Shown in pieces: positions 1 to 64,000 of a DNA stretch of 64,000 bases (the stretch's first letter is position 1; the number at the start of each line of letters is the position of its first letter). Location: positions 496,001-560,000 of the forward strand of contig NZ_CP107716.1 in the NCBI RefSeq assembly GCF_025854335.1, read 5' to 3'. Made by a program: the position numbers and the translations under genes. This stretch comes from Pelagibacterium flavum (GTDB lineage: Bacteria; Pseudomonadota; Alphaproteobacteria; Rhizobiales; Devosiaceae). Below the pieces are notes generated by a model that worked only from the letters and a program-made list of their open reading frames with translations, was not told the DNA's origin and did no database searches.

Positions 1-1
1 C

Positions 2-1051
2 TATGTCACAGCGCTCGACAAAGCAGAGGTTGCAGCAAAAGCTGGTTTGCTTGTCACCTTCGGTATTGCGCCTACCGAACCGGCCACCGGGTTTGGCTAT
101 ATCGAGGCGGGTGATGTGGGCCAGGGCGGCGCCCGAGCCGTTATGCGGTTCCTCGAAAAGCCCGATACCGAGCGGGCGCGGCAGATGGTCGATGCCGGGA
201 CCTATTTCTGGAACTCTGGCATGTTTGTCTTTGCAGCCGAAGTGTTCATCTCAGAATGTGAAGCGCTCACACCAGAGCTTGCCAGCACTGTCAGAAGCGC
301 AGTTGATCGGGCAACAAAGGATCTCGACTTTCTTCGGCTCGACGCCGAGAGTTTTGCCAACGCTCCCAACATCTCCGTCGATTACGCGATCTTTGAAAAG
401 ACCAAAAAGGCAGCCGTTGTGCCCGCAGCGATCGACTGGTCCGATCTGGGATCCTGGGATGCTGTCTGGAAGAGCCGGGCCCGTGACCAAAACAACAATC
501 TTGGAATTGGTCCCGTGACGCTCAATGCGATCTCGGGATCACTGGTCATTTCCGAAAAGCACCATGTGGTTGTCGACGGGCTCGACGACGTTGCCGTGCT
601 GGCCAGCGAAGACGCCATCTATGTTGGGCGACTGTCCTCGGCACAATCTGTTGGCGATATGGTCAAGCGCCTGAAAGCCGATCCGGTCACGGCCAACCTC
701 ACCGAAACCCATCAGACGAGCTATCGCCCATGGGGCGGGTATTCCTCGGTGCTCAATGGCGAGCGGTTCCAGGTCAAGCGCCTGTTCGTCAAACCGGGCA
801 AGCGCTTAAGCCTGCAAAAGCACTTCCATCGCTCCGAGCACTGGGTGGTGGTGCGGGGCACGGCCGAAGTCCAGGTGGGCGAAGACACAAAAACCCTGCG
901 CGAGAACGAGAGCGTTTATATCCCGCAAGGCGCTATCCACCGTCTGTCCAATCCGGGCAAGATCGAACTCGAATTGATCGAAGTTCAGACCGGGTCGTAT
1001 CTGGGCGAAGACGATATCATCAGGATCGAGGACGAGTTCGGACGAGGGTGA
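2..1051 (+). CDS. manC: Mannose-1-phosphate guanylyltransferase / mannose-6-phosphate isomerase, 5'-truncated by the window edge
   Basis: This is a bifunctional type II enzyme that makes GDP-mannose from mannose-1-phosphate and GTP and interconverts fructose-6-P and mannose-6-P; the product feeds exopolysaccharide or LPS synthesis. The reading frame is already open at base 2, so the N-terminal GTP-binding part lies upstream and 349 residues are visible. The nucleotidyltransferase part includes YFWNSGMFVF and IFEKTKKAAVVP. The C-terminal cupin isomerase domain starts near RPWGGYSSV and carries the metal-site motif LQKHFHRSEHWVVV followed by VYIPQGAIHRL. It converges on cysQ with about 80 bp between the stops. 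Family assignment is firm; the true start cannot be seen. Confidence 0.95.
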   Translation, partial: YVTALDKAEVAAKAGLLVTFGIAPTEPATGFGYIEAGDVGQGGARAVMRFLEKPDTERARQMVDAGTYFWNSGMFVFAAEVFISECEALTPELASTVRSAVDRATKDLDFLRLDAESFANAPNISVDYAIFEKTKKAAVVPAAIDWSDLGSWDAVWKSRARDQNNNLGIGPVTLNAISGSLVISEKHHVVVDGLDDVAVLASEDAIYVGRLSSAQSVGDMVKRLKADPVTANLTETHQTSYRPWGGYSSVLNGERFQVKRLFVKPGKRLSLQKHFHRSEHWVVVRGTAEVQVGEDTKTLRENESVYIPQGAIHRLSNPGKIELELIEVQTGSYLGEDDIIRIEDEFGRG

Positions 1052-1131
1052 ACTGGGCTCAAATAACCAGGATCGCGCTTTCGATTTGGAAATCGCAGTA
1101 GGCCGGGGGCGAGTTCGCCCTGCAACAGAGA

Positions 1132-2037
1132 CTAATCAGACAGAGAGGACGACGAGGATTTAAGCGCAGGCTGTACCATCTTGGCGCCCTTGCAGATCGA
1201 AGGAATTATGGCGCCGTCCCCAACGGCCCAGAAATGGGGGTTGGCGAAATCGGTGTCATGGTCTTGGTTGCGCTTGCCATAGACAAGCGGAGCACCGTCC
1301 AGATCGAGCACTTGGCCGCCGGCAGCGCGCAAGACCGCATCGCCTGCCGCGGTGTCCCATTCCATAGTGCGTCCGAAGCGAGGATAGAGATCGGCCCCCC
1401 CTTCGGCCACAAGACAGAACTTGAGCGAAGAGCCCATCGAAGTGAAGTCGGCGACCGGTAGGCTGGCGAGCCGGGGGTCGTTCTCTCCGCTGCCATGGGA
1501 GCGGCTGCCCACGAGGGTCAATCCTTGCGGCGGTGCCGCACGCACAACAATGGGCATGGACTCCAGGAGCTGGTGATTGTCGACCAGCGAGACAAAGGCC
1601 CCGCCGCCGGTGCTGCCCCACCAGATGCGCTTGAGGGCGGGTGCATAGACAACGCCAGCCACCGGAATGCCGTTTTCAATCAAGGCGATGTTGATGGTAA
1701 ATTCGCCGTTGCGCGCTATGAATTCCTTGGATCCGTCAAGCGGATCGACAAGAATGAACTGCCCGCCACACTCGGGGATGGTCCCGTTGGCGACAGCCTC
1801 TTCGGCGACCACGGGAATATCTGGAAAGGCGGCTGCCAGACGCTCGAGGATCAAGGCTTCGGCGGCCGTATCGGCCTCGGTCAAGGGCGAAGCATCGCTC
1901 TTTGTCGTGACCTCGAACTTTCGACCGTAGATCGAAAGGACCAAGATTCCGGCTTCAAGCGCAACGGCATTGAAAATGTCGGTCACTTCGCCCGCCCCCA
2001 TGGAGGCGGCGGAAGGTGGTTGGGCCGTGGGCATCAT
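1132..2037 (-). CDS. cysQ: 3'(2'),5'-bisphosphate nucleotidase CysQ
   Basis: This inositol-monophosphatase-family enzyme hydrolyses 3'-phosphoadenosine 5'-phosphate (PAP) to AMP, removing a by-product of sulfate assimilation. The protein is 301 aa, slightly longer than the usual 250-270 because of a 15-residue N-terminal extension and a serine-rich tail. The two metal-binding motifs of the fold are present: DPLDGSKEF in the first half and EWDTAAGDAVL in the second, with VVAEEA supplying the upstream acidic ligand. Two ATG codons occur in tandem at the start, so the first residue is uncertain by one. The member could instead act on another bisphosphate nucleotide, but DPLDGSKEF is characteristic of CysQ. 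Confidence 0.9.
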   Translation of the reverse strand: MMPTAQPPSAASMGAGEVTDIFNAVALEAGILVLSIYGRKFEVTTKSDASPLTEADTAAEALILERLAAAFPDIPVVAEEAVANGTIPECGGQFILVDPLDGSKEFIARNGEFTINIALIENGIPVAGVVYAPALKRIWWGSTGGGAFVSLVDNHQLLESMPIVVRAAPPQGLTLVGSRSHGSGENDPRLASLPVADFTSMGSSLKFCLVAEGGADLYPRFGRTMEWDTAAGDAVLRAAGGQVLDLDGAPLVYGKRNQDHDTDFANPHFWAVGDGAIIPSICKGAKMVQPALKSSSSSLSD

Positions 2038-2123
2038 TTTAACTCGTAATTTTGACGGGGCGCCGCCCCTCTATACGCGGGGAGCGCGGTCTATGGAACA
2101 GTGGCTAGATGTGAGCTCTCATT

Positions 2124-2154
2124 AGGTTGTCCTCGGTCAGGCCGAGGACAACCT
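2124..2154. repeat. 13-bp perfect inverted repeat, terminator-like hairpin
   Basis: AGGTTGTCCTCGG is followed by a 5-nt loop (TCAGG) and then its exact reverse complement. It lies 87 bp upstream of the cysQ start codon and is not followed by a T-run on either strand, so it is not a clear rho-independent terminator. It marks the left edge of the decayed sequence next to it. Confidence 0.55.
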
Positions 2155-2171
2155 GTTGAGGCACCACACAA

Positions 2172-2311
2172 CATTGTTGGGTAGGTGTCGTCGGCGCCGC
2201 AATCGGTCGTTAAAAAGTCGGTGGCCGAGGGGACGGGTGTGGTCCAGACCCTTGGTGCGCCTCATTATTTCGTCGCGGCCCGCGGCGATGGCTGCGAGGG
2301 TCCGGGTGAGC
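2172..2311 (-). pseudogene. Frameshifted remnant of an HisC-like aminotransferase
   Basis: Read on the minus strand, this stretch encodes LTRTLAAIAAGRDEIMRR followed, after a frameshift, by a GADDTYP-like block. This matches LARTLTSIAAGRDDIASR ... DCGADDTYATM in the intact aminotransferase encoded 0.8 kb away at 2942-4051. At DNA level the two stretches are clearly alignable over about 140 bp, including TCGTCGGCGCCGCAATCG, with scattered substitutions and a reading-frame break. Weaker similarity may continue to about 2360. It has no start, stop or PLP-lysine region and cannot be functional. It is either a partial duplication of the neighbouring gene or what is left of a second paralogue. The rest of the 2038-2486 gap shows no gene. 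Confidence 0.75.
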
Positions 2312-2486
2312 TACCGGTCGCAAGGACAATGCTTCTCAAGCGCACCTATCTTCGCGGGGCCGAGAACCCTGGCGCATAGGATGGTGCCACCTGCTGTCAA
2401 GAACCGCGGGGGGCGCCCTTGACGGGCGTCAATGCCGGAAGGAGCGGAGCGTGGGATAGTAACGATATGGGAACAGGAGGAACACC

Positions 2487-2897
2487 ATGTCGAACCATGC
2501 CCGATTAACGACTACACTCGCTCTCGCGCTCGGACTTTGCGCGATACCGGCCATTGCGCAGGACAATGCGCTGGGCCGCGACGAGTATATGGGCTCTTGT
2601 GCTGCCTGCCACGGCACGGACGGCCGGGGGCACGGCGAGTTTGCCGCCCATCTCAACGTCGAACCCACCGATCTCACCAAGCTGACCGAGAACAACGATG
2701 GGGTGTTCCCCTATCTTTATGTGTTTCAGACAGTGGATGGGCGGGCAGTGGTGCGCGGTCACGGCTCCCCGATGCCGATCTGGGGCGCGCATTATTCCAC
2801 CGATATCGGCGATACGGCGGGCCCCTATGGCGCCGAACTGCTGATCCGCGCCCGGATCACCGCCCTGGTCGACTATGTGGAATCACTGCAGGACTAG
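2487..2897 (+). CDS. Periplasmic class I c-type cytochrome
   Basis: This is a small exported mono-haem electron carrier of 136 aa. Residues 1-25 form a Sec signal peptide ending in IPAIAQ. The haem-binding motif CAACH occupies residues 38-42, and Met96 in the GSPMPIWG stretch is the probable axial ligand. The start is fixed by a strong AGGAGG ribosome site 6 nt upstream of ATG. The redox partner cannot be told from the context: it stands alone between the pseudogene region and the convergent aminotransferase. The length and the MPIWG motif resemble single-domain cytochromes that accompany dehydrogenases or terminal oxidases. Confidence 0.88.
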   Translation: MSNHARLTTTLALALGLCAIPAIAQDNALGRDEYMGSCAACHGTDGRGHGEFAAHLNVEPTDLTKLTENNDGVFPYLYVFQTVDGRAVVRGHGSPMPIWGAHYSTDIGDTAGPYGAELLIRARITALVDYVESLQD

Positions 2898-2941
2898 GCC
2901 GCTCGTTGATCGGGGGGATCGGTAGCCAACCCGAACTTCTC

Positions 2942-4051
2942 TTAACTGCTGGTTCCTTTAATGACGTCTTCCAGGACATCGCAGGCAAGGCCAATGTCCT
3001 TTGGTGTGCCCACGCTCATTCTTATGCAACGGTTCAGACCGGGTACGGCGGGCTTGCGAATGAAGATGCCGCGAGCCTGCATTTCGTTGAGCAGCATGGT
3101 TGCATAGGTATCGTCGGCGCCGCAATCGATCGCTACAAAGTTGGTGGCTGAAGGGATGGGTTCGAGGCCCAAGCCCTTGGCGCGGCTCGCTATGTCGTCG
3201 CGGCCGGCGGCGATGGATGTGAGGGTCCGGGCGAGATAATCCTGATCGGCGAGCGCCGCTGTGGCGGCGATCTGGGAAAGTTTGGTGACGCCGAAATGAT
3301 TGCGGATGCGGTCAAAGCCCGAGATGGTCTGGGGGGTGCCAATGGCGTATCCGGCCCGCATGCCGGCAAGGCCATAGGCCTTTGAAAATGTACGATATCG
3401 CAAGAGGTTAGGGCGCATGAGCGTTATCGGCGGCAGCGTGCCGGCGGGCGCGGTTTCGCCATAGGCCTCATCGAGGATGATGAGGGTGTCGTCCGGAATG
3501 GCCTCGACGAAGCGGGTGATCTCGTTGGCACTCCACCAGGTGCCCATGGGATTGTCGGGGTTGGCGAGATATACGATTTTGGGTTTGACGCCCAAAACAG
3601 TGTCCAAAAGTCCCGAGAGGCTTTCGCGGTCTTTTTCGTCGTAGGGAACCGTGACGCGTTCTGCGCCCTGGGCGGCGACGTGGTAGTTGAAGGTGGGGTA
3701 GGCGCCGAGCGAGGTGACGATCTTGTCGCCCGGTTCGAGATAAAGCCGACAGGTGAGCCCGAGCAGGCCATCGATCCCTTCACCGATGGAAATGGTTTCC
3801 ATCGGCGTGCCCAGATGGCGGGCAAGTGCTTCTTTTAATTCGTAATTTTCAGAGTCGCCATATGTCCAGACATCCGGTGCCGCCTCGGCGATGGCGGCGA
3901 TAACCTTTGGGGACGGGCCGAAGGGGCTTTCGTTGGCGCCCAGCCGCGCCCGGAACTTGATGCCCGTCTTGCGCTCGATGACCTCGGGACCAACGAAGGG
4001 AACGGTGGCGGGGAGGTTTGCGATAATGGCGGCGAGTTCAGGTCCGGCCAT
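2942..4051 (-). CDS. PLP-dependent aminotransferase, HisC-like (histidinol-phosphate aminotransferase family)
   Basis: This class I/II fold aminotransferase has 369 aa. The PLP-binding lysine sits in RTFSKAYGLAGMRAGYA, and other family blocks are NPDNPMGTW, IILDEAYGE and, at the C terminus, IRMSVGTPKDI. The family includes HisC, but several homologues are general transaminases, so I leave the symbol blank. I chose the ATG at 4051 because a GAGGA ribosome site lies just upstream of it; an in-frame ATG at 4063 and a longer open frame to 4108 also exist. It follows the COG4091 dehydrogenase gene on the same strand after 135 bp containing a degenerate repeat, so co-transcription is possible. Residues near 290 are duplicated in the nearby pseudogene. 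Confidence 0.82.
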   Translation of the reverse strand: MAGPELAAIIANLPATVPFVGPEVIERKTGIKFRARLGANESPFGPSPKVIAAIAEAAPDVWTYGDSENYELKEALARHLGTPMETISIGEGIDGLLGLTCRLYLEPGDKIVTSLGAYPTFNYHVAAQGAERVTVPYDEKDRESLSGLLDTVLGVKPKIVYLANPDNPMGTWWSANEITRFVEAIPDDTLIILDEAYGETAPAGTLPPITLMRPNLLRYRTFSKAYGLAGMRAGYAIGTPQTISGFDRIRNHFGVTKLSQIAATAALADQDYLARTLTSIAAGRDDIASRAKGLGLEPIPSATNFVAIDCGADDTYATMLLNEMQARGIFIRKPAVPGLNRCIRMSVGTPKDIGLACDVLEDVIKGTSS

Positions 4052-4107
4052 GGTTTTCCTCATTGTGACGCCCAATGGACCCTCGGTGCACTTGGGCCTT
4101 ACGCCCA

Positions 4108-4196
4108 AGTCATTTTTGTTCGTGAGGTCGAACCGGAAAAGTCTGCAACTTTTCGCTGACGCGGCCCTTCGGATCCTGACCCCACTCTAGACCGTT
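4108..4196 (+). repeat. Degenerate RIME-like intergenic repeat
   Basis: The stretch TTTTTGTTCGTGAGGTCGAA, then CCGGAAAAGTCTGCAACTTTT, ends in CACTCTAG. It is alignable with the half-element around 57790-57845 and more distantly with the complete copies at 24485 and 47403. It separates the aminotransferase from the upstream dehydrogenase gene. Confidence 0.4.
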
Positions 4197-5527
4197 ACGG
4201 CCAGTGGACCGAGGTGGAACATCGCATCCTGGCGCTGCCGGAGGGCGAAAAGCTTGGTCGAAGTGTCGGGCGTCGCATTGGCGGCGGTGAGAAGTTCACC
4301 CTTTTTGACCGGGGCGGTGACGCGCCCGCCTTCGAGCAGGCCGACGGGGATGGCGCGGGCGGCGCGGGCATCGGCAATTGTCATTGTCCAGGAGCGATAG
4401 CAGGTCTCGCCAATGGCATCGAATGTTTCACCGACGGCCAGATCACGCTTGGCCAGGGCGCAGACTTCGGCGACGGGGTTTGCGAGCGGCACCATGTCGG
4501 GCTTGCCATAGAGCATGATGCGGGCGGCGGTGAGCGGCACTTCGAGACTTGTGAGGTGATAGGGACGGAAGAACCCGTAATAGGGACCGGTCCCGACGTG
4601 AAGATCGTCCATGCGCTCGACGACGCGGGGATGGGTGGCTTTGGCGACGACGAACACGCCGGGGGCCACGCCTTTGCCGATCGTGTAATCGACAACGCCG
4701 GATTTTTCGAGCACGCCGCCATCGGCGCGCGGGATCAAAACCCTGGCCAGAGATTCGCGATCGGCGTTGGGACCGTGCATGCCGGGGCGGTCGGGGACGA
4801 GCCCGGTGGCGTTGGCGATGGCGGCCATTTCCACCATGGTTTTCGACCCGTCGATGAACTCGACGAGCATGCGCGGGTTCATGTTGCGGCGGGTGGCTTC
4901 CTCGCGATAATCGTCGGGCACCGCGTCGTGGTTTAAGGGATTGTTCTTGCCCTTGCCGGCGGCGACGATGTCGAGCCCGAGGGCAGAACAGAATTCGATC
5001 AGTTCCATGCACGAGGACGGCTCGTCGCCGGCGCCGACCGAATAGATGACCCCGAGCCTGTCTGCTTCGTGCTTGAGGTAAGCGCCGATGGTGACGTCGG
5101 CCTCGACATTCATCATCACCAGATGCTTGCCGTGCTCCATGCCGAGCAGATCAAAATCGGCCCCCACGCCGGGCTTGCCGGTGGCGTCGATGATGACATC
5201 GACTTCCGGAGCGGTGACCATCAGTTCGGTATCGGCGGTCACCGCGATCTTGCCGGTATCGATGGCGGCGCTCATGGCCGAGCGGGTTCCCACCTCACTG
5301 GCGTGGGCCTTGCCCTCGCCGGCGCCATAGGCGATGTCCATCGCGGCCATTGCCGTGTGGGGGCGGCGGGTGGAGATGGCGGCGATTTCAATGCCGTCCA
5401 TCAGCGAGACCTGGGTGACCAGATCGGTGCCCATTTCGCCCGACCCGATGATGCCCAGACGGACCGGTTTGCCGGTGTCGTTCAGGCGCTTGAGGTCACG
5501 CGCGATACCCGTTTTGGAAATTGTCAT
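4187..5527 (-). CDS. NAD(P)-dependent oxidoreductase with C-terminal SAF domain (COG4091, homoserine dehydrogenase-like)
   Basis: The protein is 446 aa. Residues 1-170 form a Rossmann fold with the dinucleotide loop LGIIGSGEMGTDLV and VDVIIDATGKPGVG. The middle part carries YSVGAGDEPSSCMEL and AAGKGKNNPLNHDAVPD, both typical of this family. The last 90 residues resemble a SAF domain (VGETFDAIGETCYRSW, IPVGLLEGGRVTAPVKKGE). Old database entries call the family homoserine dehydrogenase-like or FlgA-like; relatives act in sugar-acid catabolism, so the substrate is unknown. The start at 5527 is an ATG preceded by AAGGG; the frame continues upstream only through a TTG. It lies directly upstream of the aminotransferase, possibly in one unit. 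Confidence 0.85.
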   Translation of the reverse strand: MTISKTGIARDLKRLNDTGKPVRLGIIGSGEMGTDLVTQVSLMDGIEIAAISTRRPHTAMAAMDIAYGAGEGKAHASEVGTRSAMSAAIDTGKIAVTADTELMVTAPEVDVIIDATGKPGVGADFDLLGMEHGKHLVMMNVEADVTIGAYLKHEADRLGVIYSVGAGDEPSSCMELIEFCSALGLDIVAAGKGKNNPLNHDAVPDDYREEATRRNMNPRMLVEFIDGSKTMVEMAAIANATGLVPDRPGMHGPNADRESLARVLIPRADGGVLEKSGVVDYTIGKGVAPGVFVVAKATHPRVVERMDDLHVGTGPYYGFFRPYHLTSLEVPLTAARIMLYGKPDMVPLANPVAEVCALAKRDLAVGETFDAIGETCYRSWTMTIADARAARAIPVGLLEGGRVTAPVKKGELLTAANATPDTSTKLFALRQRQDAMFHLGPLAVTV

Positions 5528-5670
5528 GACCCTTGGGGGCTCTTTGTGCAAATTGGAACTGGTGTGGCGCCTGTCTAGATCATTTTGCGCTCCATTGGAA
5601 ATAGAGCGGGAACGTCTTTCCTTGGTTCTCGCTTGCCATCAGTATGAACAAGGAAAGCAGGGAGCGGCTC

Positions 5671-6726
5671 ATGGACGAGATTTCCATTTCAATCGAGGGC
5701 GGGTGCGGGATCATCAGGCTGACCCGGCCCAGGGCGATCAATGCGCTGAGCGCCGAGATGATCGGGGCGGTGCGCTATGCGCTCGATGAATGGGATGAAA
5801 ATGACGATGTGCGGGCCGTGCTGATCGAGGGAGAGGGCGAAAAGGGGCTTTGCGCCGGCGGTGATGTGCGCAGGACGCGCGAGATGGCGATGGCCGGAGA
5901 CACACGGCCCGTTTTCTCTTTTTTTGCCGACGAATACGATATGAACGGGCTGATCGCGACCTATCGCAAACCCATCGTTGCGCTCCAGCACGGCATCGTC
6001 ATGGGCGGCGGGATCGGGATTTCCTCGCATGCGCGGTACAGGATCGCGACGCCATCGAGCCGGTTTGCCATGCCCGAAGCCGCCATCGGGTTTTTCTGCG
6101 ACGTGGGGGTGAACGCCATTCTCTACCAAGCCAGCGAGGCGCGGGCGCTGGCCTTTCTGCTGTCGGGGCAAACGGTGGGTGCGGCCGACGCCATTGCCCT
6201 AGGCCTGACCGATACCATGGTGCCCGAGGACGCGCTGGCGGACTTGCGGGGCCGGGTGATCGACGCGGCGCAGGCGGGCGATCCCGATACGGCGATCACG
6301 GCGCTGATCCAGTCGGAATCGATCGATGCGGGCGCGGCCGATTTTTGCGCGCTTTCTGATTCACTGGCCGAGATTTTTGCCGCGCCGGACGCTGAAAAAA
6401 TCGTCGAAGGGCTGCTCGACTGGTCCGAGGATGGCGATCCGGGCGCCGCGGCGCTCTACGCCTCGATTGCCCGCCATTGCCCGACCTCGCTTGTGGCCAT
6501 CGTGCTGTCGCACCGTCGGGCGCGGCACAAGCGCGACGTGCGCGCCATTCTCGAGGATGATCTGGCGCTGGCCCGCCATATGGCCATGCGCCCCGATTTC
6601 GCTGAGGGGGTGCGCGCGGTGCTGGTGGACAAGGACAAGGCGCCCAAATGGGAGCCGGCGCGGCTGGCCGATGTGGACGTTACTGCGCTGCAGCGGGTGC
6701 TGGGGGCAGCGGAGGCGGTCGGGTAG
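5671..6726 (+). CDS. Enoyl-CoA hydratase/isomerase family protein, 3-hydroxyisobutyryl-CoA hydrolase type
   Basis: This crotonase-fold protein has 351 aa. The length (crotonases are about 260 aa) and the long C-terminal helical extension point to the 3-hydroxyisobutyryl-CoA hydrolase subgroup, which works in valine degradation. The oxyanion-hole motif GLCAGGDVR and the block MPEAAIGFFCDVGVN, matching the PE..IG.F.DVG pattern of that subgroup, support this. The ATG at 5671 has GGGAG upstream; another in-frame ATG at 5644 lacks a ribosome site. The gene stands alone, divergent from the COG4091 gene. Confidence 0.85.
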   Translation: MDEISISIEGGCGIIRLTRPRAINALSAEMIGAVRYALDEWDENDDVRAVLIEGEGEKGLCAGGDVRRTREMAMAGDTRPVFSFFADEYDMNGLIATYRKPIVALQHGIVMGGGIGISSHARYRIATPSSRFAMPEAAIGFFCDVGVNAILYQASEARALAFLLSGQTVGAADAIALGLTDTMVPEDALADLRGRVIDAAQAGDPDTAITALIQSESIDAGAADFCALSDSLAEIFAAPDAEKIVEGLLDWSEDGDPGAAALYASIARHCPTSLVAIVLSHRRARHKRDVRAILEDDLALARHMAMRPDFAEGVRAVLVDKDKAPKWEPARLADVDVTALQRVLGAAEAVG

Positions 6727-6777
6727 GGCGCCAAACCGAGAGCCAAGTTGGGGCAGTTATTGGTGCCCCGATAGGGT

Positions 6778-6934
6778 TGTCGATTGTGGAAATGCTGCTG
6801 GACCCCGGGAACCAGCCCCGGGGTGACAGGGGAGTGGGTACGAGACGGCGTTGCCTCAAACTCACCCTTTCATTCGGGGATGTTGCGCAGCGCCTACCAA
6901 AAACGCCTGAATGCCGATTCAGCCTGGAGCTGCG
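6778..6934 (+). repeat. Long interspersed repeat with GC palindrome, copy 1 (shorter form)
   Basis: It begins TTGTCGATTGTGGAAATGCT, continues with a GC palindrome (GGACCCCGGG ... CCCCGGGGTGAC), then ACGGCGTTGCCTCAAACTCA, and ends CGCCTGAATGCCGATTCAGCC. The same blocks in the same order occur at 49799-50013, which holds about 60 extra bases in its second half. It fills most of the gap between the crotonase gene and the MarR gene, next to the stop of the latter. Confidence 0.75.
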
Positions 6935-6938
6935 ATAC

Positions 6939-7409
6939 TCAAAGCATTCTCAAGTTGTCGATGATCCTGTCCAGAAACGTCTTGAGGGCCAGAACGTCCT
7001 CTGCGGCAAGGCCCTTGGTCAGTAGCTCTTCTTCTTTCCGAGCCTCTCGCAGGAGCGCATCCACGGTCTGGTTGCCCTTGTCGGTCAGCCACACGCCATT
7101 GCGGCGACGGTCACCGGGGGCGGGTTTGCGAACAAGCAGGTCGTCGGCCTCGAGCTGATCGAGAATGTTGACGAGACTGGATCGCCCGAGGGCCACCATT
7201 TCTGCCAGCCGGTTCTGCGACAGGCCGGGCTCCTGGCGAATGGCGGCCAGCAGACCGAGATAGCGCGGCGCCCTGCCGTAATCGGTGAGACGTTCTTCAA
7301 ACGCCCGAAAAGCCAGGATCTGGGCCATGCGCAGCTTGTAGCCAAGGACGTCTCCGGCGCTTTCAGGTTCGTTGCCAGCGTTGGTGACCCTGTCGGTTTT
7401 GCGGTCCAC
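6939..7409 (-). CDS. MarR-family transcriptional regulator
   Basis: A 156-aa winged-helix repressor. The helix-turn-helix lies around GLSQNRLAEMVALGRSSLVN, followed by the wing LLVRKPAPGDRRRNGVWLT, whose DRR-N pattern is typical of MarR. It is transcribed divergently from the acyl-CoA ligase operon, with a perfect palindrome between them (7443-7462) that is its likely operator. Regulators of this family next to CoA ligases commonly sense aromatic or alicyclic acyl-CoA thioesters; applying this here is inference. Repression of both itself and the operon is expected. Confidence 0.88.
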   Translation of the reverse strand: MDRKTDRVTNAGNEPESAGDVLGYKLRMAQILAFRAFEERLTDYGRAPRYLGLLAAIRQEPGLSQNRLAEMVALGRSSLVNILDQLEADDLLVRKPAPGDRRRNGVWLTDKGNQTVDALLREARKEEELLTKGLAAEDVLALKTFLDRIIDNLRML

Positions 7410-7442
7410 TCAATTCTCCTTGACGCCTCAAGCAAATTCAAT

Positions 7443-7462
7443 ATTGTTCGATATCGAACAAT
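7443..7462. promoter_or_regulatory. Perfect 20-bp palindrome, probable MarR operator
   Basis: ATTGTTCGAT is immediately followed by its reverse complement ATCGAACAAT. It lies 33 bp upstream of the marR start and 95 bp upstream of the ligase start, the usual place and size for a MarR dimer site controlling a divergent pair. No second copy was noticed in the window. Confidence 0.75.
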
Positions 7463-7557
7463 TCTAACACGAACATAATGGCTCGAGCAAAGTTCCCCTG
7501 TCTCTGATTGCTATTGCCCGAGACCATCAAAATTGCAAACCGCTTTGGAGCAGCCAG

Positions 7558-9264
7558 GTGTCTATGCAGCCGGGATTGTCGCATTGGAACGCTGAGACCG
7601 ACGCGGCGGGCCTGCTCGACATTACCCTGGGCGCCTTGCTGCGCGAGCAGGCCCGGCGGCATGCTGACCGTCCGGCAATCATATTTGACGAATACGATGA
7701 TCGCCCGGCGCTGCGCTGGACCTATGCAGAGCTGGACCGGCGGGTCGATGATCTGGCGAAAGCGCTGCTGGCTGCACAGGTCAATCACGGTGACAGGGTC
7801 GCCGTCATGGCGCCAAATTGCCCCGAATGGATCCTGCTCGAATATGCCCTGGCCAGGATTGGCGCCGTGCTCGTTACGGTCAATCCGGCCTTTCGACGGT
7901 CCGAGCTCGACTATCTTCTTGGTCAGGGCCGGGTCAGCATGGTGTTCGCGACGGGCCAATACCGTGGTCACGACGTGGCGGGCATGATTGGAGAGATGCT
8001 GGGCAAGCCCGCGCGCGACGACAACGGCGCGCCTGCCCATACCTATCCCGATCTGCGGCGCATCATCGGGATTGGTGCGGCTGCAATTGCCGGAGCGAGC
8101 ACATTTGCCGACTTTGTCGCAGAGGGCGCAAACGTCGATGATGCCCATCTCGAGCGCCGCGCGGCGTCAGTGACCGCGCAGGACATCGTGCAAATACAAT
8201 ATACCAGCGGCACGACGGGCCAGCCCAAAGGCGCGATGCTCACCCATTCCGGTACGATCAACAACGCGATGCTTGCGGGGCGGAGGGCGGGATACCGGGA
8301 AACCGATGTCATGGTTTCGGCCATGCCGCTTTTCCATACCGCCGGTTGTGTCTGCAACGTCATCGGCATGGCCGCTGTGGGCGGCTGCCTTGTGACAATG
8401 GAGCAGTTCAATGCCACAAGAATGCTCGACCTCATCGAAGCCCATGGCGGTACCATCACCAATGCCGTTCCCACCATGTATGTTCGCATGCTGCAGGATG
8501 AAGCGCTCGTATCGGGGCGACGCAACCTTGCAGGCTGGCGCGTAGCTTATACGGGCGGAACCGCAATCCCCCCATCTCTCATGCGCGAGCTGAACGAGCG
8601 GACGGGCGCCGACCCGGTGATCATCATGGGCATGACCGAATGCAGCCCGATCATCACCCAGACCGTGCCCACCGATCCCTTCGATCGCAAGATATCGACC
8701 GCCGGAGTGCCCCTGCCCTATGTCGAGATTCGTATTGCCGACCCTATAGACGGGCACACGGTCCCGACCGGAGCGGAAGGGGAGTTGCTCATCAAGGGGT
8801 TCCTTGTGATGGCCGGGTATTTCGACATGCCCGAACGCACCGCCCAGGCGATCGACAGCGAAGGCTGGCTTCACAGCGGAGATTTGGGGGTCCTGGACGG
8901 TGATGGTTACCTGCGCATTGTCGGCCGCATCAAGGACATGATCATTCGCGGCGGCGAGAACATTTATCCTGTCGAAATAGAAGATCATCTTCTGGGCAAC
9001 GAAAATGTCGCCGAGGCCCAGGTAGTCGGCGTTCCTGATGCGGAATTCGGCGAGGAAATCTGCGCGTTCGTCGTGCCGCGGCCGGGGTGCGAGATCGATG
9101 GTAGCTTGCTGCGCGACTGGTGTCGCAAGACGCTATCGCGGCACAAGCTGCCGCGCTATGTCGTGGCCCTTCCTCGCATGCCCCAAACCGCCAACGGAAA
9201 AGTGCGCAAGGTTGCGCTTCGCGACCTTGCGCGATCCATGATCGAGCAGGGGACACTGTCGTGA
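7558..9264 (+). CDS. AMP-dependent acyl-CoA synthetase / ligase
   Basis: This adenylate-forming enzyme activates a carboxylic acid to its CoA thioester with ATP. The protein has 568 aa. The P-loop-like motif YTSGTTGQPKG is near residue 220; MGMTECSPI, GWLHSGDLGVLD, GRIKDMIIRGGENIYP and the C-terminal catalytic lysine region NGKVRK follow. The sequence resembles medium/long-chain and aryl ligases, so the acid is not determined. Either GTG 7558 or ATG 7564 may be the start; GGAG lies 8 nt before the GTG. It is the first gene of a tightly packed operon (its stop overlaps the next start by 4 nt) behind the MarR operator. Confidence 0.92.
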   Translation: MSMQPGLSHWNAETDAAGLLDITLGALLREQARRHADRPAIIFDEYDDRPALRWTYAELDRRVDDLAKALLAAQVNHGDRVAVMAPNCPEWILLEYALARIGAVLVTVNPAFRRSELDYLLGQGRVSMVFATGQYRGHDVAGMIGEMLGKPARDDNGAPAHTYPDLRRIIGIGAAAIAGASTFADFVAEGANVDDAHLERRAASVTAQDIVQIQYTSGTTGQPKGAMLTHSGTINNAMLAGRRAGYRETDVMVSAMPLFHTAGCVCNVIGMAAVGGCLVTMEQFNATRMLDLIEAHGGTITNAVPTMYVRMLQDEALVSGRRNLAGWRVAYTGGTAIPPSLMRELNERTGADPVIIMGMTECSPIITQTVPTDPFDRKISTAGVPLPYVEIRIADPIDGHTVPTGAEGELLIKGFLVMAGYFDMPERTAQAIDSEGWLHSGDLGVLDGDGYLRIVGRIKDMIIRGGENIYPVEIEDHLLGNENVAEAQVVGVPDAEFGEEICAFVVPRPGCEIDGSLLRDWCRKTLSRHKLPRYVVALPRMPQTANGKVRKVALRDLARSMIEQGTLS

Positions 9265-10085
9265 GCGTCAGCCAGCAAGAACCGCATCTCCTCGAGGAAC
9301 AGCTGGGGCACATTCTCCTTCTGACCCTCAATCGCCCGGCATCGCGCAATGCCATCAGTCCCGAAATGGCGTGCAGGCTGGCTGACGCGTTCGAGCGCTT
9401 CAATCGCGATGATCATTTGCGCGTGCTCGTTTTGACCGGCGCGGGAGACAAGGCCTTTTGCGCGGGCGGCGACCTCGCCCTGACCCTGCCGCTGCTCACG
9501 GGCGCGCGACAGGCTGAAACAGAATGGGATCGCGCCATATTGGCGGATCGATCGATCATGGACCGGTCGGCCCTGCGCAAGGTCGAGATCGACAAACCGG
9601 TCATCTGCGCCGTTAACGGCGCCTGCATGGCCGGCGGCATGGAGACCATGATTGCCACCGATCTCAGGATTGCGTCCGAGCGCGCAATCTTCGGGCTGCC
9701 CGAGGCCAAACGCGGGTTGATCCCGTTTGCCGGTTCCCTTGTTCGCCTCCCGCGTCAGATCCCGCAGGCCCTAGCGATGGAGCTTCTTCTGACCGGTGAT
9801 CCGATGGATGCTCGCCGGGCCCTGGCGGTCGGCCTGATCAACAAGGTCGTGCCACAGGACCAGGTCCTGCCCTGTGCCATGCAGATGGCCGAAACGATCG
9901 CGGCGAATGGTCCGGTGGCAGTTCGGGAAATCAAGCGCACGGTGAGACGGGCTTTCGGTGCCAGTCTCGAAGACGGTTTCGGATATGAAGATGAAGCCTA
10001 CGAGGTCGTCGTGCGCTCCCAGGACGCGCGCGAAGGGCCACAAGCCTTCATGGAAAAGCGCAAGGCAAGGTTTGTCGGCAGATGA
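9261..10085 (+). CDS. Enoyl-CoA hydratase/isomerase
   Basis: A crotonase-family protein of 274 aa, expected to hydrate the alpha,beta-unsaturated acyl-CoA derived from the ligase product. The oxyanion-hole motif AFCAGGDLA and the second block FGLPEAKRGLIPFAG are present, with AVREIKR in the C-terminal third. The GTG start overlaps the ligase stop (GTGA) and its own stop overlaps the next ATG (ATGA), showing translational coupling. Other crotonase activities (isomerase, ring-opening hydrolase) cannot be excluded. Confidence 0.9.
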   Translation: MSVSQQEPHLLEEQLGHILLLTLNRPASRNAISPEMACRLADAFERFNRDDHLRVLVLTGAGDKAFCAGGDLALTLPLLTGARQAETEWDRAILADRSIMDRSALRKVEIDKPVICAVNGACMAGGMETMIATDLRIASERAIFGLPEAKRGLIPFAGSLVRLPRQIPQALAMELLLTGDPMDARRALAVGLINKVVPQDQVLPCAMQMAETIAANGPVAVREIKRTVRRAFGASLEDGFGYEDEAYEVVVRSQDAREGPQAFMEKRKARFVGR

Positions 10086-10993
10086 AAAAAGCAGGTTCTT
10101 TGCCGCTCGCGGGGCGGGTTGTCATGATCACCGGAGCCGGGCGCGGCATCGGCCGCGCGGCGGCGCTGGCCATGGCTGCAGCAGGCGCGGCCGTGCTGGT
10201 CAACGACGTCGATGCCGATGCCGCGCAGGCCGTTGTGCAAGCAATCGAGGCCCAGGATGGGCGCGCTGCGCCTTACATCGCCGCCATCGGTTCGGCCGAT
10301 GCTGCCGATGCAGGCGTCGCCAGGGCCATAGAGGTCTTTGGCCGGCTCGACGTCATGGCCTGCAATGCGGGTATTCTCAGAGACCGGGTGCTCTGGAACA
10401 CGACCGACGAAGACTTCGACGCGGTCATCGAAACACATTTGCGCGGCACGTTTACCTGCGCGCGAGCCGCCGCGCGCCATTTTCGGCAAGCAGGGCAGGG
10501 CGGGCGGCTGATCCTGGTCTCATCGATCGCCGGGCAACGGGGCAATTTCGGCCAAACCGCCTATAGCGCCGCCAAGGCGGGTATTGCGGGCATGGCGCGC
10601 ACATGGGCGCTCGAGCTCAAGCGTTACGATGTCACGGTCAATGCGATCGTTCCCAATGCCTTGACCGCCATGACGCAGACAGTTCCGGCGTTGGCGCTCC
10701 TGGCAGAGATGCTGGAAAAGGGCGAGCCGGTCCCCCCCAAGTTTCGTGAAGAGTGGGGCATCGGAGGGCCGGACGATGTCGCGCCCGCCTTTGTGTACCT
10801 CGCCTCAGATCACTCGTTCCACGTCACCGGCCAATGTATCGGGATCGGGGGAGACAGGATGTCGATCTGGACGCACCCGAGAGAGGCAGACTACCGCCTC
10901 CGGTCGGGGGGCTGGACCGCCGACACTTTGGCCGAAGCGCTCGAGGGGTCGCTTGGTGAACAGTTTCAGGATGTCGGTATCGAATTCAACTAG
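10082..10993 (+). CDS. SDR-family 3-hydroxyacyl-CoA dehydrogenase-like oxidoreductase
   Basis: A classical short-chain dehydrogenase of 303 aa. The NAD-binding loop TGAGRGIGRA is near the N terminus, MACNAGILRD follows, and the catalytic Ser and Tyr-Lys appear as LVSSIAGQRG and AYSAAKAG. A C-terminal extension of about 35 residues (ADTLAEALEGSLGEQFQ) resembles that of hydroxyacyl-CoA dehydrogenases of the multifunctional-enzyme type. By position it should oxidise the 3-hydroxyacyl-CoA made by the hydratase. No thiolase or acyl-CoA dehydrogenase is linked, so the pathway would need genes elsewhere. Confidence 0.87.
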   Translation: MKKAGSLPLAGRVVMITGAGRGIGRAAALAMAAAGAAVLVNDVDADAAQAVVQAIEAQDGRAAPYIAAIGSADAADAGVARAIEVFGRLDVMACNAGILRDRVLWNTTDEDFDAVIETHLRGTFTCARAAARHFRQAGQGGRLILVSSIAGQRGNFGQTAYSAAKAGIAGMARTWALELKRYDVTVNAIVPNALTAMTQTVPALALLAEMLEKGEPVPPKFREEWGIGGPDDVAPAFVYLASDHSFHVTGQCIGIGGDRMSIWTHPREADYRLRSGGWTADTLAEALEGSLGEQFQDVGIEFN

Positions 10994-11027
10994 CGCCCGG
11001 AGGAGGCGCGCAACGGGAGGACTAAAA

Positions 11028-12041
11028 ATGAAACGACTGCTAATTGCATCAACCACCGTCCTGGTCGCCTGCATGGGTGTGCAGGCCCAGGAGGTCACCT
11101 TGCGTTTGTCGCATTGGCTGCCACCCCAGCACGCTGTCCCGCAGACCGGGATGACGGAGTGGACGCAATCGATCACCGAAGCGTCCAGTGGGGAGATCCA
11201 GTTCGAGATTTTCCCGGCCCAGCAGCTGGGCGCTGCTCCGGACCACTATGACATGACCCGCGACGGTATCGTGGACATCGGTTACGTAAATCCGGGATAC
11301 ACCGCCGGTCGCTTCCCGATCTATGAACTGACCGGCCTGCCATTCCTGTCCAGCACCGGCCCGGCCGCCGGCAAAGCCATCCATGAGTGGTACCAGGGCG
11401 ACTACGCCGAGGCCGAGATGGGCGATGTCTATTTCTGTCTCGTCAATCCCCATGAGCCCGGCCGCTTCCATGGCAACATGCCCATTCGGGTGCCGGCCGA
11501 TGTCAGTGGTCTCAATGTGCGGCCCGCGCACTCGACCATGGCGCGGTTCATCAATTCGCTTGGCGGGTCCTCGGTTCAGGTGCCCGCTCCGGAGGCGCGT
11601 GAAGCGATTGCCCGTGGTACGGCCGACGCGGTCACCATTCCCTATGAGGCGATGAAGGTGTTCAACCTCGCCGAGGTAACGAAATTCCACAACGACATGC
11701 CCCTCTACCTCTCCTCGCAGGTCATGCTGTTCAACCAGGGGAGCTACGATCGCCTGTCCGACAGCCAAAAGCAGATCATCGACGACCACTGCACGCCGGA
11801 ATGGTCGCAGCGCTTCTCGGAAGGCTGGGCCATCTATGATGAAGGCGTTCGGCAGGAAATGATTGATAGCCCCGATCACGAGGTCTTCATGCCCTCCGAT
11901 GATGAACTCGCGCTTTGGCGCGAAGCCGCCGAGGCGACTGTCGTCGGAGCGCTGGAGGCGGTGGACGCAGCCGGGTACGATTCCGAGGTCGTGTTCAACG
12001 GGCTCAAGGACGCCCTGGCGGCCAACGATAGCGCCTACTGA
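11028..12041 (+). CDS. dctP: TRAP transporter substrate-binding protein (DctP family)
   Basis: This periplasmic receptor of a tripartite ATP-independent transporter has 337 aa, with a signal peptide ending ACMGVQAQ. The mature start EVTLRLSHWLPPQHAVP and the block FEIFPAQQLG are typical of DctP. The substrate-anchoring arginine region is expected around GLNVRPAHSTMARF. GGGAGG lies 8 nt upstream of the ATG. It sits 34 bp after the SDR gene, so the transported acid is probably the ligase substrate. The compound itself is not readable from sequence. Confidence 0.92.
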   Translation: MKRLLIASTTVLVACMGVQAQEVTLRLSHWLPPQHAVPQTGMTEWTQSITEASSGEIQFEIFPAQQLGAAPDHYDMTRDGIVDIGYVNPGYTAGRFPIYELTGLPFLSSTGPAAGKAIHEWYQGDYAEAEMGDVYFCLVNPHEPGRFHGNMPIRVPADVSGLNVRPAHSTMARFINSLGGSSVQVPAPEAREAIARGTADAVTIPYEAMKVFNLAEVTKFHNDMPLYLSSQVMLFNQGSYDRLSDSQKQIIDDHCTPEWSQRFSEGWAIYDEGVRQEMIDSPDHEVFMPSDDELALWREAAEATVVGALEAVDAAGYDSEVVFNGLKDALAANDSAY

Positions 12042-12060
12042 TCTGCGGGTCAGAAAACCG

Positions 12061-12085
12061 CGGGAGGCTGCCTGTCGGCCTCCCG
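12061..12085 (+). promoter_or_regulatory. Intercistronic hairpin between dctP and dctQ
   Basis: CGGGAGGC and GCCTCCCG form a perfect 8-bp stem with a 9-nt loop, without a downstream T-run. Hairpins at this place in transporter operons commonly stabilise the mRNA of the abundant binding protein or attenuate the membrane genes. That role is inferred from position. Confidence 0.6.
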
Positions 12086-12116
12086 AACACCCGTCGCCAA
12101 TGGATGTGAGGCATTG

Positions 12117-12665
12117 ATGTCCCGCCAATCACTAGAGCGTTCGTCAGTGGCTTCGAGGGCCGTCGGCCTTGTCGAAAAGATCGCAGCGGTCATGCTCGGG
12201 CTTGTGACGCTTCTGATCTTTGTATCGGCCATTGGGCGCTACCTGTTTGCGCGGCCTGTGCCCGATGCGTTCGACCTCTCCCGCCTCACACTTGCGGTGG
12301 CGGTCATGTGGGGATTTGCCTCGGTCGCCTATCGGGGCAGCCATATCAAGGTCGATCTGCTCGCCCATGGACTGCCGCCGCGCGTGCGGAAATGGCTCGA
12401 TATTGCAGCCTGGCTGGCCCTGCTTGTCTTTACCGGCGCCATGACCTGGAAGATCGGCGGGCGACTGATCTCGCAATGGCCGCGTGGCGAACTGACCATG
12501 GATCTGCGACTTCCGCACTGGCCCTTCCTCGCCGCAATTCTCGTGGGGCTGATCATGGCGCTCGCCATGACGGTTGGCCGGCTCTGGCGGATCCTGCGCC
12601 ATGGCGAGGGGCTCGAAGCCCATGAATCCTACGATGGTCAGGACGAGGGGGCTGGTCATGGCTGA
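12117..12665 (+). CDS. dctQ: TRAP transporter small membrane subunit (DctQ)
   Basis: A 182-aa protein with four predicted transmembrane stretches (around VMLGLVTLLIFVSAIG, LTLAVAVMWGFASVAY, WLALLVFTGAMTW, LAAILVGLIMALAMTVG) and the conserved RGSHIKVDLL motif of the family. It bridges the DctM channel and is needed for transport. The ATG at 12117 follows the hairpin region; the gene's end overlaps the start of dctM by 8 nt. Confidence 0.9.
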   Translation: MSRQSLERSSVASRAVGLVEKIAAVMLGLVTLLIFVSAIGRYLFARPVPDAFDLSRLTLAVAVMWGFASVAYRGSHIKVDLLAHGLPPRVRKWLDIAAWLALLVFTGAMTWKIGGRLISQWPRGELTMDLRLPHWPFLAAILVGLIMALAMTVGRLWRILRHGEGLEAHESYDGQDEGAGHG

Positions 12666-13953
12666 GGCCGATCTTGTGGCGCTGTCAGGGTTTGCGGCGC
12701 TCTTTGTTCTGATGCTCATCCGCGTTCCGATTGGCGTTGCCATGGGTCTTGTCGGCGTCGGAGGGTTCGGGCTCATTGCCGGTTGGGCGCCGGCCCTCAA
12801 CCTGTTGGCGACCTCGCCCCTGCGCACGGTTACAGATTTCAACCTCACCCTGATCCCGTTTTTCATCCTGATGGGCGTGTTGGCCACACGATCGGGCATG
12901 AGCCGTGAGCTGTTCCGGGCGGCCAGCGCCGTCACCGGCTCGATGAAGGGCGGGCTGGGCATGGCCACGATCGGCGCCTGTGCGGGGTTTGCCGCCATTT
13001 GCGGCTCGTCAGTTGCGACAGCGGCAACCATGACCAACATCGCCTATCCGGAAATGAAGCGGGCAGGCTACGGCGATGATGTTGCCACCGGGATCATCGC
13101 GGCCGGCGGCACCCTGGGCATTCTGATTCCGCCGTCCGTGGTGCTTGCGATCTACGGGTACATCACCGAGCAGGATATCGGCGCGCTTTTCATCGCCGGC
13201 ATCGTCCCGGGGCTTCTCGCCGTCATCATGTATCTGGTGACCGTACGCTTGTGGTACGGGCGGCACTTGCCCAAGGGAAGCGCCTTTTCGTGGCGCGAAG
13301 CCCTGGCCGCGATGCGCGACGTATGGGCGATAGCGCTGTTGTTTGTTGCCGTCATCGTCTCGATCTATCTCGGCGTGGTCACCGCCACCGAAGCGGCAGC
13401 GGTAGGCGCGGTGCTCACCGGTCTGATCGGGTTCGTGAGGCGCCGCCTGGATATGCGCTCGTTGATGGAGAGCCTTGTCGAGGCGCTCAGGACCTCCGTC
13501 GCTGTTTACACAATTCTTATCGGGGCGATCATCTTCGGATATTTCCTGGCGGTCACCCAGGTGCCTCAAAAACTCACTCAGACCCTGGTTGATCTCGGTT
13601 TGGGAGCCTATGGCACACTTGGGTTCATTCTTGCCCTGTTCGTCGTGATGGGATGTTTCCTCGACGCCATGGCGATGATCATCCTCATGGTGCCAATCGT
13701 TTATCCCGTCATTATCGCCCTCGGCTTCGACCCGATCTGGTTCGGTGTGATTGTTGTCATGACCGTCGAGTTGGGCATGATCACGCCGCCCGTCGGGATG
13801 AACGTCTTCGTGATCAAATCGATTGCGCGTCAGGTCGGCCTGGTCCAGATATTCAAGGGTGTCCTTCCCTTTGTGGTCACCGACGTCCTTCGGCTGGTGC
13901 TCCTGGTTGCATTCCCGGCGATCGTCCTGTTTCTGCCCCAAACGATGGGATGA
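12658..13953 (+). CDS. dctM: TRAP transporter large permease (DctM)
   Basis: A 431-aa channel subunit with about 12 hydrophobic segments. Family blocks include IRVPIGVAMGLVG, GGTLGILIPPSVVLAIYG and ELGMITPPVGMNVFVIK. The start at 12658 (MAEADLV) overlaps the dctQ stop; a longer open frame begins at 12574 but would overlap dctQ deeply. It closes the ligase-hydratase-SDR-TRAP operon. No terminator with a T-run was found in the 140 bp before the convergent nitroreductase gene. Confidence 0.93.
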   Translation: MAEADLVALSGFAALFVLMLIRVPIGVAMGLVGVGGFGLIAGWAPALNLLATSPLRTVTDFNLTLIPFFILMGVLATRSGMSRELFRAASAVTGSMKGGLGMATIGACAGFAAICGSSVATAATMTNIAYPEMKRAGYGDDVATGIIAAGGTLGILIPPSVVLAIYGYITEQDIGALFIAGIVPGLLAVIMYLVTVRLWYGRHLPKGSAFSWREALAAMRDVWAIALLFVAVIVSIYLGVVTATEAAAVGAVLTGLIGFVRRRLDMRSLMESLVEALRTSVAVYTILIGAIIFGYFLAVTQVPQKLTQTLVDLGLGAYGTLGFILALFVVMGCFLDAMAMIILMVPIVYPVIIALGFDPIWFGVIVVMTVELGMITPPVGMNVFVIKSIARQVGLVQIFKGVLPFVVTDVLRLVLLVAFPAIVLFLPQTMG

Positions 13954-14093
13954 AGAGTGTGCCCGTTTGACGACTTCACGCGCTCTCGGCTCTGCCCTTG
14001 CGACACAACGGCCATGAGCAGGATAACGCGCCGGGCCGCGCGGAGGCGATGGGAAGCCGGCGGGCGATCTGACACAGACTTTCCTGTGCAGCT

Positions 14094-14696
14094 CTAGTGT
14101 GCACTTGCTGCCGGATAGCCGATGCAGATCAGAACAAGGGGCATGAGTGGGCTGGGCAGTCCGAGTATGTCGGCGCATGCTTCATCGTCGAAACCTCCCA
14201 CCCAGACGCACCCAAGCCCCTCCGCCACGGCTTGAAGATGAAGGTTCTGGGCTGCGGCTCCGGCCTCCAGATACACATACCGCGTACCGCGGCTTCCGAA
14301 CGGCCTCTGGTCGGCGAACGCACGGCTTGGAGCGACCATGTCCGCGCAGACCGCGACGATGCATGCCGCTTGGGTGATCCAGGACGGGGCATCAATACAA
14401 GCGTGTCTTAGCCTGTCGCGGAGATCATCTCGTGCATCGATGTGTCTAAGGTCCAGATCGCTCGAGTCAAGCTGATAGAGGCTCTGGGACAAGCCCTCTA
14501 CGCGGTTTGGAAGGCAAAAAAGTTCAAGGGGATGGAGCGCATGGGCCGAAGGGGCCGTCCGCTTGCCGTCTGAAGATGTGATGCCTTGCGCTGCCCAAGC
14601 CAGCCGCTTCAAGGCCTCGAGAGGAATTTGCTCGTCGCTGAAGTCCCGAACGGTGCGGCGGCGGGCGAGGGCATCATTGATGGTAAGGTCGGTCAT
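14094..14696 (-). CDS. Nitroreductase-fold oxidoreductase (SagB/ThcOx-like)
   Basis: A 200-aa FMN-dependent nitroreductase-fold protein. The flavin-binding RRTVRDF motif is at residues 13-19, AAQGIT follows, and the C-terminal half has LEAGAAAQNLHLQAVAEGLG and the end motif LPLVLICIGYPA. In this subgroup the substrate is generally unknown. The start at 14696 (MTDLTIND) is supported by alignment to the family; the frame runs upstream to 14774 without family similarity. It is convergent with dctM and upstream of nothing obvious. Confidence 0.83.
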   Translation of the reverse strand: MTDLTINDALARRRTVRDFSDEQIPLEALKRLAWAAQGITSSDGKRTAPSAHALHPLELFCLPNRVEGLSQSLYQLDSSDLDLRHIDARDDLRDRLRHACIDAPSWITQAACIVAVCADMVAPSRAFADQRPFGSRGTRYVYLEAGAAAQNLHLQAVAEGLGCVWVGGFDDEACADILGLPSPLMPLVLICIGYPAASAH

Positions 14697-14801
14697 CGGT
14701 CCGTATAATGACGATCGCACTGCCAGACACAACCCCTGGCTGCAACATCGGTGAGAATGGGCCAAAGCGCACATTCAAACGGCGGCTGCGGGCATAAGGG
14801 G

Positions 14802-15302
14802 TCATCTCCCGCGTCGGGGTGGTCGGGCTTCCATGGGCAGAACGAGGCCCCACGGCGTTTGCTGTTCGGCGCCGACAATCTGAAATCCGAGCTTTTGATA
14901 GACCGCGATGGCCCTTGTGTTTAGCGGATGCGGATCGACGGCGATTATGGGAACGCCGGCGGCAAAGAGGTAATCCATCCTTTGTCCGATAAAGCCTGTG
15001 CCGTGACCGAGACCGATCATCGCCGGATCACCGATATACTGGTCTATCCCGCGCGACCGCGGAGGAAGGTGTCCGAAATGATGCCCTGGCCATCCATGAA
15101 CCGAATAGTCCTGCATATATGCGAACGGGTTTCCATCCAGTTCGACAATCCATCTTGAAACGCGGGTGTCGCGCAACTGCTCCTCGTCGAAAGGCTCGTC
15201 GTTGCCCCACCATGCGCGGACGTGTGAAAAGCCCTGCCAGGTTACGAGCAGGGGCAAGTCGCTCATTGCCGCGGGTCGAAAACGATAATTGGCCAATGTC
15301 AT
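14802..15302 (-). CDS. GNAT acetyltransferase resembling aminoglycoside 6'-N-acetyltransferase (AAC(6')-Ib-like)
   Basis: A 166-aa GNAT-fold protein. The stretch RGIDQYIGDPAMIGLGHGTG corresponds to the acetyl-CoA-binding loop of the AacA4/AAC(6')-Ib group, and VDPHPLNTRAIAVYQKLGF matches its C-terminal half. The N-terminal WWGNDEPFDEEQL block also fits. Environmental homologues are often of unknown function, and related proteins act on siderophore or other amines, so antibiotic resistance is not implied. It is a single gene, divergent from the flavin reductase. Confidence 0.78.
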   Translation of the reverse strand: MTLANYRFRPAAMSDLPLLVTWQGFSHVRAWWGNDEPFDEEQLRDTRVSRWIVELDGNPFAYMQDYSVHGWPGHHFGHLPPRSRGIDQYIGDPAMIGLGHGTGFIGQRMDYLFAAGVPIIAVDPHPLNTRAIAVYQKLGFQIVGAEQQTPWGLVLPMEARPPRRGR

Positions 15303-15373
15303 GGGTTCACTTTACCAGGAGGTGTGACTTAGGTCAGCTTTGGCGCAAAGCAGGGCATTTGGGAGAGAAATGG

Positions 15374-15901
15374 ATGAACCTTCTCGCGATTTCGGGCAGT
15401 GGCCGAAAAGCATCCACAAACACGGCGATGCTGCGGGCGGTGTCGGCGATTGCGCGACCGGGCCATGAGGTCACGGTGTTTGATGCGATTGCCGATCTGC
15501 CGGTCTTTTCGCCCGATCTCGAATCCGGCTCCCTGCCGGAGCCGGTTGAAAACTTTGCCGCCCTTGTGGCCCGCAGCGACGGGGTGATCATATCCAGTCC
15601 TGAATATGTCAGAGCAATTCCGGGCGGTCTGAAGAATGCCATCGACTGGCTGGTGTCGCGCGATGAGATCATCGACAAACCCATTGCTCTCATGCACGCC
15701 TCGCACCGTGGAGACGATATGCTGGGCCAGATCCGCACGGTTTTGTCGACTGTGAGCACACGTTTTTCCCAAGATCTGTTCGTGCGCTTCCAGCTCATGA
15801 AAAAGTCGCCCGAGGAGATCGCCGCCCATTTCGAACAGCCCGACAACCGCCAGGTGGTCGCCGCGTTTGTAGAGAGTTTCGCTCGATATTGCGGGCGCTA
15901 A
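15374..15901 (+). CDS. NADPH-dependent FMN reductase family protein
   Basis: A 175-aa flavodoxin-like protein. The phosphate-binding loop is ISGSGRKASTNTA at residues 6-18 and the second flavin block is SPEYVRAIPGGLKNAIDWL. It probably reduces FMN or a quinone with NADPH. A GGGAG site precedes the ATG at 15374; a second ATG at 15370 is in another frame. The TetR-family gene follows after 103 bp with its own promoter. Confidence 0.86.
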   Translation: MNLLAISGSGRKASTNTAMLRAVSAIARPGHEVTVFDAIADLPVFSPDLESGSLPEPVENFAALVARSDGVIISSPEYVRAIPGGLKNAIDWLVSRDEIIDKPIALMHASHRGDDMLGQIRTVLSTVSTRFSQDLFVRFQLMKKSPEEIAAHFEQPDNRQVVAAFVESFARYCGR

Positions 15902-15947
15902 AAAGTTCGAAGAAGACTTTCGACCGCCAGCAAAACAATGCCAGTTC

Positions 15948-15995
15948 TTGACAAAGCTAATATCATTAGGTTTTAACCTGATTGGATTAGCTTTG
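15948..15995 (+). promoter_or_regulatory. Probable tetR promoter inside a 44-bp nested dyad operator
   Basis: CAAAGCTAAT (15952-15961) and ATTAGCTTTG (15986-15995) are exact inverted repeats; the inner AGGTT-TT-AACCT (15968-15979) shares the same centre. TTGACA (15948-15953) is a consensus -35 box, followed after 17 bp by a TTTTAA -10-like box. A repressor bound here would block RNA polymerase, so TetR autoregulation is the natural reading. Confidence 0.7.
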
Positions 15996-16004
15996 AGGTT
16001 GAAC

Positions 16005-16574
16005 ATGCCCCGAGCAGGGTTGAACAAGGACGTTCTGGTGCAGGCGGCGGCGGAGATGGCCGACGAGATTGGGTTTGGCAATCTCACGCTGGCCGCTCTG
16101 GCACGCCGGTTCGATGTCAAGCTGGCGAGCCTTTATTCGCACCTGGAAAACTCGGATGACCTCAAGGTGCGCGTGGCGCTGTTCGGGCTCGACCTGCTTG
16201 CAGATCGCGCCGAAGAGGCCGTGGCCGGCCGGGCGGGCAAGGACGCGCTGGTGGCGGTGGCCAATGTGCACCGCGATTTCGCCCACCATCATCCCGGCCT
16301 TTTCGAGGCGGCGCGCCATCGGCTGGACCAAAGCGCGGCCAGAGAGAGCGGCGGAGCGCGCGTTTCGCGTATCACCCGCAACCTCCTGCGCGGCTACGGG
16401 CTGAGCGAAACCGATCAGGTTCATGCGGTCCGCCTGCTGGGCAGTGTCTTTCTGGGGTATCCGATGCTCGAACTGGCCGGCAGTTTTGCTCACAGCGATC
16501 CCGACGCCCGGCTTTCCTGGCAGTACGCGCTCGATGCGCTCGATGCCGCCTTGCGAAGCTGGTCCAGAGCCTGA
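16005..16574 (+). CDS. TetR-family transcriptional regulator
   Basis: A 189-aa regulator. The N-terminal helix-turn-helix includes LTLAALARRFDVKLASLYSH, the classical TetR recognition helix. The C-terminal ligand domain resembles the WHG/TetR_C group (RLLGSVFLGYPMLELAG). The ATG at 16005 has GAGG 7 nt upstream; a longer open frame from 15948 would include the operator and is rejected. Its operator overlaps its own promoter. Targets could be itself, the upstream FMN reductase or the downstream SGNH hydrolase, which follows after 35 bp. Confidence 0.88.
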   Translation: MPRAGLNKDVLVQAAAEMADEIGFGNLTLAALARRFDVKLASLYSHLENSDDLKVRVALFGLDLLADRAEEAVAGRAGKDALVAVANVHRDFAHHHPGLFEAARHRLDQSAARESGGARVSRITRNLLRGYGLSETDQVHAVRLLGSVFLGYPMLELAGSFAHSDPDARLSWQYALDALDAALRSWSRA

Positions 16575-16609
16575 ATGCGACGAACTTCCCTCAATTGCGA
16601 AGACCGAGA

Positions 16610-17788
16610 ATGACCAAAGACCTGATTACAACGCCGCATTCGGATGTGTTCATCCGAGGGGCCATCGAGATTGAGCGCACCTCGGCGGGACTGTTGCCGC
16701 ACCGTCTTCTGCAATGGGCGCGGGCCCAGTGCGCCGATGGACAGATCCTGATGGTGGAAGCCCAACCCTCGGGCGTGCGGCTTGTCTTTCGCACGACGGC
16801 GAGCATAATCGAACTCGACACGCTGCCCACCAAACGGGTTTATGTGGGCCTGCCGGCACGGCCCGACGGGGTGTACGATCTGGTCATCGATGGAAAGCTG
16901 GATCGTCAGGGGAGCGTTTCAGGCGGCAGGATCCTCAGGATCGATCCGGCCACCGGGGCCGCCAACCTGGAACAGGGCGGGCCGGGAACGCTGAGATTTT
17001 CGGGCCTTCCTGTGCGGGAAAAGATCGTGGAAATCTGGCTTCCCCATGACGAGACGACCGAGCTGGTTGGTCTAAGGACCGACGCGCCGGTCGAACCGGT
17101 GACAGATTTGAACCGCCCCGTCTGGCTGCATCATGGCAGTTCGATCAGTCAGGGATCCAACGCGGGGACGCCGACAGGAATATGGCCGGCGGTTGCGGCG
17201 CTGAGGGCCAAGGTGGATCTTGTGAATCTGGGCTTTGGCGGCGGTGCGCTGCTCGATCCGTTTACGGCGCGCACCATGCGGGACACGCCGGCCGACTTCA
17301 TCAGCCTCAAGATCGGCATCAATATCGTCAATGCCGACCTCATGCGCCTGCGTGCCTTCGGGCCGGCGGTGCATGGGTTTCTCGATACGATCCGCGAAGG
17401 GCACAAGCATACCCCGCTGGTTGTTGTGTCTCCGATCTATTGCCCCATTCACGAGACAACGCCGGGGCCGGGGGCCTTTGACATGGAGGCGCTCGGTGAG
17501 GGCAGGGTGGCGTTTGTCGCTCGAGGCAATTGCGATGAGGTGGCGCAGGGCAAGCTCACGCTGTCGGTCATTCGCGAGCAGCTTGAAGCAATTGTTGCCC
17601 GGCGGGCGGCATCCGATCCCAATATCGTCTATCTCGATGGCAGGATGCTTTATGGCGAGGCCGACACCAAGATTTTGCCGTTGCCCGATGCGCTCCATCC
17701 CGATGGCGATACGCACAAAATGATGGGTGAGCGTTTTGCCGATGCCATGTTCTCTGAAGGCGGCATCTGGCGCGGTCAATTGAAATAG
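16610..17788 (+). CDS. Two-domain SGNH/GDSL hydrolase
   Basis: A cytoplasmic esterase-like protein of 392 aa. Residues 1-165 look like a beta-sandwich domain of the type fused to acyl-esterases; residues 168-385 form the SGNH domain. Ser178 in HHGSSISQG is the probable nucleophile, KIGINIV supplies the block III Gly and Asn, and Asp360-His363 in DALHPDGD complete the triad. There is no signal peptide. Relatives deacylate polyketides or sugars, so the substrate here is unknown. The ATG at 16610 was preferred over a TTG 15 nt upstream. It follows tetR on the same strand and may be co-transcribed. Confidence 0.82.
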   Translation: MTKDLITTPHSDVFIRGAIEIERTSAGLLPHRLLQWARAQCADGQILMVEAQPSGVRLVFRTTASIIELDTLPTKRVYVGLPARPDGVYDLVIDGKLDRQGSVSGGRILRIDPATGAANLEQGGPGTLRFSGLPVREKIVEIWLPHDETTELVGLRTDAPVEPVTDLNRPVWLHHGSSISQGSNAGTPTGIWPAVAALRAKVDLVNLGFGGGALLDPFTARTMRDTPADFISLKIGINIVNADLMRLRAFGPAVHGFLDTIREGHKHTPLVVVSPIYCPIHETTPGPGAFDMEALGEGRVAFVARGNCDEVAQGKLTLSVIREQLEAIVARRAASDPNIVYLDGRMLYGEADTKILPLPDALHPDGDTHKMMGERFADAMFSEGGIWRGQLK

Positions 17789-17838
17789 GCGCCCGATTTC
17801 AGACCGACAGGCGGTTATCTGGATGGTATCAAGGTTGC

Positions 17839-18945
17839 ATGCTGTTTGATCTTCCAGACCATGAAACACTTTACCGGGCGCTGATTGAGCGCGATGCGCG
17901 GTTTGACGGGCAAGCTTTTGTCTGTGTGTCTTCGACCGGGATTTTCTGCCGGCTGACCTGTCCGGCGCGCAAGCCGTTATCGGAGAACTGCATTTTCCGG
18001 GCGAGCATCGGGGAATGTATCGAAGCGGGGTTTCGGCCCTGCAAGCGCTGCCACCCGATGCAGGCGGCAGCGGCGGACGATCCTGTGGTCAAGGGGCTGC
18101 TCGAAGCGCTCGATGGGCGGCCCGAGAGGCGCTGGACGGAGCGTCATGTTGTGGAGATGGGCTATGACCTTTCCACGGTGCGGCGCAGTTTCAAGCGGCA
18201 TTTCGGCATGACGTTTCTCGAGATCGCCCGCCAGCGCAGGCTGCGCGAAGGGTTCGAGACGCTGGCCGAAGGCGGCAAGGTGGTGACGGCGCAGCACGAG
18301 GCCGGGTTTGATTCCCCCAGCGCGTTCCGCGCCGCCTTTGCCCGTATCCTTGGCTGCGCGCCGGGGGATCTGAGCCGGGACGGGCTGTTGCGGGCAAGCT
18401 GGATTGCGACCCCGCTGGGCGACATGATCGCGGTCGCGAGTTCGACCCATCTCCATCTTCTCGAATTTATCGACAGAAAGGCGTTGCCGGGAGAGCTCAA
18501 GCGACTGAGGGCAGCGGCCAAAGGGAGCATCGGGCTGGGCCGGACCGGGCCGATCGAGCAGGTGGCGGCCGAGCTGGGCGATTTTTTCGCGGGGCGCTCG
18601 GCGCGGTTCGAAACGCCGCTTCATCAGGAGGGCAGCGCGTTTACCCGGAAGGTGTGGGCGGCGTTGCGCGCCATACCGGCCGGGCAGACGCGGAGCTATG
18701 GGCAGATCGCCGAGGCAATCGGGCGGCCCTCGGCGGTGCGGGCGGTTGCGCGGGCCAATGGAGCCAATACCATTGCCCTGGTCGTGCCATGCCATCGGGT
18801 GATCGGGGCGGACGGGGCGCTGACCGGCTATGGCGGCGGGTTGTGGCGCAAGCAGCGGCTGCTCGAGATCGAGCGCCAGTACCGGGCGGAGCGGCGGGAC
18901 GCCGAGAGGGAATCTGGGGCTAAAGCCCCACACCTATCGGTTTGA
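17839..18945 (+). CDS. ada: Ada: adaptive-response transcription factor and O6-alkylguanine-DNA methyltransferase
   Basis: This repairs methylphosphotriesters and O6-methylguanine and, once methylated, activates alkylation-response genes. The 368 aa contain, in order: the N-terminal zinc domain with Cys37, Cys41, Cys68 and Cys71 (GIFCRLTCPAR, FRPCKRCHP); an AraC-type helix-turn-helix around residues 100-170; and the C-terminal transferase with Cys318 in VVPCHRVIG. All key cysteines are intact. Its last 26 bases overlap the end of the convergent glutaredoxin-MauE gene. Confidence 0.95.
   Translation: MLFDLPDHETLYRALIERDARFDGQAFVCVSSTGIFCRLTCPARKPLSENCIFRASIGECIEAGFRPCKRCHPMQAAAADDPVVKGLLEALDGRPERRWTERHVVEMGYDLSTVRRSFKRHFGMTFLEIARQRRLREGFETLAEGGKVVTAQHEAGFDSPSAFRAAFARILGCAPGDLSRDGLLRASWIATPLGDMIAVASSTHLHLLEFIDRKALPGELKRLRAAAKGSIGLGRTGPIEQVAAELGDFFAGRSARFETPLHQEGSAFTRKVWAALRAIPAGQTRSYGQIAEAIGRPSAVRAVARANGANTIALVVPCHRVIGADGALTGYGGGLWRKQRLLEIERQYRAERRDAERESGAKAPHLSV
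18915..18930. terminator. Short hairpin within the convergent ada / glutaredoxin gene ends
   Basis: TGGGGCT-AA-AGCCCCA is a perfect 7-bp inverted repeat covering the stop codon of the minus-strand gene and lying inside the end of ada. It lacks a T-run, so a terminator role is only possible. Confidence 0.35.
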
Positions 18946-19672
18946 AGAGCATCCAGAGCGCCATGGCGACCATCATGAGATTCTCGGTGAGTGAAACAAA
19001 GCCCAGAGGCACGTTGCTGTCGCCACCGACGCAGGCGCATTTGAGCTCACGCTTGTCGACATAGACGGCCTTGAACACAGAGACCGCGCCGATGGTGCCG
19101 ATGAACAGGGCGAGAGGAATGGAGAGCCACATGAGAGCGCCGGAAATCATCAGTATGCCGGCCAGACCCTCGGCGAAGGGATAGACCTTGCCATAGGGCA
19201 CCCAGCGCTGGGCCAGCAAGTCGTAATTGAGGAACATTGTGGCAAAGCCATCGACATCGCGCAGCTTCTGAAGGGCCAGAAGACACATGGAAAAGGCGAT
19301 GAACCATTCGGCGGCCTGGACGGTGACAAGGGAGCCGAACGCGGCCCAACTGGTGGCAAGGGCCATCAGCGCGGCCATGGCGAACAGCGCGATCACCGGG
19401 GTGTAGGTGGGCGCGTCCTTGTCCTTTGGCGCCTTGCCGAAGAATTCCTCAAGCTCTTCATAGCCGCCGATCCGCTGGTCGTTGATGAAGGCCTGGGGCG
19501 TGGTTTCAACGTTATGCTCGGACTTGAAGGCGTCGGTCTGCTCGCGTGAGGTCAGGCGGTGATCTTCGACCTCAAAGCCGTTGCGCTTGAGCAGGTCGAG
19601 GGATTTCAGACCCCACGGGCAGGTGTGCTCGGTGGTGTCCATGCGGTAGAGCTGGGCGGTTTTCGAGGTCAT
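18920..19672 (-). CDS. Glutaredoxin-MauE/DoxX membrane fusion protein
   Basis: A 250-aa fusion. Residues 1-80 are a glutaredoxin-like domain whose active site is TCPWG, with a single cysteine (Cys18), and whose cis-proline region is TTPQAFI. Residues 85-250 hold four to five membrane segments of the MauE/DoxX type and a CxC motif in ELKCACVGGDS. A thiol relay from cytoplasm to membrane or periplasm is plausible. The start at 19672 has AGGA upstream; the frame is open to 19717. It lies next to a copper-chaperone gene, suggesting metal or thiol stress, but no copper ATPase is linked here. Confidence 0.82.
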   Translation of the reverse strand: MTSKTAQLYRMDTTEHTCPWGLKSLDLLKRNGFEVEDHRLTSREQTDAFKSEHNVETTPQAFINDQRIGGYEELEEFFGKAPKDKDAPTYTPVIALFAMAALMALATSWAAFGSLVTVQAAEWFIAFSMCLLALQKLRDVDGFATMFLNYDLLAQRWVPYGKVYPFAEGLAGILMISGALMWLSIPLALFIGTIGAVSVFKAVYVDKRELKCACVGGDSNVPLGFVSLTENLMMVAMALWMLFKPIGVGL

Positions 19673-19692
19673 CTGAAAAACTTTCCTGCGGC

Positions 19693-19794
19693 TCAATGGC
19701 TGCGTTCGGCCAGCCATTGCCGCATTTTTTCGATTTCCGCTTCCTGTGCGGCAATCACCTGGATGGCCAAAGCGCGACCCCGCGGGTCGGTTCC
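19693..19794 (-). pseudogene. Possible DUF305 C-terminal remnant
   Basis: The minus-strand frame ending at 19693 reads RALAIQVIAAQEAEIEKMRQ followed by WLAERSH, which looks like the C-terminal helix of DUF305 proteins, common in copper/metal loci. No start codon or N-terminal HH-containing helices of that family can be found upstream, where the copZ gene begins. It is probably a truncated or decayed gene, or a coincidental frame. It sits between copZ and the glutaredoxin fusion gene. Confidence 0.35.
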
Positions 19795-19852
19795 CAAAAG
19801 GCAGTGACGGCCATGACGATGGGCGCGGGGGTTTTCGCCATCCTCGCCCCTG

Positions 19853-20047
19853 TCAGGATTTGGTTGCGGGATAGCCGGCGGCGGCCAGCGCGGCTTCGAC
19901 GTCGGTGAGCCTGGCGGACGTCTTGATGGCGATGGTCTTTCGCTCCAGATCGGGGGTGACCTGGCTGGAGGCGTCGAGCGCCTTGAGGGCATCAGTGATG
20001 GTCTTTACGCAGCCATCGCAGGACATGCGCGCGATATGATACTCCAT
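19853..20047 (-). CDS. copZ: Heavy-metal-associated (CopZ-like) copper chaperone
   Basis: A 64-aa single HMA domain with the metal-binding motif MSCDGC at residues 8-13. The fold pattern beta-alpha-beta-beta-alpha-beta is evident, ending AALAAAGYPATKS. It would carry Cu(I) in the cytosol to an exporter or regulator. The start is certain: AAAGGAGG lies 5 nt upstream of the ATG. No copA or cueR gene is present in the window. Confidence 0.85.
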   Translation of the reverse strand: MEYHIARMSCDGCVKTITDALKALDASSQVTPDLERKTIAIKTSARLTDVEAALAAAGYPATKS

Positions 20048-20128
20048 GAGAGCCTCCTTTGCCGTGTCTCATGGAGCAACCGATAGACCTTCCCATCATG
20101 GGAAGGTCAAGAGGCAATCGTCGCCGTG

Positions 20129-21367
20129 TCAGGCCGACGCCGGAGCGGTGGCCGTCGGGGATCCGTCCACCTGTCTGGGCGGCGGGAAGGCGAGGGCCAT
20201 CAGGGCGGCGGCGACGCCGATGGCGGCCGAGGCGATATAGAGGAAATGATAGCTGCCATAGGTATCGTAGAGCCAGCCACCCCCGACAGGGCCGAGGGCC
20301 ATGCCGATCGATGAGGTCATGACGGCTGCGCCCAGAACGGTGCCCATGACGTGGGCTCCGAAATAGTCGCGGGCCAGCACGGCATAGAGCGGCATCACCC
20401 CGCCATAGGCCATGCCGAGGACGACCGCCAGCATGTAGAAGTCGGTCAGCTGGGTGACGTAGATATAGGCGTAGATGCCGACCGATTGCAGCGCGAGGCC
20501 GGCGATGATGACTTTCTTGACCCCCAGCCGGTCGGCGGCAAGCCCGAAAAGGACGCGTCCAAAGAGACCCGCAAGACCTTCCACGCTGTAGATCGAGGCG
20601 GCGGCAAGGGCGGGCACGCCGCACAGCATGGCATAGCTCACCGTATGGAAGATCGGGCCCGAATGGGCGGCGCAGCACAAAAAGAAGGTGGCGGCGAGAA
20701 CGATAAATTGCGGCGTGCGCAGGGCGGCAAAGGCTGTGGTTGGCGCGGGCTTTTGCGGGGCGACATCCTGGCCGGGAGCCGGTTCGGCGTTCTCGGAAGT
20801 TTGAGGTGCGCGGCGGATCAAAAGGCCGGCGGGCAACAGAAGCGCCGTGGCGCCGATGGCGGTCATCGACATGGCGCTGCGCCAGCCGAAGGCTTCGATC
20901 AGAACCGATGCAAACGGCGTCATGATCATGGGGGCGACACCGGCGCCCAGCGAGACCAGGGACACGGCGAGCGAGCGGTGCTTGTCGAACCAGCCGACGG
21001 TGGTTGCCATGAGCGGGGCAAAGAACGCGCCGCCCGCCATGCCGACAAGCCCGCCATAGGCGAGCTGGAAGACGACGAGATCGGATGTGGTGCTGGAAAG
21101 GAAAAGGCCACCGCCCAAGATCAGGGCGGCGATCAGGACGACGGGGCGGGCGCCGATCCGGTCGGTCAGGGTGCCCCAGACAAAGCCGGCGACGCCCATG
21201 ACGACAAAGCCGATGGTCATGGCCATGGAAATGCCGGCGCGCGTCCAGCCGGTCTCGTCGGCGATGGGTTGAAGATAGACGGGCAGGGCAAACATCGCCC
21301 CCATTGCCACGCAGGTGATTATCGCGCCCGTGGCGACGATCACCCAGCCATAGTGCAGCCTTGCCAT
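20129..21367 (-). CDS. Major facilitator superfamily transporter
   Basis: A 412-aa carrier with 12 predicted membrane helices. It carries the loop 2-3 motif WGTLTDRIGARP and the equivalent in the second half FGLAADRLGVKK. It begins MARLHYGWVIVATGAI, typical of the OFA/monocarboxylate-like MFS group. The ATG at 21367 has GGAGG 9 nt upstream; the frame extends to 21391 through another ATG. The substrate is unknown. It precedes copZ on the same strand, but the 81-bp gap leaves the link uncertain. Confidence 0.86.
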   Translation of the reverse strand: MARLHYGWVIVATGAIITCVAMGAMFALPVYLQPIADETGWTRAGISMAMTIGFVVMGVAGFVWGTLTDRIGARPVVLIAALILGGGLFLSSTTSDLVVFQLAYGGLVGMAGGAFFAPLMATTVGWFDKHRSLAVSLVSLGAGVAPMIMTPFASVLIEAFGWRSAMSMTAIGATALLLPAGLLIRRAPQTSENAEPAPGQDVAPQKPAPTTAFAALRTPQFIVLAATFFLCCAAHSGPIFHTVSYAMLCGVPALAAASIYSVEGLAGLFGRVLFGLAADRLGVKKVIIAGLALQSVGIYAYIYVTQLTDFYMLAVVLGMAYGGVMPLYAVLARDYFGAHVMGTVLGAAVMTSSIGMALGPVGGGWLYDTYGSYHFLYIASAAIGVAAALMALAFPPPRQVDGSPTATAPASA

Positions 21368-21568
21368 TTTGAGGTTCCCTCCATGCGACATTGAACCGAG
21401 GACGCATGGGATGAGCGGTCGCCGACAGGTCTTTTGAAAAAAAATATTGCACGGTCTTTCGGCAGCCAGCCGCAGTGTAACCGGTTTCAGCGATATGGTT
21501 AGGAATTCTTAAACGCTTCATGGACAAACTGCGGCCAATTAAACCACAGGGCGGGAGACGGCCGAAAA

Positions 21569-21859
21569 ATGGCGAAATCGCAAGTTCAGTCCGTGGCGCT
21601 GCCCCGGATTGTCGATCTCGATGCGCTGGACGACGTTGCCGAAAAGCTGATCGGCGCATTGTCGGCAGGATCGGTCAATGTCGACGCCTCAGGTGTCGAA
21701 CGCGTCTCCACCAATGCCCTGTTCATGCTTTTGAGCGCCGCAGAGACGGCCAAGAAAGCCAAATTTGCCTTCACAATCTCGGGCGCGAGCACCTCGGTTG
21801 TCGCGGCCATCGAAAAGCTGGGGCTAAACCCGGCGTTCGAACCCGTTCTCAAGGGATAG
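21569..21859 (+). CDS. STAS-domain protein at the head of the chemotaxis operon
   Basis: A 96-aa single STAS domain. VNVDASGVERVSTNALFMLL matches the phosphorylation-loop region of anti-sigma-factor-antagonist/STAS proteins, with the potential target Ser or Thr in VSTNAL. It lies 8 bp before cheY and is clearly part of the same transcript as cheA. STAS proteins occur at this place in several rhizobial che operons, but their role in chemotaxis is not settled. Confidence 0.85.
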   Translation: MAKSQVQSVALPRIVDLDALDDVAEKLIGALSAGSVNVDASGVERVSTNALFMLLSAAETAKKAKFAFTISGASTSVVAAIEKLGLNPAFEPVLKG

Positions 21860-21866
21860 TATCGAT

Positions 21867-22226
21867 ATGCGCGTTCTTACTGTCGACGATTCGCGGACCA
21901 TCCTCGCGATGCTGCACCACACGCTCACCAATGCCGGGTTCGAGGTGCTTCAGGCCGAGAATGGGCAGGTGGGGCTCGATGTCCTGGCGCGTGAGGCCGT
22001 CGATGTGGTGATCACCGACATCAACATGCCGGTGATGGACGGCATCGAATTCATCAAGAACGTCAGGGCGACCGGCAAGCACCAGAGCCTGCCGATCCTG
22101 ATCCTGACCACCGAAACCAGCCAGGACAAGCGCGACCAGGGGCGCGCTGCGGGCGGGACCGGCTGGATCGTCAAGCCGTTCGATCCCGAAAAGCTCATTT
22201 CGGTCATCAACAAGGTCGTTCACTGA
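21867..22226 (+). CDS. cheY: CheY-type single-domain response regulator
   Basis: A 119-aa receiver domain. The acidic pocket is VDD at residues 6-8, the phospho-acceptor is Asp51 in VVITDINMP, and the conserved Thr and Lys are in LILTTE and IVKPFDP. It receives phosphate from CheA, encoded next. A second cheY lies at 33189, so one may bind the motor and the other act as a phosphate sink; which is which is not decidable from sequence. Confidence 0.93.
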   Translation: MRVLTVDDSRTILAMLHHTLTNAGFEVLQAENGQVGLDVLAREAVDVVITDINMPVMDGIEFIKNVRATGKHQSLPILILTTETSQDKRDQGRAAGGTGWIVKPFDPEKLISVINKVVH

Positions 22227-22269
22227 ACGTGATCGCGATAACTTCGCCAATGGGGGCTGTGGCTACAAG

Positions 22270-24489
22270 ATGAGTGACCTCGACGAATTCAAGGCCACAT
22301 ATTTCGACGAATGTTCCGAACTGCTGCTCGAACTCGAGGAGCAGTTTTCGGCCATCCAGGAGGGTGACCGGGACGGGGACAGGCTCAATGCCGTGTTCCG
22401 GGCCATCCACTCGATCAAGGGCGGTGGCGGGGCCTTCGGGTTCGACGCGCTGGTCAAGTTCGCCCACAGCTTTGAAACGCTGCTCGACTATGTGCGCGAC
22501 GGAAGGGTGGAATTGAGCGAAGACGTCGTCGTTCTTTGCATCCGCTCCATCGACATCGTGGCCGATTTCGTGACGGCGGCGCGCGAGGGGGAAACACTGG
22601 CGGCCGATTACGGCGCCGTGGAAAAAGCCCAGTTCGACGCGTTGGCAAGGGGCGAAGCGGCTCCGGGCGCAGACCCGGCCCAGGACGAAGAACCGATGGA
22701 CGATTTCGACATCGATTTCACGCCCGTCGCTGTCAATTTCGACGCCGACAAGCCCATGGCCTCGGTTGCGCCCTCTGCCGACGGGGCGAGCGTGTGGACG
22801 ATCAAGTTCACGCCCTTTTCCACGCTCTACGAGCGGGCCAATGATCCGCTGCTGCTGTTCCGCGAACTGGGTTTGCTGGGCGAGATGAGCGTCGAGCCGA
22901 ACCTCTCCCCGATCCCGGCGCTGTCGGCGTTCGAGCCGTTCGGGGTCTATTGCTCGTGGACGATAACGCTCGTTTCGGACAAGGCAAGCGAAGAAACGAT
23001 CCGCGAGGTCTTCGAGTTCGTGGATGGCGATTGCGAAATCGTCATCGAAAAAGGCGGTGCCGCGCCCGTGATGATCGAGGATGACCTGCCCAGCTTTGCG
23101 GCGCTGGCCGAAGAGGCCAAATCCGAGCGCAAGTTCATTCCGAGCGGGGAACCCGACGATATCGTCGTGCCCGAGATTGCGGACTTGCCAGAGCCGCCGG
23201 TTTCAGAGGAGACCCGGGATGCACCGGCACCGTCCGCTGCACCCAATGTGGTGCCGATGGCGACCAAGCCGGCTGAACCTGCCGAAGAGTCCGGATCGGG
23301 ACGCCCGGTGGGCATGAGCTCGATCCGCGTCGATCTCGACAAGGTGGACCGCGTGGTCAACATGGTGGGCGAACTTGTCATCACCCAGTCGATGTTGACC
23401 CAGCAGATGGATGACGCCATCCGTGACCGCTATCAGGAGCTGGTGCGGGGCATCGAGGTTCTGGCCCAGACAACCCGCGGGCTGCAGGACGCCGTGATGG
23501 CCATCCGTGCCCAGCCGGTCAAATCGGTGTTTTCACGCATGCCGCGCCTGGTGCGCGAGCTGGCGTCCAAGACCGGCAAGAAGATCAAGCTCGAAACCAT
23601 CGGCGAGAACACCGAAATCGACAAGACGGTGATCGAGCAGCTTTCCGATCCGCTGACCCATATGGTGCGCAATTCGGCCGACCACGGGATCGAATCCCCC
23701 GAAAAGCGCATGGCGAGCGGCAAGCCCGAAATCGGCACCGTGCGGCTCTCAGCCGAACAGGCGGGCGGCAATATCCTGATCATCGTCGAAGATGACGGGG
23801 GCGGGATCAATCGCGAGCGGGTGCTCGAAATCGCCCGCGAGCGCGGCGTGGTCGGACCCGACCAGCAATTGACCGAGGAGCAGATCGACAACCTGATCTT
23901 TGCGCCGGGCTTTTCGACCGCGTCGGAGGTTTCCGACATTTCCGGCCGTGGCGTTGGCATGGACGTTGTCCTGTCCAACATCAAAAAGATCGGCGGTTCG
24001 GTGCATGTGAGAAGCTGGACCGGCAAGGGCACGCGGATGACGCTGCGCCTGCCCTTAACGCTGGCCGTGCTCGACGTCATGCTGGTCAAGGTGGCCGGCA
24101 GCCCCTATGTGATCCCGCTCTCTTCCATTGTCGAAACGATCCAGAATTCGCGCGCCGATTTCGGGTATATGCCCTCGGGCGGCAAGGTTTTGCAGGTGCG
24201 CGGGGAATATGTGCAGGTGGTCGATCTGGCCGACCGGTTCCAGATGGTCTCGCAAAAGGACGACGCGGAGGGGTTTGTCGTGCTGTGCGAGGCAGAAGGC
24301 AATTCCAAGATCGCGCTGGTTGTGGACGACATCATCGGCCAGCAACAGGTGGTCATCAAATCGCTTGAAGAGAATTTTGAACGCATCGACGGCATCGCGG
24401 GAGGCACGATCCTTGGCGATGGTAACGTTGCGTTGATTGTTGATGTGCAATCTCTCAAGTCGGGAAATGCGCATCAGAATGCTGCATAG
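22270..24489 (+). CDS. cheA: Chemotaxis histidine kinase CheA
   Basis: This autophosphorylating kinase couples receptors to CheY and CheB. It has 739 aa. The N-terminal HPt domain carries His47 in AIHSIKGGGGAFGFD. A linker and P2-like region follow (roughly 130-340). The dimerisation domain starts at SSIRVDLDKVDRVVNMVGEL. The ATPase has HMVRNSADHGIE (N box) and DISGRGVGMDVV (G1 box). The last 140 residues form the CheW-like domain ending with GDGNVALIVDVQSL. All signature residues are intact. It starts 43 bp after cheY. Confidence 0.96.
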   Translation: MSDLDEFKATYFDECSELLLELEEQFSAIQEGDRDGDRLNAVFRAIHSIKGGGGAFGFDALVKFAHSFETLLDYVRDGRVELSEDVVVLCIRSIDIVADFVTAAREGETLAADYGAVEKAQFDALARGEAAPGADPAQDEEPMDDFDIDFTPVAVNFDADKPMASVAPSADGASVWTIKFTPFSTLYERANDPLLLFRELGLLGEMSVEPNLSPIPALSAFEPFGVYCSWTITLVSDKASEETIREVFEFVDGDCEIVIEKGGAAPVMIEDDLPSFAALAEEAKSERKFIPSGEPDDIVVPEIADLPEPPVSEETRDAPAPSAAPNVVPMATKPAEPAEESGSGRPVGMSSIRVDLDKVDRVVNMVGELVITQSMLTQQMDDAIRDRYQELVRGIEVLAQTTRGLQDAVMAIRAQPVKSVFSRMPRLVRELASKTGKKIKLETIGENTEIDKTVIEQLSDPLTHMVRNSADHGIESPEKRMASGKPEIGTVRLSAEQAGGNILIIVEDDGGGINRERVLEIARERGVVGPDQQLTEEQIDNLIFAPGFSTASEVSDISGRGVGMDVVLSNIKKIGGSVHVRSWTGKGTRMTLRLPLTLAVLDVMLVKVAGSPYVIPLSSIVETIQNSRADFGYMPSGGKVLQVRGEYVQVVDLADRFQMVSQKDDAEGFVVLCEAEGNSKIALVVDDIIGQQQVVIKSLEENFERIDGIAGGTILGDGNVALIVDVQSLKSGNAHQNAA

Positions 24490-24592
24490 ATCATTTCACC
24501 GTTTCATGGAAACGGCGCAACGATCTAGGTCTTTGTTTTGTCGCGTTTCTTAAACCGGATAAGTGGGACCCACTTATCCAGGAAACGCTCTA
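24485..24592 (+). repeat. RIME-like intergenic repeat, complete copy 1
   Basis: It consists of a first palindromic part (ATCATTTCACCGTTTCATGG with GCGCAACGATCTAG), TCTTTGTTTTGTCGCGTTTC, and a second part with AAGTGGGACCCACTT and CAGGAAACGCTCTAG. The same order of blocks appears at 47403-47502. It separates cheA and cheW, which are otherwise adjacent in such operons, and may form an RNA hairpin in the transcript. Confidence 0.75.
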
Positions 24593-24653
24593 GGGGCCGC
24601 AAGGCTCGACACCTTGGGGGGCAGAACGCTCCCCGTTCCAGTGAGGTCACGAC

Positions 24654-25142
24654 ATGGAAGCGCTTGGTCTTCGCGACGAATATTCGGACACAACGGCAGG
24701 AGCCAGCCAAAATTCGCTGCAGCTGATTGCCTTTTCCATCGACGAACAGATCTATGGCGTCGAAATTACCACAGTGCGCGAAATCCGCGCCTGGAACGGG
24801 GCGACGCCATTGCCCAATACGCGCGAATATGTGCGCGGGGTCATCAATCTGCGCGGCACCATCGTGCCGATCTTCGATCTGCGCGCCCGGTTCGGGGATG
24901 GCAAGACCAACCCCACAAAGAACCATGTCGTGGTGGTGATGAGCGTGGGGGAAAAGTGGATCGGCATCCTGGTCGATGCGGTCTCGGACATCCTGACGGT
25001 TTCCAAGGACGACATCCATGCGGTGCCCGAGGGCAATTCGGTCGATACCGAGCTCTTGAACGGGATCGTCACCCATGACAGCCGCATGGTCGGGCTGATC
25101 GACCTGGCCGCCGTTGTTTCGGGCGCCAAGATCGACGCCTGA
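24654..25142 (+). CDS. cheW: Chemotaxis adaptor protein CheW
   Basis: A 162-aa protein of the CheW fold that links receptors to CheA. Characteristic blocks are YGVEITTVREIR, YVRGVINLRGTIVPIFDLR and WIGILVDAVSDIL. It follows cheA after a 164-bp gap filled mostly by a repeat, and is followed by a good terminator, so it ends this transcript. Confidence 0.94.
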   Translation: MEALGLRDEYSDTTAGASQNSLQLIAFSIDEQIYGVEITTVREIRAWNGATPLPNTREYVRGVINLRGTIVPIFDLRARFGDGKTNPTKNHVVVVMSVGEKWIGILVDAVSDILTVSKDDIHAVPEGNSVDTELLNGIVTHDSRMVGLIDLAAVVSGAKIDA

Positions 25143-25167
25143 GAGAGCAGCAAGAACGATTTGACGG

Positions 25168-25196
25168 ACCCGCCTGCGCGAGCCGGCGGGTTTTTT
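25168..25196 (+). terminator. Rho-independent terminator after cheW
   Basis: ACCCGCC and GGCGGGT form a stem with a GC-rich loop, followed by TTTTTT, 25 bp after the cheW stop. This closes the STAS-cheY-cheA-cheW operon. Confidence 0.85.
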
Positions 25197-25232
25197 CGTG
25201 TGGGAATGGTGGGCCATGAGGGGGTCGGGTCG

Positions 25233-25258
25233 GTCGGGCGGCGACTTTGCCGCCCGAC
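25233..25258 (-). terminator. Hairpin 3' of the GNAT gene
   Basis: GTCGGGCGG and CCGCCCGAC pair perfectly over 9 bp with an 8-nt loop, just beyond the minus-strand stop at 25264. There is no T-run, so termination would be weak or rho-assisted. Confidence 0.45.
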
Positions 25259-25263
25259 AAACG

Positions 25264-25713
25264 TTAGCCGATCAGCCGTAAACGTGCATTTTCGAACGGG
25301 TAGCCTTCGTCGTCGATCAGGCGTCGAGAAAGCTCCTCAAAACCTAGCGCACGATAAAAGCCCATCGCCTGCTGGTTGCGCGTGTAGACTTCAAGCAAAA
25401 GCTCTCCCTTCAAGCCCAGCGCGTGCGCGATGAGATGGCGCCCGATGCCCATGCCTTGCCATTTCGGGGAAACAAACAATCCTCCGATGAAGGTTTCAAG
25501 CAGGCTGATGAAGCCGGTGGGTTGATCGCTCAAAGTCGCAACCCATGTTTCAGCACCCGGCAGATATTGCTCTTCAATAAGCGCGCGTTGTTCCATCAAA
25601 CGGCTCTCGCCGATAAAAGGATGTGCAACCAGTGAGGCTTCGAGCCAGATGCGGGAGAGCTTGGTAGTGTCCGTCGCCTCGAAAGGCCGGATTACAACGT
25701 TCTCGTTTTTCAT
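25264..25713 (-). CDS. GNAT-family N-acetyltransferase
   Basis: A 149-aa GNAT protein similar in layout to the YjaB group. The acetyl-CoA loop is GLFVSPKWQGMGIGRHLIAH, followed by LEVYTRNQQAMGFYRALGFE. The N terminus reads IRPFEATDTTKLSRIW. The substrate is unknown. It sits on the opposite strand inside the chemotaxis region and has no evident link to it. Confidence 0.85.
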   Translation of the reverse strand: MKNENVVIRPFEATDTTKLSRIWLEASLVAHPFIGESRLMEQRALIEEQYLPGAETWVATLSDQPTGFISLLETFIGGLFVSPKWQGMGIGRHLIAHALGLKGELLLEVYTRNQQAMGFYRALGFEELSRRLIDDEGYPFENARLRLIG

Positions 25714-25956
25714 GAGAACTCCGAAGAAAACATATGCAAAGAGGTCCGGCGACCATTGTTTTGGTGCCGGGCGATACCGCTATTTGCGGCTACGATCACA
25801 AGCCTCTGCGCATAAATCTCCTTCTGCAGCCGGCTGGCTTTTAGGACGTCAAGGATAACCGATCAATAGCCGGGGCGGGGTGGAAGCCGAACCTGTTGGT
25901 GACTTTGGCAAATGCCGTGGGCGGCCGAGCGGTTAGTCCCGCCTTTCACCAAACCC

Positions 25957-26310
25957 CTAGAAAAACTCGACTTCGCCGGTATTGGTGCGGGCGGCGATGC
26001 CCGAGAGGGATTCGTCGCGCAACTCGTCGAGAGTGAGGGTCGACCAGACGCCCTCGGCGGCCTGGGCGTCGTTGCCATCGGAGAGATCGGCGATCTTGCG
26101 GGCGGCGTCGGCCATGTTGCGGCAGCGCTGTTCGATGCGGTCCTGCATCTGGAGGGCGACGACGATCTGGCGGATGGCGGTGGAGCGGGCGGCGCTGCAA
26201 TCGATCGAGGTGTCGCCGAGCGTGAGGAGGCTGGCGGTGATGCCATCAACCATTTCCGCCGTCTGGCGAGCGGTTTCTTCCAGCTCTCTGGCCAGTTTGT
26301 GCAAGCTCAT
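25957..26310 (-). CDS. Small CheZ-motif chemotaxis protein, CheT-like
   Basis: A 117-aa helical protein. The central helix reads IVVALQMQDRIEQRCRNM, containing D57-R-I-E-Q61, the DxxxQ pattern seen in CheZ-type CheY-P phosphatases and, as I recall, in CheT of Sinorhizobium meliloti. Length and position beside cheD fit that protein. The N-terminal part (residues 1-35) also looks helical and amphipathic. The ATG at 26310 was chosen from the start of helical sequence; the frame extends to 26376. It is divergent from cheD with 216 bp between. The assignment rests on motif, size and context only. Confidence 0.6.
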   Translation of the reverse strand: MSLHKLARELEETARQTAEMVDGITASLLTLGDTSIDCSAARSTAIRQIVVALQMQDRIEQRCRNMADAARKIADLSDGNDAQAAEGVWSTLTLDELRDESLSGIAARTNTGEVEFF

Positions 26311-26526
26311 GCACGTAACCCCCGATTCACAATCATGGCGATCATAATGGCAGACTTCTAAACCGATGCTTGCCAATTTCCCCTATCCGTACTCATCGCC
26401 GGTTAGGGTTAGCAAATGGCTAACGAATGGCGCGATAGGTTCGGAAAAATTCCAATGGGAAACCCGGGCCATGCCGGGTTTTCGAAAAGCTCCAGGGAAG
26501 CGGTTAATGCCGTTTGAATTGTCTTG

Positions 26527-27096
26527 ATGCCCGATACCTTCACCCGTGGCGTGGTGACCACCGTCCACCAGGGTGATTGTGTAATATCGAACGAGCCCGA
26601 TGCGACGTTTTCGACGATTCTGGGATCGTGCATTTCGGCTTGCGTGCGCGACAGGGTGGCGCAAGTGGGGGGCATGAACCACTTTCTATTGGCCAGCCAG
26701 TCAGGATCGTCCAAGGACAGGTTCGGGGAATCGGCACGCTATGGCGCGTTCGCCATGGAGCAGCTCATCAACATGGTTTTGAGCAAGGGCACCGGGCGCA
26801 AGAGCAATCTCGAATTCAAGGTGTTCGGGGGCGGCAACATTCATGCGGGCATGCATGATGTGGGCATGAAGAACATCGAGTTCGTGCGCGAGTTCCTGAG
26901 CAATGAAGGCTATGTGCTTTCGAGCCAGGACATGGGGGGCAATTATGCCCGGCGGGTGATGTTCCAGCCCTTTGCCGGGCGGGCCTTTGTCAAACGGCTC
27001 GATTCAACCGACAACGCAAGGCTGGTGCGCGAAGAACTGGCGATCGCCAAACAGCAGCCCGCCAAGCCTGTGCTCGACGATATCGAATTGTTCTAG
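26527..27096 (+). CDS. cheD: Chemoreceptor glutamine deamidase CheD
   Basis: CheD deamidates glutamines of chemoreceptors and modulates adaptation. In this 189-aa protein the catalytic cysteine is Cys35 in ILGSCISACV and the histidine is His52 in GGMNHFLL. The family block FKVFGGGNIHAGMHDVG follows, then ARRVMFQPFAGRAFVK. The ATG at 26527 is preceded by an in-frame TTG; neither has a strong ribosome site. It is alone on this strand and separated from cheR/cheB by the EamA-MocR pair and the MCP gene. Confidence 0.92.
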   Translation: MPDTFTRGVVTTVHQGDCVISNEPDATFSTILGSCISACVRDRVAQVGGMNHFLLASQSGSSKDRFGESARYGAFAMEQLINMVLSKGTGRKSNLEFKVFGGGNIHAGMHDVGMKNIEFVREFLSNEGYVLSSQDMGGNYARRVMFQPFAGRAFVKRLDSTDNARLVREELAIAKQQPAKPVLDDIELF

Positions 27097-27130
27097 CCCT
27101 GAGCTGAATGTCGACTGGTCCTAACGGCAG

Positions 27131-27991
27131 TCACGCAAAGCGCCGGGCCAGGGCGACGCAGACGACGATGATGGCGGTGGCTGCCAGCATCGCGGCGGCG
27201 ATGGGTTCGCCCAGAACCAGACCTGAAAGCGCCAGCCCGAAAAAGGGCTGGAGCAACTGGAGCTGGCCGACGCCGGCGATGCCGCCGAGCGCCAGGCCGC
27301 GATACCAGAAGACAAAGCCGACCAGCATGGAAAAGACCGAGACATAGGCAAGGCCAAGCCAGGCGGGCGTGCCGATGGCCTGCCAGGAGGACGGCAGGGT
27401 GGCGAACGCCAGAGCTGCCATGAGCGGAGCCGAAAGCACCAACGCCCAGCAGATGACCTGCCAGCCGCCCAGCCGCCGCGAAAGCCTGGCCCCTTCCGCA
27501 TAGCCCAGGCCGCACACAATAATGGCGGCGATCATGTAGAGATCGCCGATCAGCGATCCCGCGCCGCCGCCGGAGATGGCAAAGGCGATGACGATGGCGC
27601 TGCCCAAGCCGGAAAACAGCCAGAAGGCGGGGCGAGGGTTTTCGCCGCCGCGCAGGACGGCAAACCCGGCGGTGGCGAGCGGGAGCAGGCCGATAAAGAC
27701 GATCGAACGCGCCGAGGTGATGTGCTCGAGCGCCAGGGCCGTCAGCAACGGAAAGCCGACAACGACGCCGATGGCGACGATGGCCAGCGAGACGAGGTCG
27801 GCGGGCCGGGGGCGGGGCTGGCCGAGCGCGACAAGGCAGGCTGCAGCCAAAAGCGCGGCAATGGCGGCGCGGGCCGAGGTGAGAAACAGCGGAGTGAAAT
27901 CGGCGACGGCGACGCGGGTGGCCGGCAGAGATCCGGAAAAGATGACGATGCCGAGCAGACCGCTGCCCCAGCCCTCAAGAGATGTTTTCAC
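27131..27991 (-). CDS. EamA/DMT-family transporter
   Basis: A 286-aa membrane protein with ten predicted helices and two EamA repeats, typical of metabolite or amino-acid exporters. Recognisable blocks are SGSLPATRVAVADFTP at the N terminus and FGLALSGLVLGEPI near the end. The start is uncertain: GTG 27991 and GTG 28012 are both possible and the open frame reaches 28057, across the operator. It is divergent from the MocR gene, the usual arrangement for a MocR-controlled exporter. Confidence 0.83.
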   Translation of the reverse strand: MKTSLEGWGSGLLGIVIFSGSLPATRVAVADFTPLFLTSARAAIAALLAAACLVALGQPRPRPADLVSLAIVAIGVVVGFPLLTALALEHITSARSIVFIGLLPLATAGFAVLRGGENPRPAFWLFSGLGSAIVIAFAISGGGAGSLIGDLYMIAAIIVCGLGYAEGARLSRRLGGWQVICWALVLSAPLMAALAFATLPSSWQAIGTPAWLGLAYVSVFSMLVGFVFWYRGLALGGIAGVGQLQLLQPFFGLALSGLVLGEPIAAAMLAATAIIVVCVALARRFA

Positions 27992-28061
27992 TGTTATGCC
28001 GACCTTTTGCACATGACCGCGCGACCCTAGGAGCGAAGGGCTGGTCAGGACAGACACAGAT

Positions 28062-28087
28062 CAATACAATAGTGAAAAATTGTATTG
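28062..28087. promoter_or_regulatory. Dyad operator between the EamA gene and the MocR gene
   Basis: CAATACAAT, an 8-nt spacer and ATTGTATTG form a perfect 9-bp inverted repeat in an AT-rich patch of an otherwise GC-rich region. TACAAT on either strand could serve as a -10 box. It is 71 bp from the exporter start and 18 bp from the MocR start. Confidence 0.65.
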
Positions 28088-28104
28088 GCAAGAGCAGGCA
28101 TACA

Positions 28105-29508
28105 TTGAACGCGATCGGGCAAATCGGCAGGCGGACGGAAACCGTGATGCAGGCGATCAGGGGGCGGGTGGCCAGCCGGGCGCTGGTGGCCGGCGACCGG
28201 TTGCCCTCGATCCGCGCGCTGGCCGCAGAGACGGGCGTTTCCCCATCGACGGTGGTCGAGGCCTATGACCGGCTGGTGGCCGACGGGGTGATCCGGGCGC
28301 GGCGGGGAGCGGGGTTTTTCGTTTGCGCCACGGCGCTGCCGCCGCTGGCGCTCGCTCAGGAGATCGCGCCGCAGGAACGCGATATCGATCCGTTCTGGGT
28401 GTCGCGGCAATCGCTCGATGGGGACGCCGAAGCGCTCAAGCCCGGTTGCGGCTGGCTTCCGGCGGACTGGATGCCGGTCGAGGCGATCCGCAAGGGGATG
28501 CGAGCTTTGGCGCGGGGTGGCGATGGAGCGCTTGTCGATTATGGTTCGACGCGGGGATCGGCGACGCTGCGGCGCATCATAAGGGGGCGTCTGGCGGCGG
28601 ACGGCGTGGAGACGTCACCCGACCAGCTCATGCTGACCGCCTCGGGAACGAGCGCCATCGATCTGGTGTGCCGTCTCGTTTTGCGACCGGGCGACACAGT
28701 GGTGGTGGACGATCCGTGCTACTTCAACTTTCGGGCCCTGCTGCGCGCCCATCAGGTGAAAATCGTCGGTGTGCCTTATACGCCGAGCGGACCGGATATC
28801 GAGCGGTTCGAGGCGGTGCTGGCGGCCGAGCGGCCAAAGCTCTATGTCACCAACAGCGGCCTGCACAATCCGACGGGGGCGATGGTTACGGCCCAAACCG
28901 CCCACAGGGTGCTGTCGGCGGCGGCCCATGACGTCACGATCGTCGAAGACGACATTTTTACCGATTTCGCGCCTGAACCCTTGCCGCATCTGGCGGGGCT
29001 GGACGGGTTGGACCGGGTGGTTCGCATCGGGAGTTTTTCAAAGACGGTTTCGGCCTCGTTGCGCTGCGGGTACATCGCCGCGCGGCCCGACTGGATCGAG
29101 GGGCTGATCGACCTGCAAATCGCCGCGGGGTTCGGCGGACCGAGCCCGGTTGCCGCCGAAATCGTTGCCGGGGTCCTGGCCGGTGGTGGGTATCGTCGGC
29201 ATATCGAGGAGGTGCGGCGCAGGCTGGCACGGTTACAGGGCGACACCGCGGCGGCGTTGCAGCGCATCGGGATAAAGCCCTGGATCGTGCCGCGCGGCGG
29301 GTTCAACCTCTGGGGGCAATTGCCCGAGGGGGTGGATTCGGCGCGGGTGGCGCGGACGGCGCTGGCGGACGCTATCGTTCTGGCGCCGGGCAATGTCTAT
29401 AGCGCATCGCGCACCGCCGGGCGGTTCATGCGGTTCAATGTTGCGCAATGCAAGGACCCGACGATTTTCACGGTGCTGGAAAGAGCCATCAAGGACCAGC
29501 CGGGGTAG
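28105..29508 (+). CDS. MocR-type transcriptional regulator (GntR winged helix fused to aminotransferase domain)
   Basis: A regulator of 467 aa if the TTG at 28105 is used. The GntR-type DNA-binding domain reads GDRLPSIRALAAETGVSPST, and the rest is an aminotransferase class I fold with the PLP lysine in IGSFSKTVSASLRCGYIA. Other blocks are VDDPCYFNFR and TNSGLHNPTGAM. Such proteins sense amino acids or PLP and control adjacent genes, here probably the divergent exporter. Starts at 28144 (GTG) or 28147 (ATG) are also possible. It separates two che gene groups but shows no tie to them. Confidence 0.88.
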   Translation: MNAIGQIGRRTETVMQAIRGRVASRALVAGDRLPSIRALAAETGVSPSTVVEAYDRLVADGVIRARRGAGFFVCATALPPLALAQEIAPQERDIDPFWVSRQSLDGDAEALKPGCGWLPADWMPVEAIRKGMRALARGGDGALVDYGSTRGSATLRRIIRGRLAADGVETSPDQLMLTASGTSAIDLVCRLVLRPGDTVVVDDPCYFNFRALLRAHQVKIVGVPYTPSGPDIERFEAVLAAERPKLYVTNSGLHNPTGAMVTAQTAHRVLSAAAHDVTIVEDDIFTDFAPEPLPHLAGLDGLDRVVRIGSFSKTVSASLRCGYIAARPDWIEGLIDLQIAAGFGGPSPVAAEIVAGVLAGGGYRRHIEEVRRRLARLQGDTAAALQRIGIKPWIVPRGGFNLWGQLPEGVDSARVARTALADAIVLAPGNVYSASRTAGRFMRFNVAQCKDPTIFTVLERAIKDQPG

Positions 29509-29578
29509 AGCGAAAACCTTCCCATAATGTTACCGGGATGGGGGGATGCTCACAAAGCATTAACCATAGGCTTTTAGG

Positions 29579-31150
29579 GTGGCGCGACGCTTTCTTATTG
29601 TCGGCAGACCATTGGCTCGAACCCGCCTCGTTACCGCATTACTGGCCCTCTGGTCGGCGACCCTCGCGGTCTGCCTGTTTCTTGCCGTCAATTTCTCGTC
29701 CCTTTCGTGGTGGCCGCTGGCGGTTGGCGGGATCTGGGTGGCGGCAATCGCCGTCAGTTTTGCGGTCGCGATCCTTGCCGACCGGGCACAGCGGCGTGTG
29801 CTCTCGAGCCTGGGCGAGGCGGTGGGGAGCGGGCCGATCGGCAAGAGCCGCGAAATCGAGCATATGCGGGCCATCACCGCCAATCTGTGCCTGCGGCTGG
29901 AACGCGCCATGACCTATTGCACAGCGTTCGAAACGCTGGCGCGTCCGGCCATGCTGGTCGATGGACAGGGCATTATCGTCAAGATGAGCGCGGGGCTGAC
30001 GGCGCTTGCGCCTGAATGTGCCGAGACCGATACGGCGGCCGCGCTGCTGGGCATAGCCGTTGAGCTGGGGGAAACGCCGACAAGTCATGCGGTGGCGCTT
30101 TCAGGGCAACGCCATATCGCAATCGCCAGCCCGCTGGCTCCGGATCGCTGGCTGATCGAGTTCGACCGGCCGGGGCGCGTGGTTCCCGCGAGTGTGCTCG
30201 ATGAGATCGGGCAGGCGCTGGCGGGAGGGCACACAGGCTATCGGATTGCTGCGGACGTCGTCGAGGACGTGCCTGAACTGGACCTGGTCAATGCGGGGCT
30301 GGCAACGCTCGATGCGGCGGCGGCGCGGCTCGATGCCCTGGCGCAGGGTGCCCCGATCGACGATGAGGGGGCCAATGACGGGCTGGCGGCGCGGATCACC
30401 GGGCTGGCGCGGCAGATCGAGGGAATCGATGCCGAACGCGAAACGGCGCTCGACATGCACAGGCGGGCCCGCGAGCGGCTGGAAAAGGTCGGAGCGCTTG
30501 TTGAGATCTGCCGTGAAGCGGCGCAGACCCTGACACGGTCGGCGGACGATGCGCGCAATCACATGGAAACGGTGCGCGGCGAGATCGATGCCGGACGCTC
30601 GCTTGCCGGACGCACAGCCGAGGGTGCGAGGGGCCTCAGCGCGGATTTTGAAAAGGCCAGGGCGTCGGCGGAAGAAACAAGCGAGCGGGTTGCGGCGGTA
30701 ACCGGGCTGGTGGGCAAGATCGACAAGCTGGTGGCCGGGATCGAGGAAGTGGCTTTCCGCACCAATCTTTTGGCGCTGAACGCTGCCGTTGAAGCGGCGC
30801 GGGCCGGGGAAAAGGGCGCAGGGTTTGCCGTGGTGGCCAGCGAAGTGCGCGAGTTGGCTCAAGCCAGCGCCAAGACCTCCAAGGACATAAGGGCATTGGT
30901 CAAGACCGGGCTGGGGGAAGCCGATGCCGGGGCGCAAGGGGCGCAGGTGCTGGCCGAGACCATGAGCACCGTTACCGCTCATTTACTGAATTTAAGTGAG
31001 GAGACGGCAATGATCGGCTCCAGTCTCGCAAGCGGCCATGAAGCGCTTGCGGCGGCGCGCTCCGATGTCGATCTGATCGGGGAGCGGGCACAACAACAGG
31101 CCGAGGCGCTCCAAGCGCAGCCGGCGGGGAAATCGGTCGGCAGAGCCTAG
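29579..31150 (+). CDS. Methyl-accepting chemotaxis protein with a PAS-like module
   Basis: A receptor of 523 aa. Two N-terminal membrane helices (about 17-40 and 45-66) are separated by only a few residues, so there is hardly any periplasmic domain. A PAS-like segment around [20 protein letters not shown] (residues 120-200) points to an internal or membrane-associated signal. The signalling tip is [20 protein letters not shown]. There is no C-terminal CheR-tethering pentapeptide and the methylation helices are poorly marked. The GTG start has no close alternative ATG. It heads the cheR-cheB-cheY operon. Confidence 0.85.
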
Positions 31151-31191
31151 GTTTTCTGGGCGTTAACCGGCATTGGGGAGTCGGAACTTGT

Positions 31192-32052
31192 ATGGACAAT
31201 GGTGAATTTCCACTCAGCGAAAGAGAATTTTCGCGAATCCGCGAGCGCGTCTATCGCGTAGCGGGCATTTCCCTTTCCGACGCCAAGCGCACGCTGGTGA
31301 TTTCGCGTCTCTCCAAGATCGTGCGCAGCTTGTCGTTATCCGGGTTCGACGCCTATATCGATTTTCTCGAGACGCGGGGACAGGCCGAGGACGATCAGGA
31401 TTTCGTCAACGCGCTCACCACCAACCTGACACGGTTCTTCCGCGAGGATCATCATTTCGATCATCTCACGAGCTATGTGGCCGGACTGATCGCCAAGCCG
31501 CAACGCGTGGGCAAGGGCGCCAGGCCGCGCTTGCGCATCTGGTCGGCGGGATGCTCGACCGGGCAGGAGCCCTATACGATCGCGTTGAGCCTTCTGGCCG
31601 CGTTTCCCGAGCTCAAGCGCTGGGATTTCCGCATCCTTGCCACCGATATCGATTCCAACGTCGTGAACAAGGCGGCGCGAGGCATCTATCCGGCGAGCGA
31701 GCTCAATGGGCTCTCTGCGCAACGGGCCGGGTTGTTTGAAAAGACGGCAACCGGGGACATCCTCATCCCGAGCGCGGCGCGGGAGCTTGTCACCTTCAAG
31801 CTGCTCAATCTCATCGAACCCTGGCCGGTCAGCGGCCCGTTCGATGCCATTTTCTGCCGGAACGTGGCGATCTATTTCGACAAGCCCACCCAAGGGATGC
31901 TGTTTGACCGGCTCGGCCAGGTGCTGGCCCCGGACGGGTTCTTGTATATCGGTCACTCAGAAAACCTTCAGGCCGTTTCCAAGGGCTTCAGACTGGTGGG
32001 CAAGACTGTCTATCAACGCAAGGCAAATGCCGATGCAAAGGATGCAGCATGA
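31192..32052 (+). CDS. cheR: Chemotaxis protein methyltransferase CheR
   Basis: CheR methylates receptor glutamates with S-adenosylmethionine. The 286-aa protein has the N-terminal helical domain (EREFSRIRERVYRVAGISLS) and the methyltransferase domain with IWSAGCSTGQEPYTIA, the SAM-binding loop of CheR, then DAIFCRNVAIYFD and FLYIGHSENL. Its stop overlaps the cheB start as ATGA. Confidence 0.95.
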   Translation: MDNGEFPLSEREFSRIRERVYRVAGISLSDAKRTLVISRLSKIVRSLSLSGFDAYIDFLETRGQAEDDQDFVNALTTNLTRFFREDHHFDHLTSYVAGLIAKPQRVGKGARPRLRIWSAGCSTGQEPYTIALSLLAAFPELKRWDFRILATDIDSNVVNKAARGIYPASELNGLSAQRAGLFEKTATGDILIPSAARELVTFKLLNLIEPWPVSGPFDAIFCRNVAIYFDKPTQGMLFDRLGQVLAPDGFLYIGHSENLQAVSKGFRLVGKTVYQRKANADAKDAA

Positions 32053-33098
32053 GCAATATCAGGGTCCTGGTCGTTGACGATTCGGCACTCATTCGGGACG
32101 TTCTTTCAAAAACGCTGGCGCAAGAGGGCGATATCACGGTGGTGGGCACCGCCCACGATCCGCTGGACGCACGCGACAAGATCAAGGCGCTCAACCCCGA
32201 TGTCGTGACGCTCGATATCGAAATGCCCAACATGAACGGGCTGGCCTTTTTGCAAAAGATCATGCGGCTGCGACCGCTTCCCGTGGTGATGGTATCCACG
32301 CTGACCACCAAGGGCGCCTCGGAAACCATGCTGGCGCTTGAACTGGGCGCTGTCGATTTCGTTGCCAAGCCTGGCACCGAGGCCGCGGGCGGGCTCGATG
32401 CGTTCGGTGCGACGCTGCGTGAAAAGGTGCGCTTTGCGGCGCAGTCGGACGTGCAAGCCTCGGCGCATCGCGCCCCCGCGCCCGACCTTCCGCTCAAGAC
32501 GGCGGCGGCGCCCGAGGGCGCGCTGATTGCCATTGGCGCTTCGACCGGTGGTGTGGAAGCGATCCGGCAGGTGCTCTCCTGGATCCCCGCCGATTGTCCG
32601 CCGATCGTGATTGCCCAGCACATGCCCAAGGGGTTTACCGGGCGGTTTGCCGCGCGGCTCAACGAGTTGGTGCCGGTGCGGGTGATCGAGGCCGCCGACA
32701 GGATGGCGCTCGAGCGGGGCACGGCTTATGTCGCGCCGGGCGATTTTCATCTGCGGGTGGAAAAGACTTCCGGCCAGCTCAAATGCCGGGTGACCCAGGA
32801 CGAGGTGACTTCGGGGCACCGGCCGAGCGTGGATGTGCTTTTCAACTCGGTGGCGCGAGTGGTGGGACCGATGGCGGTGGGGGCGATCCTGACGGGCATG
32901 GGGCGCGACGGCGCGGCGGGTCTTAAGGCCATGCGCGAGGCCGGAGCGTTCACCATCGGGCAATCGCGCGGTTCGGCGCTGATCTATGGCATGCCCAAGG
33001 CGGCGTTCGAGATCGGCGCGGTGGTCGAGGAGGCGCCCGTGGAAAAGGTCGCCGGGCGGCTGGTCGCGGCCCTGATGAAGCTCAAGGCCGCAGCTTGA
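32049..33098 (+). CDS. cheB: Protein-glutamate methylesterase CheB
   Basis: A 349-aa CheB with an N-terminal receiver (Asp56 in VVTLDIEMPNMNG) and a C-terminal methylesterase. The catalytic triad is Ser165 (IGASTGGVE), His191 (AQHMPKGFT) and Asp287 (GMGRDGAAG). It removes methyl groups from receptors and can deamidate glutamines. It is translationally coupled to cheR. Confidence 0.96.
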   Translation: MSNIRVLVVDDSALIRDVLSKTLAQEGDITVVGTAHDPLDARDKIKALNPDVVTLDIEMPNMNGLAFLQKIMRLRPLPVVMVSTLTTKGASETMLALELGAVDFVAKPGTEAAGGLDAFGATLREKVRFAAQSDVQASAHRAPAPDLPLKTAAAPEGALIAIGASTGGVEAIRQVLSWIPADCPPIVIAQHMPKGFTGRFAARLNELVPVRVIEAADRMALERGTAYVAPGDFHLRVEKTSGQLKCRVTQDEVTSGHRPSVDVLFNSVARVVGPMAVGAILTGMGRDGAAGLKAMREAGAFTIGQSRGSALIYGMPKAAFEIGAVVEEAPVEKVAGRLVAALMKLKAAA

Positions 33099-33188
33099 TG
33101 GTTTGCATTGAGATTATTGTAACGGTTGTCGCCTAGTTTTGAAGGCTGATCATTCCGGAAGAAGACCGGATTTTAAGGCGGAGAATCC

Positions 33189-33578
33189 ATGCCAAAGGCC
33201 AGCGCAGTCAGCGTCCTCATTGTCGATGACCAGCAATCGATGCGGGGCATCTGTAAATACATCCTCACTCAGCTCGGGTTCAAGGACATCGTGGAGGCTA
33301 AATCGGGCCGCGATGCGCTGACCAAGCTTGAAAAGACCAGTGTCGATCTGATCATTTCCGACTGGAACATGGACGATGTCGACGGGCTGACGCTGCTCAA
33401 GGTGATCCGCAAGCACCCGCGCACGCAAGGGATGCCCTTCATCATGGCGACCGGCCGCTCCGACAAGGAACAGGTCAAGGAAGCCATCGAGAGCGGCGTG
33501 AACAATTACATCATCAAGCCCTATGACGCCGGAACGATGAAGAAACGCATCGAGGCGGTTATCGGCGCGCTGAGCTGA
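33189..33578 (+). CDS. cheY: Second CheY-type response regulator
   Basis: A 129-aa receiver domain with DD at 13-14, phospho-acceptor Asp58 in LIISDWNMDDVDG, MATGRSDKEQV and the conserved Lys in IIKPYDAG. The WNM-DDVDGL stretch is typical of the motor-binding CheY of alphaproteobacteria and of E. coli CheY. It lies 90 bp after cheB and ends the operon, with a hairpin after the stop. It is the better candidate of the two for the flagellar switch. Confidence 0.93.
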   Translation: MPKASAVSVLIVDDQQSMRGICKYILTQLGFKDIVEAKSGRDALTKLEKTSVDLIISDWNMDDVDGLTLLKVIRKHPRTQGMPFIMATGRSDKEQVKEAIESGVNNYIIKPYDAGTMKKRIEAVIGALS

Positions 33579-33603
33579 ACGACCGCGATATTTGCGTTTG
33601 CAG

Positions 33604-33627
33604 GGGCGTCCATCGGGGCGCCCTTTT
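33604..33627 (+). terminator. Weak terminator after the second cheY
   Basis: GGGCG and CGCCC enclose a 10-nt loop followed by TTTT, 25 bp after the cheY stop. The stem is short, so confidence is moderate. Confidence 0.5.
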
Positions 33628-33696
33628 GCTTGGGTGGGCTTGGCAAGGCCGCCAGCCCATGGTTGAAGAGCAAAACGGGTGAGGGCGGCAAAGGCC

Positions 33697-34065
33697 ATGA
33701 CCACAAAGACCATCGGGCTGGTGGCCCATGATGAAAAGAAGGACGACATGGTCGCCTTCGCGCAGGCGCACAAGGACCGGCTGAGCGGTTTCACGCTGGT
33801 GGGCACGGGCACGACGGGCGGGCGCGTGGCGCAGGAAACCGGGCTCGCCGTCCTGGCGCTCAAGAGCGGTCCGCTGGGCGGGGATGCGCAGATCGGGGCG
33901 ATGATCGCCGAGGGGCGGCTGGACGCGCTGATCTTCTTTATCGATCCCATGAGCGCCCTGCCGCACGATGTGGACGTCAAGGCGTTGACGCGGCTTGCGA
34001 CGCTCTATGACATCCCGGTTGCCTACAACAAGTCCACAGCAGAAGCGGTGCTCAAAGCGCTTTGA
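33697..34065 (+). CDS. mgsA: Methylglyoxal synthase
   Basis: MgsA converts dihydroxyacetone phosphate to methylglyoxal, relieving phosphate stress in glycolysis. It is 122 aa with [13 protein letters not shown] at the N terminus, the phosphate site [32 protein letters not shown] and the C-terminal NKSTAE motif; catalytic Asp and His positions are present. ATG 33697 lies behind GAGGG; an in-frame GTG at 33679 exists. It is a single gene on the same strand between cheY and the LIV transporter genes. Confidence 0.93.
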
Positions 34066-34158
34066 GTTGACCGGAAGGCGCTGTTGTGAACAGATGCCGC
34101 AATTCCGGGGCTTTTTGACCTTTTGGTCCAACAAAAATTTGAGGGGCTGAGCATAAGC

Positions 34159-34944
34159 GTGGCGTTTGACGCGGTAATCGAGGTGCGTTCCGTTTCCAAG
34201 CGGTTTGGCGGACTTCTGGCTGTTTCCAATTGCTCGCTCGAAGTCGAGCGCGGGTCGATCACCGGGTTGATCGGGCCGAACGGGGCGGGCAAATCCACCC
34301 TGTTCAACATGGTGGCCGGCAATTTCGCGCCCACCAGCGGGCAGATCATCTTTGACGGGCAGGATATTACGGGGCTCAAGCCTCATGAGCTGTTCAGGCT
34401 GGGCATGTTGCGCACCTTCCAGATCGCGCATGAATTTTCCCAGATGACGGCGCTGGAAAACCTGATGATGGTGCCGGGCGACCAGCCGGGCGAGAGTCTT
34501 TCGACCCTGTGGCTCCAGCCGGGCAAAGCGGCGGCGCGCGAGGCCGAGGTGCGGAGCAAGGCCCTCGATGTCATCGATTTTCTCAAACTCGGGCACGTCA
34601 AGAACGAGTTGGCCGGCAATCTTTCGGGCGGGCAGAAAAAGCTGCTCGAACTTGGCCGTACCATGATGGTGGACGCCAAGATCGTGCTGCTCGACGAGGT
34701 GGCGGCGGGGGTCAACAAGACCCTGCTCAACGATCTGGCCGCCAATATCGAGCGCATGAACAAAGAGCTCGGCTATACCTTCTTTGTCATCGAGCACGAC
34801 ATGGATCTGATCGCGCGGCTGTGCGATCCGGTGATCGTGATGGCGCAGGGCGAGGTGATCGCCAAGGGCAATATGGAAGAGCTGCGGGCCAACCCGATGA
34901 TCGTCGAGGCCTATTTCGGCGGCCCGGTGGAGGCAACGAAATGA
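34159..34944 (+). CDS. livG: LIV-family ABC transporter ATP-binding protein LivG
   Basis: An ATPase of a branched-chain amino-acid/amide (HAAT) ABC importer. It has 261 aa with Walker A GPNGAGKSTLFNMV, signature LSGGQKKLLELGR, Walker B IVLLDE and the switch His in VIEHDMD. The long insert between Walker A and the signature (TFQIAHEFSQMTALEN) identifies LivG rather than LivF. The GTG start at 34159 is preferred over a TTG at 34123 on family length. Its stop overlaps livF as ATGA. Confidence 0.92.
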   Translation: MAFDAVIEVRSVSKRFGGLLAVSNCSLEVERGSITGLIGPNGAGKSTLFNMVAGNFAPTSGQIIFDGQDITGLKPHELFRLGMLRTFQIAHEFSQMTALENLMMVPGDQPGESLSTLWLQPGKAAAREAEVRSKALDVIDFLKLGHVKNELAGNLSGGQKKLLELGRTMMVDAKIVLLDEVAAGVNKTLLNDLAANIERMNKELGYTFFVIEHDMDLIARLCDPVIVMAQGEVIAKGNMEELRANPMIVEAYFGGPVEATK

Positions 34945-35645
34945 GCCTTATCGATCTTAAGGACATCGTGGCCGGCTATGGCGGCGCGCCGATCCTGAAT
35001 GGCGTCAATATGGCGATCGACGCCTCCGATATCGGGGTGATCGTCGGGCCGAACGGGGCGGGCAAATCCACGACGCTGAAAGCGATCTTCGGGCTTATTA
35101 CGGTTGCGGGGGGCACGGTGACGTTCGACGGGCAGGACGTGACCAATTTCGAGGCCGACCGGCTGGTGCCGATGGGGCTCTCGTTCGTGCCCCAGGAGCA
35201 CAACGTGTTTACCTCCATGTCGGTGCATGAAAATTTCGAGATGGGCGCGTTCGTGCGGCGCGACGACATCACTGAAAGCCTCGATATGGTCTATGAGATG
35301 TTTCCCGACCTCAAAGCCAAGCGCAAACAGCCGGCGGGCGAATTGTCGGGCGGGCAGCGCCAGATGGTGGCCATGGGGCGGGCGCTGATGAGCAAGCCCA
35401 AACTGTTGATGCTCGATGAGCCATCGGCCGGGCTTTCGCCGCGCTACATGATGGAAATCTTTGAACAGGTGGTCAAGATCAACGCCGCGGGCGTGGGGAT
35501 CCTGATGGTCGAGCAGAATGCGCGCCAGGCGCTGGCATTCGCGACCAAGGGGTTCGTTCTGACCAGTGGACAGAACAGGTTCACCGGGACCGGGCAGGAA
35601 CTGCTCGACGATCCGGATGTGGCCAAGAGCTTTCTTGGGGGGTAG
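34941..35645 (+). CDS. livF: LIV-family ABC transporter ATP-binding protein LivF
   Basis: The second ATPase of the importer, 234 aa. Walker A is GPNGAGKSTTLKAIFG, the signature is ELSGGQRQMVAMGRALM, Walker B is LLMLDEPSAGLSP and the switch region is LMVEQNARQALAF. It is coupled to livG by a 4-nt overlap. Together LivG and LivF drive the LivHM channel. Confidence 0.94.
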   Translation: MSLIDLKDIVAGYGGAPILNGVNMAIDASDIGVIVGPNGAGKSTTLKAIFGLITVAGGTVTFDGQDVTNFEADRLVPMGLSFVPQEHNVFTSMSVHENFEMGAFVRRDDITESLDMVYEMFPDLKAKRKQPAGELSGGQRQMVAMGRALMSKPKLLMLDEPSAGLSPRYMMEIFEQVVKINAAGVGILMVEQNARQALAFATKGFVLTSGQNRFTGTGQELLDDPDVAKSFLGG

Positions 35646-35656
35646 CCGGGGAGCGC

Positions 35657-35700
35657 GGCCGGCAAAAGTGGCAACCGGTTTTGCGGTTCGGTCGCGCGAC
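35657..35700 (-). repeat. Inverted partial copy of the RIME-like repeat between livF and livH
   Basis: Its reverse complement (TCGCGCGACCGAACCGCAAA, then ACCGGTTGCCACTTTTG) matches the half-element at about 43112-43155. It places a short palindromic sequence between two coupled genes of the transporter operon. Confidence 0.45.
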
Positions 35701-35714
35701 GAGGACGAAAAGAC

Positions 35715-36713
35715 ATGAACGATCTGATCTTTTTCTTCAATCAGGCGGTGATCGGGGGCGTTGTCCTCGGTTCTATCTATGCGCTTGGCGCGGTCGGTGT
35801 GACGCTGATCTTCGGCATTCTGCGGTTTGCCCATTTCGCCCATGGCGACATGATGACCATGGGGGCGTTCATCGCTTTCGTTCTGGCCGGCGTTTTGGCC
35901 GCGATGGGGATCGTGACGCCGATTCCGACCGGCGTGCTGGTCGTGCCTTTGGCCATGGTGCTGGCGGCGGGACTGGCGCTGGGGATCGACAAGGGGTTTT
36001 ATGCGCCGCTTCGGGCGCGGGGCGCCAAGCCGGTGACATTGCTGATCGCCTCGATCGGGGTCACCATGATGATCCAGGGGCTGATCCGGCTGTTTTTCGG
36101 GGTGGAAACGCGCTCGTTTTTCGATACCGAGCCCAAGCAGATTTTCCGGCTCGAATTGCCCTTCGAGGGCGTGACGCGGCCGATTACCTTTACCGAGCCG
36201 CAGGTCTGGCTGGTGGCTTCGACTGCCGTTGCGGTGATCGCGCTGCATTACTTTCTCACCCGCTCGCGGCTGGGCAAGGGGATGCGGGCCATGGCCGACA
36301 ATCCCGATCTCGCCAAGGTTTCAGGCATCAACACCAAGCTCGTCGTGCGGGTGACGTGGGTGATTGCGGGCGCTTTGGCGTGCCTGGCGGGCACCATGCT
36401 GGCGCTCGATGTGACGCTGAAACCCGATCTGGCCTTCAATATCGTGTTGCCGATCTTTGCCGCCGCCATTCTGGGCGGGCTTGGACATGCCTATGGGGCG
36501 ATCGCCGGCGGGTTCGTTCTGGGCTTTGCCGAAACGCTGGCGGTGTTCAACTGGTCGGTGCTGTTGCGCCCGTTCCGGGACGTCTTGTGGTTCGACATCC
36601 CCAGTTCGCTGACGCTGGTGCAGTCGGAATACAAACTCACCGTCGCCTTCGTGATCCTTGTCGTCGTGCTTCTGGTGCGGCCTACGGGCATCTTCAAGGG
36701 AGCCTCCACATGA
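35715..36713 (+). CDS. livH: LIV-family ABC transporter permease LivH
   Basis: An inner-membrane permease of 332 aa with eight or nine hydrophobic helices. It starts FFFNQAVIGGVVLGSIYAL, typical of LivH, and has the EAA-like ADNPDLAKVSGINTKLVVR loop that contacts the ATPase and ILGGLGHAYGAIAGGFVLG. Its stop overlaps the livM start. Confidence 0.93.
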   Translation: MNDLIFFFNQAVIGGVVLGSIYALGAVGVTLIFGILRFAHFAHGDMMTMGAFIAFVLAGVLAAMGIVTPIPTGVLVVPLAMVLAAGLALGIDKGFYAPLRARGAKPVTLLIASIGVTMMIQGLIRLFFGVETRSFFDTEPKQIFRLELPFEGVTRPITFTEPQVWLVASTAVAVIALHYFLTRSRLGKGMRAMADNPDLAKVSGINTKLVVRVTWVIAGALACLAGTMLALDVTLKPDLAFNIVLPIFAAAILGGLGHAYGAIAGGFVLGFAETLAVFNWSVLLRPFRDVLWFDIPSSLTLVQSEYKLTVAFVILVVVLLVRPTGIFKGAST

Positions 36714-37993
36714 CCGCGCGCTATATCGGGCTGTTTGCGGCGCTCTTTGCGCTCATCGTTTTCGTGGGTGTGATGATGGGCACCCCGTTCACCGTGCGGC
36801 TGATGGTGGAAGCCTTCGCCTTTGCGCTGATCGCCATGGGGCTCAATATCCAGTGGGGCTTTGGCGGGCTGTTCAATTTCGGCATTCTGGGGATGCTGAT
36901 GGTGGGCGGGTTTGCCGTTACCTTCATCTCGTTCCCGGTCAATATGGCGTTCTGGGAGTCCGAGGGGCCGATGCTGCTCGGGCGCTCGGCGATCGCCGCG
37001 GCCATCGGGGCGGTGCTGATCTTTTTCGCCCATCGGGTGCAGCGGTTCGGGATCAGGGGGAAATGGCGCGGGGCGGTGATCGTTGTCGCGTGGTTTGCCG
37101 CCTATGTGATCTTCCGCACGCAGATGGACCCGGCGGCCAACACCATCACTTCGACCGCTGGCTGGGTCGGCGGGCTGGGCCTGCCGGTGATCCTTGGCTG
37201 GGCGTTCGGAGGTGTTCTGGCCGGGCTGATCGGCTTTCTGGTCGGCAAGGTCAGCCTCGGGCTGCGGGCCGACTACCTGGCGATTGCCACCATCGGAATC
37301 GCCGAGATCCTGCGGGCGGTGATCCGCAACATGGAATGGCTGACGCGCGGCACACTGACGGTTTCGCCCATTCCCTGGCCGGTGCCCAATCCGCAATATT
37401 ATCAGGAGCTGGGCGTTTCGATTTCCGACAGTTTCGTTTACGCGCGCGGCGGGTTCCTGGCGCTGGTGGTGCTGATCGTGATCGCCGGGCTGTTTCTGAT
37501 CCACAGGGCCTATCAGGGGCCGTGGGGCCGCATGATGCGAGCCATCCGCGACAATCACATCTCGGCGGCCTCAATGGGCAAGGACGTGACGGGACGGCAA
37601 CTGGAAATCTTCATTTTCGGCTCGGTGCTCATGGGCATCGGCGGGGCGATCCTTGTCTCGTTCGTGGGCATATTCGATCCCTCGAGCTACCAGCCGATCA
37701 ATCACACCTTCATCATCTGGGTGATGCTGATCGTGGGCGGCGCGGGCAACAATTTCGGGGCGCTGTTTGGCGGGCTGTTCATCTATATCGTGTGGATGCT
37801 GTCCGAACAGCTGGCGACGGGCCTGTTCGGGGCGGTGAGCAGCTGGTCGTCCTCCATGGGTTGGGGTGAAATTCCCGATATCGAAACCCGCGCCGTGCAG
37901 ATGCGGATTTTCGTTCTGGGGCTGGTGGTGACCATTGCCCTCCGGTTTGCGCCAAAGGGGCTGTTGCCCGAGCATATCAGCCGTAAGGACTGA
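36710..37993 (+). CDS. livM: LIV-family ABC transporter permease LivM
   Basis: The second permease, 427 aa, with about ten hydrophobic segments. Landmarks are GLNIQWGFGGLFNFGILG near the start, the ATPase-contact loop AIRDNHISAASMGKDVTGRQ and MLIVGGAGNNFGALFGG near the end. It is longer than E. coli-type LivM in its middle region (residues 75-150), which adds two hydrophobic stretches. It is the last gene before the convergent binding-protein gene. Confidence 0.93.
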   Translation: MTARYIGLFAALFALIVFVGVMMGTPFTVRLMVEAFAFALIAMGLNIQWGFGGLFNFGILGMLMVGGFAVTFISFPVNMAFWESEGPMLLGRSAIAAAIGAVLIFFAHRVQRFGIRGKWRGAVIVVAWFAAYVIFRTQMDPAANTITSTAGWVGGLGLPVILGWAFGGVLAGLIGFLVGKVSLGLRADYLAIATIGIAEILRAVIRNMEWLTRGTLTVSPIPWPVPNPQYYQELGVSISDSFVYARGGFLALVVLIVIAGLFLIHRAYQGPWGRMMRAIRDNHISAASMGKDVTGRQLEIFIFGSVLMGIGGAILVSFVGIFDPSSYQPINHTFIIWVMLIVGGAGNNFGALFGGLFIYIVWMLSEQLATGLFGAVSSWSSSMGWGEIPDIETRAVQMRIFVLGLVVTIALRFAPKGLLPEHISRKD

Positions 37994-38032
37994 AGCTGGG
38001 GCCAGTCTTTCCCGATCCCATTTCGCGGCGGC

Positions 38033-38075
38033 GCTGCGAGATGGATTCCGGGAATAAATCCCGGAATGACAGTGG
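38033..38075 (+). repeat. Short GC palindrome related to the long interspersed repeat
   Basis: GGATTCCGGGAATAAATCCC followed by GGAATGACAG is a palindromic element of the same design as the core of the copies at 6800 and 49820 (GGACCCCGGGAA ... GGGGTGACA). Such palindromes are widespread in alphaproteobacterial intergenic DNA. Confidence 0.55.
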
Positions 38076-38114
38076 GTTAAGGAGCGGTTGGAGAACCAAC
38101 TGGCAGGAAAAGAA

Positions 38115-38140
38115 AAAGCCCGGGATCGCTCCCGGGCTTT
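38115..38140. terminator. Bidirectional terminator between livM and livK
   Basis: AAAGCCCGGGA-TCGC-TCCCGGGCTTT is a perfect 11-bp stem with A-runs on one side and T-runs on the other, so it can end both convergent transcripts. Confidence 0.9.
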
Positions 38141-38162
38141 TTGTATTGGGGTCCTGGTCGGC

Positions 38163-39371
38163 TTATTCGATGACGCCGACTTCGACGAAGGAGCCGCCTT
38201 CGACGGTCAATTCGACGATCACGCCATCAACGTCGCCCGCTTCGTCGAAATCAAGATCGCCGCCGGCGCCCTGATAGTCGATGTCGGTGCCGGCCGCGAT
38301 GAGTTCCTTGGCCTTTTCCCACTCGCCCGGCAGGATGGTTTCACCCGGAGCCGAAGAGACTTCACGCAGGGCAGCCGAGAGGCCTTCACGGTCGGCCGAG
38401 CCATTCTTTTCGATGGCCAGCGCCAGAAGGAAGGCGGCGTCGTAGGACTGGGGAGCGTAAACGTCGTTGGGGGTCAGGCCTGCGGCGGTGGCCAGTTCGG
38501 CGTAAACCGTGGCGCTTTCGCCTTCGAACGCACCGGCGCGGGTGGCGATCATGCCTTCCACGCTGCCCGCATCGATACCGGTGAACAGATCGTCGCCGAC
38601 CATGCCGTCACCGCCAACGAAGGTAAGGAAGTTGCCCGATTCCAGTGCCTGGCGCAGCAGGGTCTGGCCCGAGGAATTGGCATAGGCGAGAACGACAAGG
38701 GTTTCAGCGCCCGAGGACGCGAGGTTGCCCAGTTCGGCGCGGTAGTCGGCCTTGCCATCTTCATGGGCGAGGTTGGCCGCGACGGTGCCGCCGCCGGCTT
38801 CATAGGCCGAAACCACGGCATCGGCGAAACCCGAACCATAGTCGTTGTTGACATAGGTCAGCGCGATTTCGGTGATGTCCTTGGAGAGCAGCAGCTCGGC
38901 GAGCTTTTCGCCCTGGAAAGCATCGGAGGGGGTGGTGCGGAAGACAAGGTCGTTGTCTTCGAGCGTGGTCAGCGCCGGGGCCGTGGAGGCCGGCGAGATC
39001 ATGACCACACCGCCGGGAATGGCAGCGGAATTGGCGCCGCCGATGGTTTCACCTGTACACAGGCCGCCCACAATGGCGGTAACCTGATCGGTGTTGACCA
39101 GACGGTCCGTGGCGTTGGCTGCCGCTGTCGCATCGCAGGCCCCGTCGGCCGAAACGATCGTGAGCGTGCCGCCATCAAGGATGCCGCCCTGATCGTTGAT
39201 CTGCTGGACGGCGAGTTCGGCGCCAGCAAAGATCGGCGGGGTCAGGCTTTCGATGGGGCCGGTGAAGCCGCCGACAAAGCCGAGCGTGACGTCCTGTGCT
39301 ACGGCGGGCGACGCGGCCGACAGAACACCCGCAGCGACCGCAAGGGTCAGAGATTTTTTGATATGACGCAT
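38163..39371 (-). CDS. livK: ABC transporter substrate-binding protein (LivK/HAAT family)
   Basis: A periplasmic binding protein of 402 aa. The signal peptide covers residues 1-25 (MRHIKKSLTLAVAAG to SPAVAQ). The mature protein starts DVTLGFVGGFTGP and contains the type I fold blocks GLCTGETIGGANSAAIPGGV and YVNNDYGSGFADAVVSAYE. GAGGG lies 6 nt upstream of the ATG. It converges on livM and is thus transcribed separately from the transporter genes it presumably serves. The ligand (branched-chain amino acid, amide or other) is not determined. Confidence 0.9.
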   Translation of the reverse strand: MRHIKKSLTLAVAAGVLSAASPAVAQDVTLGFVGGFTGPIESLTPPIFAGAELAVQQINDQGGILDGGTLTIVSADGACDATAAANATDRLVNTDQVTAIVGGLCTGETIGGANSAAIPGGVVMISPASTAPALTTLEDNDLVFRTTPSDAFQGEKLAELLLSKDITEIALTYVNNDYGSGFADAVVSAYEAGGGTVAANLAHEDGKADYRAELGNLASSGAETLVVLAYANSSGQTLLRQALESGNFLTFVGGDGMVGDDLFTGIDAGSVEGMIATRAGAFEGESATVYAELATAAGLTPNDVYAPQSYDAAFLLALAIEKNGSADREGLSAALREVSSAPGETILPGEWEKAKELIAAGTDIDYQGAGGDLDFDEAGDVDGVIVELTVEGGSFVEVGVIE

Positions 39372-39612
39372 GATATCCCTCAAAAGTTTGGTCGTGCCAT
39401 GCCCCTCCCGTGCCGCTTGGCGATCTTTTCGGTTCGGGCAGCCCAACAGGAAAAAGGCCCACTCGCTGGACCCGCTCCAAGCGATACCATTGCACAGTTG
39501 CGTTTATGGAGTCATCAGGTTTTGGCAGGAATTTTCGTGAGCCTACAGTTGCTTAACGGGCGGGCTTTTGCCAGTTATGATCTTTGTCCATCCAGGGAGG
39601 CCGGGACAGCCG

Positions 39613-40701
39613 ATGCGCGCTAAGAAGGTCCTGTTGCTTGTGGCGGCGCTGAATCTCGCACCGATGGCCGCTCCGGCGCAAATCCAGACGCTCGATACCA
39701 CCGGCGGCGCGCGGGCGGGCGAGGAGCGCCCGGACGGGTCGGAACACACCGATGCCTCCGCTCCACCCGCGCCGTGCGGCACGGCCGAGATCACCATTGC
39801 CGAGATGGGCTGGCCCTCGGCGGCAATCTTAGCCAATATCCACGCCACGCTGCTGCGCGCCGAATATCAATGCGCGGTGCGGCTGGTGCCCGGCGAGCCC
39901 GAGGCAATGCTCTCGTCGATGGCGACGACGCAACAGCCGGCGGTGGCGCCGGAGTTGTGGGTGTCACGCCAGGCCGAAGTGTGGAACGGGGCGATGCAGG
40001 CGCGCAGCGCCAGGGCCGCAGCACCGGCCTTTAGCGGTGGGCCGCTCGAAGCGTGGTTCGTGCCCTCCTATGTCATCGAAAACAATCGTGGGCTGGATGG
40101 CGCAAGCGATATCCTGGATCACTGGCAGGTGTTCGTTCCGGCGGGCGAAAGCCGCGCCAAGCTCCACTCATGTCCGGCCGAGTGGGCCTGCGCAATCATC
40201 AACAGGAACATGGCGGCGGGGCTGGGCCTTGATGAGCGCTTCGATATCGTCGAGCCGCTTGACAGGTTCGCCATGGACGGGGCGCTGACCGATGCGGTGA
40301 GCCAGCGCCGGCCCGTTCTGACCTATTATTGGCAGCCCAACGCGTTGATCGACCGGCTCGATCTGGTGCCGCTCGACATGGGCGGGTTCGATGCCGGCAA
40401 TGCCCAATGCATGGCGATCCGCGATTGCGTGCCGTTCGGCGGATCGGGATTTGCGCCCGACACGGTCGTGATCGCCGTGGCCGAATGGGTGTTTTCCGAT
40501 ACGCCCGACATTGCCGATTATTTGGCGCGGGCTTCGATGCCGCTTGATGAAATGAACCGGCTCTTGGCCTGGCAGGCCGAGAACGAGGCGAGCCCGGAGG
40601 CCGTGGCGCAGCATTTTCTCATCACGGGACAAGATATCTGGCAGGGCTGGGTGGGCAATGGCGCTGACACGGTGCCGGCAGGCGAGGATGAGACCCAATA
40701 A
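39613..40701 (+). CDS. Periplasmic substrate-binding protein of the glycine betaine/proline (OpuAC/ProX) type
   Basis: A 362-aa exported protein with a signal peptide ending AAPAQ. The binding-protein domain begins around EITIAEMGWPSAAI and includes PAVAPELWVSRQAEVWNG, GLGLDERFDIVEPLD and LTYYWQPNAL, resembling OpuAC domains that bind quaternary amines through aromatic residues. No permease or ATPase gene is adjacent, so it is an orphan binding protein or partners with a distant transporter. The ATG at 39613 is chosen for the signal peptide; earlier in-frame starts at 39568 and 39577 have poorer leader features. Confidence 0.75.
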   Translation: MRAKKVLLLVAALNLAPMAAPAQIQTLDTTGGARAGEERPDGSEHTDASAPPAPCGTAEITIAEMGWPSAAILANIHATLLRAEYQCAVRLVPGEPEAMLSSMATTQQPAVAPELWVSRQAEVWNGAMQARSARAAAPAFSGGPLEAWFVPSYVIENNRGLDGASDILDHWQVFVPAGESRAKLHSCPAEWACAIINRNMAAGLGLDERFDIVEPLDRFAMDGALTDAVSQRRPVLTYYWQPNALIDRLDLVPLDMGGFDAGNAQCMAIRDCVPFGGSGFAPDTVVIAVAEWVFSDTPDIADYLARASMPLDEMNRLLAWQAENEASPEAVAQHFLITGQDIWQGWVGNGADTVPAGEDETQ

Positions 40702-40900
40702 GAAAACGCTAACCATCAGGACGGCTGATCGCACCATTGTCGCAAGACTGTAACACAGCGGGCCGACACTGAAAGATTGCAGGGTTTTGTTCTCGTGCTA
40801 AGCTTAAGCTATTGATTTCATAGAAATATATCCAGCGGCGTTCACTCCCCGTTAAAGCCGGGCCCGTAAGGTCCGGTCGAACAAGTGGTCGTGGCGTTGC

Positions 40901-42430
40901 ATGCGTACAGAACTTTCCCTCACCAATATCCTGGCCGTTTATCGTGGCACTGCGTTGGCCGCGGGTGGCGCCGGTTGCCTGATCGCGGTTGCTGCTGTTG
41001 AAGCGCTGATTGCCCGATGGCTGGGGCTGTCGCACGAGAGCGTGGCGCTGCCGGCGGTGGCGATGGGCGGGATGGCGCTTCTGGCCGTCGTGATCTGGGG
41101 CTATTTCTCCCTGCGCAGAGCACTGGTGCTTGCCGAAGCGCAGCGGCGCGAATTGCTGGCTTCGCTCAACCGCGACGCGCTGACGGGCGCTTTCAACCGC
41201 AAATATTTTCTCGACCGGCTGCGTGAGATGGTGCGGGCCGCCGAGCGGATGCCCGTGGCCTATATCCAGATCGACATGGATCATCTCAAAGCGATCAACG
41301 ACGGAACGGGGCATGCGGCGGGGGACCAGGCGCTGGTGCGGCTGGTGCGCACGCTTGAGGACCTTGTGCCCGGAGCGGTGATCGGCCGGCTGGGCGGGGA
41401 CGAATTCGCTCTCGCTCTGGCCGGGGTCAGCTCCAAGGCCGCGCTGAAGCGGCTGGGAGAGCGGGTGCTCGAAGCGCTCGACCGTCCGGCGCCGCTGGCC
41501 GGACGCGACACGCGGCTTTCGGCCACCATGGGCATTGCAACGGCGCCCGGCGACGCGGGGGATGCCGATACGCTGATCTCGAAGGCCGATCTGGCGCTTT
41601 ACAAAGGTAAAAATGGCGGGCGCGGCAGAGTGATCGCCTTCGAGCGCGAATTGCTGAGCGAGGAACGCTATCAGCGATTTATCGAGCGCGAATTGCGGGC
41701 GGCGATCCTGATGGATGAGCTAGAAATCCATTATCAACCGGTTTTCGGCAGGGACGGACGCAAGCGATCGGTGGAGGCGCTGGTGCGCTGGCGCCATTCG
41801 GTGCGCGGGATGATTTCGCCGGGGGCGTTCGTGCCGATCGCCGAACAGTCCGATCTGATCGCCAAGCTGGGGCAATGGGTTTTGCGGCGGGTGTGCGCCG
41901 ACGTTTCACGATTGCCGACCGACGTTGTGGCGATCAACGTTTCGGCGGCCGAATTGCGCCATCCCGACTATGCGGCGCGCTTTGCCGAGGAGATTGCCGC
42001 CGCCGGACTGCTGGGCGAACGGTTCATCGTCGAGATCACCGAGACGGCGCCCTTGCACAAGAATTCGGTCGAACGGACCAATCTGGAATTCCTGCGGGCG
42101 CTGGGGGTACGAATTGCGGTCGATGATTTCGGGGCCGGGCATGCCAGCCTTGGATATCTGCGCGATCTCTCCTTTGATATCCTGAAAATCGACAGGGCGT
42201 ATGTGTCCGAGATCACCTCGCGGCCCGTGGATTCGATGATCGTTGAATCGATCTGCAAGATTGCCCAGGGGCTGGGGATCGAGGTGATTGCCGAGGGCGT
42301 GGAAACGCCCGAGCAGCATGCGGCACTGGTGGGGCTGGGCTGTACGGGGTTCCAGGGCTTTCTTTTGGGCCGGCCAGCGCCGCTTGAAGCTGCGATGGGT
42401 CCCCAGGACGCGGATGTCAAAGCAGCCTGA
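40901..42430 (+). CDS. Bifunctional GGDEF-EAL cyclic-di-GMP protein, membrane-anchored
   Basis: A signalling protein of 509 aa. Two membrane helices occupy about residues 8-35 and 48-68. The GGDEF domain (residues 80-245) has the intact motif RLGGDEFALAL and DALTGAFNRKYF, and no clear RxxD inhibitory site. The EAL domain (255-505) keeps the metal and catalytic residues: EALVRW, INVSAAEL, VEITETA, VDDFGAGHASLGYL, LKIDRAYVSE and IAEGVET. Both cyclase and phosphodiesterase activities are possible; the net activity is unknown. It is a single gene with a 199-bp upstream gap that holds no evident gene. Confidence 0.92.
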   Translation: MRTELSLTNILAVYRGTALAAGGAGCLIAVAAVEALIARWLGLSHESVALPAVAMGGMALLAVVIWGYFSLRRALVLAEAQRRELLASLNRDALTGAFNRKYFLDRLREMVRAAERMPVAYIQIDMDHLKAINDGTGHAAGDQALVRLVRTLEDLVPGAVIGRLGGDEFALALAGVSSKAALKRLGERVLEALDRPAPLAGRDTRLSATMGIATAPGDAGDADTLISKADLALYKGKNGGRGRVIAFERELLSEERYQRFIERELRAAILMDELEIHYQPVFGRDGRKRSVEALVRWRHSVRGMISPGAFVPIAEQSDLIAKLGQWVLRRVCADVSRLPTDVVAINVSAAELRHPDYAARFAEEIAAAGLLGERFIVEITETAPLHKNSVERTNLEFLRALGVRIAVDDFGAGHASLGYLRDLSFDILKIDRAYVSEITSRPVDSMIVESICKIAQGLGIEVIAEGVETPEQHAALVGLGCTGFQGFLLGRPAPLEAAMGPQDADVKAA

Positions 42431-42486
42431 CCCTTATGGGCTCTGTTGCGCACCGGTGGCCTTGATGGCTATAAGAGCGGTGAGTG

Positions 42487-42942
42487 ATGGGAACTTTTCC
42501 GCGCCAGGGAGAACGGGTTTTGGATATCAGGAAGATAAATGACCGCGTGAGCGTTTCGGGGCAGATCCTGCCGTCCGATATAGAGACGATCAAACAGGCG
42601 GGCTTTGTCTCGATCATCAACAACCGCCCCGATGGCGAGGCGCCCGACCAGCCGGCGGGTGCCGAAATCGCGGCAGCGGCAAAGGCCGCGGGCCTTGGCT
42701 ATTATGAAATTCCCATGGGCCGCGAGGGCGTGACCCCGGACATGGTGGCCGCCACCCGCGCCGCAATGGACGAGAGCGATGGGCCGGTGTTTGCGTTTTG
42801 CCGCTCGGGCACGCGCTCGACAACGCTGTGGGCGCTCAGCCAGGCGGGCACTGACCCTTCGGATGTGATCATCGATTCCGCTGCCAAGGCCGGCTACGAC
42901 ATGAGCCATCTGGCCGCCCATCTGGACAAACCGATCTCCTGA
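42487..42942 (+). CDS. TIGR01244 / DUF442 family phosphatase-like sulfur transferase
   Basis: A 151-aa protein (140 aa if the TTG at 42520 is used, which has a GGGAG site 8 nt upstream and matches the usual family start DIRKINDRVSVSGQ). The protein-tyrosine-phosphatase-like loop is FCRSGTRST. Relatives occur fused to or near Blh/ETHE1 sulfur proteins. The catalytic role is unproven. It follows the c-di-GMP protein by 56 bp. Confidence 0.82.
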   Translation: MGTFPRQGERVLDIRKINDRVSVSGQILPSDIETIKQAGFVSIINNRPDGEAPDQPAGAEIAAAAKAAGLGYYEIPMGREGVTPDMVAATRAAMDESDGPVFAFCRSGTRSTTLWALSQAGTDPSDVIIDSAAKAGYDMSHLAAHLDKPIS

Positions 42943-43059
42943 TCGGGTGGCGGAAGGGATATTTTCCCTTCGGTCCGTCTTTCTTGCGGCCGGCCTGGTT
43001 AGGACATTACGATCAGCGGACGCGTATCCCGTGTATCTCAGGCCCGGCCGGAATGTTTC

Positions 43060-43195
43060 CGTCTTTCGTTCAATTGTGGAAATGATCCAAGTCGTTGTCT
43101 CATCGCGCGCCCGAACGGCAAAACCGGTTCCGCTTTTTGGCTGGAGGCGCTTATCCTAACCAATATAGTGTCCACCGATCCGGGCACGCTCTAGC
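43060..43195 (+). repeat. Degenerate RIME-like repeat upstream of pyc
   Basis: The core TCGCGCGCCCGAACGGCAAA with ACCGGTTCCGCTTTTTGGCT matches, in inverted orientation, the 35657 copy. The rest of the 42943-43212 gap has no gene that I can support. Confidence 0.4.
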
Positions 43196-43212
43196 AGGGG
43201 GTTTCCCAGTCC

Positions 43213-46200
43213 ATGACGATCAAGAAGATTCTCGTCGCCAACCGCTCTGAGATTGCGATCCGGGTGTTCCGGGCCGCCAACGAGCTGGGGCTGAAAACGG
43301 TTGCGGTGTTTGCCGAGGAGGACAAGCTGGCGCTGCACCGGTTCAAGGCGGACGAGGCCTATCTGATCGGGCAGGGCAAGGGGCCGGTGGAAGCCTATCT
43401 GCAGATCGACGAATATATCCGCGTGGCGCGGATTTCGGGCGCCGATGCGATCCATCCCGGTTACGGGCTCCTGTCGGAAAGTCCCGAGTTTGCCGATGCG
43501 TGCGAAGATGCCGGGATCATCTTTATCGGGCCGAAAGCGCAGACCATGCGCGATCTGGGCAACAAGGTCGCGGCGCGCAACATGGCGATCAAGGCGGGCG
43601 TGCCGGTGGTTCCTGCCACGGACCCATTGCCCGACGATCTCGATGAAGTGGCCAAAATGGCCGATGCGATCGGTTATCCCCTGATGCTCAAGGCAAGCTG
43701 GGGCGGGGGCGGGCGCGGCATGCGGCGCATCACCGATCCCAAGCAGTTGCGGGCCGAAGTGTCCGAGGGCAAGCGCGAGGCCAAGGCGGCGTTCGGCAAG
43801 GACGAGATGTATCTCGAAAAGCTCGTCGAAAAGGCCCGGCACGTCGAGGTGCAATTGCTTGGCGACGATCATGGCAATCTGGTGCATCTGTTCGAGCGCG
43901 ACTGTTCGGTGCAGCGGCGCAACCAGAAGGTGGTTGAGCGGGCGCCGGCGCCTTATCTTTCGGAAGAGACCCGCAAGGCGCTGACCGACGCGGCGCTGAA
44001 GCTGGGCAATGAAGCAAATTATCGTTGCGCGGGGACTGTCGAGTTCCTGATGGATGCCCAGACCGACGAGTTCTATTTCATCGAGGTCAATCCGCGCATC
44101 CAGGTCGAACATACCGTGACCGAAGAGGTGACGGGCATCGATATCGTCAAGGCCCAGATCAGGGTGATGGACGGGGCGGTGATCGGGACGCCACAATCGG
44201 GGGTGCCTGAGCAAAAAGACATTGTCTTGCACGGCCATGCGCTGCAATGCCGGGTGACCACCGAGGACCCCGAAGAAAACTTCATCCCCGATTACGGCCG
44301 GATCACCGCCTATCGCGGGGCGACCGGGTTCGGGGTGCGGCTCGATGGCGGGACGGCCTATTCGGGCGCGATCATCACGCGGTTCTACGACCCGCTCTTG
44401 GAAAAGGTGACCTGCTGGGCGCCGACGCCCGAGGAAGCGATTGCACGGATGGACCGGGCGCTGCGCGAGTTCCGCATTCGCGGGGTTTCGACCAATCTGG
44501 CGTTCCTCGAAAACATCATCTCGCACCCCAAATTCTGCGACAACACCTATACGACCCGGTTCATCGACACGACGCCCGAACTGTTCGATATCGAAAAGCG
44601 CAAGGACCGGGCGACCAAGCTTTTGACCTATATTGCCGATGTGACGGTGAACGGGCACCCCGAAGTGCGCGATCGGCCCAGGCCGCCGGCAAATGCGGCG
44701 GCGCCTGTGGTGCCGGAATATCCGCCGCTTTCGGTGGTCGAAGGCAGCCGGCAAATCCTCGAGCGCGACGGCGCCAAGGGGCTGGCCGACTGGATGAAGG
44801 CGCAAAGCCGGGTGCTGTTCACCGACACGACGATGCGCGACGGGCACCAGAGCCTTCTGGCCACGCGCATGCGCACGTTCGACATGGAAAAGATCGCCAA
44901 GGCCTATAGCCGCGGCTTGCCGGACCTGTTCTCGCTCGAATGCTGGGGCGGGGCAACGTTTGACGTTTCCATGCGGTTTCTGAACGAAGACCCCTGGGAG
45001 CGGCTGAAAAAGATCCGCGAGGGTGCGCCCAATATCCTGACCCAGATGCTGCTGCGTGGCGCCAATGGTGTGGGCTACACCAATTATCCCGACAATGTGG
45101 TGCAGTTCTTCGTCAAAAAGGCTGCCGAGGGCGGGATCGATATCTTCCGGGTGTTCGACTGCCTGAACTGGGTCGAGAACATGCGGGTGGCCATGGATGC
45201 GGTGATCGAGAGCGGCAAGGTCTGCGAGGGCGTTGTGTGCTACACCGGCGACATGCTCGACCCGGACCGGGCCAAATACGACCTCAAATATTACGTTGGG
45301 CTGGCCAAGGAACTCGAAGCTGCGGGCGCGCATGTGCTGGGCATCAAGGACATGGCCGGGGTGATGAAGGCGCCGGCGGCCAAAAAGCTGTTCGCGACGC
45401 TCAAGGACGAGATCGGGCTGCCGATCCATTTCCACACGCACGATACCTCGGGGGCTTCGGCGGCGACGGTTCTGGCGGCCTGCGAGGCGGGTGTGGATGC
45501 CGTGGATGCGGCGATGGACTCGTTTTCGGGCACCACGAGCCAGCCCACGCTTGGATCGCTGGTGGCCGCGCTTGAGGGAACCGAGCGCGATTCGCAGCTT
45601 TCGCCCAAGGCGATACGGGAAATCTCGTTTTACTGGGAAGCGGTGCGCACCCAGTATCGCGCCTTTGAGAGTGACTTGAAGGGCGGCGCTTCCGAGGTCT
45701 ATCTGCACGAAATGCCGGGCGGGCAGTTCACCAATCTCAAGGAACAGGCCCGCTCGATGGGGCTGGAAACCCGCTGGCACGAGGTTGCCCAGACCTATGC
45801 CGACGTCAACCAGATGTTTGGCGATATCGTCAAGGTGACGCCAAGCTCGAAGGTTGTGGGCGACATGGCGCTGGCCATGGTGTCTTCGGGCCTCAAGCGC
45901 GCCGATGTGGAAAATCCCGACAAGGACGTCTCTTTCCCCGATTCGGTCGTGGGGTTCTTTGCCGGGGATCTGGGCCAGCCGACCGGCGGGTTTCCCGAGG
46001 CGCTGCAAAAGAAGGTCCTGAAAGGCAAGAAGGCTCTGACCGAGCGGCCCGGCAAGGGTCTCGCGCCGGCCGACCTTGAAGCGGAGCGCAAGAAGGCCGA
46101 GGAGGTCTCGGGGATGGAAATCGATGATTTCCGGCTCGCCTCGTATCTGATGTATCCGAAGGTTTTTGCCGAGTTCGCCAAGGCGCAGGAGCTTTACGGC

Positions 46201-46653
46201 CCGACCGAAGTGCTGCCGACCCCTGTCTATTTCTACGGGCTCAATCCGGCCGACGAGATTCTCGTCGATCTGGAAAAGGGCAAGACCATGGTGGTCCAGT
46301 TCCTCGGACAATCGGAAACCAATGAAAAGGGCATGGTGCGGGTGTTTTTCGACCTCAACGGTCAGCCGCGCGCCGTTGCCGTTCCCGATCGGCTCAAGGC
46401 CGGCGACATCGTTGCCCGGCCCAAGGCCGTAGCGGGGGATGCCAAGCAGGTCGGGGCGCCCATGCCGGGGGTCATCTCGTCACTGGCCGTTCAGGCCGGC
46501 CAGAGAGTTCAGGCGGGCGACGTGCTGCTCTCGATCGAGGCGATGAAGATGGAAACCGCCCTGCACGCCGAGGCGGACGGGACGGTGGCCGAAGTCCTGG
46601 TCAAGCCCGGCGATCAAATCGATGCAAAGGATCTTTTGGTCCGCATCGAATAG
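43213..46653 (+). CDS. pyc: Pyruvate carboxylase
   Basis: This biotin enzyme carboxylates pyruvate to oxaloacetate, feeding the TCA cycle. It is 1146 aa, the normal length of single-chain PYC. Domains in order: biotin carboxylase with ATP-grasp (residues 1-450; KASWGGGGRGMRRI, EVNPRIQVEHTVTEE), carboxyltransferase (from about 530; FTDTTMRDGHQSLLATRMRT and the metal site HFHTHDTSGA), and the C-terminal biotinyl domain with Lys1112 in EAMKMET. All signature residues are intact. Confidence 0.98.
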   Translation: MTIKKILVANRSEIAIRVFRAANELGLKTVAVFAEEDKLALHRFKADEAYLIGQGKGPVEAYLQIDEYIRVARISGADAIHPGYGLLSESPEFADACEDAGIIFIGPKAQTMRDLGNKVAARNMAIKAGVPVVPATDPLPDDLDEVAKMADAIGYPLMLKASWGGGGRGMRRITDPKQLRAEVSEGKREAKAAFGKDEMYLEKLVEKARHVEVQLLGDDHGNLVHLFERDCSVQRRNQKVVERAPAPYLSEETRKALTDAALKLGNEANYRCAGTVEFLMDAQTDEFYFIEVNPRIQVEHTVTEEVTGIDIVKAQIRVMDGAVIGTPQSGVPEQKDIVLHGHALQCRVTTEDPEENFIPDYGRITAYRGATGFGVRLDGGTAYSGAIITRFYDPLLEKVTCWAPTPEEAIARMDRALREFRIRGVSTNLAFLENIISHPKFCDNTYTTRFIDTTPELFDIEKRKDRATKLLTYIADVTVNGHPEVRDRPRPPANAAAPVVPEYPPLSVVEGSRQILERDGAKGLADWMKAQSRVLFTDTTMRDGHQSLLATRMRTFDMEKIAKAYSRGLPDLFSLECWGGATFDVSMRFLNEDPWERLKKIREGAPNILTQMLLRGANGVGYTNYPDNVVQFFVKKAAEGGIDIFRVFDCLNWVENMRVAMDAVIESGKVCEGVVCYTGDMLDPDRAKYDLKYYVGLAKELEAAGAHVLGIKDMAGVMKAPAAKKLFATLKDEIGLPIHFHTHDTSGASAATVLAACEAGVDAVDAAMDSFSGTTSQPTLGSLVAALEGTERDSQLSPKAIREISFYWEAVRTQYRAFESDLKGGASEVYLHEMPGGQFTNLKEQARSMGLETRWHEVAQTYADVNQMFGDIVKVTPSSKVVGDMALAMVSSGLKRADVENPDKDVSFPDSVVGFFAGDLGQPTGGFPEALQKKVLKGKKALTERPGKGLAPADLEAERKKAEEVSGMEIDDFRLASYLMYPKVFAEFAKAQELYGPTEVLPTPVYFYGLNPADEILVDLEKGKTMVVQFLGQSETNEKGMVRVFFDLNGQPRAVAVPDRLKAGDIVARPKAVAGDAKQVGAPMPGVISSLAVQAGQRVQAGDVLLSIEAMKMETALHAEADGTVAEVLVKPGDQIDAKDLLVRIE

Positions 46654-46772
46654 CCAAAACCTCTCATTGGGCCATGCTCCCGGCCAAGAAAAAGGACGGC
46701 GCGGAAATCCGGGCCGTCCAAGGCAAGGGGGAGGAGATCAATCATAAAGTCCGGACAAAACCGGGAAAGGAC

Positions 46773-46799
46773 GACCCGCGCCGGAAGGAAACGCGGGTC
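46773..46799. terminator. Hairpin downstream of pyc
   Basis: GACCCGCG and CGCGGGTC pair over 8 bp with an 11-nt loop in the gap between pyc and the convergent small gene. No T-run follows, so it is only a possible terminator. Confidence 0.4.
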
Positions 46800-46808
46800 G
46801 CCAAAGCG

Positions 46809-46967
46809 CTAGATCGTGCCCATCAGCATGAGGATGAGGACGACAACCAAAATGACGCCAAGAATGCCCGTGGGGCCGTAGCCCCAGGCGCGCGAATATC
46901 CCCAGGTGGGCAGGGCGCCGATCAAAAGCAAAATCAAAATGATAATCAGAATCGTCGAAAGGCCCAT
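46809..46967 (-). CDS. DUF3309-type small membrane protein
   Basis: A 52-aa hydrophobic protein: MGLSTILIIILILLLIGAL, then PTWGYSRAWGYGPTG, then a second helix LGVILVVVLILMLMG. This two-helix pattern with the central W-GYGP turn is the DUF3309 family, common in proteobacteria and of unknown function. The ATG is at 46967; the gene is convergent with pyc. Confidence 0.8.
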   Translation of the reverse strand: MGLSTILIIILILLLIGALPTWGYSRAWGYGPTGILGVILVVVLILMLMGTI

Positions 46968-47046
46968 TTTTCAAATTCCCTCACAGTGACCATTATGGCC
47001 TGTAAAACTTACGTGAAGGGCAAATGGTTCCCGCGGACAGGCTTTT

Positions 47047-47358
47047 TCAGACTCTGCGCGCCGTTCCATCGATGATCGGCCCGTCTCTTCGGGCACGAAC
47101 CGGCGCTGTAACCGGCAGGCGCGAAACGATCCAGCTGACGATGAGCGGCACCAGAATGAGGTCATCGATCCAGCCGAGAACCGGAATAAAATCGGTAATC
47201 AGATCGACGGGCCAGACCAGATAGGCCGCGGCCGCAACGGTCGCGAACTTGAGATAGAGCGGGGTGCCCGGCGACCAGAAGGCCTTCCAGAGCAGAAACG
47301 CTTCCTTGCGAAACCGCAGGAAGCGAGGCAGCAGGAGGGAAGCGAGATTTTTTATCAT
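47047..47358 (-). CDS. YkvA-family (DUF1232) membrane protein
   Basis: A 103-aa protein. The DUF1232 core reads AAAAYLVWPVDLITDFIPVL followed by GWIDDLILVPLIVSWIV, with a conserved D-x-IPD-like turn. Function is unknown. It lies upstream of the DUF3309 gene on the same strand, 79 bp away. Confidence 0.85.
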   Translation of the reverse strand: MIKNLASLLLPRFLRFRKEAFLLWKAFWSPGTPLYLKFATVAAAAYLVWPVDLITDFIPVLGWIDDLILVPLIVSWIVSRLPVTAPVRARRDGPIIDGTARRV

Positions 47359-47402
47359 GGGTTTTAGATAGGGACCGGCGAACCCCTTTCAAGACCGCCA
47401 GA

Positions 47403-47502
47403 GCATTTCAGCGCTTCCTGGAATCGCTTCAATCGCTCGGGGTCTTTGCTGGTCGCGCTTCCGAACCGGATAAGTGGTGCCACTTGTCCTGGAAGCACTC
47501 TT
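47403..47502 (+). repeat. RIME-like intergenic repeat, complete copy 2
   Basis: CATTTCAGCGCTTCCTGGAA, GGTCTTTGCTGGTCGCGCTT, AACCGGATAAGTGGTGCCAC and TTGTCCTGGAAGCACTCT follow the same order as in the 24485 copy. It lies in the gap between the YkvA gene and ispG. Confidence 0.75.
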
Positions 47503-47575
47503 GGTCGCATAGGCGCAACATTGCACTGATGTTTGCTAGGGCTTATGTGTTCGGCGAGAACAAAGAGTACGGGTC

Positions 47576-48820
47576 ATGGCAGGTCCAGAGCAGCGCAAGA
47601 AAACGGTCGGAGTCGATGTCGGCGGGGTTGTGGTCGGGGGTGGCAATCCCATCGTCGTCCAATCGATGACCAATACCGACACCGCCGATATCGAATCCAC
47701 GGTCCGGCAGGTGGCGGCGCTGGCCCGAGCCGGCTCGGAGATCGTCCGTATCACCGTGGACCGCGACGAGGCCGCCGCGGCTGTGCCTCATATCCGCGAC
47801 CGGCTGATGGTGCGCGGCATCGACGTGCCGCTGGTGGGCGATTTCCACTATATCGGGCACAAGCTATTGTCCGACCATCCCGCCTGTGCAGAGGCCTTAG
47901 CCAAATACCGGATCAATCCGGGCAATGTGGGGTTCAAGGACAAGCGCGACAAGCAGTTTTCCCAGATGATCGAAATCGCCAACCGGTATGAAAAACCGGT
48001 GCGGATCGGGGTCAACTGGGGGTCGCTCGACCAGGAATTGCTGACCGTTCTGATGGATGAAAACGCAGGCCGCGCCGAGCCCTGGAGCGCGGCGCATGTG
48101 CAGCGCGAAGCAATCATCCGTTCGGCGATCCTTTCGGCCGAGCGGGCCGAAGAGCTGGGCATGGGGCGCGACAAGATCATCTTGTCGACCAAGGTGTCGG
48201 ACGTCCAGCAACTGATTTCGGTCTATGAGGAGCTGGCGGCGCGCTGCGATTATGCGCTGCATCTGGGACTGACCGAGGCGGGGATGGGATCGAAAGGGAT
48301 CGTTGCCTCCTCGGCTGCGCTGGGCATTCTGCTCCAGCAGGGGATCGGAGATACGATCCGCATTTCGCTGACGCCCGAGCCCGGCGGTGACCGGACGCTG
48401 GAAGTCAAAGTCGCTCAGGAACTGCTCCAGACCATGGGGTTCCGGCAGTTCGTGCCGGTGGTTGCCGCGTGTCCAGGCTGCGGGCGGACGACATCGACTA
48501 CGTTCCAGACCCTGGCCAAGGACATTCAGGATCATCTTTCGACATCGATGCCGGAATGGCGGGAGAAATATCCCGGCGTCGAGGCGATGAGCGTTGCCGT
48601 GATGGGCTGCATCGTCAACGGGCCGGGGGAATCCAAACACGCCGATATCGGCATCTCGCTGCCCGGTACCGGTGAGGCGCCCTCGGCGCCGGTGTTTATC
48701 GAGGGCAAGAAGGTGACAACGCTCAAGGGGGCGGATGTGGCCGACCAGTTCAAGGCCATGGTGGCCGACTATATCGAAAACCGGTTCGGGGCGGGGCGAG
48801 CCAAACCGGCGGCGGAATGA
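47576..48820 (+). CDS. ispG: 4-hydroxy-3-methylbut-2-en-1-yl diphosphate synthase IspG (GcpE)
   Basis: An iron-sulfur enzyme of the MEP isoprenoid pathway that reduces MEcPP to HMBPP. It is 414 aa. It begins with [20 protein letters not shown] and contains the cluster cysteines in [11 protein letters not shown] and [20 protein letters not shown]. The start at 47576 gives the usual N terminus. Its stop overlaps the next GNAT gene by ATGA. Confidence 0.97.
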
Positions 48821-49290
48821 GCGCCGTTCTCCTTGATGCCATCGTAGCGCTTGATGCGAGGGTTCTGGCTGGTCATACGGCACAGGCGGGCGACGCGTTT
48901 GATGCTGCGGACCATCGGCAAAAGGTTGCGGCATCGCTCGAGACGTCGCAACTGATCTGTGTCGAGCGGGATGGCCGGCACGTGGCTCACACCTATTTCA
49001 GGCCGCTGGCGGAGGGGCGCTGGTTTGTCGGTGCGTTCAGTGTCGATCCGGCGCATCGCAACGCTTCGGTTCTGGCCGAAATCGGGCGGCGGATGGCGGC
49101 GATCATGGAGGATGAGGGTATCGAGACGCTCGAAAGCCATGTCTATCGCACCAATGAATTGTCATTGGCTTTTCATGAAAAGCTGGGATTTGAGCGGTTC
49201 ATGGAAAACGAGAAGGGGTTTGCCTTGCGCATCGAGCGGGCGCGTCTTGCAACATCGGCGCTCGGCAGGCGCCTGGGCGGGCGGCGATGA
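48817..49290 (+). CDS. GNAT-family acetyltransferase coupled to ispG
   Basis: A 157-aa GNAT-like protein. The core reads [20 protein letters not shown], and the C-terminal half has [14 protein letters not shown] [20 protein letters not shown]. The acetyl-CoA loop lacks the classic Q-x-x-G-x-G/A pattern, so activity is uncertain. It overlaps ispG at its start and the next GNAT gene at its end by four bases each. Confidence 0.75.
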
Positions 49291-49757
49291 GCGCGATTTC
49301 CATTCGCCCGGCACTGGCGGGGGACGCTAAAGAGGCGGCCGCGCTTCTGCGGCGCTCGATTGTCGAGCTTTGCGTGCCCGACCATGGCAATGATGCCGAG
49401 CGGCTGGAGCACTGGCTTTCCAACAAGACGCCGGAACATTTTGTGAAGTGGATCGACGATCCGTTCAATACGATTTTTGTGGCTTTCGCCAACGGCCGGA
49501 TGGTCAGTGCCGGAGGGGTTCGGGACGGGGAGGGGATCGTCCTCAACTATGTGCATCCCGAGAGCCGGTTCATGGGCGTATCGGGGGCGATGATGGTTCA
49601 TCTCGAAGAGATGTTGCGGGGGCGGGGCGTTCCGGTGGCCAATCTTGTCAGCACGATTACGGCGCGCCGGTTTTACGAGGCGAGAGGTTATCGCGAGCGC
49701 GATCTGTTGCCCGAGCAGCGGCCGCCTTTCGGGATCGCGATGGAAAAGCGGCTGTAG
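49287..49757 (+). CDS. GNAT-family N-acetyltransferase
   Basis: A 156-aa GNAT domain. The N terminus has ISIRPALAGDAKEAAALLRR, the middle YVHPESRFMGVSGAMMVHLE, and the C terminus TITARRFYEARGYRERDL. The substrate is unknown. It is translationally coupled to the preceding GNAT gene and ends just before a long repeat. Confidence 0.83.
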   Translation: MSAISIRPALAGDAKEAAALLRRSIVELCVPDHGNDAERLEHWLSNKTPEHFVKWIDDPFNTIFVAFANGRMVSAGGVRDGEGIVLNYVHPESRFMGVSGAMMVHLEEMLRGRGVPVANLVSTITARRFYEARGYRERDLLPEQRPPFGIAMEKRL

Positions 49758-49798
49758 GACCGATCGACATTCAACCGTCGGTGCCAAAAAGAACCGCT

Positions 49799-50013
49799 TG
49801 TCGATTGTTGAAATGCTGCTGGACCCCGGGAACAAGTCCCGGGGTGACAAGGAGGTGGGTATGAAGACGGCGTTGCCTCAAACTCACCCTGTCATTCCAG
49901 AATGCTCCGCAGGGCAATCGATCCACCGGATCGATTTCTGATCCTGCTCCAATCCCACAATCCGGTGTGGCGCCAACCAAAAGTGCCTGAATGCCGGTTC
50001 AGCCTAGAGCCTT
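49799..50013 (+). repeat. Long interspersed repeat with GC palindrome, copy 2 (longer form)
   Basis: It starts TGTCGATTGTTGAAATGCTG, includes GACCCCGGGAACAAGTCCCG and GGGTGAC, then ACGGCGTTGCCTCAAACTCA, a stretch absent from copy 1 (about 49902-49965), and ends GTGCCTGAATGCCGGTTCAG. Together with flanks it fills the 316-bp gap between the GNAT gene and the TfoX-like gene. Confidence 0.75.
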
Positions 50014-50073
50014 CGCCATCGACCGCGGGGGGGTGCTGGTTGCCTCAAAACCGGATGTGCTAGGCTGCCGGTC

Positions 50074-50433
50074 ATGGCAATGCCCGACCATACTCCCGAT
50101 CCCCAAGTGGTGGCCGCGTCCGATGCAATGATCGCGGGCGTGCCGGGCGTTGTGCGCAAGGGCGCGCAGATGCCCTATGTCTCGATCAATGGCAATATGT
50201 ACGCGTCTGTCTCCCAGGCCAATGTCATTGGACTGCGGCTTGGGAAGGCCGACCTTGCCAAATTTCTCGAGGCGTTCGAGACGACGTTGTTCGAGGGCGT
50301 GCCGGGTCATTTCATGAAGGAATATGGTGCGGTGCCTCACGCCCTCCTTGCCCAGCCGGATACGCTGCGCGCCTGGTTTGCAAGGAGCTACGCCCATGCG
50401 TCGGCCCTCAAGCCCAAGGCGACGAAGCGTTAG
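50074..50433 (+). CDS. TfoX/Sxy N-terminal-domain-like protein
   Basis: A 119-aa protein. The order VRKGAQMPYVSINGNMYASV, LGKADLAKFL, VPGHFMKEYGAVPHALL and RAWFARSYAHASALKPK matches the beta-strand and C-terminal pattern of small TfoX_N-type proteins (related to the TfoX/Sxy competence family). Those proteins are often uncharacterised in this group. It converges on ispA with a gap of 8 bp. Confidence 0.6.
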   Translation: MAMPDHTPDPQVVAASDAMIAGVPGVVRKGAQMPYVSINGNMYASVSQANVIGLRLGKADLAKFLEAFETTLFEGVPGHFMKEYGAVPHALLAQPDTLRAWFARSYAHASALKPKATKR

Positions 50434-50441
50434 AGCCGTAT

Positions 50442-51332
50442 TTAGCTTTGCCGCGCGGCGAAATGGCGGATCAGGGCACGCAGGGGATCGGCGCTGGGGC
50501 CGAATGGGAGGAGGGCGTCGATGCCGTTTGCCACGGCGCCATCGAGGACCTGACGGGCGGCGTCCAGGCCCTTGCGGGCGACGATTGTGGACTTGTTCTG
50601 TGCCACATCCTTTCCGGCGGTCTTGCCCAGAGCGTGGGAGGTGGCGGTGACGTCGAGGATGTCATCGGCGATCTGGAAGGCGAGCCCGGCGGCGGTGCCG
50701 AAGCGGGTCAGCCCGGATCGCTGGGCGGGGGAGGCGCCGCCCAGAATGGCGCCCATTTCAACCCCAGCCCGGATCAGGGCGCCGGTCTTTCTGGCCTGCA
50801 TCGTGAAAATCGCTTCTTCGTCGAGCGGGCTTGTTTCGCCTTCGATATCGAGGACCTGTCCGCCCACCATGCCGGCGGGGCCGGCGGCATGGGCGAGGGT
50901 CAGAACCAGCTCGGCGCGGATGGCGGGATCGGGATGGGTGCGGGGATCGGACAGGAGCGCGAAGGCTTCGGTCAAAAGCGCGTCGCCGGCCAGGATGGCC
51001 AATGCGGGGTCGAAGGCTTTCCAGACCGTGGGTTTGCCGCGACGCAGCTCGTCATTGTCCATGTCGGGCAGATCGTCATGGACGAGGGAATAGCAATGGA
51101 TCATTTCGAGCGCAGCGCCCGCAGCGAGGCTCTTTTCGTGCGGTACGGCGAACAGCGATGCGGACAGACGCACGAGGAAAGGGCGCAGTCGCTTGCCACC
51201 ATCGAGCGCGCCATGGGCCATGGCGGCCAAAAGGTGCTCGGGGGCGTCGAGCGTTGCAAGGTGGGCGGCCAGAAACACTTCGGTTTCGATGGCGCAGTCG
51301 GCGAGCTGAGAATCGAATTGATCTTCGGTCAT
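50442..51332 (-). CDS. ispA: Polyprenyl synthetase, farnesyl diphosphate synthase type
   Basis: This prenyltransferase condenses DMAPP/GPP with IPP; length and motifs fit FPP synthase. It has 296 aa. The first aspartate-rich motif is LVHDDLPDMDND, the second is QIADDILDV; GGKRLRP and KTGALI are also present. The residues around the first motif (IHCYSLVHDDLP) match bacterial IspA. The start is uncertain: ATG 51332 is chosen, with in-frame ATG 51362 and 51395 upstream. It could make GGPP. Confidence 0.9.
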   Translation of the reverse strand: MTEDQFDSQLADCAIETEVFLAAHLATLDAPEHLLAAMAHGALDGGKRLRPFLVRLSASLFAVPHEKSLAAGAALEMIHCYSLVHDDLPDMDNDELRRGKPTVWKAFDPALAILAGDALLTEAFALLSDPRTHPDPAIRAELVLTLAHAAGPAGMVGGQVLDIEGETSPLDEEAIFTMQARKTGALIRAGVEMGAILGGASPAQRSGLTRFGTAAGLAFQIADDILDVTATSHALGKTAGKDVAQNKSTIVARKGLDAARQVLDGAVANGIDALLPFGPSADPLRALIRHFAARQS

Positions 51333-51404
51333 GGCAAGATTTGCTAAAGCCTCCCTGTCCATTCTACAAGCGCGCTCATTTGCGATTGAACCCACGAGAC
51401 GATA

Positions 51405-52118
51405 GTGGCCGGACGGCGGAAAAAGCGGGGCTGGAAATTCTGGGTAGCGGTCCCGCTGATGCTGGCCGCAGCGCTGGTGGCCATTCCACTGGTGCTGGTG
51501 CCGCTCTATTGGGTGGTGCCGCCGGTCTCGACACTGATGATCGGGCGATATGTCACCGGCCAGCCCGTAACGCGCATATGGCGCGATCTCGATGAAATTT
51601 CCGACCGGCTCAAGACGGCGGTGGTGCTTTCAGAAGACGGGCAATTCTGCACCCATCATGGGATCGATGTTGCAGCGCTGCAGGCCGAGATCGACAATTT
51701 TCTGGCCGGGCGCGAGGCACGTGGGGCGTCCACCATCACCATGCAGGTGGCGCGGAACCTGTTTCTGACCAATTCGCGCTCGGTGGTGCGCAAGGCGCTC
51801 GAGGTGCCGCTGGCCATCTATATCGATCTTGTGTTGCCCAAGCGGCGGATCATGGAGATCTATCTCAACATTGCCGAATGGGGCCCTGACGGGCAGTTCG
51901 GGGTGGAGGCGGGCGCGCAGGCGGCGTTCGGGACGAGCGCTGAGAGCTTCACCTGGCGGCGGGCGGCGCTGATGACCGTGACGCTGCCCAATCCGCATGT
52001 GCGGCGCCCCGGAAACCCAACCAACGGGCTGTTGGCGGTGGCGGGAATCGTCGAGGGGCGGGCGCAGCGGTTTTCATCGCACGCCAATTGTCTTTTCGAG
52101 GGGGCACCTGCGCTATGA
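51405..52118 (+). CDS. mtgA: Monofunctional biosynthetic peptidoglycan transglycosylase
   Basis: A GT51 glycosyltransferase that polymerises lipid II at the inner membrane. It has 237 aa with one N-terminal membrane helix (about 11-40), catalytic Glu in VVLSEDGQFCTHHGID, and motifs EARGASTITMQVARNLFLT and RRIMEIYLNIAEWG. The GTG start at 51405 gives the basic residues MAGRRKKRG before the helix. It lies 72 bp from and divergent to ispA. Confidence 0.95.
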   Translation: MAGRRKKRGWKFWVAVPLMLAAALVAIPLVLVPLYWVVPPVSTLMIGRYVTGQPVTRIWRDLDEISDRLKTAVVLSEDGQFCTHHGIDVAALQAEIDNFLAGREARGASTITMQVARNLFLTNSRSVVRKALEVPLAIYIDLVLPKRRIMEIYLNIAEWGPDGQFGVEAGAQAAFGTSAESFTWRRAALMTVTLPNPHVRRPGNPTNGLLAVAGIVEGRAQRFSSHANCLFEGAPAL

Positions 52119-52274
52119 GCGCATACGATTTTCGTGATCGGCGGACTAGCCAAGGCCCCGGTGATCCTGTATAGAGCGCCACGATCCCGATAGGGTAAAA
52201 CGGTTTTGGCGTGGCCGGCGCGGCAGGGTTCTATTGCCTGGGCAGGGTGCGCAGCATGAAAATGGAGTAGTCAA

Positions 52275-52457
52275 ATGGCAGTCCCCAAAAGGAAGACGAC
52301 GCCGATGAAGCGCGGGTTCCGCCGTTCGGCCGATGCGCTTAAAGGCGCAGCTTATGTTGAAGACAAGGACAGCGGCGAGCTTCGCCGTCCGCACCATGTG
52401 GACCTGAAGTCCGGCATGTATCGCGGCCGTCAGATTCTCGAGCCCAAGGGCAACTGA
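52275..52457 (+). CDS. rpmF: 50S ribosomal protein L32
   Basis: The 60-aa ribosomal protein bL32. It starts [18 protein letters not shown] and continues [16 protein letters not shown], the form without zinc-binding cysteines that is usual in alphaproteobacteria. It stands as a single gene between mtgA and fumC, followed by its own terminator. Confidence 0.98.
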
Positions 52458-52495
52458 TTGCCCAGAGGGTATGACGCTTAGACCAAAGCGCCATT

Positions 52496-52511
52496 GACGG
52501 GCATGCCCGTC
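52496..52511. repeat. 16-bp perfect palindrome between rpmF and fumC
   Basis: GACGGGCATGCCCGTC is self-complementary and lies 39 bp after the rpmF stop, before the terminator. It may form an extra 3'-end hairpin for rpmF mRNA. Confidence 0.4.
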
Positions 52512-52520
52512 CAGATTACG

Positions 52521-52551
52521 GCCAGTCCTTGAAAAAGGGGCTGGCTTTTTT
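52521..52551 (+). terminator. Rho-independent terminator after rpmF
   Basis: GCCAG-CC and GG-GCTGGC form an imperfect stem around TTGAAAAA, followed by a TTTTTT run. Confidence 0.8.
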
Positions 52552-52588
52552 CTTGGCCAATTCCAGACTTATCCCCGGAGGATTTCAG

Positions 52589-53989
52589 ATGAGCACGCGG
52601 ACCGAAACCGACTCGATGGGCCCGATCGAGGTTCCAAATGAGAAATATTACGGGGCCCAGACCGCGCGCTCGCTGATGAATTTCGATATTGGCGGCGAAA
52701 AGATGCCGCTCGAAATCGTCCATGCCTTCGGAATTCTGAAAAAGGCCGCGGCGGTCACCAATACCAAGCTCGGGCTCATGGACGAAGCGACCCGCGATCT
52801 GGTGGTGGCGGCGGCCGATGAGGTGATCGCGGGCAAGCTCGACGATCATTTCCCGCTGGTGGTATGGCAGACCGGGTCGGGTACCCAGTCGAACATGAAC
52901 GTCAACGAGGTGATTTCCAACCGCGCCATCGAAATGGCCGGTGGGGAGATGGGCAGCAAGAAGCCCGTGCACCCCAATGACCACGTCAATATGAGTCAAA
53001 GCTCCAACGACACCTATCCCACCGCCATGCATATCGCGGCGGTGACGATTGTCGAGGACATGCTGTTTGCCAAGGTCAAGCTGTTGCGCGACACGCTGGC
53101 CAAAAAGTCCGAAGAGTTCATGGATGTGGTCAAGATCGGCCGCACCCATCTTCAGGATGCGACGCCTCTGACGCTGGGCCAGGAGATTTCGGGCTGGGTG
53201 GCCCAGATCGATCTGGCGCTCAAAGCGATTGAAGCGACGCTCCCGCAATTGCGTGAACTGGCGCTGGGCGGGACGGCGGTCGGGACCGGGCTTAACACCC
53301 ATCCCGACTATGCGCGCATGGTGGCCGAGGAAATCTCGAGCCTTTCGGGGCATGAATTTGTGACCGCGCCGAACAAGTTTGCGGTTCTGGCCGGGCATGA
53401 TGCGTTCGTTGGCGCTTCGGGGGCATTAAAGCAACTTGCCGTTGCGTTCATGAAGATCGCCAATGACGTGCGCTGGCTGGCCTCGGGGCCGCGCTCGGGG
53501 CTGGGCGAAATCACCATTCCGGAAAACGAGCCCGGCTCCTCGATCATGCCGGGCAAGGTCAACCCGACCCAATCGGAGGCCATGACCATGGTCGTGGCGC
53601 AGGTCATGGGCAACGACGCGACCATCGGGTTTGCGGCGAGCCAGGGCAATTTCGAGCTCAATGTCTATAAGCCGGTCATCGCTTTCAACTTCATCCAGTC
53701 GGTGCGGCTTCTGGCCGATGCGGCCAAATCGTTCAACGACAATTGCGCCATCGGGATCGAGCCGGACCGCAAGAAGATCAACGAGCATTTGAACAATTCG
53801 CTGATGCTGGTAACCGCGCTCAACCGCAAGATCGGTTACGACAACGCCGCCAAGATCGCCAAGACGGCGCACAAGAACGGCACGACCTTGCGCGAGGAGG
53901 CTATCGCGCTGGGGCTTTTGACCGGCGAAGAGTTCGATGCCGAGGTGCGGCCCGAACAGATGGTTGGGCCGATTTCGGTCAAGAAATAA
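52589..53989 (+). CDS. fumC: Class II fumarate hydratase
   Basis: FumC interconverts fumarate and malate in the TCA cycle. It is 466 aa and carries [36 protein letters not shown] and the signature [16 protein letters not shown] containing the catalytic serine. GGAGG lies 8 nt before the ATG at 52589, while the frame is open from 52529 through the terminator, so the longer start is rejected. Confidence 0.97.
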
Positions 53990-53999
53990 GAGACGAGAG

Positions 54000-54024
54000 G
54001 GCCGGTCAATGACCGGCCTTTTTT
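54000..54024 (+). terminator. Rho-independent terminator after fumC
   Basis: GGCCGGTC-AAT-GACCGGCC is a perfect 8-bp stem followed by TTTTTT, starting 11 bp after the fumC stop. Confidence 0.92.
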
Positions 54025-54061
54025 CTGGTCAAATCGGGGGTTTTGAGGCAGGGTCGCGGTC

Positions 54062-54496
54062 ATGAGACCTCCCATTGGACGGAACCCATCAATGTTCGTG
54101 CCGCCGCTTCTGGCCCTGCCTTTGATCGTTTACAATCTAATGGCGCTGTTCGGTTTTGCCGACGGTGCTGCCTGGATGTCGCCACTGACCACGATTTCGA
54201 TGGTTTCGGGTGGCGTGTGGGTGCTGAGCGTTGGAGACGTTTTCGTTCTCGTCTCGCTGCTGCTGTTGTTTGGCGAAATCCTCAAATCGACGCGGTTCGG
54301 CAATGCATCGGTGGTCGATCACATGCTCTCTACTGCCGTGTTCGTCATCTGCCTCGTGGAATTCCTGCTTGTCGGTTATGCGGCCACGTCGGTGTTTTTT
54401 ATCCTGATGGTGATGGCGCTTATCGACGTGATCGCCGGATTTACCGTTTCTATCCGCGCCGCGGCGCGGGACGTTCAGTTCGGTGGCGTCGAATAG
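54062..54496 (+). CDS. Four-helix membrane protein of unknown function
   Basis: A 144-aa hydrophobic protein with about four membrane helices, beginning PPLLALPLIVYNLMALFGF and followed by SVGDVFVLVSLLLLFGEIL. It resembles conserved uncharacterised membrane proteins of Rhizobiales. I do not recognise a named domain. The start at 54062 has two in-frame ATGs, the second (54092, MFVPP) being nearer the first helix. It converges on the 85-aa gene with one base between stops. Confidence 0.7.
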   Translation: MRPPIGRNPSMFVPPLLALPLIVYNLMALFGFADGAAWMSPLTTISMVSGGVWVLSVGDVFVLVSLLLLFGEILKSTRFGNASVVDHMLSTAVFVICLVEFLLVGYAATSVFFILMVMALIDVIAGFTVSIRAAARDVQFGGVE

Positions 54497-54497
54497 A

Positions 54498-54755
54498 TCA
54501 GGCCGAGACCGATTTGCGGTAGCCCATGGGGATGCGCTTGAGATCGCTGGTTTCGGCCGAGCGATAGAACCGGCTGGCCTGGGTTTCCCGAGATGCCGAA
54601 GCCGGCGTGCCGGCACGGGCGGATTCGATCAGCTGGGCGAGGAAGGCGGCCGGGGGCGCTGAGCCGGCCAGGGACGGCCGGGCGCGCGGAACGGAGAGGC
54701 TGACGGGGAGATGGTGTCCCGAAATCGTCCGTTTTTCTGGCTTGCTCGTGTCCAC
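54498..54755 (-). CDS. Small conserved-type hypothetical protein ending in LKRIPMGYRKSVSA
   Basis: An 85-aa protein with a Pro/Ala-rich middle and a polar C-terminal segment YRSAETSDLKRIPMGYRK. Proteins with a similar C-terminal end appear as short conserved hypotheticals in Rhizobiales; I know no function. It starts with GTG and GGAA 8 nt upstream. The gene is AT-poor like its neighbours, and the convergent placement one base from the membrane-protein stop supports coding status. Confidence 0.5.
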   Translation of the reverse strand: MDTSKPEKRTISGHHLPVSLSVPRARPSLAGSAPPAAFLAQLIESARAGTPASASRETQASRFYRSAETSDLKRIPMGYRKSVSA

Positions 54756-55025
54756 TTGCGCGGTTCCGTTTCAAAGTGGGACATGTGTCCCGTTCTGGCA
54801 CGCACCCGGTGCCCTTCTTCCCCAGACGTCGCAATCGCCATGCCAGTTGGCAATGTTTTGTTAACGATTGCCACAGGCAAACCGGCATATGGTTAACGGC
54901 GGAGACGGGTTTTGGTTCTGGGCGGAGAGCGCGGTTAACGAACCGGTAAGGGATGCGCCGCAATTTCGCGGCTTTGTTGCGCTTTGAGGGGGCGAGAGTT
55001 TTCCCGGACGAGAGAGGCCGAACCC

Positions 55026-55511
55026 ATGACCCCACAGATAGCTCCCGCCCGCCTGAGTGCCGCTGCGTTCCTATTGATCTGCATGGGCGCGCTGGCCGCC
55101 TGTTCGGGAGCTCCCTCGACGGGCGGCGGGCTGGCGCCCGGCCTTGTCGCCCAGATCAACGCGCCGGGGGCGCAGATGGACCGGTCGGCGGCGCTGGGGA
55201 TCATCAACCAGTATCGCGCGACGCGCGGTGTGGCTCCGTTAAGCCCAGATCCGGCGCTCGATGCGCAGGCTCAGACCGTTGCGGCGCAATATGCGAGCAC
55301 GGGCAACCCTCCGGCCCGCCCTGCAGGGGCAACCAATATGCGGCTATCGGCCGGCTATACCAATTTCGCGGAAACCTTCTCGGGCTGGCGCAACAGCCCG
55401 GCCGACGCAGACGTTCTGGCGCTGGCCGACGCGCGGCGTGCCGGGTTTGCCGCCGTATATGATCCCAATTCGGCCTATGGCACACATTGGGTGATGCTGC
55501 TGGGGCAATAG
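55026..55511 (+). CDS. CAP/SCP-domain lipoprotein
   Basis: A 161-aa lipoprotein. The signal peptide ends with the lipobox LAAC, the lipidated Cys being in GALAACSG. The CAP-like domain starts INQYRATRGVAPLSPDPALD and ends PNSAYGTHWVMLLGQ, matching the SCP/PR1 beta-strand. The function of bacterial CAP lipoproteins is unclear; peptidoglycan or calcium binding has been proposed. The ATG at 55026 is preceded by GAGG and gives the signal peptide. Confidence 0.82.
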   Translation: MTPQIAPARLSAAAFLLICMGALAACSGAPSTGGGLAPGLVAQINAPGAQMDRSAALGIINQYRATRGVAPLSPDPALDAQAQTVAAQYASTGNPPARPAGATNMRLSAGYTNFAETFSGWRNSPADADVLALADARRAGFAAVYDPNSAYGTHWVMLLGQ

Positions 55512-55554
55512 TGGCCCCCCCGACACACGAAGCGACCGGAAGCGCTGAAAGCCT

Positions 55555-56226
55555 CTAGGCGTTCTCGATGAGCCGCTTGCGCAGTTCGGACCGGGGACAG
55601 ATGAGCTTGTTCTCGAGGCTGTCGAAATCGACTCGGGTCAGAAATTCTATGGCAAAGCCGGGGTCGAGCAAGCGCACGACGCGGCCGACCACTGTTCCCA
55701 GAGCCATCGGCATGCCGATGGTGACGTCGAGATCAGCGGAAATGGCGGCGCCGGTCATCGAGATGTCGATCACGAAGCAATCGATCATCACGCCATCGGC
55801 CAGGATAATGGTCGATTGGGGATCCTTGGGCGTGATACGCCGGTAGCGGCGGTTGTCGGAAACTTCGTAGTTCTTGTGCTTTTCGAGCCATTGGACGTGG
55901 GAGGCGAGGCGTTCGCGTTCCTCATCGGTCATATCGAGCGACATGGTAAAGCCAAAACCCATGGGCCGGGTGATCTGGCCGCGCAGGACGCCGAATTCGT
56001 CGAAATGGGCGGTCACCCAATCCCCAACCGCACCGCCGATCGGTGCCGCCATGGACATGGTCACTGGCGAAATGCGTTGCACGCGGCACGCGAAATAGGG
56101 TGTCTTGCCGTTTGCGCTCGTCCACTTTTCGAGGTGATATCGCCCGGGCATATTGGTCATGAGCCGCAGGCGATCGTCCATTCGGGGGCGGCTCATTGGA
56201 GCCGCGAGGTTTTTCCCCTGTGTCAT
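55555..56226 (-). CDS. PilZ-domain protein
   Basis: A 223-aa protein. A PilZ domain lies in residues 120-215: NRRYRRI supplies the RxxxR motif and CFVIDISMTGAAI the DxSxxG motif, so c-di-GMP binding is likely. The first 115 residues have a related beta-rich arrangement (FACRVQRISPVTMSM) without the motifs and may be a degenerate second PilZ domain. The upstream region is AT-rich and probably holds the promoter. It could respond to the GGDEF-EAL protein, but that is inference. Confidence 0.8.
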   Translation of the reverse strand: MTQGKNLAAPMSRPRMDDRLRLMTNMPGRYHLEKWTSANGKTPYFACRVQRISPVTMSMAAPIGGAVGDWVTAHFDEFGVLRGQITRPMGFGFTMSLDMTDEERERLASHVQWLEKHKNYEVSDNRRYRRITPKDPQSTIILADGVMIDCFVIDISMTGAAISADLDVTIGMPMALGTVVGRVVRLLDPGFAIEFLTRVDFDSLENKLICPRSELRKRLIENA

Positions 56227-56352
56227 GGTATTGCTCCGCCAAGAGGAACTTACCTTATAGTATTAATCCTTAATAAATATTGTCTTTAAGCATTTACCTA
56301 TTATGGCAGTCGTCTTTCTGCCCCTGTTGAGCGTCCTTGGGAGAGTAAAGTT

Positions 56353-56586
56353 GTGAGTGATACTGTTGTCGATGCGCGCGGGCTCAAATGTCCGCTGCCG
56401 GTGCTCAAGCTTGAAAAGGCGTTGGTCGGGGTCGGGGCGGGGGAGACGATCGCCGTGCTTGCAACCGATCCCGTCGCACGGATCGACATACCGCTCTATT
56501 GCCGGCAGCAGGGGCTGGCGCTGGATATCAGCCAAGAGGGCGCAGCCGTTCGATATGTGGTGACCAAGTCGCCAGCCGCGGGGTAG
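56353..56586 (+). CDS. tusA: TusA-family sulfurtransferase
   Basis: A 77-aa sulfur carrier. The active-site CPxP motif is Cys13-Pro14-Leu-Pro16 in ARGLKCPLPVLKLEKAL. It takes part in sulfur transfer to tRNA or molybdenum cofactor pathways. It starts with ATG 126 bp from the divergent PilZ gene and ends 5 bp before the convergent carboxypeptidase gene. Confidence 0.9.
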   Translation: MSDTVVDARGLKCPLPVLKLEKALVGVGAGETIAVLATDPVARIDIPLYCRQQGLALDISQEGAAVRYVVTKSPAAG

Positions 56587-56591
56587 TCGCG

Positions 56592-57758
56592 TCAGGGAGC
56601 GGGGGTCAGCGAGACGATCGAGGAATCGCCAAAACCTGTCGACAGGGTCTGATCGGGCAGGCTGTCGGCCGCCATGGCAGCCGTTCCGGGCCTTGGACGG
56701 GGCAGGGGCACATCGGCCAGCCGACCAAGGGTGGCAATGGTATGGGTGGGGGGAACGATGGTATCGTTAAGATAGGAAATCTGGCCATCGAGCCCGGCAG
56801 AAAAGATCTCGGCGCGTTGCTCGGAGTATTGGGATGCGTTGGCGCCGCAGATATCGGGGCGCATGTCGACGGGCAGAAGTCCGGGTTGGTTGACGACCGC
56901 GTTGACGGTTTTACCGGTGCCGCGATAGCCGCCGGCAAAACCGGAAAACAGCATCTGGGCGGTCATCTCCCCGCGTTCGCGCGAGGAACTGGCGCCCAAG
57001 GTTATGGCCATCAACTGGCGTCCGCCGCGGGTTACCGTGGCGACGATGTTGAGACCGGAGGCGCAGACATAGCCGGTCTTCATGCCATCGGTGCCGGCAA
57101 AGCCGGTCAAAAGCTCGTTGTTGGAATGGGACCGCGAATCGCCGAGCGCCACGGTGCGGGTGGAAAACAGCGCATCATACTGGGGAAAGCGCGCCTTGAT
57201 GGTGAGCGCGATCATGGCGATGTCGCGCGCGGTGGTGACCTGGGCGGGGTCGTGCAGGCCGTGGGGATTGACGAAATGGGTGCCGCTCAGTCCCATGATC
57301 GCGGCGCGGGCGTTCATCATCTCGACAAAGGCCGGTTCGCTGCCGGCGATGGTTTCGCCTATGGCAACGGCAATGTCATTGGCCGATTTGACGACGAGCA
57401 TATAGAGCGCGTCCTCGAGCGTGATTGCCGTACCTTCGGGCAGGCCCAGCCTGGAAGGCTCCACCGACAGAGCATTGGCTGAAGTGATGACCGGGGTGGA
57501 GAGCGTTGCCTGTCCGGTTTCAATCGCCTCAAAGGCGATGAGCGCGGTCATCAGCTTGGTGAGCGAAGCGGGATGCCAGGGAATACCGGCTTCGTTCTCG
57601 TACAGCACCTCGTTGGTGCGCATGTCGATGAGCAGTTGAGGAAGCGCGAAAGCGTTGACGGCGGTGGCGGCAAGAATACCGAAAACCAGAAGGCAAATGG
57701 ACAGCAATCGCCGGACAGACTGCACCGCGCTCACTCCGTTATCGTTTCGCTGGAGCAT
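56592..57758 (-). CDS. dacC: D-alanyl-D-alanine carboxypeptidase, penicillin-binding protein 5/6 type
   Basis: An S11-family serine peptidase of 388 aa that trims peptidoglycan stem peptides. A signal/anchor helix covers residues 18-38. Motifs are SxxK (Ser65-Lys68 in PASLTKLM), SxN (Ser125-Asn127 in VKSANDI) and KTG (Lys227-Gly229 in DGMKTGYV). A C-terminal region of about 100 residues follows. The ATG at 57758 was chosen because the upstream part of the open frame shows no homology and contains a repeat. The exact PBP type (DacA/C/F) is not settled. Confidence 0.9.
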   Translation of the reverse strand: MLQRNDNGVSAVQSVRRLLSICLLVFGILAATAVNAFALPQLLIDMRTNEVLYENEAGIPWHPASLTKLMTALIAFEAIETGQATLSTPVITSANALSVEPSRLGLPEGTAITLEDALYMLVVKSANDIAVAIGETIAGSEPAFVEMMNARAAIMGLSGTHFVNPHGLHDPAQVTTARDIAMIALTIKARFPQYDALFSTRTVALGDSRSHSNNELLTGFAGTDGMKTGYVCASGLNIVATVTRGGRQLMAITLGASSSRERGEMTAQMLFSGFAGGYRGTGKTVNAVVNQPGLLPVDMRPDICGANASQYSEQRAEIFSAGLDGQISYLNDTIVPPTHTIATLGRLADVPLPRPRPGTAAMAADSLPDQTLSTGFGDSSIVSLTPAP

Positions 57759-57767
57759 GATCGGGCC

Positions 57768-57850
57768 CGATGGAATCGGTCCGGAGCTCCAAGGTTTTGC
57801 TTTGTCGTGCGGCCGAACCGAAAAAGTCCGCAACGCTTTCTGGCCGCACG
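57768..57850 (+). repeat. Degenerate RIME-like half-repeat upstream of dacC
   Basis: TTTGCTTTGTCGTGCGGCCG, AACCGAAAAAGTCCGCAACG and CTTTCTGGCCGCAC match the order of blocks in the copy at 4108-4196. Confidence 0.45.
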
Positions 57851-57965
57851 CCGGTGATCGGATTGATCCATAACAGGGCAAATTTGGCTAAACAATGCCC
57901 GCCTGCCATGGCGGAGATTTCTTGCCCGGCCTTTTGCACCCGGCCAAGGGTTCCCTTTGGTAACC

Positions 57966-57986
57966 AGGGGTATTATATGTACCTTA
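57966..57986 (+). promoter_or_regulatory. Putative HxlR operator/promoter
   Basis: AGGGGTATTATATGTACCTTA contains an imperfect GGTA/TACC dyad with a central TATTAT -10-like box, 20 bp upstream of the regulator start. HxlR proteins commonly bind such palindromes at their own promoter. Confidence 0.45.
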
Positions 57987-58005
57987 AATCAATCTGGAAG
58001 GTCTT

Positions 58006-58410
58006 GTGGCCATGGCCAATGTCGAGCCTGACGAAGCAGCCGTATGCACGGCAATGGGGGACATCCTCAACCGGATCGGCGACAAATGGAGCGTGATGGT
58101 GGTGGGTCGGCTCAAGGGCGGCACCATGCGGTTTTCCGAGTTGCGCCGGGCCATCGACGGGGTTTCCCAGCGTATGCTGACACTCACCCTGCGCAATCTG
58201 GAGCGCGACGGGCTGGTAACGCGCACCGTTTACGCAGAAATCCCGCCGCGGGTGGAATATACGCTGACGGAAATGGGCTGCACGCTCACCGGACCGATCG
58301 GGGCGCTTTGGGACTGGGCCGCCGAGCACCAGGACCAGGTGGCGCAGGCGCGGGCCGTTTATGATCGTGCGCAAGCGGGGGCCGAGGAGCCTGAGCGCAG
58401 GCGGGCGTGA
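58006..58410 (+). CDS. HxlR-family transcriptional regulator
   Basis: A winged-helix regulator of 134 aa. The family core reads ILNRIGDKWSVMVVGRLKGG, MRFSELRRAIDGVSQRMLTL and GLVTRTVYAEIPPRVEYTLT. The N terminus carries a single cysteine at VCTAMGD, equivalent to the position used as redox switch in some HxlR members. The GTG at 58006 and ATG at 58012 are both possible starts. Divergent from dacC with about 250 bp between; no clear target gene sits beside it. Confidence 0.9.
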   Translation: MAMANVEPDEAAVCTAMGDILNRIGDKWSVMVVGRLKGGTMRFSELRRAIDGVSQRMLTLTLRNLERDGLVTRTVYAEIPPRVEYTLTEMGCTLTGPIGALWDWAAEHQDQVAQARAVYDRAQAGAEEPERRRA

Positions 58411-58425
58411 GCGCTCGACCGGTGC

Positions 58426-59361
58426 TTAACGGGACACGGCGATATGCAGGTGATCCTGGTGCAGCCGGTCGGTAAATGATCGGCCGCCGACGCCGTCGAG
58501 GGCCCAAGGGGAGCCGATCTGGCGGATTTCGGGTTGCTGGTAGAGCCATTGCACGGTCTGGTGGATCATTGATCCTTGCGCCCTGCCATCGATAACCAGC
58601 GTGTCGCCGAGCCTGTAGATATCGAAGGCCCGGCCTCTGGTGTGATCGGACTGACGATTGGTGCCGAACACTTCATAGGGGTGACCCTGGGAGAGCGTTA
58701 CGACGCCGAAGGGCGTCCGGTCGGCGAGGCGCGCCATTATGGCGAGCAGATCGGGGGAGATGCTCCCCGAAAGAATGTCCCAACGGGCCGAGTCGGGCAT
58801 TTCGATGCGGGGGTCATTGAGGACCGCAAGGGCCTGAGGCGAGGGCGCAGCGGGCTCGGTGACGAGCGTGCCGCCGATCGAGGCGAGCTCGGCAAACCGC
58901 CAGCTGGTGCCAGAGAGCACGAGCCTGATGTCGAGGGTGCGTATAAAGACCTGTATGCCCTCGGCCGTGCCGACCATCTGTTCGACCACAACCATAACCG
59001 AAGCGGCGTCGGCGCCCAGGCCACCCAGTTGGGGATAGATGATGCGTCCCCGCGACCAAGCACCCGGAACGTGAAAGATTGCCGCGAGTTCGGATGCGGC
59101 GGCGCCTGCAAACTCGAGTCGCGCGGCAATTTGCTGTGTCGTTTCGCCTGCCGAATAGGTGGTCAGCGCCAGCGCGGCCTGGCTGGCCAGGCGCTTGGCG
59201 TTGGGATGGGTTTCGTTGGGCGATAGGGGTTCGACACCGTTCTGATGGGTGGGCGGGGCGACAATCTCAGGGGCGTTCGGGAAGGATGCTGGCTGAGCCC
59301 AGCCGCTTTGGATAGGCGTGCACAACAGTATAAGCGCGGCGATCGCCTGCCAGATCCTCAT
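58426..59361 (-). CDS. Exported protein with an M15-like zinc peptidase fold
   Basis: A 311-aa protein with a signal peptide (MRIWQAIAALILLCTPIQSG). The C-terminal third carries QSDHTRGRAFDIYRLGD and DRLHQDHLHIAV, the H...D...H pattern of M15-like D-Ala-D-Ala carboxypeptidases. The middle part is not recognised. It could cut peptidoglycan or be an inactive relative. The ATG at 59361 is chosen; an in-frame start at 59376 also exists. Its start overlaps the end of the next gene by about 95 bases. Confidence 0.72.
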   Translation of the reverse strand: MRIWQAIAALILLCTPIQSGWAQPASFPNAPEIVAPPTHQNGVEPLSPNETHPNAKRLASQAALALTTYSAGETTQQIAARLEFAGAAASELAAIFHVPGAWSRGRIIYPQLGGLGADAASVMVVVEQMVGTAEGIQVFIRTLDIRLVLSGTSWRFAELASIGGTLVTEPAAPSPQALAVLNDPRIEMPDSARWDILSGSISPDLLAIMARLADRTPFGVVTLSQGHPYEVFGTNRQSDHTRGRAFDIYRLGDTLVIDGRAQGSMIHQTVQWLYQQPEIRQIGSPWALDGVGGRSFTDRLHQDHLHIAVSR

Positions 59362-60025
59362 AGGCACCTTCCTCATCCAGTATCAGCCTGTATTCCCTTA
59401 AAATTGCGCCATCGTGACTTTTGTGCTGACCGACCAGCCGGCAGCCCAGCCTTTCAAAGAACGGGGTGCCAAGTCCACCCTCCTCGGTGACCAGCAGCGC
59501 GCGGTGGACCCCGCGTGCGGTCGCGCGATTGGCAAAACCTTCGATAAGCCGCCGGCCGACACCCCGCCGGCGCATGGTTGCGTCGGTGACGATATGGCTG
59601 AGCACCGAAACCGGGCGGGACGCACGGGGCTGGGCGGCGGAGGCGGAGGCGGAGGGCAGCACGCCCATGTGGCGGGCGACGCCTCTGGCGTAACGCCCCA
59701 TCCGGGTGCGGGCGAAATCGAGTGCCACCTGGGGGCGGGTGAGCATGGCGCCGCATCCGGCCAGCGCCAGTCTGGAGCCGAAATTGTGGGTCACCCAGCG
59801 GTAGTGCTCGGCGTTCGCGGTTGTGCCGAACAGGGCGCCGACGACGTGATCGTCATCGTCACGGGCGACAAGCGCGATGCCATAGGGAGAGCGGGCAAAG
59901 CTTTCCTGATAGAGACCGAGGAAATGCCGACCGAGCTTTGGAAACAGGCCCAGCCGCAGATTTTTCCGATGCAGGGACGCGGTCGCCTCAATGTCGGATG
60001 TGCGAAGCGGTTCAATCGACAGCAT
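59267..60025 (-). CDS. GNAT-family N-acetyltransferase, 252 aa
   Basis: A GNAT protein larger than usual. The N terminus reads IEPLRTSDIEATASLHRKNL; the core acetyl-CoA region is SHIVTDATMRRRGVGRRLIE followed by LLVTEEGGLGTPFFERLGC. A low-complexity Ser/Ala insert lies at about residue 125. The 45-residue tail overlaps the start region of the M15-like gene on the same strand. The substrate is unknown. The tail reads ILDEEGAYEDLAGD and has no known role. Confidence 0.78.
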   Translation of the reverse strand: MLSIEPLRTSDIEATASLHRKNLRLGLFPKLGRHFLGLYQESFARSPYGIALVARDDDDHVVGALFGTTANAEHYRWVTHNFGSRLALAGCGAMLTRPQVALDFARTRMGRYARGVARHMGVLPSASASAAQPRASRPVSVLSHIVTDATMRRRGVGRRLIEGFANRATARGVHRALLVTEEGGLGTPFFERLGCRLVGQHKSHDGAILREYRLILDEEGAYEDLAGDRRAYTVVHAYPKRLGSASILPERP

Positions 60026-60142
60026 GGCCGGGGCCCCTGACGCGTTAAGTTTGGTTGCCGAAAGGTTAATGCCAAACCGGCTGAGCCGTTCCCGATTGCT
60101 CCAAAATGCATTTCATGTTCGGAATGGGCCTTTCCCGATCCG

Positions 60143-61609
60143 ATGGAAATTGCGATGGGCAAGGAAATCGAACTCAAACTGCAGGTTGCCCCCGAGGCCG
60201 TGGGGCTGGCGCTTCAATGGGGCGAGGCGCAAGGAGAGATGAGCCGGCGGGACCTGCACTCGGTCTATTTCGATACGACAGGGCGCTCGCTGGCCATGGC
60301 GGGATTGTCGCTGAGGACGCGATATGACGGAGCGCGATACGTCCAGACCGTGAAGGCGGCGCAGGGCAGAGCGGCGGGGCTTTTCGCGCGCGAGGAGTGG
60401 GAAAAGGAGGTGGCGTCCGAGTGGCCCGAACTGGGATCGGACACACCGTTGGCCGGCCTGCCGCCGCAGACACTTGATGCGTTGGCGCCGCTTTTTTCTC
60501 TCGAGGTGGTGCGGAGGGGCATCGATATCGCGCGCGGGAGCAGCATTATCGAATTGGCGCTCGATACGGGTGTTGTGGTTGCCGACGACCGTAGGACCGA
60601 ATTCTGCGAAATCGAACTCGAACTCAAATCGGGCGAACCGCATGCGCTTTTTGCGTTGGCGCGCGAGCTCGACGCGCTGGTCAGCCTGCGGCTTGAAGTG
60701 ATGACTAAATCGGAGCGGGGGTATCGCCTGCTCGATGCGGCGGCGGAAAGCGCAAAGGCTGAATTCATACCCCTTTCGGCCGGCCAGGGCGTGCAGGAGG
60801 GCTTTGCCGCGATTGCGGCTGCGTGCATGCGGCAATACAGGCTCAACGAGGATATCGTGCTTCGGCGCCGTTCGCCCGAGGCGCTGCATCAGGTGCGGGT
60901 GGGGCTGCGCCGGCTGCGTTCGGCTCTTGCGCTGTTCAAGCCGGTGGTTGATGATGACCGATATGCCTATTTCCGGGACGAGCTGAAATGGCTGGCGGGA
61001 GAATTGGGCGATGTGCGCGATTTCGACGTCCTTTTCGGCCGGGCCCGCTCCAATCAATTGCGCATCGCGGTGGCCCGCCTGCGCGAGGAGGCCCATGACA
61101 CGCTCGAGGAAATCCTGGCGTCGGCACGGGCGCGGGTGCTGATGATCGATCTGGCTGAATGGGTGGCGGTGGGGCCGTGGCGCAGCGCCGCCCAGCATGC
61201 GGATGGCGAAATTTCGGTCGGGGAATTTGCCGCCGATGCGTTGGAAAAATCGTTTCGGAAATTCAAAAACAGCAGCAAGGGGCTCGCTGGACTGGGCGAA
61301 GAGGACCGGCACGAGGCGCGCAAGCTGGCCAAGCGGTTGCGCTATGGCAGCGAATTTTTTGCCGGGCTCTATACCGGCAAGAAAGCCGCCAAACGTCATG
61401 GCCGGTTCATCGATGGACTGCAGGCGATCCAGGATCAGTTGGGCACGCTCAACGATGTTGCGGCGGCGCCGGGTCTTTTGGCAAAGAATGGGCTGGGCGA
61501 CACCGAAGGCGCCGACGGTGTGCTTTCGGGAGCCGACACGACCGATACGCTCGAGAAAGCGGAAACGGCTCGTGACGGCCTGATTGGTCTCAAACCGTTC
61601 TGGCGCTAG
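60143..61609 (+). CDS. CYTH-CHAD domain protein (inorganic triphosphatase-like)
   Basis: A 488-aa protein. The N-terminal CYTH domain (about 1-200) begins GKEIELKLQVAPEAVGL with the ExExK motif and acidic beta-barrel residues such as FCEIELELKSG; the C-terminal CHAD domain (about 215-470) has ALHQVRVGLRRLRSAL and ARKLAKRLRYGSEFFAGLY with conserved histidines. CYTH hydrolyses triphosphate, CHAD binds polyphosphate. The start at 60143 is the first of two ATGs; the second is 12 bases later. It overlaps the convergent alcohol dehydrogenase by 4 bp. Confidence 0.9.
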   Translation: MEIAMGKEIELKLQVAPEAVGLALQWGEAQGEMSRRDLHSVYFDTTGRSLAMAGLSLRTRYDGARYVQTVKAAQGRAAGLFAREEWEKEVASEWPELGSDTPLAGLPPQTLDALAPLFSLEVVRRGIDIARGSSIIELALDTGVVVADDRRTEFCEIELELKSGEPHALFALARELDALVSLRLEVMTKSERGYRLLDAAAESAKAEFIPLSAGQGVQEGFAAIAAACMRQYRLNEDIVLRRRSPEALHQVRVGLRRLRSALALFKPVVDDDRYAYFRDELKWLAGELGDVRDFDVLFGRARSNQLRIAVARLREEAHDTLEEILASARARVLMIDLAEWVAVGPWRSAAQHADGEISVGEFAADALEKSFRKFKNSSKGLAGLGEEDRHEARKLAKRLRYGSEFFAGLYTGKKAAKRHGRFIDGLQAIQDQLGTLNDVAAAPGLLAKNGLGDTEGADGVLSGADTTDTLEKAETARDGLIGLKPFWR

Positions 61610-62745
61610 CCCATTGCCGCCCGGTAGATGCCCAGAACGTCCTCCACGCTCATGGGGCGGGGATTGTTGTCCATGAGGCGGCGAATGGCGTGGGCTTCAC
61701 TGGCCCAGGCAGGCAGGGCATCGGGCAATGCGCCGTGGCGGGAGAGATCCATTTCGACGCCGAGCTGTTTGCAAAAGCCATGGGCTGACTGGAGAACGCC
61801 GGCCGCACTGGTATCGGCGCCAAGGTTGAGCAGCGAGAGGATTTCGCCGGTTTTTTCGGTGCAAAATGAGGCGTTGAAGGCCAGAACATGGGGGAAGATG
61901 ATGGCATTGGCCAGCCCGTGGGGGAGTTTGAGGCGGGTGCCGAGCGGGTAGGCGAGCGCGTGACCGCTGGCTGTGTTGACCGGACCGAGGCAAACCCCGC
62001 CATAGTATGAGGCCAGCATCATGCCGGCGCGGGCCTCTGTGTCGGTGCCATCGGCGACGGCGCGGGGCAGATAGCGTCCGACCAGTTCGATCCCCAAGCG
62101 GGCATAGCCATCGATCAGGGGGTGCGCCTTGATATTGGTGAAGGCCTCGACGCAATGGGCCAGGGCATCGACGCCGGTTGCCGCGGTGACGGCAGATGGC
62201 ACCGAATGGGTCAGCTCAGGATCAAGAATGGCGATGTCGGCAAGCATGTGCTCGCTTTCGACGGCCAGCTTGGCGAGGGTTTCGGGGTCGGTCACCAGCG
62301 CGCGCGTTCCGGCTTCCGAGCCGGTGCCCGATGTGGTGGGAACCTGAACCAGCGCGGTGCGGCGTCCATTGATCTTGCCCGCGCCGACCACCTCGGGGAC
62401 CGATTGTTCGGCATCCCAGAGGACGGCGACAAGCTTGGCAACATCCATGACCGAGCCGCCGCCCAGCCCGATCACGAGATCGGGGCGGAACTGGCGGGCC
62501 TCGGCAAGCACGGCCTCGACCGCGGGCAGGTCTGGCTCGGGGGGCAGGTCGAGATGGACATGGACCGAAGATTTGATGCCGATGCGGTCAACGAACGGTG
62601 CGGTGGGCGCCATGGCGACGACGAAGACACGGGAAAAGCCGTTGACGAAATCTTGCAGCCGGGACAATGCACCGGCGCCGATTTCAAGGCGCCTGGGCTG
62701 GGCGAGCGTTATGGGGCGGGCCATCGAGAGCATCGGTTCAGCCAT
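61606..62745 (-). CDS. Iron-containing alcohol dehydrogenase
   Basis: A group III NAD-dependent dehydrogenase of 379 aa. The NAD-binding region contains GLGGGSVMDVAKLVA and PTTSGTGSEA. Metal ligands are provided by DALAHCVEAF and HGLANAIIFPHVLAFN. The substrate is unknown. It overlaps the dapA-like gene start/stop region by 8 bp, so it is co-transcribed. The ATG at 62745 gives [14 protein letters not shown]; the longer frame upstream lies within the dapA-like gene. Confidence 0.9.
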   Translation of the reverse strand: MAEPMLSMARPITLAQPRRLEIGAGALSRLQDFVNGFSRVFVVAMAPTAPFVDRIGIKSSVHVHLDLPPEPDLPAVEAVLAEARQFRPDLVIGLGGGSVMDVAKLVAVLWDAEQSVPEVVGAGKINGRRTALVQVPTTSGTGSEAGTRALVTDPETLAKLAVESEHMLADIAILDPELTHSVPSAVTAATGVDALAHCVEAFTNIKAHPLIDGYARLGIELVGRYLPRAVADGTDTEARAGMMLASYYGGVCLGPVNTASGHALAYPLGTRLKLPHGLANAIIFPHVLAFNASFCTEKTGEILSLLNLGADTSAAGVLQSAHGFCKQLGVEMDLSRHGALPDALPAWASEAHAIRRLMDNNPRPMSVEDVLGIYRAAMG

Positions 62746-63670
62746 TGTCCTGCTCCTCGAGCGCGGCCATCTGCGCCCAGACGTCGTTGCACTGGGCCTC
62801 GTCCAGCGGGACGAGGGGCGGGCGGACGCGCGTCCAGCCCTCATGGTTGCGGCGGCGGGCCAGCATGGCCTTGACGGTGGGGAGCTGAACATAAGCGTTG
62901 GAGAGATTGCGCCAGGCCTCGATACGGGACTGGGCGTGATCGACTTCGGCGGCGCGCGTCGCGTCGTGCCAATTGTCAAAGACCACCCGCAAATGGTTGG
63001 CGATCAGGTTCGAGCTCGAAGTGATGCAGCCGGCGCCGCCCGAACGCAGCAGCGGGAGCATGAAGGGATCGGCGCCCGCAAAAACCGAGAAGTTTTCAAA
63101 GGCATTGGCGAAGGCCTGCATGCTTTCGAGTTTGCCCGAGCTGTCCTTGATGCCGATCACCGTGCCGGGGAAGCTTTCGAGCAGCCGGCCCACGAGCTCG
63201 AGCGAAAGCCCGACCTGAGCGATGGGCGGGATATGATAGAGAACGATGCGCAGATCGTTGCTCGCCACGCCCTCGATCAGCTCGGCATAGAATCGGAACA
63301 GGCCCTCGTCGGTGACGCCCTTGTAATAGAAGGGCGGCAGGACGACCGTTGCGGCAACGCCCGCTTCGACCGCGTGCCGGATGAGGGCGACGCTATCGGC
63401 GACATTGGTCTGGGAGGTGCCGGGCATCAGGCGTTTGGGGTCGATGCCCGAAGCGATGACATGCTCGAGCAAAGCCTGGCGCTGGGCAATGGAAAAAGAA
63501 TTGGCCTCGCCCGTGGTGCCCAGAAGCGCGATGCCGTCGCAGCCTTCTTCGAGCAGCGATTTGGCGTGGATCGCAAAGGCCGCGTGGTTGGGTTCGCCAG
63601 AGGCAAGGACCGGGGTTGCGGCGGCGCAATAGACGCCGCTTATGGGAAGATTGCGGGCGGGGTTCATCAT
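62738..63670 (-). CDS. Dihydrodipicolinate synthase/N-acetylneuraminate lyase family protein
   Basis: A class I aldolase of 310 aa. The Schiff-base lysine is in [13 protein letters not shown] and the catalytic tyrosine is in [24 protein letters not shown] is the N-terminal carboxylate-binding block. Being in an operon with pdxA-like and alcohol dehydrogenase genes, it probably acts on a 2-oxo acid or sugar acid rather than in lysine synthesis. ATGA overlap with the upstream gene indicates coupling. Confidence 0.88.
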
Positions 63671-64000
63671 TTGCTCCCGGCAGCCAGCCGGCGCGCATAG
63701 GCGATGGCGGCATTCATGTTGGTGTGGTTGGCCTTGCCGGTGCCGGCAATGTCGAAGGCCGTGCCGTGATCGACCGAGGTGCGGTCGATGGGCAGGCCGA
63801 GCGAGACATTGACCGCGGTATCGAAGGCAACGAGCTTGATGGGGATGTGGCCCTGGTCGTGATATTGGGCGACCACCAGATCGAAAGCGCCATTATAGGC
63901 CCGGTGATAGACGGTGTCGGCGGAAATGGGGCCGGTGACGTCGATCCCTTCGGCGCGAGCCATGTCGACGGCGGGGACAATCTGTTGGTCATCCTCGGTG
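63667..64000 (-). CDS. 4-hydroxythreonine-4-phosphate dehydrogenase-like (PdxA/PdxA2 family), N-terminal part outside the window
   Basis: The visible C-terminal part includes [16 protein letters not shown], the metal-binding histidine block [13 protein letters not shown] and the end motif [17 protein letters not shown]. The frame is open to the window's right edge. PdxA acts in PLP synthesis, whereas PdxA2 relatives oxidise other phosphorylated hydroxy acids such as D-threonate 4-phosphate. The linkage with aldolase and alcohol dehydrogenase genes favours a catabolic role, but this remains inference. Confidence 0.85.

Follow-up and report, generated by a model that had tools for sequence, protein, structure and literature searches.

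The chemotaxis region of Pelagibacterium flavum raises the question of how the CheY signal is ended where no cheZ is present, and whether a small gene beside cheD encodes the factor that ends it. In rhizobia without CheZ, the CheY signal has been described as ended by a second CheY acting as a phosphate sink (available text of PMC8429497), and rhizobial signal termination has more recently been ascribed to CheT (available text of PMC12654446). According to the latter text, CheT of Sinorhizobium meliloti carries a DXXXQ motif, has a predicted CheZ-like structure, dephosphorylates one of the two CheYs and binds CheR.

The 64-kb stretch of DNA analyzed here (the window) is part of a genome consisting of a single contig of 3.93 Mb. 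The locus harbors, in this order, genes encoding a STAS protein, CheY, CheA, CheW, a GNAT protein, the DxxxQ protein, CheD, an EamA transporter, a GntR/aminotransferase-type regulator, an MCP, CheR, CheB and a second CheY (Table 1), and the che genes around the DxxxQ gene constitute a complete chemotaxis set. The initial annotation had described this region as devoid of cheZ, and the search of the whole genome agreed, with no Pfam CheZ found at E ≤ 10. The STAS protein was similar to that encoded before cheY and cheA in Rhizobium johnstonii 3841 (E = 3.3 × 10−6, 29% identity), and CheS may in general be a STAS protein. The first listed codon of cheD is TTG and the next codon is ATG. Two long frames in the approximately 1.5 kb ahead of the che genes (19992–21520), one on the minus strand (19992–21659) and one on the plus strand (20351–21394), showed no Pfam family. 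Ten MCPs of this genome scored over the cut-off, and seven of them have an xWxxF C-terminus, so that a pentapeptide site should exist in this strain; the cluster MCP scored weakest of all ten and is without this end.

Translation of the minus strand yielded the 117-aa protein with LQMQDRIEQR, D57 and Q61 that had been annotated. The plus-strand frame of the same interval is also open and was rejected as the gene. A search of 5.8 billion proteins at E ≤ 0.01 found 319 relatives, and the query was aligned with the best 120 of the 319 (121 rows), which are 51–95% identical to it; the closest named relative among the matches listed is from Pelagibacterium sp. H642 (87% identity). Conservation of D57 and Q61, set beforehand as a test of the proposed motif, was complete, with both residues invariant in 121/121 aligned rows including the query itself. 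They belong to 19 residues invariant in these rows, namely E12, T13, Q16, L31, Q54, Q56, D57, R58, Q61, R62, C63, W89, L92, D95, E96, L97, G104, A106 and F117, the last of which is the final phenylalanine, kept in 121/121. Most relatives are nameless, and the labels given are mostly "hypothetical protein" with a few odd JGI ones (P0036, P0040 and P0076). The ORF is a real, conserved gene family without an established name. A literature search, with subscription journals mostly outside its coverage, found no description of the Devosiaceae DxxxQ protein or of DxxxQ tails on MCP-like proteins.

Table 1. Features of the chemotaxis region and of one comparison locus. Positions refer to the window except where another contig is named.
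Feature	Position	Strand	Basis or remark
STAS protein in the place of CheS, before cheY and cheA	21569..21859	plus	PF13466
CheY, first copy (before cheA, CheY1 place), possible substrate	21867..22226	plus	PF00072
CheA	22270..24489	plus	Hpt, H-kinase_dim, HATPase_c and CheW domains
CheW	24654..25142	plus	PF01584
DxxxQ protein gene, 117 aa, predicted CheZ/CheT-type CheY-P phosphatase	25957..26310	minus	Translation and relatives
GEVEFF C-terminal peptide, predicted disordered docking tail	25960..25977	minus	Conservation, pLDDT, CheD similarity
D57–Q61 codons (DxxxQ motif), within predicted helix 56–79	26128..26142	minus	Sequence, conservation, model
Inverted repeat GTTAGC-N5-GCTAAC, candidate operator	26408..26424		Between the DxxxQ gene and cheD
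cheD, head to head with the DxxxQ gene, C-terminus DDIELF	26524..27096	plus	PF03975, E = 1.3 × 10−24
MCP, without C-terminal xWxxF pentapeptide	29579..31150	plus	PF00015
CheR	31192..32052	plus	PF01739
CheB	32049..33098	plus	PF01339
CheY, second copy (after cheB, CheY2 place), possible substrate	33189..33578	plus	PF00072
cheD domain of genome G785 (locus L207)	128156–128431 of contig G785:C25		CheD end RGTR, not acidic DIELF

Searches for known domains and structures returned little for this protein. No Pfam family scored above its cut-off (T4SS, at E = 0.03, was below its own), none of the NCBIfam models covers it, and the PDB sequence search gave nothing better than E = 0.2. The matches of a profile search with the family were limited to designed coiled coils (best E = 0.0018) and subunits of Mediator and were not useful. 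The AlphaFold2 model (mean pLDDT 77.5, pTM 0.58) consists of helices at residues 3–31, 38–53 and 56–79, with D57 and Q61 inside the last of these, and pLDDT falls below 50 at residues 105–117.

The comparison with CheT was based on alignments of increasing size. The first set (A2, eight rows) comprised ORFs beside cheD holding Q-x(0–3)-D-xxx-Q; L028, L029, L031 and L032 were dropped because no such ORF follows cheD, and L045, at a contig end, lies outside the set. Four A2 matches in long frames (L061–L064) were also left out, and the start codons of some CheT ORFs were chosen by hand. The larger alignments were A4 (18 rows) and A7 (69 rows, 56 of which are from the 120 listed of 978 matches). 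The A2 profile detected 15 full-length CheT genes in 297 genomes of the order. In R. johnstonii 3841, the genes are arranged as STAS, cheY, cheA, cheW, cheR, cheB, cheY, cheD, the CheT ORF and fliF, the same che set as in the window with the DxxxQ gene standing in for cheT. The Rhizobium ORF is labelled "chemotaxis protein CheT" in some NCBI/UniRef records and "hypothetical protein" in others.

The DxxxQ protein resembles CheT in being a small all-helical protein (about 115–135 aa) that carries LQxxDxxxQ near its center, in the latter part of the hairpin, and has a disordered acidic tail, which ends in FF or LF in most, and in its setting beside cheD with two cheY genes and a gene in the place of CheS; the orientation differs. 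The AlphaFold2 model of R. johnstonii CheT likewise has helices at residues 16–35, 37–45 and 53–80 among others (mean pLDDT 79.9) and a tail with pLDDT below 50. Profile–profile comparison of the DxxxQ family (A1, 36 rows) with CheT (A4) aligned 103 columns (probability 89.5, E = 2 × 10−6), and both DxxxQ and the final phenylalanine fell in matching positions. A comparison in which gaps were treated slightly differently scored 41.3, versus 12.3 against the reversed CheT profile, and the score of 41.3 was reached by 0 of 60 column shuffles (maximum 18.0) and 0 of 60 shuffles of seven-column blocks (maximum 24.1). When a divergent relative from another family was added (A5), the score was 49.8. 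The CheT profile also matched keratins, at up to E = 3 × 10−5, and helical matches were therefore trusted only with reversed, shuffled and masked controls. Masking of the DxxxQ block lowered the score to 26.8, masking of the tail to 31.0 and masking of both to 16.5 (21.9 with A5), and natural helical controls, in which four MCP windows were compared with each family, scored 14.0 to 20.7. The score is thus near the null once both blocks are masked, indicating that the link to CheT is made up of two short blocks, ordered and spaced alike in both families. This two-block similarity strongly supports the same kind of function and moderately supports common descent with CheT. The proposed CheT likeness therefore holds at the level of profile similarity, but the gene was not filed as a member of CheT, because the A2 search (E ≤ 0.01) misses it, with matches in 0 of the 13 Devosiaceae genomes of the order sample, and because the signal is confined to the two blocks.

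The same module was also observed outside stand-alone proteins. When the profiles of the window family were run on 297 genomes of the order and 289 of the class, 11 MCP-like proteins with a DxxxQ C-terminus were found, six in the order (L015–L018, L023 and L025; E = 1.5 × 10−4 to 0.088) and five in the class (L145 and L147–L150). Among the other A1 matches in the order, L019, L020 and L027 were left out, L021, L022, L024 and L026 showed no such tail, and the stand-alone L146 was excluded from the MCP-tail set. These C-termini read QFQDRxxQR, usually followed by LGEMR or similar and then by an acidic end [IV][ED]LF. An MCP signalling domain was present in 9/9 of the proteins scanned, and 8 of the 11 adjoin che genes: CheB is encoded beside L017, L018, L023, L025 and L147, CheY and an Hpt protein beside L148 and L149, and L016 lies just after cheR–cheD–cheB in genome G058. 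L145 and L150 have a STAS neighbor plus a HATPase or receiver–SpoIIE protein, and the single scanned neighbor of L015 encodes a Fic protein. Several of these loci show the gene orders cheB–MCP–STAS–receiver/SpoIIE or MCP–cheY–Hpt. The MCP tails were the best profile match of the DxxxQ family (score 63.4 over 77 columns that align both DxxxQ and the final F), a score that is partly selected because the tails were found with the family's own profile. The tails were found without the CheT profile, and their comparison with CheT scored 41.7, which 0 of 50 block shuffles reached. Soluble MCP-like proteins appear to carry the same module fused behind the MCP signalling domain, and the module, as recognized from its motifs, is wider than CheT.

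It is possible, albeit doubtful, that the resemblance to CheT is convergent, with an unrelated helical hairpin having gained a DxxxQ motif and an acidic aromatic tail. The near-null score after masking of both blocks and the chance matches drawn by helical profiles, as seen with keratin, are in favor of convergence, but the order, spacing, length and neighboring gene all agree and the MCP tails match both families. A convergent protein would moreover still be a phosphatase by function.

The position of the family relative to CheZ was assessed at the residues around the motif aspartate. In CheZ, conservation of an AXXFQ motif ahead of DXXXQ has been reported (available text of PMC7750401). In the DxxxQ family together with L014, alignment columns relative to D contained A at −5 in 115/118, Q at −3 in 118/118, Q at −1 in 117/118 and F at −2 in 0/118. 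CheT has Q at −3 in 69/69 and differs in having I, L, V or M at −1, where the DxxxQ family has Q. Of 18 CheZ sequences, 17 (all but L166) have Q at −1, and 16 of these 17 also have A at −5; all 11 MCP tails read QFQ over positions −3 to −1. The search patterns for CheT and the MCP tails fix some of the positions counted, and the figures for the DxxxQ family are therefore given as counts of alignment columns. Judged by these residues, the putative active-site helix of the DxxxQ family and of the MCP tails is intermediate between those of CheT and CheZ. The direct similarity to CheZ that had been expected along with that to CheT was not seen above shuffles, as profile comparison with the 18 CheZ sequences gave scores reached by 5/50 shuffles for the DxxxQ family and 3/50 for CheT; the MCP tails gave a weak match (score 27.0, 0/50 shuffles, hhalign probability 16.5). 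The likeness to CheZ lies in DxxxQ with A at −5 and Q at −1, a predicted helical hairpin and a putative C-terminal tether (CheZ features in part from the available text of PMC7750401), whereas the DxxxQ protein is about half as long, has no F at −2 and no TGQ, ends in another C-terminal peptide and does not match Pfam CheZ (PF04344).

The annotation had also placed the gene divergent from cheD, and with the former on the minus and the latter on the plus strand the two are indeed head to head. Among 136 Devosiaceae genomes, the profile matched a DxxxQ gene in 125 and CheD in 127. Of the 125 matches, 122 were whole-length or nearly so, those in G771 and G675 were partial, and the gene in G753 was split across two frames (G753:C1:1683520–1683869). 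In all 125 carriers, cheD was adjacent to the DxxxQ gene on one contig and ran divergently from it on the other strand, with 327–471 bases between the DxxxQ match and the CheD domain, and pairing with cheD is the most regular feature of the DxxxQ gene. For the co-occurrence, Fisher P was 1.6 × 10−12 (136 genomes, kinship ignored); both genes are missing in 9/136, so that it may partly reflect loss of the whole che set. Two genomes had cheD without a DxxxQ match. In G750 the contig ends just upstream of cheD, and its CheD retains DDIELF. In G785, of the same genus and listed as 100% complete, cheD overlaps cheR and CheD ends in RGTR without the acidic tail; in this one case, the DxxxQ gene and the CheD tail may have been lost together. 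Divergent pairs were also found outside the family, at L014 (from a different family within the order, 30% identity, neighboring STAS and MCP genes) and at L146 (another class lineage, 1384–1968, with LQSADRLTQR and the end EEDVTFF). The suggestion that the gene had moved out of the operon fits this arrangement in 125/125 matching genomes, as opposed to cheB–cheY–cheD–cheT–fliF on one strand in R. johnstonii and to the 15/15 CheT genes found by profile, which all lie directly downstream of cheD on the same strand; a move in that direction is one way to read the difference.

The inverted repeat between the two genes occurs once in the window and is unique at one mismatch. The exact form was present in 7 of 13 other Devosiaceae upstream regions (L001, L003, L004, L006, L007, L200 and L201, with L014 counted apart), and the relaxed GTTAGS form in 16/209 loci, all at the cheD/DxxxQ region and some being the same region twice. 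A role as a general chemotaxis operator was without support, since among the 209 loci the palindrome is found only at this region and only once in the window; it was not seen in the MCP loci of this genome, which often stop short of the MCP promoters.

The two divergently encoded proteins also end alike, the DxxxQ protein in GEVEFF and CheD in DDIELF. In the fetched loci, CheD and its DxxxQ or CheT neighbor mostly both carry such tails: in Devosiaceae, CheD ends in [DS]DIELF or VDIELF and the DxxxQ partner in [ED][LF]F, and in Rhizobium, CheD with SIEFF accompanies CheT with GDFDFF, some CheT having a few residues beyond the tail. These ends differ from the xWxxF end of MCPs. A pattern of [DE]x[DE][LF]F followed by a stop was found at 8 places in the whole genome versus 6 in the backward control, so that the pattern as such is not enriched. 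Five matches have a true stop: the DxxxQ gene, cheD, an 85-aa ORF of uncertain status and two non-gene-like places.

CheC is the CheD-linked CheY-P phosphatase of Bacillus and Thermotoga, and the DxxxQ gene is similar to it in being a putative phosphatase gene tied to cheD. It differs in that the DxxxQ protein is without a CheC or FliN-like domain (Pfam) and has the DxxxQ helix instead. The protein might accordingly be viewed as mainly a CheD partner, which like CheC would hold or regulate CheD with phosphatase activity coupled to binding, linking adaptation and shut-off. The unbroken head-to-head pairing, the location of the CheT genes after cheD, the similar tails with only five true-stop matches in the genome and the joint absence in G785 are in line with this reading, which we regard as unlikely: the shared tail equally points to a shared third partner, the pattern is no commoner than in the backward control, the nine genomes without both genes leave room for loss of the che set as a whole, and the co-loss is a single case. 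That the protein is instead a CheR- or array-docking scaffold, with a tail mimicking the receptor pentapeptide and a DxxxQ helix used for another contact, is improbable, for although S. meliloti CheT binds CheR (available text of PMC12654446) and most of the 10 MCPs counted above carry xWxxF, the tail G[ED]x[ED][LF]F is without the W of the pentapeptide, and D and Q invariant among relatives of 51–95% identity (best 120 of 319) fit catalysis better.

We therefore favor the view that the DxxxQ gene probably encodes a small helical CheY-P phosphatase, working like CheT and CheZ and occupying the place of CheT in Devosiaceae. By analogy with CheZ, the predicted helices would form a hairpin whose second half carries D57 and Q61; two copies would probably pair into a four-helix bundle, and the two residues would reach into the active site of CheY-P. 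Following the mechanism known for CheZ, Q61 would position the water for attack, and the conserved lysine of CheY would be held by D57. CheA would phosphorylate both CheYs, and the DxxxQ protein would take the phosphate off one of them by the CheZ mechanism. The flexible GEVEFF tail would tether the protein to a partner, which is probably shared with the DDIELF tail of CheD and is perhaps CheR, by analogy with CheT.

A broader proposal can be put forward tentatively. The DxxxQ helix, together with a short segment reading (L/D)EL or GEM and an acidic tail of the form -[IVF]-[ED]-[LF]-F, might make up one mobile CheY-P phosphatase module. This module would stand alone in CheT and in the Devosiaceae gene divergent from cheD, and would form the C-terminal end of soluble MCP-like proteins encoded in che operons. 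Its tail would be a docking code shared with CheD. Deamidase and phosphatase would then either compete for a single partner or be brought to it, and adaptation would be tied to shut-off of the signal, a link that CheC and CheD achieve in a different way.

If these assignments are true, a further family (125/136 Devosiaceae genomes) would gain a signal-termination enzyme that databases mostly call "hypothetical", and CheT would be part of a wider module that is also fused to receptor-like proteins. The similar tails of CheD and the phosphatase would allow a link between adaptation and termination to be tested directly by means of short peptides.
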